Made by a program: the position numbers and the translations under genes. Below, in pieces: positions 1 to 35,855 of a stretch of DNA of 35,855 bases. Source of the DNA: Candidatus Fermentibacteraceae bacterium (GTDB taxonomy: Bacteria > Fermentibacterota > Fermentibacteria > Fermentibacterales > JCC-6); the NCBI GenBank assembly GCA_016936235.1, contig JAFGPK010000063.1, positions 1-35,855 on the forward strand, in the 5' to 3' direction. The notes beneath the pieces were generated by a model. It saw nothing but the letters and a program-made list of their open reading frames with translations. It searched no databases and was not told where the DNA came from. Each line of letters begins with the position of its first letter. Position 1 is the first letter of the stretch.

Positions 1-773
1 CTTTTTACTCTCTTCAGTATCCTGCTCCTGATCTTCTTGTAGGAGGGGGGAGGGCCCGTCCTGACCAGTCCGCCATCGATGTAAAGGCCGTCGGATATCC
101 CCCATTCTCCCAGCACCGAGGGGTCTGAAGTGACTATCTCCCTGAACTCCACCAGTTCTCCGAACTCCTCCGAGGCTCTCCTGGCCCTCTCGCTCACGAT
201 GCTCTGTAACTGGCACCAGCCGTTGATGAAGGATGTCACGGTCACTTTCCCCTCCACGCTTTCCGGTTCCTTCCTCTGTCTGATCCACTGTGGAGGAACG
301 GCATCCTCCTTGTATGGCTTCCAGAGCAGCACCGTTATCCCGTTGCTGTCAACCTTGCTGTAACCCTGTTTCCTGAACCATGAAGCCCTCATCCAGACCG
401 GTATGGAAAGCCCCCAGGCGGCCATGCCCTTCATGTTCATGGAGGAGGCGTCATCTTCGGCGGCCCGAAGCAGCGCTTTGCCGATCCCCCGCTTCTGGTA
501 GTTGCCGATACCTTTTCTGTACCCGTGGACCCAGATGCAGTCTATGAAGTAGAGGTCGACGCCCAGCGCCCGGGAATACTCGATGGGGATATACTGGATC
601 ATGCCGCATGGGGTACCGTCTTCCACGGCCAGCTTGACACGGAGCCCCTTCTCGATCATCTCGTCGAACCATTTTCTCTTGTGGTCACCCGCCTCCCTCA
701 TCTCGTCGGACCAGGTCTCGAGGCAGCAGAAATACTGCTCATGGTGCCTTTCTGTCAGATCGATGATCTCCAT
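1..773 (-). CDS. GNAT family N-acetyltransferase with C-terminal extension (possibly YoaP-like), 3' end runs off the window
   Basis: Not in the ORF track because it is open at the edge. Manual translation from ATG at 773: MEIIDLTERHHEQYFCLETWSDEMREAGDHKRKWFDEMIEKGLRVKLAVEDGTPCGMIQYIPIEYS...NYQKRGIGKALLRAAEDDA. This contains a GNAT motif A (QKRGIGKALL). A purine-rich GGGGGAG lies upstream of the ATG. Confidence 0.8.
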   Translation of the reverse strand, partial: MEIIDLTERHHEQYFCCLETWSDEMREAGDHKRKWFDEMIEKGLRVKLAVEDGTPCGMIQYIPIEYSRALGVDLYFIDCIWVHGYRKGIGNYQKRGIGKALLRAAEDDASSMNMKGMAAWGLSIPVWMRASWFRKQGYSKVDSNGITVLLWKPYKEDAVPPQWIRQRKEPESVEGKVTVTSFINGWCQLQSIVSERARRASEEFGELVEFREIVTSDPSVLGEWGISDGLYIDGGLVRTGPPPSYKKIRSRILKRVK

Positions 774-832
774 ATGCTCCCCCCGCTTTCCGGTCATCAC
801 CGGAAACAGTTGTTCGCGAAGTGCGGATACCT

Positions 833-1663
833 TCAGCCTGGATGGGCCGATTCGTCATGCTGTCCGCCGATTCCGTCGTGAAGGATCCACACGTTCGGTT
901 CGACATACAGACCTCTGTCGGATTCCAGGTCCATCGATACCGGATTCAGAGCACCGGGGACTATATAGGAACCGGAGCCGGGAAACTCCATCCCGGTCCA
1001 TTCCTTCCACTGCGCTATGGAACCGGGTATCTGCATCGCCTTCGAGCAGACACCGATGATCTCTCCGCCTGACCTGACATGCACTCTAAGCCAGCTGTCG
1101 AAAGGCAATCCATGCCCGTTCTCCCAGGTAATGTACTCCTCGATCGGTATCAGGGGGTGCCTGGATTTCTCGCTGGGTCTTGCGGGGAGGATCAGCCGTT
1201 CCAGTCCCATTCTGGCAGCGAGGCGCTTCATCTCTTCCACGGCGGCTGAACTCAGGCCCTTTCCCCGATGCTCCCTGTTCACGACAATCTGGACTCCCAT
1301 GAGAGTGTTCGGCTTCACGCCTTTCCCGTGATCCATCACGGATTTCTCCACGCCCCAGTCCCATCCCTCATCGGGAAGCCTTTCCAGGCTGTCGGTGAAG
1401 CTGAGCGGAACCGCGTTGACCACCGCAAGGATCTGATCGCCCAGCATAAGCATAAGCTGGAACTCCCTGAAGAGCTCGATGAACCTCATCCAGTACATGT
1501 GAGCCACCGGGTCATGCAGCATGAACTCCGGCCAGGCCTCGTCGCATACGCTGTCCTGGGCCTGGAACAGGTCCCACCTTTGTGCGAGTGTGATTGTCCG
1601 ATAATTCAAATCGACTCCAGGTTGATTCCCTTGATCGCGGCTTCCCGGCGCGACATGAAGCAA
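833..1663 (-). CDS. GNAT-like acetyltransferase family protein
   Basis: 276 aa ORF with GNAT-like core 'LMGVQIVVNREHRGKGLSSAAVEEMKRLAARMGLERLILPARPSEK'. The exact start is uncertain. Confidence 0.65.
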   Translation of the reverse strand: MLHVAPGSRDQGNQPGVDLNYRTITLAQRWDLFQAQDSVCDEAWPEFMLHDPVAHMYWMRFIELFREFQLMLMLGDQILAVVNAVPLSFTDSLERLPDEGWDWGVEKSVMDHGKGVKPNTLMGVQIVVNREHRGKGLSSAAVEEMKRLAARMGLERLILPARPSEKSRHPLIPIEEYITWENGHGLPFDSWLRVHVRSGGEIIGVCSKAMQIPGSIAQWKEWTGMEFPGSGSYIVPGALNPVSMDLESDRGLYVEPNVWILHDGIGGQHDESAHPG

Positions 1664-1738
1664 TTCTTAAGGGGCAAGGTCGAGCATGGGCGAACGAAGC
1701 GATATTCTATCCCCGTCACCGCGGGGCAGAAAGGATTC

Positions 1739-2029
1739 CTAGTAGTCCTCGTCCGGATAGAAATCCACTTCTTCATCATCCAGCGCATCGACATTGCCGA
1801 AGAATTCGCTCAGTATGTCCATGGCGGGTTCGTACTCCGACGATTCCAGCCACAGCAGGTATCCCGAGTCCTCTGGTATCATCCAGTCCTGGTACTCGGA
1901 TTCGGGCAGATCCTCGAACGGGGTCACCTTTGTCCTGTAGCCATTCCTTCCGAGATACTCCTGCGCATCCTCGAGAGCGTCCAGGTCGGCCATCTGAAGA
2001 ACCGGCACCATACCAGAATTAAAGCTCAT
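1739..2029 (-). CDS. Small acidic hypothetical protein (DUF2007-like possible)
   Basis: MSFNSGMVPVLQMADLDALEDAQEYLGRNGYRTKVTPFEDLPESEYQDW..., start chosen at 2029 because of the GGAGGA RBS upstream. The family is only a guess. Confidence 0.55.
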   Translation of the reverse strand: MSFNSGMVPVLQMADLDALEDAQEYLGRNGYRTKVTPFEDLPESEYQDWMIPEDSGYLLWLESSEYEPAMDILSEFFGNVDALDDEEVDFYPDEDY

Positions 2030-2171
2030 TTTCGATTCCTCCTTCATGGATCTCCCGGGAATATGTAATAACAAATCTCGGACGTATAGCCACTGCCCCC
2101 CTCCGTCGTCGGCAGAGCGTCATGTCCGGGTATGAACGGACCGCTTTCAGCATGGGCTGCTCGTCCATGGA

Positions 2172-2861
2172 TCAGGGACTGCCCGCGGATACCACGAAAA
2201 GGTTCGATCGATCCCTCTTGCCTATCCGGTGTATGATTCCGGCATTGCGGAAACAGTATGCCATCTTCTGTGCGAGAGCTTTCCTGATGTTCATCACCTC
2301 CGCCAGGTCCTGTGTCGTAAATTCGCGGTCCAGTTCATCCGGAAGAAGAGCCAGCCAGTCTTCCGGCCGTTGGAAGATTCTCGAGTCCACGACTTCGATG
2401 AGGCGACGTTCCTCTATGACCCAGCCATTTCTGCGCCTGCCTCTCCCGCCCCCGTACTTCCTGACTTCTTCCTCTCTCACCAGAAGCGCCTCCACAGAGA
2501 AGTTCGGGTTCACGAACAGGTGAGGGAAGCTGACCATCTCTCTGAACAACTCTTCCACGCGGCCTCGTTTCGGAGACTTGCGGCGGGAGATGATCCCGTT
2601 CTCCTCCTCAGGGAGCTTAACGATCCATTTCTCGAGAGCTATGGGATAGACGAGCCTGATCTGATGGTCCGGCAGCAGCTTCCTGAGCTTATGCCTGATG
2701 GAAGCGAAACCGCCCGTCTGTATCTCTATGAGAAGCTCCCCGCGCAGGATGTCCGCAAAGAACCCGTCCACGGGAACCTCGATCAGGTCGCCGGGCTGAG
2801 AATACCATTCCTTGAGGGATGCGTGCAGAGGCTTCTCGTTCAGCAGTCCTATCTCCGACAA
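2172..2861 (-). CDS. Uncharacterised protein, possible PD-(D/E)XK-like N-terminal domain plus C-terminal winged-helix-like region
   Basis: 229 aa ORF; '...DLIEVPVDGFFADILRGELLIEIQTGGFASIRHKL...' resembles a D-(x)n-E-x-Q nuclease core; C-terminal 'FTTQDLAEVMNIRKALAQKMAYCFRNAGIIHRIGKRDRSNLF' looks wHTH-like. Confidence 0.6.
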   Translation of the reverse strand: MSEIGLLNEKPLHASLKEWYSQPGDLIEVPVDGFFADILRGELLIEIQTGGFASIRHKLRKLLPDHQIRLVYPIALEKWIVKLPEEENGIISRRKSPKRGRVEELFREMVSFPHLFVNPNFSVEALLVREEEVRKYGGGRGRRRNGWVIEERRLIEVVDSRIFQRPEDWLALLPDELDREFTTQDLAEVMNIRKALAQKMAYCFRNAGIIHRIGKRDRSNLFVVSAGSP

Positions 2862-2928
2862 TGGTCCTGATGCACCTTCCAGCAGAAGTTCAGGGTCAGG
2901 TTCAACCGGAGGGAATCCAGCCCGGCGC

Positions 2929-3735
2929 TCAATCAGCGAAATCCGTGATCCAGCGGCCTACTCTGTAGTTCATCGGCCCTCCGTGATCATCATCATTCGT
3001 CTTGGTTCCGGAGAGCATGTCCGGCGCATCCGGCGCACTGCTGAGCGCGGCGTTCGACCTCACAACCGTTGACCAGTCCTCATCATCCCGGGCGGTCCCG
3101 TATCCCAGGGTAACGCTCTCGGAGGGGTAGTATACGGCATCCTGGACTGCGCTCACGTTCAGAAACGGATCATTCATGGAGCCGCAGCTGTTCCCGAAAT
3201 GCCATACGACTTCGCCCGTGAAGGCATCGAGGCACAGGACAGACCCATCACGGGTGATGTACAGCCGGCCGTTCTTTATTAGAAGCGTGCTGCAGCTGAA
3301 ATCCGCTCCGGTGATCATCCAGAGGACCTCTCCCGTGACCGTGTTCATGGCGAACAGCGTATCCGGGTTCTGTTGGCCGGGTTCCTGATCAGACATGGCA
3401 TGCATGCCTTTTGACAGGAATGACATCCTGAACCAGTACGAATCCTCGTGCCCGGATGGAGGAAGCCGGTTATCCTCGCTGGAGGAGGTCAGATCCGGGC
3501 TGACTCCAAGGTCGCAGGAACTGCTGCAGGTTACAGGGTCCGCTCGAGGCGAGAAACTTACGGAAGGCCGTTCCTGTGAAACCATCCCCTGTTCGAGGTC
3601 TCCCATGCACGTCATCGCGACGGTCCGGCAGGCGATGCCGCCGGATCCATGAATCCCCGGGTCGGCGGATACCGGGTTTGCTGCGGCTGTTGACGGTATC
3701 AGCAGCGCCGTCAAGAGTGTCAGGCAATCCATCAT
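2929..3735 (-). CDS. Secreted PQQ-like beta-propeller repeat protein
   Basis: Signal peptide MMDCLTLLTALLIPSTAAA; propeller blades 'LFAMNTVTGEVLWMITG', 'VLCLDAFTGEVVWHFGNS'. Start at 3735 is supported by an upstream GAGG. Confidence 0.7.
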   Translation of the reverse strand: MMDCLTLLTALLIPSTAAANPVSADPGIHGSGGIACRTVAMTCMGDLEQGMVSQERPSVSFSPRADPVTCSSSCDLGVSPDLTSSSEDNRLPPSGHEDSYWFRMSFLSKGMHAMSDQEPGQQNPDTLFAMNTVTGEVLWMITGADFSCSTLLIKNGRLYITRDGSVLCLDAFTGEVVWHFGNSCGSMNDPFLNVSAVQDAVYYPSESVTLGYGTARDDEDWSTVVRSNAALSSAPDAPDMLSGTKTNDDDHGGPMNYRVGRWITDFAD

Positions 3736-3957
3736 GTGCTCCGTTCCCCTCATTCTGTCAGAACACTTCCTGAAGATGCATGTCGCTAACGAATGTAAAC
3801 TCGCGATACCACAAAGGGTTGTCAAGTTCGATGAGGACACGGGACTGGCGGTTTTCCGGAAGATTTCTACAGGCTGGATACATTCATATTCAAGAATACC
3901 GATAGAAACATATGATTTAATCTATTGATTGAGTACTTTGAACCAGTCTGGATCCAG

Positions 3958-4308
3958 TCATGCGAATTCGCTCCGGAAAACGAAGTACACCGCTCCGAGC
4001 AGACAGAGACCGGCCCACAGGTAATCCAGCTTCAGGGGTTCCTTCAGATAGAGCAGGGAAAAGGGAACGAATACGCTCAGTGTGATGACTTCCTGGATTA
4101 TCTTCAGCTGCCCGACGGAAAGGACTGTGTAACCGATCCTGTTGGCCGGCACCTGCAGAAGGTACTCGAACAGCGCTATGCCCCAGCTGACCAGAACCGC
4201 GACGATCCAGAGCTTACCGCTGAGTTCCTTCAGATGGGCGTACCAGGCGAAGGTCATGAAGATATTGCTGCAGATCAGCAGAAGAATGGTAGTACCAACG
4301 GGATTCAA
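3958..4308 (-). CDS. DMT-like small membrane protein, DUF486 family
   Basis: (M)NPVGTTILLLICSNIFMTFAWYAHLKELSGKLWIVAVLVSWGIALFEYLLQVPANRIGY... matches DUF486 from memory. Start assigned to TTG at 4308 with RBS AAAGGAAG; the upstream extension of the track ORF lies over a cupin relic. Confidence 0.8.
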   Translation of the reverse strand: MNPVGTTILLLICSNIFMTFAWYAHLKELSGKLWIVAVLVSWGIALFEYLLQVPANRIGYTVLSVGQLKIIQEVITLSVFVPFSLLYLKEPLKLDYLWAGLCLLGAVYFVFRSEFA

Positions 4309-4336
4309 TTGCCGCTTCCTTTCGTGTGAGAGTACA

Positions 4337-4456
4337 CGGTGTGCTGTACCGGACCCACTCGCCCCTGAAGGCCTTGAAGGCCTCTCCGGAACCGATCTCG
4401 TGTTCTTCATCCGCAGTCTCGACGCGGAGTGTTCCGCTCAGCACCAGCGTGTACTA
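4337..4456 (-). pseudogene. Cupin-domain gene relic
   Basis: In one frame: D-stop-YTLVLSGTLRVETADEEHEIGSGEAFKAFRGEWVRYSTP, which is cupin-like. It begins just after a TAG codon, has no N-terminal half, and the sequence after YSTP diverges. Confidence 0.55.
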
Positions 4457-4483
4457 GTCGAGACTCCCTCCTTCGCTGATGAC

Positions 4484-6196
4484 CTATCTCAACAGGCAGA
4501 GTCCCGTTGTTTCGGCGATACCGCCTGACTGGATCCTGCAGATGTAGATACCGGCTGACACTGTCCTGCCGTGATCGTCAGTGCCGTCCCACTGCACCGA
4601 ATGCCGACCCTCCGACAACTCTGAATCCTGGAGTGTCCTTACGATCCTGCCTGACAGGTCGTAAATCGCCACGGAAGTCCTCCCGGATTCTGACAGCTGG
4701 AATGATACGCTTGCGGAAGAGTGGAATGGATTCGGGGCGGCCTGCAGGGCAAGCCTGGTGGAAGGCTGGAGAGAAATGCCCTCCTGGGTTACAGTGAAAT
4801 TGATGGTGTCGGCCGCGACGGCGGAGCCGCCGTCGAAGGAAGTCACGATCAGCTCGTTCGGACCCACATCCGCGTAGAAGCAATCCTCGCGGTAGGTGTA
4901 CCTGAGTCCGGTGCCGAAGGCGTAGAGGTTCCAGTCGGTGGCCGCTATGTACATTACACCGTCGGTTATTGCCGGGCAGGAAACGATTCCGTAGGGTCCG
5001 GAAGTGGTCATGTAGCTCCATATGGTCTGCCCGTTGTCCCAGTCGATCGCCATCACCCTGGCCGTGGCATCGTAGTAATTGCTTCCCTCGCCGTAGAACA
5101 CTACTCCGTCGGCCAGCCCCGAGGACCCGTGATGGACTCCCGGTACGGACCATACCGTACTTCCATCGTCAGCATCCAGGCAATGGTAGGTGTCCACCTG
5201 GTCGGCGAAGTAAAGCCGCCCGTCATGGTACGCGGGGGTTGCGGAGATGTAGGTTCCCGGCGTTATGTCCACCTCCCAGACCGTCGTCCCCGTCAGCGCG
5301 TTTATGGCCCTCGCCTTTGCGTCGCTCCCGCAGATGTAGATGATGCCGTCCAATATGACAGGGGAAGAGTCCCAGTATCCTCCGTAGCTGTCGGTGTTCT
5401 GCCAGATTATGGAGCCTGTACCCGCATCCAGTGCATTGAGGGCGCCGTAGTACGTGGGTATGAACACCATCCCGTTCCAGACGGTGAGGCAGCTGGCGGT
5501 GTACCCCGGAAAAGTCTGGGACCATTCCTCGTCGCCGGTGAGAGCGTCGAACCGGTAGACGTGGGACTCCGTGGGAGAGAACGAGCCTCGGCCGCAGAAC
5601 ACTCCTCCATCGTAGACCGCAGGGGTGCTTCCGTCAGCGTCGGCGGCTGCCGTGGCCCAGACCCGGTCGCCGGTCAGGGCATCGAAACACCAAAGCGAAT
5701 CGCTTGCTGTGTAGACGTACCCGTCCTTCACGGTGACCGCGTCATCGGTGTAGCCGGTGTAGTACTTCCAGACTGTTTCTCCAGTAGCCGCGTCAAGGGC
5801 GAAGAGGGAGTCCTTGCCGTAGTTCGAGGGATAGTAGACCAGGCCGTCCACTATCACGGGAGTAGGGAACTCGTGGTAATCACCCGTGACCGGCGCGGCC
5901 CAGAGAATGGTATTGTCCATGGGAGCCGGTGACTCAGAGAACCCGTGATGAACGTCGTTCTGCATGTATGTGTACCAGTCCGTGTTCAGCCTGGGCAGAA
6001 GGACCGGAGCCTGGCCGTTGAGGACGTAGCGGACCGAATCGGGGATCTCGTCATCGTTCTCGACTATGGAATTCAGCATAAGCCAGTCGCCGTCGTATGT
6101 CTCTCCGTCCACCGGTTCGGTGATGATAAGGCTGGTGACCGAAACCAGTATCGAAATGAGAAATGCCGGTAAACCCATCTGCAACTCCTTCTGCAT
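4484..6196 (-). CDS. Secreted PQQ-binding-like beta-propeller protein with C-terminal FlgD-like/T9SS-type domain
   Basis: 570 aa; signal peptide; repeated '(F)ALDAATGETVWKYYTG', 'CFDALTGDRVW', 'LDAGTGSIIWQ' blades; C-terminus 'FQLSESGRTSVAIYDLSGRIVRTLQDSELSEGRHSVQWDGTDDHGRTVSAGIYICRIQ'. Confidence 0.88.
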   Translation of the reverse strand: MQKELQMGLPAFLISILVSVTSLIITEPVDGETYDGDWLMLNSIVENDDEIPDSVRYVLNGQAPVLLPRLNTDWYTYMQNDVHHGFSESPAPMDNTILWAAPVTGDYHEFPTPVIVDGLVYYPSNYGKDSLFALDAATGETVWKYYTGYTDDAVTVKDGYVYTASDSLWCFDALTGDRVWATAAADADGSTPAVYDGGVFCGRGSFSPTESHVYRFDALTGDEEWSQTFPGYTASCLTVWNGMVFIPTYYGALNALDAGTGSIIWQNTDSYGGYWDSSPVILDGIIYICGSDAKARAINALTGTTVWEVDITPGTYISATPAYHDGRLYFADQVDTYHCLDADDGSTVWSVPGVHHGSSGLADGVVFYGEGSNYYDATARVMAIDWDNGQTIWSYMTTSGPYGIVSCPAITDGVMYIAATDWNLYAFGTGLRYTYREDCFYADVGPNELIVTSFDGGSAVAADTINFTVTQEGISLQPSTRLALQAAPNPFHSSASVSFQLSESGRTSVAIYDLSGRIVRTLQDSELSEGRHSVQWDGTDDHGRTVSAGIYICRIQSGGIAETTGLCLLR

Positions 6197-6378
6197 GGAA
6201 CATGATGATCAATCATCCTGCCTTGACACCCTGGAATGATAACACATCTCCAGCATTCATGACTATTGCTCGCTGCATGATCCTCGGCGGATCAGGTATG
6301 CCTGATGGTCTCAGTAGAGAATAACCGTGACAGGATCGCCTTCGAATCCAGGTCGGATTTCCCGACGGAACCGGTCTC

Positions 6379-7866
6379 CTATCGGCCTGAATTGCGGCAG
6401 TAGAACTCCAGCATCTCGGGGGAGATCCTCAGGATGTCGGGATCCAGTTCCTCCAGGTAATCACCGAACGTACCCTCCCTGATGTGAGTGAATGCCCGCT
6501 GGTTAACCACACCGTCAAGGTTCACCACCACATGTCTGTCGCTTATGAAGTAACCCAGGTAGCCTGAGTCCGTGGCACCTATAAGGAGGGAATCGGGGGA
6601 ATCCCAGCCCGTCTCCATGGCGGAGCCCATCATGTCCGTCGCCTGCTGTGGGTAATAAAAACCGTTTCCCAGTGTGTAAAGGTTCAGGATGAGCAGACAG
6701 ACCAGTGCGGCGGTTACCGATGACGTCCTCCATCTTACCCCTCTGGAGAGGTTGACGAGCAGCAACAGGAGTATGAGAGGAAATATCGACATGTGCCACA
6801 CGGCGGATGCTATCCTCACGAAAGTGTAGAACACCAGCAGCAGCAGCGCCGGAAGCCAGATGTACGCCGGAAGGATTATCCGGTGCCTGTTCCGTACGAC
6901 GAAATAGACCGTTGCCGCCGCCGCTGCGAACATGGCTAAATCGCACCAGAGCGGTATTATCGTGTCGAAGTTCCGGGCATGGTATACGAAGGGGGACAGG
7001 AATATTACGGCCAGCTTGTGGAAGAGCCTCCCTCCGTTGTAGAGCCAGTACTTAAGGGTTGAGACGGGAAACATCGTATGCCACCTGAAGTATGAGAGCG
7101 CCATTCCGGAGGACTGGACCGGACTGCCGAATCGGTTCCAGCACCAGAATAGCCATGGAAGTGATACGAGGGCGGTGACCAGGCCGGTCATGGCAAGATT
7201 CCTCACTTCCGCCCATGACTTCCTCTTCCAGAGAACGACGGCAGCACCGCAGAGAATGAAGAAGACCGAATCCGTTCTGGCAAGGAACAGAAAACCCGCC
7301 GCGATACCCAGAAGCACATGCCCGCGAAGCTGTGGTCCATCGGAGGAGATAACCCCCTGCAGCATAATGAAGAAAAGCACGAGGCACATGAAGAACAGAG
7401 GCGTCTCCAGTCCGCTCAGATTCAGCAGCACCAGCCACGGCAGGAAGAGGTACAGCGACATGCCGAGAGTCTGCTGACTCCCGGTGAAACCCAGCCTGAG
7501 GAGAAACCTCCTCAGAAGCAGGGCTGTGGTACCGTTCAGAAGGACGGACATGAGGAGGGATACAAGGATGAACGGCTCCCTGCCGGGCCGGAAAAGGAAC
7601 CGGACGATGGACAGGATACCCATCCAGAGTGGATGGTATCCGTTAGTGGGCTCGCCCGGGCTGAACACGCTGCCGTGACCCTGCGCGATGTTCTCCGCTA
7701 TCTTCAGGTAGTAGAGCGTGTCGTCGGGCATGAGACGCTGGATGTCAGGGTACAGGTTCAGATAGAAGAACAGAGCCACCGCCAGATGCAAAGCGACCCC
7801 GAGACAGAACAGGAGAATGCCGGTCCTGTCGCCCGGGAAGAAACGCATGCCGCGATTCAGATCCAT
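6379..7866 (-). CDS. Multi-pass membrane glycosyltransferase (ArnT/PMT-like, GT-C fold)
   Basis: 495 aa with many TM segments; 'LMPDDTLYYLKIAENIAQGHGSVFSPGEPTNGYHPLW' is typical of GT-C mannosyltransferase-like proteins. Confidence 0.8.
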   Translation of the reverse strand: MDLNRGMRFFPGDRTGILLFCLGVALHLAVALFFYLNLYPDIQRLMPDDTLYYLKIAENIAQGHGSVFSPGEPTNGYHPLWMGILSIVRFLFRPGREPFILVSLLMSVLLNGTTALLLRRFLLRLGFTGSQQTLGMSLYLFLPWLVLLNLSGLETPLFFMCLVLFFIMLQGVISSDGPQLRGHVLLGIAAGFLFLARTDSVFFILCGAAVVLWKRKSWAEVRNLAMTGLVTALVSLPWLFWCWNRFGSPVQSSGMALSYFRWHTMFPVSTLKYWLYNGGRLFHKLAVIFLSPFVYHARNFDTIIPLWCDLAMFAAAAATVYFVVRNRHRIILPAYIWLPALLLLVFYTFVRIASAVWHMSIFPLILLLLLVNLSRGVRWRTSSVTAALVCLLILNLYTLGNGFYYPQQATDMMGSAMETGWDSPDSLLIGATDSGYLGYFISDRHVVVNLDGVVNQRAFTHIREGTFGDYLEELDPDILRISPEMLEFYCRNSGR

Positions 7867-7944
7867 GCACCACCCCCCTCCATGAGTGTCAACGGCAGGA
7901 CAGCGAAGAGAACCGGGCAGATGACGTATTTATAAGTACAGCTG

Positions 7945-8172
7945 TCACCCGCCGTCCAATATCCGCCATATGTAACCCCGTCCCGGTCCCGGCGCCCTTA
8001 CCAGGCCGTTCTCCTTCTCCATCCTGCCCACCCATTCGCCGCACGGGGTCCGGTAGGGCAGGTCGAGACGCTCTTTAAGCTGGTTCCATGTGAGCCCTTC
8101 CCGGTTCCGGCGAAGCTCACCGCAAATCGAGTCCCTGAAATCCACGTATCTCAGTTTTCGCCTCCCGCACAT
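7945..8172 (-). CDS. Small basic hypothetical protein, HTH-like
   Basis: 75 aa 'RYVDFRDSICGELRRNREGLTWNQLKERLDLPYRTPCGEWVGRMEKENGLVRAPGPGRGYIWRI'; overlaps the end of the upstream methyltransferase by 22 nt. Confidence 0.6.
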   Translation of the reverse strand: MCGRRKLRYVDFRDSICGELRRNREGLTWNQLKERLDLPYRTPCGEWVGRMEKENGLVRAPGPGRGYIWRILDGG

Positions 8173-8819
8173 CGGACCCGGTCATTGCCCGCAGGCGGTT
8201 TCTGAGCGAGCACCAGCGTATGGCCGCTGTCCCCCTCCGGAACGAATCTCGTCCAGCTCACATGGAGTCCGGCCTCTTCGATCCATCGCACGTTGGTCTT
8301 CTCATCGGCATGGCTCCAGCACATCCGGCCCCCGGGCACTCCCAGGTACGCTTCATCACTGCCGGTCCACGCGTCATGGCCGACGGTGGCCATGAAATAA
8401 CCGGATGGCCGCAGCCAAGAGCCTATCCGTCTGAAAAGGGCCGGGTGCTCCTCCAGGGGCATGTGGATGATGGTGTAGAACGAGACCACTGCAGCGAAGG
8501 CACCTTCAGGGAAGGCGAGTTCCGAGATGTCTCCGCACAGGAATCGGGCCGATGGCACCAGTTCCCTCGCCCTTCCGATCTGGACCTCGGAGAAGTCCGC
8601 CCCGGTTACTTCGAATCGCCTGGCCAGGAGTCTGGTCGCCGGCAGGCCGCAGCCGCATCCTATGTCCAGAACTGGCGAGTTCTCCTGGAGGAGTCCCTCG
8701 AGGATTCCCACCCACGATGAATAGTCGCCTGAATCGTCGGGAGTATCATCGCTCCTGTAATCGTACGAGAGCCTGTCGTATCCCGTGCGGACGATCTTCT
8801 TCTGTTCCTGCGGCTTCAT
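8151..8819 (-). CDS. Class I SAM-dependent methyltransferase
   Basis: 222 aa; 'PVLDIGCGCGLPATRLLARRFEVTGADFSEVQIGRARELVPSARFLCGDISELAFPEGAFAAVVSFYTIIHMPLEEH'. Confidence 0.9.
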   Translation of the reverse strand: MKPQEQKKIVRTGYDRLSYDYRSDDTPDDSGDYSSWVGILEGLLQENSPVLDIGCGCGLPATRLLARRFEVTGADFSEVQIGRARELVPSARFLCGDISELAFPEGAFAAVVSFYTIIHMPLEEHPALFRRIGSWLRPSGYFMATVGHDAWTGSDEAYLGVPGGRMCWSHADEKTNVRWIEEAGLHVSWTRFVPEGDSGHTLVLAQKPPAGNDRVRCAGGEN

Positions 8820-8894
8820 GCGGTCCTAGCCCTCCAGGGAACGGGAAGAGTATTCAGGCATGGTCCTGATGGACTCCATGGGAATTCCATCAGC

Positions 8895-9554
8895 TCATCC
8901 CGCGACTTTCCTTGCGATCACCCTCGAGATGGCGTGCCGGTGGGGAACCCCGCTGGACATGCAGTCGAATATCTCCTCCGAAGTGTACTCGATCCGCCAG
9001 TCGTGGTAGTAACTCAGGAGCTCGCCGGACCTCCATTCGAACGCCTTCGCCTCTGCGTCCGGAGCCCTGCTGATGAAAGGTTTACTCACGAAAACGGAAA
9101 GTGCGTTAACGCCATCCGGATTTGTGAACGCGCGGTAATTGCCAAGGATTTCCGGCCTCAGGTCCGGCGGGATGTACTGCAGGACCCCTGTGGAGAACAC
9201 CACGTCGAAGCAGGAGTCAAGCCTGTACTCGATGATGTCCGCGACGAAGACTTCCAGTGAGACGTTCGCCCTCTCCGCGAGACGCAGCGCTTTCTCCACT
9301 CCCACGGGGGAAGAGTCGAAGGCCGTGACGGAATACCCCTTGCATGCGAAGAAGACGGCGTCCCTGCCCTCGCCGCATCCTACGTCCAGCAGTCTAGACC
9401 CTCCTGAAGGGGGAAGGATCTCAAGAACCCTGGAGCAGTTCGAGGAGGGCTTCAAGCCCCAGTAGTACTCCTCCTGATCGTACCGCTGGTCGTACAGGTT
9501 GCCCGTATCATCCTCCCGCGCAGTGAAGGACATCATCCTTTCCTGCCTCCTCAT
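8895..9554 (-). CDS. Class I SAM-dependent methyltransferase (TehB-like)
   Basis: 219 aa; 'RLLDVGCGEGRDAVFFACKGYSVTAFDSSPVGVEKALRLAERANVSLEVFVADIIEYRLDSCFDVVFSTGVLQYIPPDLRPEIL'. The start may be an internal Met. Confidence 0.9.
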   Translation of the reverse strand: MRRQERMMSFTAREDDTGNLYDQRYDQEEYYWGLKPSSNCSRVLEILPPSGGSRLLDVGCGEGRDAVFFACKGYSVTAFDSSPVGVEKALRLAERANVSLEVFVADIIEYRLDSCFDVVFSTGVLQYIPPDLRPEILGNYRAFTNPDGVNALSVFVSKPFISRAPDAEAKAFEWRSGELLSYYHDWRIEYTSEEIFDCMSSGVPHRHAISRVIARKVAG

Positions 9555-9610
9555 ACAGGGTCACGAAGCATCCATTATCCGCCCTTCCCTCCGGCAGCCG
9601 TCTGCGGGTG

Positions 9611-10552
9611 TTATCCGAAGGAGGGGAGCTTCTTCAGGGCTTCACATTCTTCCTCGAGGACTCCGGCTGTAACTGCGGGCATCAATCCGGAATAGAACGG
9701 ATGCTGCAGAAACATCCCGACCGCTCCGCCTGCCCTGTCGGGCGCTCCGTAGACCAGGGTCTTCACCCCGGCGAAGCAGATAGCCCCGAGACACATTGCG
9801 CATGGCTCCAGTGTGCAGTAGATGGCGGCTCTCTCGGGTCTGCGCCCGAGTTTCTCCCGGGCTTCCAGAAGTGCGTTCATTTCGGCGTGGGCGATGCCGC
9901 ACCGGCTGGATGTCTTCGAGTTGTGACCGACGGCCAGCACCCGACCGTTCTGCACGAGGATGGCCGCAACGGGTGCGTCGCCGTTCAGAGAGCTGTCGTT
10001 GGCCTCCTGAATTGCCCTGCGCATCCAGACTTCGTGCTCACACACTTTTCCCCCGCTCTTCATCTTGTCCGCACCGGAGTCTCCTGACGGATCGACACTG
10101 TCCGGACCTGGATGCAGACCCAGCATCGCCCTTCCCACCTGGCTCCAGCTCAACAGAGCGGTCTCTTCGGGCGTTCCACCGGAACCAGGGAAAGTGCCGC
10201 TGCGATGGAGAAGGAGAAGGTCCACCAGAAAAGGAATCATACCGGCATCTTCCTCGTCAGAGGTTCCGCCGTACTGCTCAGGGTTCCTGTTGACATCCGC
10301 TCCGACCATCCGGCAGGAATCGCCATCATCCCTGAAATGAACGACATAGATGCAGTGGCCGGTCCAGCTGCGGTGAAAGAACAGCCTGCCGTCATTCCAG
10401 TAGATGAACCACTTGTCCTCCATCTGTTCGGGGATCAGTCCCCTCCGGATGATCTCCGTCTCCTCCATCGTGAAAGCCATCTCCAGATGGATTGACGTTC
10501 TCTCGGGAGGCAGGGGTTCCGTATTCCAGTCTTCCTGCCGCGCCGTTCTCAT
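9611..10552 (-). CDS. Two-domain protein: uncharacterised N-terminal domain fused to a cytidine/deoxycytidylate/tRNA-adenosine-type deaminase
   Basis: 313 aa; deaminase zinc motifs 'HAEMNALLEA' and 'TLEPCAMCLGAICFAGVKTLVYGAPD'; N-terminal 'EDKWFIYWNDGRLFFHRSWTGHCIYVVHF...NRNPEQYGGTSDEEDAGMIPFLVDLLL'. Confidence 0.85.
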   Translation of the reverse strand: MRTARQEDWNTEPLPPERTSIHLEMAFTMEETEIIRRGLIPEQMEDKWFIYWNDGRLFFHRSWTGHCIYVVHFRDDGDSCRMVGADVNRNPEQYGGTSDEEDAGMIPFLVDLLLLHRSGTFPGSGGTPEETALLSWSQVGRAMLGLHPGPDSVDPSGDSGADKMKSGGKVCEHEVWMRRAIQEANDSSLNGDAPVAAILVQNGRVLAVGHNSKTSSRCGIAHAEMNALLEAREKLGRRPERAAIYCTLEPCAMCLGAICFAGVKTLVYGAPDRAGGAVGMFLQHPFYSGLMPAVTAGVLEEECEALKKLPSFG

Positions 10553-10564
10553 CTTCCTCCCGGG

Positions 10565-11965
10565 TCATTCACCCAGCAGGATCATCTTGCACATGGTCGC
10601 GCCGGCTTCCGATGCGCATCTCAGGATGTAAGTCCCGGGAGGCATGCCGGAGGTATCGAGTGAAGCTTTTCCCGTCTCGTCGGGTTCCGTCCGGAATAAC
10701 AGTCTCCCGTTCAAATCGTACAGCTCCAGAGGGGAAGTGCACGATCCATCGATCCTGATGTTGATGCTCATGCCGGCAGCGACGGGGTTGGGCGAGATCC
10801 GGATGCAGTTGCGAGGCTGCGGACTCCGGGTTCCCCCCTCGATGGATGTGACCACGTCCCTGGGAACGAACCTGATCTCCGGGACTTCCGGTGCCGCCCA
10901 GGCCACGAAATAGCCGGAGTCCACGCTGCATACCGCGAGGTTGCCATTGTAGAGGTCCGACACTCCTGTTTCGACAACATGGCAGTAGCCGTTCCACTCT
11001 CCGTCCCAGTGGCCGCACAGTATCTCGTCCCCGTCCTGCCAGACCAGCAGCATGCCGTAATCATCGGGACTGGAGCAAAGGGCGATGGCAGCCAGAACGG
11101 GGATACCGTAAGGGTCCGGGGTCAGTGAATCCGGGCAGGCGAATCCTGGGCGCAGAACGGAATAGTAGAGTTCCGTATCGTCGCTTCGGGTCCAGAATCC
11201 TGCTGCTTCCGTGGCGCACGAGCCTGCGGCCCTTACTTCGCCATCGCAGTAATCGGAGTAGAAACAGTCGTGCATCATCGGTTCGAAATCCCCGGACACC
11301 GGGTCACCGTTTATCTGATGTATTCCGGCGTATACGTCCAGCAGAGGTGTCATATATCCGTTGTGCCAGCTCCAGAACATAGCAGGGGTTGATGTTGCGC
11401 AGCACACAGGCCTGCTGTAGGAGTTGATGTTGCCTGCGTAGGAGTCGATGCTCACTCCCAGGGTATCCGTTATGTACATCCCGCCCGTAGCATCGTACTG
11501 GAACCGGAGGGACATCACGTTGCATTCCATGCCGCCGCTGCACGGCAGGTAGGCGTCCGCCGAGACATAGAATGCATCAGTCTCATTCTGGTGCCTGGCC
11601 ACCCTTATGCTTCCCTCGACGTAACCAGGCTCGCTGAGCCAGCACAGGTCTGCGGAAGCGACCGCCCTGGATGAGATTGACGACAGGGGGGAGGGGTCGA
11701 TGAGGAAGAGGGAATCCGCGACCTGCTGTTCGTATGAGCAGGTTGCCAGCAGCAGGCGGGGTTCTCCGTTCAGGATGACGGATCCCAGTGTCGGACAGTT
11801 GAGGCCGAATTCCAGAGTGTCCTGGCCTCCTTCTATCTCCGTCAGCAGTACGACTCCGGAAGCGTAGTCCCAGGCGACGAAATTGCCGCCGGGGCAACCG
11901 ACGATATCTACGTTGGAGTAGGCAATACTGCAGAGGATTGCAGTTGACAAAAGCAATCGTTTCAT
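10565..11965 (-). CDS. Secreted protein with C-terminal T9SS-type sorting domain
   Basis: 466 aa; signal peptide MKRLLLSTAILCSIAYS; C-terminal 'ISPNPVAAGMSINIRIDGSCTSPLELYDLNGRLLFRTEPDETGKASLDTSGMPPGTYILRCASEAGATMCKMILLGE'. Confidence 0.8.
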   Translation of the reverse strand: MKRLLLSTAILCSIAYSNVDIVGCPGGNFVAWDYASGVVLLTEIEGGQDTLEFGLNCPTLGSVILNGEPRLLLATCSYEQQVADSLFLIDPSPLSSISSRAVASADLCWLSEPGYVEGSIRVARHQNETDAFYVSADAYLPCSGGMECNVMSLRFQYDATGGMYITDTLGVSIDSYAGNINSYSRPVCCATSTPAMFWSWHNGYMTPLLDVYAGIHQINGDPVSGDFEPMMHDCFYSDYCDGEVRAAGSCATEAAGFWTRSDDTELYYSVLRPGFACPDSLTPDPYGIPVLAAIALCSSPDDYGMLLVWQDGDEILCGHWDGEWNGYCHVVETGVSDLYNGNLAVCSVDSGYFVAWAAPEVPEIRFVPRDVVTSIEGGTRSPQPRNCIRISPNPVAAGMSINIRIDGSCTSPLELYDLNGRLLFRTEPDETGKASLDTSGMPPGTYILRCASEAGATMCKMILLGE

Positions 11966-12003
11966 GGCTTCCCGGCCCTTCAGTCAGTCTTCCCGTGTTT
12001 AAT

Positions 12004-12855
12004 CTAGTGACGGGAAACCATCGGGACAACCAAGTGGTTTCGTATGGATTCGTCCGACAACCCGGCCTGGAGCAGGCAGCCCTCGATGCGCCTGTGACGG
12101 GGGATACGCGCAGGGAGAACCGAATCAAGCAGGTCCCAGAACCGCCTGGAGTGATCCCTGTGCCTGAGATGGCACAATTCGTGTGCTACCACGTATTCCG
12201 TCAGGTCCCGGGGGAGATGGATCAGCTTCAGGTTGAAGCTGAGATCTCCCCGACCGCCGCAGCTGCCCCACCTGGTCTTCATGTCGCGGATGGAGATCCG
12301 TCCGGGTTTGACATCGAGAAGGATCGAGTACCTCCTGACAAGGGGAACAGCATCGGCCAGCAGCCTGTCCCGAAGCCACATATCAAACTCATTCCGCAGT
12401 TCCTCATCCGCGGCTCCCGCAGGGCGGTAGACTCGGAATCCCGTCCTGTACTCGATTCCGATGTCCTTCTTCTCCGTGGGATGGATCTCAAGGGAGAGCA
12501 GCCTTCCCCTGTAGGGTATCTTCGTTCCGTTCCGGAGAGCGTACGAGGTCAGCGCATGCAGCCTGTCGGTCCTGTCCTTCAGCACCTCCAGTTTGCTGAA
12601 TATCCACTGGCGCCTCTCGTCGATCAGACGATGCAGTTCACTCTCCCTGTCCCCGAGGGGCGCCACTATCTCCACTTTTCCGGGGCGCACGACTATCCTC
12701 CTGCGACAGGCCCTCCTGCTGAACCTCACGGAATACGGAATGGTGGTGGTTCCGACCTTCAGTTCATGCAATTCGATATTCTCTGCCGCCGCCTTCTCTT
12801 CCGGCAGGGGATGCCGGTTACGTTCCCGGGTCCTGTTGCGGCTAAAGAGCTTCAA
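12004..12855 (-). CDS. YgjP-like zinc metallopeptidase (M48/SprT-like, DUF45)
   Basis: 283 aa; 'YVVAHELCHLRHRDHSRRFWDLLDSVLP', 'KTRWGSCGGRGDLSFNLKLIHLP'. Confidence 0.9.
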   Translation of the reverse strand: MKLFSRNRTRERNRHPLPEEKAAAENIELHELKVGTTTIPYSVRFSRRACRRRIVVRPGKVEIVAPLGDRESELHRLIDERRQWIFSKLEVLKDRTDRLHALTSYALRNGTKIPYRGRLLSLEIHPTEKKDIGIEYRTGFRVYRPAGAADEELRNEFDMWLRDRLLADAVPLVRRYSILLDVKPGRISIRDMKTRWGSCGGRGDLSFNLKLIHLPRDLTEYVVAHELCHLRHRDHSRRFWDLLDSVLPARIPRHRRIEGCLLQAGLSDESIRNHLVVPMVSRH

Positions 12856-13366
12856 TATCGGAGAGCCCGTCCGAGAACGGGTATTCCAAGAACGAACCGT
12901 CCACCAGGAAACCGTTCCGTCTGGTCTGCCGGTCGCTGCTGTCGAAGTCGGCTATCCGGTCCTCTCCTCTTAAGAGTGAAGAACCCGACAGGATCACTTC
13001 ATCGGGGAAATCCAGTTCGCAGAATGACACCAGCGCGTAATCGGGGGTCAGACATAGCAGGTAGCCGTGTCCGCGGGGCGGGGGGGATCCGTGTCCTTCG
13101 GGGGAGGACCGGATGAAGAACGCCGTACCCAGGGCGAACTCCTCCGATCCGCGCTGGATGGTTCCCAGGTACCTCACGGAGACCAGGTTGTAGGAAAACC
13201 GCATGCCCTCGTCTTCGAAGGTCCCTGGCGAGAGGCATTCGACTTCAGACGCCTCCATGGCAGTGGCGATGGCTGCCACGGGATCGGGATCGGGGAGATA
13301 GCCGCCGCGTTCCACGGCGGATGCGCATGTCCAGGAGCAGAGGACGGCAACCATCAGAATTCGCAT
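12842..13366 (-). CDS. Exported hypothetical protein
   Basis: Signal peptide MRILMVAVLCSWTCASA; overlaps the metallopeptidase gene by 14 nt. Confidence 0.65.
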   Translation of the reverse strand: MRILMVAVLCSWTCASAVERGGYLPDPDPVAAIATAMEASEVECLSPGTFEDEGMRFSYNLVSVRYLGTIQRGSEEFALGTAFFIRSSPEGHGSPPPRGHGYLLCLTPDYALVSFCELDFPDEVILSGSSLLRGEDRIADFDSSDRQTRRNGFLVDGSFLEYPFSDGLSDIEAL

Positions 13367-13445
13367 GTTCCGACTGCCTTTCAGGCTGAATGACCGCGGC
13401 GGCAATTACTGTGCGGAGCGATCAGGACAGCTCAGCTCTCCTGTA

Positions 13446-13859
13446 TCAATCCCAGGTGAAAGTGATCTGATCCGGCTCGATGGTGATGGCGTCCGCCCGC
13501 CCCAGCTCGGTCTGGGCCATGTTCTTCATGCCATTGTTGAACCAGAGGTTCCAAAGCTCTATCCTTGCACTGGTGAACGGATTGCCGTTGGCCGTCGCTG
13601 TCTTTACGCACCAGATGTGCTCGTCGGATTCAGGATCCAGCCATATCTCTATCTCGAGATCGACGCTCTGATTGGGAAGATCCCTTACGGCTGTGAGCAG
13701 GATGACACCCTCCTGGACATCAACATCCAGGGACGAGATCCTGGTGTCCTCTATGCTCGATTCGAGAGCCTCCTGGAGGTCGGCTTCTGTGACGACTATC
13801 TCCAGAGTGGTTGCGGAAACAAGGGAAGCGACCAGCAGAACAAGGCACAGTGCCTTCAT
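13446..13859 (-). CDS. Exported hypothetical protein
   Basis: Start at the internal Met giving signal peptide MKALCLVLLVASLVSA; no domain recognised. Confidence 0.65.
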   Translation of the reverse strand: MKALCLVLLVASLVSATTLEIVVTEADLQEALESSIEDTRISSLDVDVQEGVILLTAVRDLPNQSVDLEIEIWLDPESDEHIWCVKTATANGNPFTSARIELWNLWFNNGMKNMAQTELGRADAITIEPDQITFTWD

Positions 13860-14116
13860 TTCACCCCTCCGTCCGGGCAGGCGATGCTCCCGGCCGATCC
13901 GTTGATCCAGCCTCGCATCGATCAATGCATCTTCGAATCAGCGACAGAAACCTATAATACGTCACGGGAACGGTGGGGAAAAGGTGGGAAGCCCCGGTGA
14001 CGATGAAGAGTCATGGATGCCCATTGCCGGCCGCAGGGACGCGGATGACCGCTTCCTGAACAGGAGCCTTCTCTTGCCATGAAGGCTTGAGCGGACGGAC
14101 CTCCGATCCGCCGGCG

Positions 14117-14851
14117 TCATCCGGCAGCGTACCTTACCGTCCAAGGGCACAGCGCCATGCATCTGAGGCATGTCACGCACCTGTCCACATCCAGCATCTC
14201 GTCCCTGGGGATGCCGGCTTCCCAGGCGCGTCCCTTCAGGGCTCCGGGCAGGCAGGCGTCGATGCAGGTCTCGCAGCTTCCGCATAGTGATTCCGCGGGA
14301 GAGCGCCTTACCGTATCCAGGGGAGCGTCGGTCAGGACAGTGCACATGGAGACGGCGCTCCCGAACTCCCGGGTCACAAGAAGGTTGTTCTTTCCTATCC
14401 ATCCCAGTCCGGCCATTAGCGCTATGGTCTTGTGGGGAAGGGGGGAGGTCCTGGTTCCTTCGGAGTACAGGCCGGTTTCAGTCAGGTTCCCCTCGGACTG
14501 GGAGAACGCCTCGTGCCCCCTTTCCGCAAGCCGGTCCGTCAGTTCGTCGGCCAGCCTGTCGGTGCCCACCTCCTTCAGTTGGAACTCGTCCATGTGGATC
14601 TCGCAGCTCCGGACCATCCTCTCAACATAATCGGGCGTATCCATGATCTTTCTGACGTACCCGCGGGAAAGGACCATCCCTATGAGGATAGCCCCGGGAT
14701 AGCCTCTGTTCAGCTCTCCCGCCAGTCCGGATATGTCTACGAAATGAGTGAAATCCGCCCCCCGATCGGACAGTATCGATAGGATCTCGCTGTTCAGAGT
14801 CACTCCGGCCCGTTCAGCAGGCAGCTGCCCCACAGGGTATCCCGTGACCAT
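14117..14851 (-). CDS. Iron-sulfur protein related to epoxyqueuosine reductase (QueG-like, shortened)
   Basis: 244 aa; 'PHKTIALMAGLGWIGKNNLLVTREFGSAVSMCTVLTDAPL', dicluster motif 'CGSCETCIDACLPGAL...CVTCLRCMALCPW'. Confidence 0.8.
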   Translation of the reverse strand: MVTGYPVGQLPAERAGVTLNSEILSILSDRGADFTHFVDISGLAGELNRGYPGAILIGMVLSRGYVRKIMDTPDYVERMVRSCEIHMDEFQLKEVGTDRLADELTDRLAERGHEAFSQSEGNLTETGLYSEGTRTSPLPHKTIALMAGLGWIGKNNLLVTREFGSAVSMCTVLTDAPLDTVRRSPAESLCGSCETCIDACLPGALKGRAWEAGIPRDEMLDVDRCVTCLRCMALCPWTVRYAAG

Positions 14852-14857
14852 TGGCTG

Positions 14858-15175
14858 TCAGCGTTCCGCGAATTCCAGGAGCTCCACCGGGGCTCCGTCC
14901 ACGAGGATGAAAGCCACGGTTACTCCTTCACTGGGTGAATTGGGCCGGATTATTACCTGTTTTCCTTCGAGAGCCTTCTCAAGGCTGTCCACTTCGAAGG
15001 CCACATGCGCTGCTTCCCTGACGATCCGGGGCAGCGTGCACCTCTCTCCGTACCGCATCCACTGGATCCCGAACGGGTTGGTCTCGTGATCCGTGACCCA
15101 GGTATCAAAGGCTTCAAGATACTTTTCCCCGTCGTGAGGGACCTGTGTCGGTATCCCCAGGTGATGGTATCTCAT
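14858..15175 (-). CDS. VOC (glyoxalase/bleomycin resistance fold) family protein
   Basis: 105 aa; 'RYHHLGIPTQ...', 'AAHVAFEVDSLEKALEGKQVIIRPNSPSEGVTVAFILVDGAPVELLEF'. Confidence 0.85.
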   Translation of the reverse strand: MRYHHLGIPTQVPHDGEKYLEAFDTWVTDHETNPFGIQWMRYGERCTLPRIVREAAHVAFEVDSLEKALEGKQVIIRPNSPSEGVTVAFILVDGAPVELLEFAER

Positions 15176-15232
15176 TCCTCTCCTGATTCAGCTCTTTTCA
15201 ATGACCCGCCGACCGGCTGTAAGGCATTCCGT

Positions 15233-15385
15233 TCATGCAAGAACGAGTTCCTTCGCCATGACCGCATCTCCGGGAAGACTCCCGACCTTCTCCCTGGATC
15301 TGATATCCGTGATACCGTATCCGGGACCGGGTTGGAATCCTGCCGGAGACTCCGTCGGATTGAAGCAGAGGAAAAGCCTGTTCAT
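15233..15385 (-). CDS. Possible 50-aa small protein or gene fragment
   Basis: Below the track cut-off. Manual translation: MNRLFLCFNPTESPAGFQPGPGYGITDIRSREKVGSLPGDAVMAKELVLA*. It fills an otherwise empty gap between same-strand genes; no recognised family. Confidence 0.3.
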   Translation of the reverse strand: MNRLFLCFNPTESPAGFQPGPGYGITDIRSREKVGSLPGDAVMAKELVLA

Positions 15386-15406
15386 CCCCGGGCTCCCGCC
15401 CATTGC

Positions 15407-15859
15407 TCAGCCCGTCCTCTGCTTCCCGTATTCCCTCGTGCTTATGCTGATCGCATCGAAACGGCCCTCTTCGCTGTGCTCCCGGTACAGTGAAAGGTCG
15501 AGTCTGGGAAAGAAGATGTTCATCGGGTATTCCGGATCAGCCTTATCCGGTTCGGCATGCTTCCTGATAGCGGCGACCACAGTTTCGGGAGGAGATCCGT
15601 GAACGGGGACACCGTCGAAAGTGACCGTGTAGTCCGGCCGGGACGAGACCTCTATGAATTCCGCCTTCATCCTGCCTCCGTAGCTCACCTGGAACGCGTT
15701 GTCGTAGAAGCAGTCCTTGTCCGGGAACCTGATACCCCATTTCACATGGGCGGCCTCGATGTGCGACGGGATTCCGAGAGCGGCGCGGATATCCTCCCGG
15801 GTCATGCCCAGCCGGGCGGGTCCGATGGATTCATGCGGTCTGACCTTGAATTCCTTCAT
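15407..15859 (-). CDS. Hypothetical protein
   Basis: MKEFKVRPHESIGPARLGMTREDIRAALGIPSHIEAAHVKWG...; start at 15859 with AGAGG upstream. Confidence 0.65.
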   Translation of the reverse strand: MKEFKVRPHESIGPARLGMTREDIRAALGIPSHIEAAHVKWGIRFPDKDCFYDNAFQVSYGGRMKAEFIEVSSRPDYTVTFDGVPVHGSPPETVVAAIRKHAEPDKADPEYPMNIFFPRLDLSLYREHSEEGRFDAISISTREYGKQRTG

Positions 15860-16229
15860 TCTTACCTCTGCCTGCGTTTCGGACGACTCCCGGCTGTCGG
15901 CATTGGCGCGCATCCGCCGGTACAGGTATCATTGTGTTTCCAGCAGTTCCAGACAACAAAGGTCTTCAACTGCTTCCATAGCACGTTCGAGACCTGTTCG
16001 CCACCATGATTCCGGGGATCCGTTCACCCGGAACCACACGGGCATGAACAGCACACGAAGGATAACAGAAAGCCTGCAGTCCTGCCAGCAGTCATCCCAG
16101 TACGTATCCTGCCTCCATGGGTCTCTGAATTCCGCTTCCCACTGAGCAGGAATACTCAGTACCCGCTCTTCTCCGCGAGAAACCACCCTCGAATCGGTAA
16201 CTGGCTCGCTGCCCCATGCCGCTGCCGGT

Positions 16230-18704
16230 TCAGTTCCCGGGTGCTTCCGTCCCCGCACCCCCGACATACATGTCGAACCACCTCAGCTGCTCCCACAGCA
16301 CGTGCTCCACACTCTCCCAGGCCTGGTAGCCGTGGTCCTCGAAGGGCAGCAGCACCAGCCTGGCGGTGCCGCCGGAACTCCTTACCGCTTCGTAGAAGAT
16401 CTCCGACTGGAAGGTTCGGGTCCCCGGGTTTGAGTCGTCTTCGCCGTGGATGATAAGGATGGGCTCGTTGACCCGGTCGGCGAAGAAGAGCGGCGATACC
16501 TGGATGTAGACATCCCTGGCCTCGAAGAGGGAACGGCGCTCGGACTGAAAACCGAAGGGCTGATTGGTCTTGTTGTACGAGCCGCTGCGCGCGATGCCGG
16601 CCGTGAACAGGTCCGTGTGCGCCAGGAGATTGGCGACCATCAGCGCTCCGTGGCTGTGGCCGATTATGCCTATCCGGTCGGGATCTGCCACTCCCATCTC
16701 CACCGCCTTCGCCACCGCGGCTTCCGCGTCCGCCACCAGCTGCGGAACGAAGGTGTCGTACGTGGTCTCGGGATCCCCGATCATGGGCATGGAGGTTCTG
16801 TAGAGAACCGCATAGCCCCTGAGCAGGAAATAAAGGGATGAGGAGCCGTACATTCGCATGAATCTCCGGGCCGAGCCTGTGACCTGACCGGCCGTGGCGG
16901 CGCCTGAGTATTCCATGGGATAGGCATCGATCACAACGGGCAGCCGTGTGCCCTCCTCATAGCCCGGCGGCAGGAAGAGCTGGAAACTGAGGGGTACGCC
17001 GTCCTCGCGCTCGTAGTGCACGATACGGTTCTCGATCTCCCTCAGCTGCGGCGCCGGGTCCTCGAAACTCGTTATCGGTTCGCGGGAAAGGGTGCGGGTC
17101 GCCTCGCCGTCGGCCGCCTCGATCTCATCACCCAGTGTTGCCAGGTAGTAGTTGGGCACATCGGCGGGGGATTCGGAACGCAGAACGAAGTGGTCCTCGT
17201 CCCCGGCGAAAGCCTCGAAGTACTCGTAGCGCTCAGGGTCACAGCGGAAAAGGCGCCGGGTTTCGCCGGTGTTCATGTCCCGGAGGTCAAGGAATGGTCT
17301 GTCACCTTCTTCGGTGCCGCCGCTGCCGCTGAAGTATACAGCGTCGCCGTTCTGATGCATCACCCACCGTCCGTCGGGCAGCTGCCTCAGGACCGGATCG
17401 CCGGGATTGCCATATCGGTCGTCTTCATCGAAGTCGTACCAGAGACTGGCGTTGCCCTCGTCGACGTCCAGCAGCCGGAAATACTCCCAGCGGCCCATGC
17501 GGTCCCACTCTCCCAGCATGAGTGTGCCGCCTTCAGCGCCCCAGGACATCTGCCAGATGCGATGTTCCGCCCGGAATACCTCCTCGGGCTCGCCGGTGAA
17601 GGGCTCATCAAGTCGCATCAGGCGATCCCGATGCGGCGCCTCGACCACCGGGTCGCCGCCGTCCAGAGCCTCGATCCAGAAGAGCTGGTGCGGTGCCGTG
17701 GCCCGCCAGGATACGGAACGGGGTCCCTCCGGGACGCCGTGAACAGGTACCGCGTCAGCCAGCGGAAGAGACGCGATAACGGCCACGAACTCCCCATCCG
17801 CCGTCCGGACCTCGATCTCTCTGGCGAAGCGCCACCAGGCGACTTCATGGGACCAGGGGCCCACCACGCGCTCCGAAAGGACGTACTCGCCGTCAGGGGA
17901 GAAATCGACATAGCAGTAATGTGCGTCGTCTCCTATCACGGTCACATCGCCGAGGTCGGGACCCACTACGGCCGGTTCGGATCTGAAGTAGTAATCGAAA
18001 AGCTCATTGTCGTATGCGGTTCGAAGAAGATTACGGGCCTCGTAGGTGGATCGGGCGGAAGCTTCTGTCCCTTCCACGACCTTGGGTCCAACGGGAATCG
18101 CAGGCGGTTCGGGCGCCGGTCCCCGTTCCGGGATGCGGAGGACCAGCAGGCGCTCCTGGTCCGGAAGCCAGCTCACCGCATTCCCCATCAGGGGATTCAG
18201 GGCTACGCCCTCTATCTCCATCAGGTCGCCGTCCACCGAGCCCACCCACAGGCCCAGATGATCGGAGTGACTTACAGTGAGCGCAAAACGCCGGCCATCC
18301 GCGGTGAACTCCACATCGAATACCTCAGCACCGTCAGGCAAGGCAAGAGGAGAGATGGCGCCTCCCTCCACCTCCGCCAGGCGGGGGGACGTACTCCCGT
18401 GACTGCCGTGAATAGTATTGAGGGCGGGATTCACCCGTATGCCAGCCAGCTCGTACATCGGTGCGGCAAGCTCGGCAAGGGGAGGGTAGGTCACGGGATC
18501 CGCGAGGAGCAGGTACTCTCCGGTGGGCGATGTCCACACCCAGGGGAGCTGGGGCGCGTGGAGCACCTCCAGAATGTCTTCGGGAGGAGACTGCCACTCT
18601 GTAACCGATTGCACGCCGTCGTCTGACGCCCACGCAGCCTGTCCCATGAAAGCTCCCGCCATCAGCAGAAGCAATGCCATCTCAGCCATCGGATTCCTTG
18701 TCAT
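16230..18704 (-). CDS. Secreted S9 family (prolyl oligopeptidase-type) peptidase
   Basis: 824 aa; signal peptide; catalytic serine motif 'GIIGHSHGALMVANLLAHTDLF', 'ILIIHGEDDSNPGTRTFQSEIFYEAVRSSGG', catalytic His 'PFEDHGYQAWES'. Confidence 0.92.
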   Translation of the reverse strand: MTRNPMAEMALLLLMAGAFMGQAAWASDDGVQSVTEWQSPPEDILEVLHAPQLPWVWTSPTGEYLLLADPVTYPPLAELAAPMYELAGIRVNPALNTIHGSHGSTSPRLAEVEGGAISPLALPDGAEVFDVEFTADGRRFALTVSHSDHLGLWVGSVDGDLMEIEGVALNPLMGNAVSWLPDQERLLVLRIPERGPAPEPPAIPVGPKVVEGTEASARSTYEARNLLRTAYDNELFDYYFRSEPAVVGPDLGDVTVIGDDAHYCYVDFSPDGEYVLSERVVGPWSHEVAWWRFAREIEVRTADGEFVAVIASLPLADAVPVHGVPEGPRSVSWRATAPHQLFWIEALDGGDPVVEAPHRDRLMRLDEPFTGEPEEVFRAEHRIWQMSWGAEGGTLMLGEWDRMGRWEYFRLLDVDEGNASLWYDFDEDDRYGNPGDPVLRQLPDGRWVMHQNGDAVYFSGSGGTEEGDRPFLDLRDMNTGETRRLFRCDPERYEYFEAFAGDEDHFVLRSESPADVPNYYLATLGDEIEAADGEATRTLSREPITSFEDPAPQLREIENRIVHYEREDGVPLSFQLFLPPGYEEGTRLPVVIDAYPMEYSGAATAGQVTGSARRFMRMYGSSSLYFLLRGYAVLYRTSMPMIGDPETTYDTFVPQLVADAEAAVAKAVEMGVADPDRIGIIGHSHGALMVANLLAHTDLFTAGIARSGSYNKTNQPFGFQSERRSLFEARDVYIQVSPLFFADRVNEPILIIHGEDDSNPGTRTFQSEIFYEAVRSSGGTARLVLLPFEDHGYQAWESVEHVLWEQLRWFDMYVGGAGTEAPGN

Positions 18705-19029
18705 TATCGCCTTTCCTCAAACATTCGCCTTGAGCGGCGCGATTGGCCGCCTGTGCCGGAAGGCTTTGTTAAAATACATATTCAAGTCTCATCCGTATCT
18801 ACCTGAACTTCTCCAGTTTACCCTCTACTCCGGACCAACGCGCGAGCTCGTCTGTGTCAACCTCAATCTGTGACATTCCCGAGACGGGTTTCAAACGGGT
18901 TTCCTCTTCTCCCGGGCCTTCTCCTGTTCATCAGAAGGCGTTCCCTGAGGTCATCCGGGCAGAACGTCACAGCTCTTTCGAGGAGATCTTTGAGCTCTTT
19001 GATCCGTGTCAAACACGGGTTATATGTTC

Positions 19030-20277
19030 TTAATTTTCTTTATCAAGTAATTTCGCAGCAATGTCCTCCGCCTTCTCGAATGATGCCGCCTCGAAAGGCT
19101 CTTCCAGGAAACGTTTGACATTCGGAGAGGTTCGGGCTTCACTTATGAATGTATTGCCCTGATACCACTCTTTTACCTGCACTTTCCCGTATTTGTGGAG
19201 ATATGCCCAGTATTTTCCCATCTTTCCCTCCTGATAGCGATTAAGGATTTCAACAATAGAATAGTACCCGTTCTCTTTAGCGATAGAAGCTGCAGTATAG
19301 TTATTATTGGTCACAATTGCCGGATCAGCCCCTTTTTCCAGAAGGAATTCTACAATACTGGAATGACCTCCATTCGCAGCCCAGATCAGTGGTGTGATAT
19401 TGTGATCTGCATTCCTGGCATTAATGTCGGCACCTTCCGAAACCAATAATTCGACTATATCAGGATGTCCAGTTTTCGCAGCAGCCATTAGAGCTGTTGA
19501 TTTCCTTCCACTTGTTGCATTCACATCAGCTCCCGAATCGATCAGTCTTTTTACAAGCTCTATATCGGCAGTGGCGCATTCACAGGCGACCATCAAGGAA
19601 TTGAAACCGCCATTGTCCTTTTTATGAATATCAATACCATTATCAATAAGTAAATTACTGATTTGAGAATGACCATTGAATGCTGAGAGTATCAGAGCGG
19701 TTGCTCCATTGCTATTGCACGCATTTATATCCACACCCTGCTTCAGTAGAATTTTTACGAGCTGATGACTACCCTCCTCGGAATGAACAAGGAATTCATT
19801 ATTGGCACGATCCACATTATCCGTGATTTCTGCTGAAATCTCGGCGGGAGTCGAATAATCCACTTCGACTATCGCTTGCTGGAATAACTCTACACTGTAT
19901 AGATTCGGCTTTTTCCCGAATCCAAGGAATCCGCGACTTCCCTTTTCTGAGATATCCACTCTTACGATACGGAAGGCTTCCGCACTTTTATCGACTGCCA
20001 CCCTTCCGGCTTCCGCTTCATCGAAAGCGCGCAGATTCTTGATTTCCCGGGTTGGTTTGCGCACTACATTCTCTTTAACGTTTACGGCATTACCGGGTAT
20101 TTCCTTTCTTGCCTTTTCAAAAGCTTCATCAATAGTATCAGCCGATACTCTCCTGCTCAGTCTGACGGATTCCTTTTGTTCCGAAGCCACCAGGAAGAAC
20201 CCGGAGGGGATCTTCTTATGAAGTTCTTCCTCCGCCTTCGATAGCGTATCTGCTTTCAGTTTCAGATTTCTTTCCAT
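19030..20277 (-). CDS. Ankyrin-repeat protein with Jag_N-like N-terminal modules
   Basis: 415 aa; about six ankyrin repeats ('NGATALILSAFNGHSQISNLLIDNGIDIHKKD...'); N-terminal 'SEKGSRGFLGFGKKPNLYSVEL' resembles the Jag_N 'KGFLGxGxKxAxVxV' signature. Strong RBS AAGGAGGG. Confidence 0.85.
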   Translation of the reverse strand: MERNLKLKADTLSKAEEELHKKIPSGFFLVASEQKESVRLSRRVSADTIDEAFEKARKEIPGNAVNVKENVVRKPTREIKNLRAFDEAEAGRVAVDKSAEAFRIVRVDISEKGSRGFLGFGKKPNLYSVELFQQAIVEVDYSTPAEISAEITDNVDRANNEFLVHSEEGSHQLVKILLKQGVDINACNSNGATALILSAFNGHSQISNLLIDNGIDIHKKDNGGFNSLMVACECATADIELVKRLIDSGADVNATSGRKSTALMAAAKTGHPDIVELLVSEGADINARNADHNITPLIWAANGGHSSIVEFLLEKGADPAIVTNNNYTAASIAKENGYYSIVEILNRYQEGKMGKYWAYLHKYGKVQVKEWYQGNTFISEARTSPNVKRFLEEPFEAASFEKAEDIAAKLLDKEN

Positions 20278-20313
20278 TATTGACCCTCCTTTAGTTCCTT
20301 ACACGTAACAATC

Positions 20314-20342
20314 AGCGTAACCGGCGCCGTGACACTTGTCAA
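20314..20342 (-). promoter_or_regulatory. Candidate sigma70-like promoter of the ankyrin gene
   Basis: On the minus strand TTGACA (20337-20342), 17-nt spacer, TACGCT (20314-20319, 3/6 match to consensus). Confidence 0.35.
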
Positions 20343-20537
20343 GCGACACCCGGATTCCCGCACCTCCTTCCATTGAATTGATCGATTCTGTAATGGTTTC
20401 CGGGGCACAAGAACCTGAAGACAACAGGGGTCTATCCGCGCGTCATGAAGGGTATGAAACCTGCTGCGGCCAGCCCGCCGGATTCGCCTTACAATCGCCT
20501 ACATTGAAATACTGTATGGATATAGGTATGTAAATAC

Positions 20538-20550
20538 ATGATTAAATCAT
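20538..20550. promoter_or_regulatory. Palindrome ATGATT-A-AATCAT, candidate distal operator
   Basis: Perfect inverted repeat around one base, upstream of the ArsR-family regulator gene. Confidence 0.4.
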
Positions 20551-20599
20551 ATGTATTAGTATTGTTTCGGGGTAGCATTCCCTGTCTGGCTGCCCGCAG

Positions 20600-20627
20600 T
20601 TGACATATGAAAATATTATCATATAAT
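20600..20627 (+). promoter_or_regulatory. Near-consensus sigma70-like promoter overlapped by an ATATGA/TCATAT inverted repeat
   Basis: TTGACA (20600-20605), 16-nt spacer, TATAAT (20622-20627). IR ATATGA (20605-20610)/TCATAT (20619-20624), with a second TCATAT at 20627-20632. Confidence 0.75.
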
Positions 20628-20634
20628 CATATCT

Positions 20635-21561
20635 ATGAAGAACCTATTCGGGGCACTGGCCAATTCCGGCAGGCTGAGGATGATGCGGATACTCCTTCGC
20701 GGGCCGCTGAACGTCAGCGAGATCTCGGACATTCTCGGGCTCTCGCAGAGCAACGTGAGCCACAGCCTCAGAGTACTCCTTGATGCGAACCTGGTATTGC
20801 GCAAGGGCAAGGGTAGCTGGGCGTACTACAGCCTGAACAGGCAAGACCCGGTTGCCGGGATGCTGATCGAAGTCGTCTCCTCCGGTGTCAGGAAGATAGA
20901 GAACTACGACAACGACATGTCTGAACTCCGCCTGTGCTATGACCGGCGCCGGAAGGAAGCACGGGAGTTCTTCGACCGTGTGGCCGCCGAGCTCGATGAA
21001 GTCTCATACCTGATGCCGAGTCCCGACGGGTACATAGATGCAGTCCTTGACGGTTTCCCCCGCGGAGGCGTGGTCCTGGATGCGGGATGCGGCAGCGGTG
21101 ACATGGTCCTGCGCATTCTCCGGTCCGGCATGTCCGTCATAGGTGTGGACCAGTCACAGGAGATGCTGTCACAGGCAGGCAAGAAGATCGGCTCCGACTG
21201 GGGAGGCAACAGCGTGGAGCTCCGCCTGGGCAGCGCCGAGCATCTGCCCGTTGCCGATTCGTCAGTTGACGGGATACTTGCGCATATGCTGCTGCATCAC
21301 CTGAGCGAGCCATCCGAGTTCTTCACAGAGGCTGCAAGGGTGTGCAGGGAGGGGGGAAGATGCAGTGTTGTGGAGCTGGCTCCCCATGAGGATTCCGATC
21401 TGAAGAGGATGCAGGGTGACCTTTGGCCGGGACTTGACCGGGGGGAGGTCCGGGACTGGATGGTCTCCGCTGGATTCGTTGACATACATGAGATAGCGGC
21501 CGGGGACGGAAGGGTCTTCATCCTTTCGGGGCTGCTGAAGGGAAGGAATGGAAATGGCTGA
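20635..21561 (+). CDS. ArsR-family regulator fused to SAM-binding methyltransferase domain (SahR-like)
   Basis: 308 aa; N-terminal ArsR HTH '[60 protein letters not shown]'; C-terminal methyltransferase '[38 protein letters not shown]'. Adjacent to ahcY. Confidence 0.9.
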
Positions 21562-22963
21562 TTACAAGGTTGCTGATCTGTCTCTGGCCGATTTCGGCAG
21601 GAGGGAGATCGAAATAGCGGAGAAGGAGATGCCCGGGCTCATGTCAGTGCGCGAGAAGTACGGGCAGAGCAAACCCCTTGCCGGACTGAGGATCACCGGT
21701 TCGCTGCACATGACCGTGCAGACCGCCGTACTCATTGAGACCCTGCGTGAGCTGGGGGCTGACGTCCGCTGGGCAAGCTGCAACATCTTCTCGACCCAGG
21801 ACCACGCGGCGGCGGCCATGGCTGCAGCCGGAGTACCGGTCTTCGCCTGGAAGGGCGAAACCCTGGACGAGTACTGGTGGTGCACGAGGCAGGCGCTGAC
21901 CTTCCCCGGTGGCAGGGGTCCCAACCTCATTGTGGACGACGGCGGGGACGCCACCCTCATGGTCCACTGGGGTTGCGAGATGGAGAGGGAGTTCGCGAAG
22001 ACCGGTGCACTCCCCTCCGATTTCACGGGCCAGGGTGACGAGGTCGCCCTGAAGCGGAATCTCCTGGCGGGAGCAAAGGCGGCTCCTTCGTTCTGGAGCG
22101 GCATCGTCCCCGAGATCATCGGCGTGTCCGAGGAGACCACCACTGGAGTGCACAGGCTGTACAGCAACATGAAGGCGGGCAAGCTGCTGTTCGCGGCCTA
22201 CAACGTGAACGACTCGGTTACCAAGAGCAAGTTCGACAATCTCTACGGGTGCAGGGAGTCGCTGGCCGACGGCATCAAGCGGGCCACCGACGTGATGGTG
22301 GCTGGCAAGAGCGTGCTTATCTGCGGATACGGCGACGTGGGCAAGGGCTGCGCCCAGAGCATTGACGGCTTCGGCGCCAGAGTAATTGTGACGGAAATCG
22401 ATCCCATCTGCGCGCTTCAGGCCGCCATGGAGGGTTTCGAGGTCACTACCGTCGAGGAAGCCCTCTCGGAGGCATCAATAATCGTGACCGCCACCGGCAA
22501 TTACAATGTCATTACGGCGGAGCACATGAGCCGGATGAAGGACCAGACCATAGTCTGCAATATCGGCCATTTCGACAACGAGATAGATGTTGCCGGCCTG
22601 GAAGCCTGGCCCGGTATCACGAAGGAGGAGATCAAGCCCCAGGTTCACAGGTTCACGTTCCCCGACGGGCACTCAATCTTCCTTCTTGCAGAGGGCAGGC
22701 TCGTCAATCTCGGCTGCGCCACGGGGCATCCCAGCTTCGTGATGAGCAACTCCTTCACGAACCAGTGCATGGCCCAGATAGCCCTGGCGGAGGAGAGACC
22801 CGCGGTAGGGGTTTACATGCTCCCCAAGATTCTGGACGAGGAGGTGGCCAGGCTCCACCTGGACAAGCTGGGAGTGAAGCTCACGAAACTGACGAGAGAA
22901 CAGGCCGATTATATCGGCGTGGACATGAACGGGCCCTACAAGCCCGAGCATTACAGGTACTAG
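21554..22963 (+). CDS. ahcY: Adenosylhomocysteinase (S-adenosylhomocysteine hydrolase)
   Basis: '[41 protein letters not shown]', '[41 protein letters not shown]', C-terminal '[13 protein letters not shown]'. Overlaps the upstream regulator. Confidence 0.98.
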
Positions 22964-23061
22964 CGGATTGCGGATCGGTGTGGCGGGGAATGGCCGTGAG
23001 TGCGTATATTCCCAGCCCCCATTGCCAGAAATAACAGGCAGCTAGAAAAGAGAGGCGAGAC

Positions 23062-23463
23062 GTGGCAAACAAGATCAGAGTGTTGCTGATTGACGATGAT
23101 CCGGACTTCGTCGAGGCTAACAGCATCGTTCTCGAGGCCAGCGGTTTCGAGGTGCTTACCGCCGGTAGCGGCGCCGAGGGTCTGGAGAAGGTGAAGGAGC
23201 AGAGCCCGGACGTTGTGATCCTTGACGTAATGATGGAGCAGACGGACGAAGGCTTCGCCGTTGCGAGAAGGATACGCTCCAAACTTCACAGCGAGGTCCC
23301 CATAATCATGCTTACCTCAGTTGGTAAGGTGACGGGTTACGATTTCAATCCGGACGAGCATCCGGATTTCTTCCCCGTCGACATCTTCCTGGAGAAGCCC
23401 GTGCCCCCATCTATACTTGTAAGCAAGGTGCGCGAGGTTCTCAAGAAGGGAGAGGATCAGTGA
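23062..23463 (+). CDS. Stand-alone response-regulator receiver domain protein
   Basis: 133 aa; 'VLLIDDDPDFVEAN', 'DVVILDVMM', 'IIMLTSV', 'FLEKPVPP'; no output domain; GTG start at 23062. Confidence 0.93.
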   Translation: MANKIRVLLIDDDPDFVEANSIVLEASGFEVLTAGSGAEGLEKVKEQSPDVVILDVMMEQTDEGFAVARRIRSKLHSEVPIIMLTSVGKVTGYDFNPDEHPDFFPVDIFLEKPVPPSILVSKVREVLKKGEDQ

Positions 23464-23921
23464 GCCGCAAACCCGTGGAGATCGTCGCCTCCGCCGTGGA
23501 GAATCACGGCAGCGGCAGGGAGGCTGTCATGGAGATGCTCACCGACGTCAACAGGGAGCTGGGATACATTCCAGAGGAGGCCATAAGGGCCATCGCTGCA
23601 GCCGTGGGTGTAAGCAACGCCGAAATATACAGCGTTCTCTCATTCTACTCGTTCTTCTCCACAGAGCCCAGGGGCAGGAACATAGTCCGCCTCTGCAAGA
23701 CCATCAGCTGCGAGATGAACGGTTCGAGGGACATACTTGCCGCCCTTGAGAGCGAACTCGGCATAAAGGCCGGGGAGACCACGCCTGACAGGAGGGTGAC
23801 CCTGGAGACTACCAGCTGCATAGGCCTGTGCGACGAGGGTCCCGCCATGCTGGTGAACGATACTCCCCATACACGGCTCACGCCGGAGGAAGCCCGCAGG
23901 ATCGTCGCGGGTCTTGAATAG
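23460..23921 (+). CDS. NuoE-like [2Fe-2S] subunit of NAD-dependent [FeFe] hydrogenase (HydC/HndA-type)
   Basis: 153 aa; 'MLTDVNRELGYIPEEAIRAIAAAVGVSNAEIYSVLSFYSFFSTEPRG', C-x4-C 'CKTISC' and C-x3-C 'CIGLC'; GTGA overlap with the receiver gene. Confidence 0.9.
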   Translation: MSRKPVEIVASAVENHGSGREAVMEMLTDVNRELGYIPEEAIRAIAAAVGVSNAEIYSVLSFYSFFSTEPRGRNIVRLCKTISCEMNGSRDILAALESELGIKAGETTPDRRVTLETTSCIGLCDEGPAMLVNDTPHTRLTPEEARRIVAGLE

Positions 23922-25116
23922 GGAGGCTGAAACAATGAGCGAGATGAAAGTGCTGACGGCCGATCAGCAGCCGGAGACCGGCGCGGCCCTGAAGAGGGCG
24001 CTGGAGATGACCGCGGCGGACGTGGTGTTCGAAGTGCGTGAATCGGGCATGAGGGGCCGCGGCGGAGCCGGGTTCCCCGTGGGTATCAAGTGGAACCTCG
24101 CGGGTGCCGCGTCGGGCACCGACAAGATGGTCATCTGCAATGCCGACGAAGGCGAGCCGGGCACCTTCAAGGACAGGCTTCTCATTGAGAAGTACGCTAA
24201 ACAGCTACTCGAAGGCATGACGATAGCCGGCTACGCAATAGGGTCCAGCAGGGGCATCATCTATCTCAGGGCCGAGTACACCTATCTGATCCCGGCCATT
24301 ACGGAAGCCAGGCGGGAACTCATCGACAGGAAGCTCATGGGCTCCTACATCCTTGGAGGCAGTTTCAACTTCGATGTCGAGGTCCGTCCGGGCGCCGGCG
24401 CGTATGTGTGCGGAGAGGAAACCTCACTCATAGAGAGCCTGGAGGGCAAGAGAGGCGAACCCCGGAACAAGCCGCCGTTCCCCGTGAACTCCGGCTACCT
24501 CTGCAGACCCACCATAGTCAACAACGTGGAGACCTTCGTGAACGTGCCCCACATAATACTGAACGGCTCGGACTGGTACAGGGAGCTGGGCATCGGCGAC
24601 ACCACCGGGACCAAGCTCTTCAGCGTTTCCGGTGACGTTGAGAGGTCCGGCGTCTACGAGATGCAGATGGGCTCAACCATTGGCGAGCTCCTCGAGCTTG
24701 CCGGTGCGAAGGATGTTCAGGCGGTTCAGGTCGGCGGCGCCAGCGGCGCCACCATTGCGGCGGACGAGCTGGACCGCAGGCTCTCCTTCGAGGACCTGCC
24801 GCCGGGAGGATCGGTCATAGTGTTCAACAGGTCCCGCAACATGATGAACGTTCTGGAGAATTTCCTTGAATTCTTCGTCCACGAGTCCTGCGGCCAGTGC
24901 ACTCCCTGCAGGGAAGGCAACGTACGTCTGCTGGACACTGCCAGGGCCATCAGGGACGGGCGGATTACAAGCAGGGAAGAGCTGAAGGACTTCTTCATGC
25001 TCGCAGAGATAATGAAACTGGGAAGCAAATGCGGGCTTGGACAGACCTCGCCCAACTGCTTCGTGGACATAGTAACCAAGTTCGTAGAACTGCCGGGCGG
25101 AAAGGGAGGTATGTAA
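23914..25116 (+). CDS. NuoF-like flavoprotein subunit of NAD-dependent [FeFe] hydrogenase (HydB/HndC-type, compact)
   Basis: 400 aa; 'GMRGRGGAGFPVGIKWNLA', 'NADEGEPGTFKDR', 'RPGAGAYVCGEETSLIESLEGKRGEPRNKPPFP', 'ESCGQCTPCREG'. Confidence 0.94.
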   Translation: MNREAETMSEMKVLTADQQPETGAALKRALEMTAADVVFEVRESGMRGRGGAGFPVGIKWNLAGAASGTDKMVICNADEGEPGTFKDRLLIEKYAKQLLEGMTIAGYAIGSSRGIIYLRAEYTYLIPAITEARRELIDRKLMGSYILGGSFNFDVEVRPGAGAYVCGEETSLIESLEGKRGEPRNKPPFPVNSGYLCRPTIVNNVETFVNVPHIILNGSDWYRELGIGDTTGTKLFSVSGDVERSGVYEMQMGSTIGELLELAGAKDVQAVQVGGASGATIAADELDRRLSFEDLPPGGSVIVFNRSRNMMNVLENFLEFFVHESCGQCTPCREGNVRLLDTARAIRDGRITSREELKDFFMLAEIMKLGSKCGLGQTSPNCFVDIVTKFVELPGGKGGM

Positions 25117-26892
25117 ATGCCCAATATTTCCGTGACCATCAATGGTGTGACCAGGAGCGTGAGAGAGGGAGTTACCATCCTCGAGGCCTGCGAGACCGCG
25201 GGTGTGGAGATTCCCACCCTCTGCTACCATCCCGACCTTTCCCTGGCGGGTAACTGCCGGATGTGCCTGGTGGAGGTGGAGGGCTGGAGGACACTGGCCA
25301 TTTCCTGCGTGACCCCGGTCACGCCCAACATGAAGATAAGGACACACAGCAAGAAGGTCCGCCATGCTAGAAGGACGGTGCTTAAGCTCCTTCTTGCGGC
25401 CCACAACGTGAACTGCCCCGAGTGCGAGAGGAACAAGAACTGCGAGCTTCAGGAGCTGGCGGAGAAGCACAACATCACCATCAACGAGTTCCAGACATCC
25501 CCCAAACCGGTATCCTTCGAGGAGGCCAGCCCCGGAGTGATGAGGGACAACAGCCGCTGCATTCTCTGCACCAGGTGCGTACGGACATGCGAGGAGCTTC
25601 AGAGTGTCGCGGTCATCAAACCCGTCGGCAGGTCCAAGGAGGTGAGGATATCCACATTCCTTGACCGGGGTCTCAACGAGGTGCCCTGCACACAGTGCGG
25701 CCAGTGCATCAACAGGTGCCCCACCGGGGCCCTGTTCGAAACCAGCGAGATCAGGCAGGTGTGGGAGGCCATAGAGGACCCGGAGAAATTCGTCGTCTTC
25801 CAGACCGCTCCCGCCGTCAGGGTGGGTATCGCCGAAGCACTGGGCTTCCCCACCGACAGGTCCACCGGCAAGATGGTCGCAGCAATACGCGGTCTTGGAG
25901 TGGACAGGGTCCTCGATACGGATTTCACTGCAGACCTCACCATAATCGAAGAGGGCTACGAACTGATTGACAGGCTGAAGAGGGCCCTGGTGGACGGTGA
26001 TCCGGAATCCGTCCTCCCCATGACCACCAGCTGCTCACCGGGCTGGATCAAGTTCATAGAGCACAAGTACCCCGACCTTCTTCCCAACGTGTCAAGCTGC
26101 AAGAGCCCCCAGCAGATGTTCGGGGCGCTGGCGAAGACCTACCTTGCGGGTAAGGAGAGCGTGGATCCCTCGAAGGTGATCTGCGTCTCGGTCATGCCCT
26201 GCACGGCCAAGAAGTTCGAGAAGGAGCGTCCTGAGATGCGGGACAGCGGGTTCAAGGACGTTGATTTCGTCCTTACCACCCGTGAGCTGGCCAGCATGAT
26301 ACAGGAAGCCGGCATAGACTTCGCCAACCTCCGCGACGAGAAGTACGACAAGTGGATGGGTGACTCCACCGGTGCCGCCGTGATCTTCGGAGCCACGGGA
26401 GGCGTCATGGAGGCTGCCCTCAGGACAGCCTACGAAGTGGTCACGGGGCAGGAGATACCCTTCAACGGTCTCAACATCACTCCCGTCAGAGGTATGGAGG
26501 GCATCAGGGAAGCTTCGGTCACAATGCCGGAAAAGATGGCCAGGGGCTACGAGTTCCTGGCGGGAGCCACCCTGAAGGTCGCGGTGGCTCACGGACTCGT
26601 CAACGCCGATAAGCTGATGGACAAGGTACGAGCCGGCGAGGTGGACTACCACTTCATCGAGATAATGGCCTGTCCCGGCGGCTGCCTGGGCGGTGGCGGC
26701 CAGCCGATCCCGACGTCGCCCGAGATAAGGCAGAAGAGGGCCGATGCCATCTACGCCGAGGATGCCGCGCTGCACTTCCGCAAGTCCCACGCCAACCCCG
26801 AGGTGCAGCTGCTCTACGCCGAGTTCCTGCATGAGCCCCTGGGACACAGGTCCCACGAGCTTCTCCACACCCACTACAGGGCCAGGGACTAG
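25117..26892 (+). CDS. hydA: [FeFe] hydrogenase catalytic subunit (HydA)
   Basis: 591 aa; N-terminal [2Fe-2S], His-ligated 'HNVNCPECERNKNC', two [4Fe-4S] motifs, H-cluster motifs 'TTSCSPGW', 'MPCTAKKFE', 'EIMACPGGCLGGGGQP'. Confidence 0.97.
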   Translation: MPNISVTINGVTRSVREGVTILEACETAGVEIPTLCYHPDLSLAGNCRMCLVEVEGWRTLAISCVTPVTPNMKIRTHSKKVRHARRTVLKLLLAAHNVNCPECERNKNCELQELAEKHNITINEFQTSPKPVSFEEASPGVMRDNSRCILCTRCVRTCEELQSVAVIKPVGRSKEVRISTFLDRGLNEVPCTQCGQCINRCPTGALFETSEIRQVWEAIEDPEKFVVFQTAPAVRVGIAEALGFPTDRSTGKMVAAIRGLGVDRVLDTDFTADLTIIEEGYELIDRLKRALVDGDPESVLPMTTSCSPGWIKFIEHKYPDLLPNVSSCKSPQQMFGALAKTYLAGKESVDPSKVICVSVMPCTAKKFEKERPEMRDSGFKDVDFVLTTRELASMIQEAGIDFANLRDEKYDKWMGDSTGAAVIFGATGGVMEAALRTAYEVVTGQEIPFNGLNITPVRGMEGIREASVTMPEKMARGYEFLAGATLKVAVAHGLVNADKLMDKVRAGEVDYHFIEIMACPGGCLGGGGQPIPTSPEIRQKRADAIYAEDAALHFRKSHANPEVQLLYAEFLHEPLGHRSHELLHTHYRARD

Positions 26893-26916
26893 GCGGGGTC
26901 ATTGATGACGGGAAGA

Positions 26917-26938
26917 GGGCGGCGTACCTGCGCCGCCC
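26917..26938 (+). terminator. Rho-independent terminator downstream of hydA
   Basis: GGGCGGCG-TACCTG-CGCCGCCC perfect 8-bp stem, followed by TTTCCTTT. Confidence 0.85.
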
Positions 26939-27007
26939 TTTCCTTTATGGCGGAGAATGGAACAGGATCGTATGTACGCGGTGCGTCAGCGCTCGGGAGG
27001 TGATTTC

Positions 27008-27514
27008 ATGGAACCGGTCAGGGTCACTGTCAACGATCTGATGCAGCATGGTTACGTTTACTACCGGACGGAACCGGCAGGCGGGAACTTCCATCCGGAA
27101 TTCCGGCCCGGGCTGACCCCGGAAGAGATGCTGAAGCTGGGCGTCTTCGGCGGGAAGTACATGACCGACTGCAGGGACGAGTTCCCCGAGGAATGGTTCG
27201 AGGGTGCAAGGCTCTGTCACGAGAGACATGATCCGAAGCTGAACTACTTCGGGGTTAATGCCTCCCAGCCGCTGTCCGTCTGGCGGAAGAAGGGCTGGAT
27301 CTACTTCGAGGACCCCAGGGGATGGTTCCAGTGGTACTGCAGGTACTACATGGGCAGGCGCTGCCCCGACGACGAACGGCAGATCAGGCGATGGAAGGGT
27401 ATCAGGCGTCACGTTTCCCAGCTTCGGAAGCACTGCAGGGAAGGAGATATCAACTGCAGGCCACGCCAGAGGCAGGCGCTTCTGAACTGGGCCTACGACA
27501 GCAGGGCCATCTGA
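27008..27514 (+). CDS. Conserved-looking uncharacterised Trp/Cys/Arg-rich protein
   Basis: 168 aa from ATG 27008 with RBS GGGAGGTG; 'FGGKYMTDCRDEFPEEWF...LNYFGVNASQPLSVWRKKGWIYFEDPRGWFQWYCRYYMGRRCPDDERQIRRW...CRPRQRQALLNWAYDSR'. Confidence 0.85.
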   Translation: MEPVRVTVNDLMQHGYVYYRTEPAGGNFHPEFRPGLTPEEMLKLGVFGGKYMTDCRDEFPEEWFEGARLCHERHDPKLNYFGVNASQPLSVWRKKGWIYFEDPRGWFQWYCRYYMGRRCPDDERQIRRWKGIRRHVSQLRKHCREGDINCRPRQRQALLNWAYDSRAI

Positions 27515-27564
27515 GGGGGCTGGAATTCCGGAGTATGCCTAGTTCCGGAACAGGCATAGTAAAA

Positions 27565-27586
27565 GGCGGCAGCTTCAGCTGCCGCC
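27565..27586 (-). terminator. Rho-independent terminator for the recombinase gene (minus strand)
   Basis: GGCGGCAGCT-TC-AGCTGCCGCC perfect 10-bp stem; on the minus strand followed by TTTTACTAT. Confidence 0.8.
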
Positions 27587-27611
27587 ATCCGATTCCATCT
27601 TATATCCGGGA

Positions 27612-28457
27612 TCAGTCCTTCTTGAGGAACTTGTCTGCGGGGCTGGCTACCCTGAGGGCGCTCCTTTTCTCCGCAAGTTTCATATAGGGGGAGATCATGG
27701 AGGGGGTAGTAATTCCCAGGAGCTTCCTGACCAGCTTCCTGTCGATGCCGTCCTCCAGCATGTGCACGGCGAAGCTGTGCCTGAGCCAGCCGAGTGTCGC
27801 CCTCTTCTCGATACCGACCGCCAGCATCGCCTCCGCGAATGACCTCTGTATAGTCCTGGGGGAGATGCAGTTGGTCTTGCCCCTGCCGGGGAACATCCAG
27901 GGGGAATCGTCGGTCCTGGTTTCGATGTAGTACTTCAGAATGCCGGCCACGGACTCGGCCAGTATGGTGTCGCGTATGTACTGGCTGCTCTCGTCGTTCA
28001 CATGGATGATAAGATCATCGAAATCCACTGAATTCCGAAGGAGATGGGTGGCTTCACCGACCCTGAGGCCCGAAGAGTAGATGAGCATCAGGGCAAGCCT
28101 GTACTTGAGCTCATGGACGTTCTCGAATATCTTCCTTATCTCGTCCCTGGTGAAGATACCGTGAAGGGGAACCTTCTTGGAGATGAGTCCGGGACCCGGA
28201 AGGGGACTCTCCTTCTTGAGCACATGCTTGTACATGAACCTGATGGCACTCTGGGCCTGGTTGATGTACGAGAGGGACTTGCCCTCGTCCACCAGGTCTT
28301 CCAGGTATTTCCTGAGGGTCTCTTCGTCAAGGTCGGTTATCCCGTCGCCGTAGGCGTTCTCCAGCCTGCGGATGTGCGACAGGTAGCTGTTTGCTGTCTT
28401 GGGGCTCCGCCCCGCGGTTCTCAGCACCTTTCTGGTCTGCTCAACGTAATCGGTCAT
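27612..28457 (-). CDS. Tyrosine recombinase/phage integrase family protein with divergent catalytic residues
   Basis: MTDYVEQTRKVLRTAGRSPKTANSYLSHIRRLENAYG... (SAM-like N-terminal), 'LMLIYSSGLRVGEATHL', 'LGWLRHSFAVHMLEDG', 'VRKLLGITTPSMISPYMKL'. Start at 28457 with RBS GGGAGGAAG. Confidence 0.88.
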   Translation of the reverse strand: MTDYVEQTRKVLRTAGRSPKTANSYLSHIRRLENAYGDGITDLDEETLRKYLEDLVDEGKSLSYINQAQSAIRFMYKHVLKKESPLPGPGLISKKVPLHGIFTRDEIRKIFENVHELKYRLALMLIYSSGLRVGEATHLLRNSVDFDDLIIHVNDESSQYIRDTILAESVAGILKYYIETRTDDSPWMFPGRGKTNCISPRTIQRSFAEAMLAVGIEKRATLGWLRHSFAVHMLEDGIDRKLVRKLLGITTPSMISPYMKLAEKRSALRVASPADKFLKKD

Positions 28458-28533
28458 ACTTCCTCCCAACTTGGTTTCTCTATATGCCATATTAGATGCA
28501 TTAGTAACGCAATAGCAACATGAGGCTTAAATT

Positions 28534-28562
28534 AGTTTAACAAAGAAATTTAAACTTGTCAA
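28534..28562 (-). promoter_or_regulatory. Candidate promoter of the recombinase gene
   Basis: On the minus strand TTGACA (28557-28562), 17-nt spacer, TAAACT (28534-28539), within an AT-rich intergenic region. Confidence 0.5.
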
Positions 28563-28757
28563 GATGGTTAGTGAAGAAACATGGAAGTATCTAGACTAAA
28601 ACAATATCAGTACAATATGAATATAGAAGGGAACGAACTGTTTACTAGTCGCATCTCATTTCGAAAGCGTTTCTTCCTGGATTTTGCAGCGGGTACTTGA
28701 CATATTCGGTCGGGTGATTGAAACTCCGGTGTGGAATAACGTCTTGAGGGGAGAGCA

Positions 28758-30941
28758 ATGCTCCTTTTTCCCAGCATCTCCGGAAGGACGATGCTTAGAA
28801 GCCTTTTACCGTACATTCTCGCTTCACTGGCAGTTCTGGCCGTGCTTGCAGGTTACTTCTACTTCACATCCAGGACCGTGGAAGAGATGGAGAACGGAGA
28901 AAGGGAACGGTCCGTTCTTGTGGCGAAGAGCATGGTCACCGCACTTCAGGACAGGGACCTGGCCTCGCAGATATTCCTGCTGGGAGAACAGGACGGTATC
29001 GAGTACCTGTACCTCAAGTCGCCTTATCCGGGCCTCTTCAACTTAGCTGAATTCCAGCTGGTTGCCATGCCCGACGGCCATGTCAGCCCCACTTTCTTCC
29101 CGGAGGACAGTCTGGCCAGAAGCGCCATGATCACGATGGAGCCGGTATCCCGTTATCTTGAAATGGGTAAGGAGGAAAACCTTCTGCTGCTGTACCCGAT
29201 AGCCGACCTTGGCGGGGAACCGGCCGTGGCCAGGATAGTCTTCGAGAACGTGCAGGGAGGAGAATCAATCATCAGCAGCAGGTACAGCATGTTCCTGATC
29301 GCCGCAGCCGCAGTCCTTCTGATGATCCTTCCCGGAGTATTCCTGAAACTCGCGGAGATAAGGAGAAAGATCGAGAGGACGGGATTCTACCAGACGGATT
29401 CCGAGCTGAAGCGGGACAAGGCCGTGGAGATAATCCGGTCAGACATATGTCCGTCCTCGCTGCTGGAAGGCCTCGAGTTCCCCGCTGTGTTCCGCCTGGA
29501 CGAGAACGGCGCCATCATGTACATGAACAGGTCCGCTGAAGAGCTGACCGACCTGATACGTGAGGATATGATCGGTGCGCTGTTCCATGAGCTTCCCTGC
29601 TTCGACGAGCAGGAACGCAGCATTCTGGTGTATCCGGGATCTGAGAACCCGGCTGAGTTCAGCCTGGGGGTGATGACCAGTTCCGGGGTCCGGCGGAGAG
29701 CATCCTTCAGGATGGAGAAGCTTGGCCCTACAGGTTTTGGAGTGTCGGCAAGATATGAGGACACAGGGAAGCCCGTCTACTCAGGACTGCAGGCGTCCCG
29801 CGACGGCAACGCGTCATCCGGGACAGCCTCCGGCGGTCTTCTCGGCCATGACACCCTCAGCCGTATCGTCGCACTTGTGCACGAGGGCAGGGTGAGATTC
29901 CGCAACGAAGAGGCTGTGGTGGAGCACCTCGTGAGGATCCATGACCTTCTTGTCCGAAGTGAGAGCAGAACCAGGGCAGGTGAAGAGGATACATCGGATA
30001 CGATTGAGATGTTCTCGGAACTGGAGGGGATATCCTCCGCACTTAACGATGTACTTCCCGACAGGGCATCCATCGAGCTGGATGTTCCCGGTTTCCTTCC
30101 GGAAGTGGAGTGCACCAGGCAGGACTTCACCCAGCTTGTCAAGAACATTGTCTTCTTCTCCCTCGAGACCAACAGCGGACCGGTTAGGATAAGGATCGGG
30201 GCGAGGGAAGTCCCGTCACCCGTCTCCGATTCGGTATTCTCGGCCAGTTGTGACAGGACGGTGTCAAGATCTGTTTCACTCAGCTATTCCGACGGAACCA
30301 GGATACCCGTCGTGCTGAAGGAGGCACTCATGGACCCTGAGACCGATCTGGCCGGGATAAGGAGGGACTTCGGCTCACACATTTCTTCGGTGGCCGCCAT
30401 TCTGTCCAGACTCGACAGTCACACGGTGTTCACCGAGAGTGCCCTGGGAAGCACCCTTCACATCCTGTTCAGGATAAGCGACAGCTACCTTTTCGACCAG
30501 TCGCAGAGCGAGGAGCTCCATACACTTGACCTCAGCAGTCTGAAGCTGGCCGTATGCGACGCTTCAAGACCGGTCCGGGAAAGCGTTTCAGATGCCCTCG
30601 CCCTGTTCGGGATCGAGGTCATCAACTCCCCGGATCTCGACGAGATGAAAAGGATGCTGTCCGAGAAGGGTGCTGATTTCCTCGTACTGGACCGTTCCGC
30701 GGTCCTGGAACCGCTCGGGGAAGCGCTGGAAGACATCGGCAGAGGTTTCCCGGGTATGAGGATAATCCTTACGGGAGGCCTTCCTTCAATAGACGTGCCT
30801 GTCCCCGATGCAATGGAACGCAGGCTCAGGGTGCTGGAGAAACCCTACTCGGTGGACGATATATTGAGCATCGCGGAATTGACCATGCCGAGGCCGGCAG
30901 CTAATGATAATCCCATGGATGTTTCAGGGAGGGATGCATGA
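28758..30941 (+). CDS. Membrane sensor protein: two TMs, PAS, degenerate histidine kinase/HATPase region, receiver-like C-terminus
   Basis: 727 aa; TMs 'LLPYILASLAVLAVLAGYFYF' and 'FLIAAAAVLLMILPGVFL'; PAS 'VFRLDENGAIMYMNRSAEELTDLIREDMIGALFHEL'; 'LGSTLHILFRISD' HATPase-like end; 'LAVCDASRPVRESVSDALALFGIEVINS...ADFLVLDRSA...RVLEKPYSVDDIL' receiver-like. Confidence 0.8.
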   Translation: MLLFPSISGRTMLRSLLPYILASLAVLAVLAGYFYFTSRTVEEMENGERERSVLVAKSMVTALQDRDLASQIFLLGEQDGIEYLYLKSPYPGLFNLAEFQLVAMPDGHVSPTFFPEDSLARSAMITMEPVSRYLEMGKEENLLLLYPIADLGGEPAVARIVFENVQGGESIISSRYSMFLIAAAAVLLMILPGVFLKLAEIRRKIERTGFYQTDSELKRDKAVEIIRSDICPSSLLEGLEFPAVFRLDENGAIMYMNRSAEELTDLIREDMIGALFHELPCFDEQERSILVYPGSENPAEFSLGVMTSSGVRRRASFRMEKLGPTGFGVSARYEDTGKPVYSGLQASRDGNASSGTASGGLLGHDTLSRIVALVHEGRVRFRNEEAVVEHLVRIHDLLVRSESRTRAGEEDTSDTIEMFSELEGISSALNDVLPDRASIELDVPGFLPEVECTRQDFTQLVKNIVFFSLETNSGPVRIRIGAREVPSPVSDSVFSASCDRTVSRSVSLSYSDGTRIPVVLKEALMDPETDLAGIRRDFGSHISSVAAILSRLDSHTVFTESALGSTLHILFRISDSYLFDQSQSEELHTLDLSSLKLAVCDASRPVRESVSDALALFGIEVINSPDLDEMKRMLSEKGADFLVLDRSAVLEPLGEALEDIGRGFPGMRIILTGGLPSIDVPVPDAMERRLRVLEKPYSVDDILSIAELTMPRPAANDNPMDVSGRDA

Positions 30942-31630
30942 CCTTCGAGGATTCCCTGTTCAGGCTTCTGGTAGCCGCTCTGCTGGGGTCTCTCATCGGC
31001 CTTGAGCGCGAGTACCATGGAAGACCCGCCGGGCTGAGGACGCACATGCTGGTATGCATAGGCGCCACCATGATCACCATCAGCGGTTTGATCATCGCCC
31101 AGAAATTCTCACAGGGCGGGACATCCCCGGGTGCCGAGATAAGCAGGATCGTGGCCGGTGTCGTAACCGGAATAGGATTCCTGGGCGCCGGCGCCATTGT
31201 CAGGACAAGTGATTTTGTGCGAGGGCTCACCACAGCTGCGTGCATCTGGTTCGTGGCCGCGCTCGGCGTAGTTATCGGGCTCGGGGAGTTCATGCTGGGC
31301 GTATCGGGAACGGGTGTGGCCCTGCTGATACTCATCACGTTGCCCTTCCTCGAGTACCGGCTTTCCGACCTCAAGTACCGCGACGTGCTGATACTGGGAG
31401 AGAACAGCGAACCGGAGATGCTGGTGGACAAATGCTCGAGTATCTTCAGCGATCATATGGTGCACATTCACGATATTGACATCGAGATCGACCGGGACGG
31501 AAGCTCGATATCCCTTCTCTTCCACCTTCGGATAAGGAAGCTTGACGACAAGATGGAACTGCTGAACCAGCTCTCCGAGGTCCAGGGTGTCATCAGCGTC
31601 CAATGGCAGAGGTCTGCGGGCAGGATCTGA
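30938..31630 (+). CDS. MgtC/SapB family membrane protein
   Basis: 230 aa; 'LLGSLIGLEREYHGRPAGLRTHMLVCIGATMITISGLIIAQ', 'ISRIVAGVVTGIGFLGAGAIVRTSDFVRGLTTAACIWFVAALGVVIGLGEF'; ATGA overlap with the preceding gene. Confidence 0.95.
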   Translation: MTFEDSLFRLLVAALLGSLIGLEREYHGRPAGLRTHMLVCIGATMITISGLIIAQKFSQGGTSPGAEISRIVAGVVTGIGFLGAGAIVRTSDFVRGLTTAACIWFVAALGVVIGLGEFMLGVSGTGVALLILITLPFLEYRLSDLKYRDVLILGENSEPEMLVDKCSSIFSDHMVHIHDIDIEIDRDGSSISLLFHLRIRKLDDKMELLNQLSEVQGVISVQWQRSAGRI

Positions 31631-31657
31631 TGATCGTCGAAATCGGATCCGACCCCT

Positions 31658-32995
31658 CTATTCCCTTGGGAAGAGGGGCATGGCGGCCATGTGGAACAGG
31701 TCTTCGCACGCCTGCCCCACCTTGTCTTTGATGGTGGGACAGCAGCACACCGTAAGGTAATTCCTGTTCGGTCTTGCCTTTGAGAGGTACTCGGCGAAGG
31801 GCGGGTCCAGCTCCTCAATGGGGATGATCTCCCCCGAACCGTCGACGTACCTGATGTCCATCCTCGTAAACCTCTCCTCTGATACCTTTACCGCTTCCAG
31901 GGGCATGTCGACCAGTATGAACCTGGGATCGACACCCGCGGTCTCAGCAAGTTTGAGGCCCAGGGCCCTGGCCCTCTGACCGGGATTGCGGCCTGTGCTG
32001 CCTATGGCGTTCAGGAAGGATATGTCGCTGTCGTCCAGTGTGGCGGCGTCTATTCTGAATACCTGTGTGAATAGTTTCTGGCGGTACTTGATCCGCCACG
32101 CCATCTCCCTTACCCACGGGTCTTCCGACCCGCGCTCGAGAAAGCTCAGGACCTGGTCGTCGGTCATCAGGTAGAACTCCGGTATCTCTCTCAGCTCCAG
32201 TATACTCCTCCTGGATGCCGCCAGAAGCATCATGTCCACTATCCTCGTCTTTCGATGAAGGTAGACAGTCGCGTACATCTGAAGCCTAGCGAACAGGAAA
32301 TCCCGTATAGCCTCGTGACCCTTCGTGAGGAACACGATGGAGTCATCGGCCACCTTCATGGTCGTGATTATCCTGTCCATCTCGATATGCCCGAAGGCGA
32401 CTCCGGTGAAGTAGAAATCCCTCTGAAGGTAGTCCAGCATGTCCGCATCGACTTCTCCGAAGATCACCTGCTGAAGGTATCTCGGACCCCGGAACCTGCT
32501 GCAGACAAGGTCGGCCACGGCCTGCGGGTCCACGCCATGGCGCCCGAGTATACCGGGGATGCTGCCGGTGCCCTGGATGTCGAACCTGGTCGCCCCGGTT
32601 ATGATGTCGGCCACGAGTTCCATGTGGTCCTTGCCGTAGAGTTCTATGTAAAGCGGCTCGAGTGTATGGGACCAGGGGGTATGGCCGATATCGTGCAGCA
32701 TCCCCGCCGACTGCAGGAGTCTGATCACTCCGTCCTTCTCCTCTTCGGTCCTGTCCGCACCCTCCAGTACATGTTCCCCGATGAAGCCGGCCAGATGTGA
32801 AACGCCCAGTGCATGTGAAAGACGCATGCCGTGCGCTCCCGGATAGCTCTGAAAGGTCGTTCCCAGCTGATGAATGAAACTGAGCCTCTGGACCTCCACA
32901 GTCTTTATCAGCTCCTCCTGAAGGCCGGAGAGGCGTATGCTCCCGTGGACGGGGTCGCGGATGTACATGACCTTCCGGTCGGGGCTCTGTTTCAT
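31658..32995 (-). CDS. HD-domain phosphohydrolase (dGTPase/SAMHD1-like)
   Basis: 445 aa; 'YIRDPVHGSIRLSGLQEELIKTVEVQRLSFIHQLGTTFQSYPGAHGMRLSHALGVSHLAG...SAGMLHDIGHTPWSHTLEPLY'. Confidence 0.93.
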   Translation of the reverse strand: MKQSPDRKVMYIRDPVHGSIRLSGLQEELIKTVEVQRLSFIHQLGTTFQSYPGAHGMRLSHALGVSHLAGFIGEHVLEGADRTEEEKDGVIRLLQSAGMLHDIGHTPWSHTLEPLYIELYGKDHMELVADIITGATRFDIQGTGSIPGILGRHGVDPQAVADLVCSRFRGPRYLQQVIFGEVDADMLDYLQRDFYFTGVAFGHIEMDRIITTMKVADDSIVFLTKGHEAIRDFLFARLQMYATVYLHRKTRIVDMMLLAASRRSILELREIPEFYLMTDDQVLSFLERGSEDPWVREMAWRIKYRQKLFTQVFRIDAATLDDSDISFLNAIGSTGRNPGQRARALGLKLAETAGVDPRFILVDMPLEAVKVSEERFTRMDIRYVDGSGEIIPIEELDPPFAEYLSKARPNRNYLTVCCCPTIKDKVGQACEDLFHMAAMPLFPRE

Positions 32996-33168
32996 TGTCT
33001 CACCCTCCGTCGCGGTTTACCGCCTGTCCGGAACCGGGCAGCGGTCCGGATTCCATGAGCCTTTATCCCAAAGCACATATTTAGTCAATTCCCTGGTTGA
33101 AGTAAATGAACGGGAGTTGCACGGCTGTATGAGGTTGGCAATATTCAGCCTTCCGGAGGTGACAGACC

Positions 33169-34077
33169 ATGGCCAGAGTGGACCTTCATATACACAGCAC
33201 CGCGTCCGATGGTATCATGACCCCTTCGGAGATCGTCGGAACTGCTCTCGAGAGATCTCTCACCATGATATCCATCACTGATCACGATACGCTTGACGGT
33301 ATTCCGGAGGCAGCCGGCGCCGCTGCGGATTCGGGGATCATCTTTGTGCCCGGAGTGGAGCTCAGTGTCGAAATCGAATCCGACGGTTCCGTCACCGCCC
33401 ATCTGCTGGGCTACTTTCCGGGAGCCGGGATCGGGGAGCTGGTCAGAGATTCCACACCGCTCGGGGAGGCTATCACATTTGTACAGGGCGGCCGCAGGCG
33501 GAGGAATCCGAGGATTCTTGAGAAGCTCAGGGCCAGCGGCGTCTACATACTTATGAACGAAGTGGAACTCCTGTCCGATGGAGATGTCGTGGGTAGACCG
33601 CATATCGCCCAGGCTATGGTGGACGCAGGTTATGTGGGCAGCCTGAAGGAAGCCTTCAACAGGTTCCTGGGAAAGGGCAGACCGGCGTACGTGGAACGCG
33701 ACAGGCTCCCGGTGGGAAAGGCCATGGACGTTATCAGGGAAGCCGGCGGATTGCCGGTGATGGCGCATCCCGGATATATTCCCATGGACAGTGATGAAAT
33801 GCGGAAACTGTTCGGCAGGATGAAGGGGCTGGGTCTGTCGGGTGTGGAGGTTTACTATCCTACACACGCCCCCTCCATGGTGGAGTTCCTCCTGTCCGTT
33901 GCGGACGAGTTCGACCTGCTCGTGACAGGCGGAACGGATTTTCATGGCAGGGACGGAGAGGCCGCTCCGCTTGGAGGCTCCCCGGAAGGTTTCGCGGTAG
34001 AGACGGAAATGATCAGGGATTTTATGGACGTTTGTCTGGATTCACAGCGGGAGGTAATACATGGCCAAGCTCAGTGA
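33169..34077 (+). CDS. PHP-domain phosphoesterase (YciV/RNase AM-like)
   Basis: 302 aa; 'RVDLHIHSTASDGIMTPSEIVGTALERSLTMISITDHDTLDGIPEA', 'GLPVMAHPGYIP', 'LLVTGGTDFHG'; RBS GGAGGTGA. Confidence 0.94.
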   Translation: MARVDLHIHSTASDGIMTPSEIVGTALERSLTMISITDHDTLDGIPEAAGAAADSGIIFVPGVELSVEIESDGSVTAHLLGYFPGAGIGELVRDSTPLGEAITFVQGGRRRRNPRILEKLRASGVYILMNEVELLSDGDVVGRPHIAQAMVDAGYVGSLKEAFNRFLGKGRPAYVERDRLPVGKAMDVIREAGGLPVMAHPGYIPMDSDEMRKLFGRMKGLGLSGVEVYYPTHAPSMVEFLLSVADEFDLLVTGGTDFHGRDGEAAPLGGSPEGFAVETEMIRDFMDVCLDSQREVIHGQAQ

Positions 34078-34264
34078 GCTCATCGACAAGATCGACGTAG
34101 AGGCTAAGGAAGGCAGCCGGAAGAAGGCTCTTTTGATGATAGAGAAGCTTCTGGAGAAGGTTCCCGACAACGACGCGCTTCTGGCCAGGAAAGTGAAGTA
34201 CCAGAAGGAATACGAGTACGAGACCCGACTGGAAGCCCTGGAGAAGAAGTACGGCATCTCCTAG
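34061..34264 (+). CDS. Small helical/coiled-coil hypothetical protein
   Basis: 67 aa 'MAKLSELIDKIDVEAKEGSRKKALLMIEKLLEKVPDNDALLARKVKYQKEYEYETRLEALEKKYGIS'; overlaps the end of the PHP gene; preceded by GGGAGG. Confidence 0.7.
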   Translation: MAKLSELIDKIDVEAKEGSRKKALLMIEKLLEKVPDNDALLARKVKYQKEYEYETRLEALEKKYGIS

Positions 34265-34268
34265 CAGC

Positions 34269-35054
34269 ATGAGGCTGCGTGTCGCGACCGCGGCGCTGCT
34301 GGTCCTCATCCTCTCCTGCGGACCCTCCGAAACCACACTTGATTCCCTTCGCAGCCAGGCGGAGATATTCAGCGCCAGGGTATCCTTCGCATGGCAGAAT
34401 CTCAGCACATTCCAGCTCAGGGGCAATGCCAGACTGGATGGAAGCAGCCTTGTCGCAAGGGGTCCCTTCGTTCTCTGGGGCGATCCGGAGAGAGTCCTCC
34501 TCAGGGGCGATTTCTACGGTCCGGACGGAAAACCCGTGGTATCGATAATGGGGAATTCCACCGGATTGACGGTGTACCTTCCCCGGGACGAGTACGCATC
34601 CTTCACCCCCCTGGGACTTCAGGCAGGAGGAGGCACCATCAGGGTCGAAGACCTGATCTTTCTCCTCAGGACCGGTTTTCCTCTAAGCCTGGAGCAGTGG
34701 CAGATCAGCGACCTTGCTGAATACGAGGAAGGGCGCATCATCTGGAGCTTCAGTACGGCGGAAGATGACACAATGATACTTGCCATGGATCCAGGGCGTC
34801 TTTTTCCCGGCCGGTGCAGCTGGGACGACGGCACTTTCACAATAAATGCATCGTCTCCCCACGACGAGTACAGGGCATGGCCATGGAGCTGGAGCACTAG
34901 GATCGGCGACAATGTGGTCGATCTCGAGTTAACAGATATCGCGATTACCCAGGTACCCTGGGAGGGTATATGGAGAATGTTCATCCCTGTTCCCGTGGAT
35001 TCCCTCGATGAGGCTCCCATCTGGCATCCTTCCGACACTCTGATGCAGAGGTAG
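34269..35054 (+). CDS. Putative outer-membrane lipoprotein (LolA/LolB or DUF4292-like)
   Basis: 261 aa; lipobox 'LLVLILSCGPSE'; beta-rich 'FQLRGNARLDGSSLVARGPFVLWGDPERVLLRGDFYGPDGKPVVSIMGNSTGLTVYLPRDEY'. Confidence 0.75.
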   Translation: MRLRVATAALLVLILSCGPSETTLDSLRSQAEIFSARVSFAWQNLSTFQLRGNARLDGSSLVARGPFVLWGDPERVLLRGDFYGPDGKPVVSIMGNSTGLTVYLPRDEYASFTPLGLQAGGGTIRVEDLIFLLRTGFPLSLEQWQISDLAEYEEGRIIWSFSTAEDDTMILAMDPGRLFPGRCSWDDGTFTINASSPHDEYRAWPWSWSTRIGDNVVDLELTDIAITQVPWEGIWRMFIPVPVDSLDEAPIWHPSDTLMQR

Positions 35055-35185
35055 TGTTAACAGCAATCGGACCCCGCGGGCTCACTTTCGGGGAACCCTC
35101 CCTGGCCGTAGGACGCCGGCGGAGTTGACGCAGACGTGACTGTTTACTATTCAACCTTGTACGGTCCAGTTTACAGGAGGGTTGT

Positions 35186-35855
35186 ATGGGTATCTCAGGC
35201 ACTTTAAGAGGCGTTTTCGGAAGGAAGCCAGGGGCGCTTCTTTCCAACTCCATGGCAATAGATCTGGGAACGGCCAACACGCTGATCTACCTTCAGGGGA
35301 AAGGCATCGTACTCGAGCAGCCCAGCGTGGTGGCCCTGGAGAGGGAGACCAACGCACTGGTGGCGGTGGGAGCAGAAGCGAAGTCGATGCTGGGACGAAC
35401 CGGTATGTCACTTCAGGCTATAAGACCTCTGAAGGATGGCGTGATAACCAACGCCACAGCCACCATGGCCATGCTGAGAGAGTTCCTGGGCATGGCCAGG
35501 ACGAGAAAACTATCCATGAGGCCGAGGGTTCTGGTTTGCGTTCCCAGCGGTATCACGGAGGTGGAGATATCGGCTGTCAAGACTGCGCTGGAAAGAGCGG
35601 GAGCCAGGGAGGTCCTCCTTGTGCCGGAACCTCTGGCATCGGCCATAGGTGTCGGAATTCCTGTTGAGGGCGCTGCGGGCAATATGGTGGTGGATATCGG
35701 AGGAGGCACTACGGAAGTGGCCGTGATAAGCCTTTCATCCATTGCGGCGAACAACTCCATCAGGATCGGCGGCGACGAGATAGACGAAGCCATATCCAGC
35801 TACCTGAAGAAACAGTACAGCCTGCTCATAGGGGAGAGGACGGCCGAGACCGTCA
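35186..35855 (+). CDS. mreB: Rod-shape-determining actin homologue MreB (partial, runs off the window)
   Basis: Not in the ORF track. Manual translation from ATG 35186 after AGGAGG: MGISGTLRGVFGRKPGALLSNSMAIDLGTANTLIYLQGKGIVLEQPSVVALE...GAAGNMVVDIGGGTTEVAVISLSSIAANNSIRIGGDEIDEAISSYLKKQY. Confidence 0.97.
   Translation, partial: MGISGTLRGVFGRKPGALLSNSMAIDLGTANTLIYLQGKGIVLEQPSVVALERETNALVAVGAEAKSMLGRTGMSLQAIRPLKDGVITNATATMAMLREFLGMARTRKLSMRPRVLVCVPSGITEVEISAVKTALERAGAREVLLVPEPLASAIGVGIPVEGAAGNMVVDIGGGTTEVAVISLSSIAANNSIRIGGDEIDEAISSYLKKQYSLLIGERTAETV

Follow-up and report, generated by a model that had tools for sequence, protein, structure and literature searches.

The 35,855-nucleotide stretch of Candidatus Fermentibacteraceae DNA analysed here (the window; contig JAFGPK010000063.1) encodes a protein, P0001, in which a first-pass annotation saw Jag_N-like segments joined to ankyrin repeats. 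We asked what its N-terminal region is, whether that region occurs elsewhere, where the gene came from and what the protein might do. The reading frame and the peptides singled out in that annotation lay where it had placed them, on the minus strand and within residues 8–131.

Domain organization of P0001

The gene (19030..20277, minus strand; 415 aa) is an open frame that begins with ATG. Its start context, AAAGGAGGGTCAATA-ATG, is a strong ribosome-binding site, and direct reading of the sequence places the Shine-Dalgarno element AGGAGGG at 20284..20290 on the minus strand, 6 nt 5' of the start codon. The product comprises an N-terminal domain of ~154 aa (N-domain), five ankyrin repeats and a tail of ~66 aa. 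Inspected by eye, its N-terminus appears charged and soluble and shows no obvious signal or membrane segment. The ankyrin repeats, at about residues 158–349 (19231..19806, minus strand), were identified above cut-off by the Pfam models Ank_2 (143.8 bits) and Ank (118.4 bits, five stretches), and appeared as helices in the full-length structure prediction, with pLDDT values mostly about 72–94 across residues 231–350. The C-terminal segment (residues 350–415 and stop codon; 19030..19230, minus strand) matched no Pfam family and had no relative in 385 genomes, phages and plasmids.

Relationship of the N-domain to Jag_N

Residues 100–131 had been likened to the C-terminal half of Jag_N, and the Pfam model of that domain (PF14804) bore this out, with 23 bits in that stretch. 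When residues 1–154 were searched in isolation, the score rose to 31.5 bits (E 2.4e-7) over two stretches, against a cut-off of 25; whole P0001 scored 23.2 bits, just below the cut-off. An in-house Jag_N HMM, made from 38 domains of Jag_N proteins from many genomes, gave 32.8 bits on the N-domain over residues 44–77 and 105–125, and the best single-domain score with this model among 10,000 shuffled versions of four family members was 12.5. The NCBIfam model Jag_EloR reached 17.6 bits over residues 103–139, far under its cut-off of 145.

Aligned to the 38 Jag_N domains, the segment GSRGFLGFGKKP (residues 113–124; 19906..19941, minus strand) fitted the G-x-x-G-F-L-G-x-G-x-K-P loop that lies past the second strand, and alignment with KhpB-type Jag_N and with the structure 3gku marks it as a Jag_N signature. 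This structure, described as a 'probable RNA-binding protein', was the best sequence match in the PDB; the match falls over the loop and is weak, with E 0.25 for the single sequence and 0.0079 for a three-row profile. In the reciprocal direction, a profile of the four members of the N-domain family described below was searched against 386 genomes, and retrieved only four matches outside the family at E <= 0.001. Three of these (L013, L014 and L015) are KhpB-like by sequence, and the other (L016), a 655-aa open frame, also scores 54 bits with Jag_N.

Tandem units and predicted structure

The annotation had also noted that two segments upstream, ADTLSKAEEELHKKIP and ADTIDEAFEKARKEIP, resemble each other, which a local comparison confirmed (score 44; shuffling p about 2e-4). 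Its picture of two such segments followed by half a Jag_N was right about the likeness to Jag_N, but fell short in the count, since we found three Jag_N-like units. All are on the minus strand and are supported by hhalign alignment to Jag_N and by the structure model: unit 1, residues 1–37 (20167..20277; E2-9, H12-22, E27-35); unit 2, residues 38–75 (20053..20166; E38-46, H49-59, E68-73), which the in-house HMM also matched at 44–77; and unit 3 with the GFLGFGKKP loop, residues 76–133 (19879..20052; E76-84, H87-97, E102-111, loop, E125-133), which Pfam also matched at 105–124. Units 1 and 2 are predicted to be beta-alpha-beta elements, and only unit 3 retains the GFLGxGxKP loop. A beta extension containing QQAIVEVDY (residues 134–154; 19816..19878, minus strand), recognized by its conservation in the family, closes the N-domain and lies outside Jag_N.

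For profile comparisons, the family alignment was sliced at residues 1–37, 38–78 and 76–134. Against Jag_N, hhalign gave E values of 3.4e-5 for unit 1, 3.3e-5 for unit 2 and 9.1e-9 (probability 95.7) for unit 3, and in each case none of 100 column shuffles did as well. Units 1 and 2 were also alike as profiles (E 1.5e-4; 0/100 shuffles as good), and the similarity of units 1 and 3 (E 0.0011) was not equalled by 100 column shuffles. The comparison of units 2 and 3 was unconvincing, its score being reached by 4 of 100 shuffles.

The best AlphaFold (AF2) model of the N-domain, computed from a two-row alignment, had a mean pLDDT of 83.2 and the element order E-H-E, E-H-E, E-H-E-loop-E, E, E, so that the single confident model does contain repeated beta-alpha-beta units. 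The other four of the five models had pLDDT values of 31–39, and the full-length prediction left the N-domain unfolded. Foldseek searches against the PDB and viral models returned no match at E <= 0.001. The sequence and one model of five thus support a putative arrangement of three tandem beta-alpha-beta Jag_N-like units.

Could the resemblance to Jag_N reflect a convergent GFLGFGKKP loop on an otherwise unrelated fold of three beta-alpha-beta repeats? The best matches are concentrated in about 25 residues around the loop, the Foldseek result lends no support to kinship and the 3gku match is weak when taken alone. However, the two units without the loop, 1 and 2, separately match the N-terminal half of Jag_N, and reciprocal profile searches retrieved KhpB proteins. 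In addition, the strand-helix-strand-loop-strand order of unit 3, seen in one of the five AF2 models (that with pLDDT 83.2) and without a Foldseek match, agrees with the order of elements in Jag_N. We therefore regard convergence of the loop as improbable, and homology of the N-domain to Jag_N as very probable from the sequence comparisons.

Members and distribution of the family

A genome from outside the order of the window's organism (G076), found among the 385 genomes, carries two adjacent genes with the N-domain. One encodes P0002 (265 aa), in which the domain is followed by a cysteine-rich, zinc-ribbon-like tail, and the other P0003 (417 aa), in which it lies mid-protein and the C-terminus differs from those of the other members. 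A profile of these two proteins and P0001 then identified P0004 (358 aa) on a phage-like IMG/VR contig; among its neighbours there are a gene for an endolysin-like M15 peptidase and one resembling a Holliday-junction resolvase. The domains of P0002, P0003 and P0004 are 30–34% identical to that of P0001, and a leave-one-out profile made without P0001 recovered it with 102.5 bits (E 1.4e-30) over residues 2–153. Across the four-member alignment, G113, G116, F117 and G119 of the loop are invariant, as are Q134, A135, V137, E138 and V139 of the beta extension, the most conserved stretch of the family. The earlier description of a Jag_N-like region on an ankyrin scaffold in place of KH-R3H therefore holds for P0001, but the domain is not bound to ankyrin. 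Judged from these alignments, the N-domain is a real, stand-alone domain family with several C-terminal partners.

The N-domain was seen in 2 of about 757 distinct genomes, namely that of the window and G076. The family profile had no match in further phyla, where empty results are weak as evidence; tblastn with the N-domains against plasmids and phages yielded nothing real, and a single-sequence search with P0001 found only an ankyrin gene and nothing viral. A weak match in genome G043 proved by eye to be a SecD-type protein, and was set aside as chance. Plasmid ankyrin genes of Calothrix, Trichormus and Streptomyces, whose alignments seemingly started at the GFLG loop or shortly past it, were likewise rejected, because the genes begin just ahead of the ankyrin part and so lack the N-domain. 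Since a distant bacterium and a phage-like contig carry the same front end on different tails, the N-domain looks like a mobile adaptor that binds proteins, and the family appears to be previously undescribed; the literature searched contained no text linking Jag_N with ankyrin in the sense seen here.

Comparison with known Jag_N and ankyrin proteins

Jag_N matches were present in 131 of 385 genomes. A sample of nine unusually long or odd Jag_N proteins drawn from these 131 genomes was surveyed with Pfam. In all nine, Jag_N preceded either KH-R3H or FapA_N, the latter followed or not by the FapA solenoid. Each of the 54 proteins in which a Jag_N domain could be detected had no more than one unit. 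The KhpB proteins (also Jag, EloR or SpoIIIJ-associated) resemble P0001 in being cytoplasmic and in having, close to the N-terminus, a beta-alpha-beta Jag_N that contains the GFLGxGxKP loop. KhpB, however, has one Jag_N unit (PF14804) followed by KH and R3H, whereas P0001 has three units and ankyrin repeats instead; KH_KhpA-B and R3H were absent from P0001 by Pfam, and, unlike KhpB, P0001 is patchily distributed and accessory.

FapA (DUF342) proteins, in which Jag_N precedes FapA_N (PF20250), are similar to P0001 in that Jag_N serves as a detachable module outside KhpB. P0001 differs from them in having its units in triplicate and in the absence, by Pfam, of FapA_N and the FapA beta-solenoid. 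Four FapA proteins of 1100–1280 aa (L063, L066, L067 and L070, from genomes G173, G310, G059 and G070, respectively) have about 500–660 aa before an internal Jag_N, and genomes G173 and G310 have 5–6 Jag_N matches apiece. With bacterial ankyrin-repeat accessory proteins, P0001 shares five ordinary ankyrin repeats and a mobile-looking gene, but none of the three plasmid ankyrin matches inspected has the N-domain.

Composition, origin and genomic context

The gene had been described as visibly more AT-rich than its neighbours and perhaps recently acquired. Its GC content is 0.443 and its GC3 0.418, compared with GC3 values of 0.66–0.81 in 22 neighbouring ORFs, and its synonymous codon log-likelihood per codon (-0.235) lies clearly apart from those of the neighbours (+0.11 to +0.32). 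The N-domain had no match elsewhere in the genus (18 other genomes) or among the genomes searched from the rest of the family and order. A similar difference in composition was seen in G076, where P0002 has a GC content of 0.449 and a nearby lon gene 0.636. No flanking insertion repeats were found at P0001, and an empty site could not be demonstrated within the genus because the region upstream of the adjacent ArsR-methyltransferase gene varies among relatives, which have in common no more than about 40 bp next to the gene. The composition and the absence from related genomes support horizontal acquisition of the P0001 gene, with foreign origin as the simplest reading.

P0001 is flanked by a prolyl-oligopeptidase-like gene and by the ArsR-methyltransferase/SAHH pair. 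No defence genes were recognized directly beside it in the window, and no conserved neighbour or operon indicating a pathway was found. At 20635-22963, an ArsR-type HTH is fused to a SAM-methyltransferase domain in a gene that overlaps the S-adenosylhomocysteine hydrolase gene; this pair is present in 15 of 19 genomes of the genus. Just upstream, at 20600-20640, is a conserved AT-rich stretch of ~40 bp with an ATATGA/TCATAT inverted repeat, and the two together may be a SahR-type regulator with its operator. Elsewhere in the window, a gene that appears by eye to be tyrosine-recombinase-like (27612-28490) lies beside a second dip in GC content, to about 0.50 at 28-29 kb. In G076 (L009), a DUF4062-NACHT-TPR STAND ATPase gene (2341-5658) is convergent with P0002 and P0003, and a gene judged by eye to be transposase-like is found at 9801-10949.

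Possible function

RNA binding in KhpB is a property of KH and R3H, and ankyrin repeats are protein-binding scaffolds. The Jag domain itself has been described as mediating protein-protein interactions (PMC11898072); in Streptococcus pneumoniae and Lactococcus cremoris, that of KhpB binds MpgA/MltG at its cytoplasmic N-terminus (PMC12542702). Because the Jag domain of KhpB binds proteins and not RNA, kinship to Jag_N implies no RNA binding, and we read P0001 as a soluble cytoplasmic adaptor, or scaffold, encoded by a horizontally acquired accessory gene. The Jag triplet would be a docking head for one partner, much as KhpB docks onto MltG/MpgA through its Jag domain; the ankyrin repeats would form a binding rod for a second partner, and the C-terminal tail may be a further binding or effector part. 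We give this adaptor role, drawn by analogy with KhpB, an even chance. The explanation that we favour somewhat is that of an acquired accessory gene for an adaptor, in which the Jag_N triplet and its beta extension constitute a new mobile domain family.

A tentative alternative is a conflict system, either anti-phage or phage-encoded, in which the Jag-like triplet would pair sensors with effectors and the ankyrin repeats would sense or recruit. In G076 the paralogues lie end to end and adjoin the STAND gene, with the transposase-like gene nearby, and an endolysin and a nuclease of Holliday-junction type accompany P0004 on its phage-like contig; a patchy distribution and foreign composition would also fit. 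However, P0001 has no defence neighbours, its PADLOC matches are confined to the ankyrin repeats, and the STAND neighbour, seen in a single genome, could be coincidental. We keep conflict as a rival, based on that one neighbour and one phage-like contig. It is similarly possible, though doubtful, that the family provides an interchangeable docking head for phage-borne and bacterial accessory proteins with ankyrin, zinc-binding or other tails, probably in phage-host conflict. An RNA-associated regulator, whose Jag-like part would bind RNA or recruit KhpB/KhpA-type RNA-binding complexes, is suggested by kinship with the Jag_N of RNA-binding KhpB but is quite unlikely, as P0001 is missing the KH and R3H domains, the contacts reported for Jag are with proteins (PMC12542702, PMC11898072) and no Jag_N match to a KhpB protein was found in the genome that the window comes from.

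In the proteins examined otherwise, Jag_N is a single copy before KH-R3H, as in KhpB, or before FapA. What is new here is the Jag_N-like part as a triplicated, mobile, multi-partner domain family, and its presence in triplicate on unrelated tails points to a general docking module. The family provides a new searchable domain for the annotation of accessory and phage genes, as well as a handle on the role of Jag_N itself, so far little understood in KhpB.
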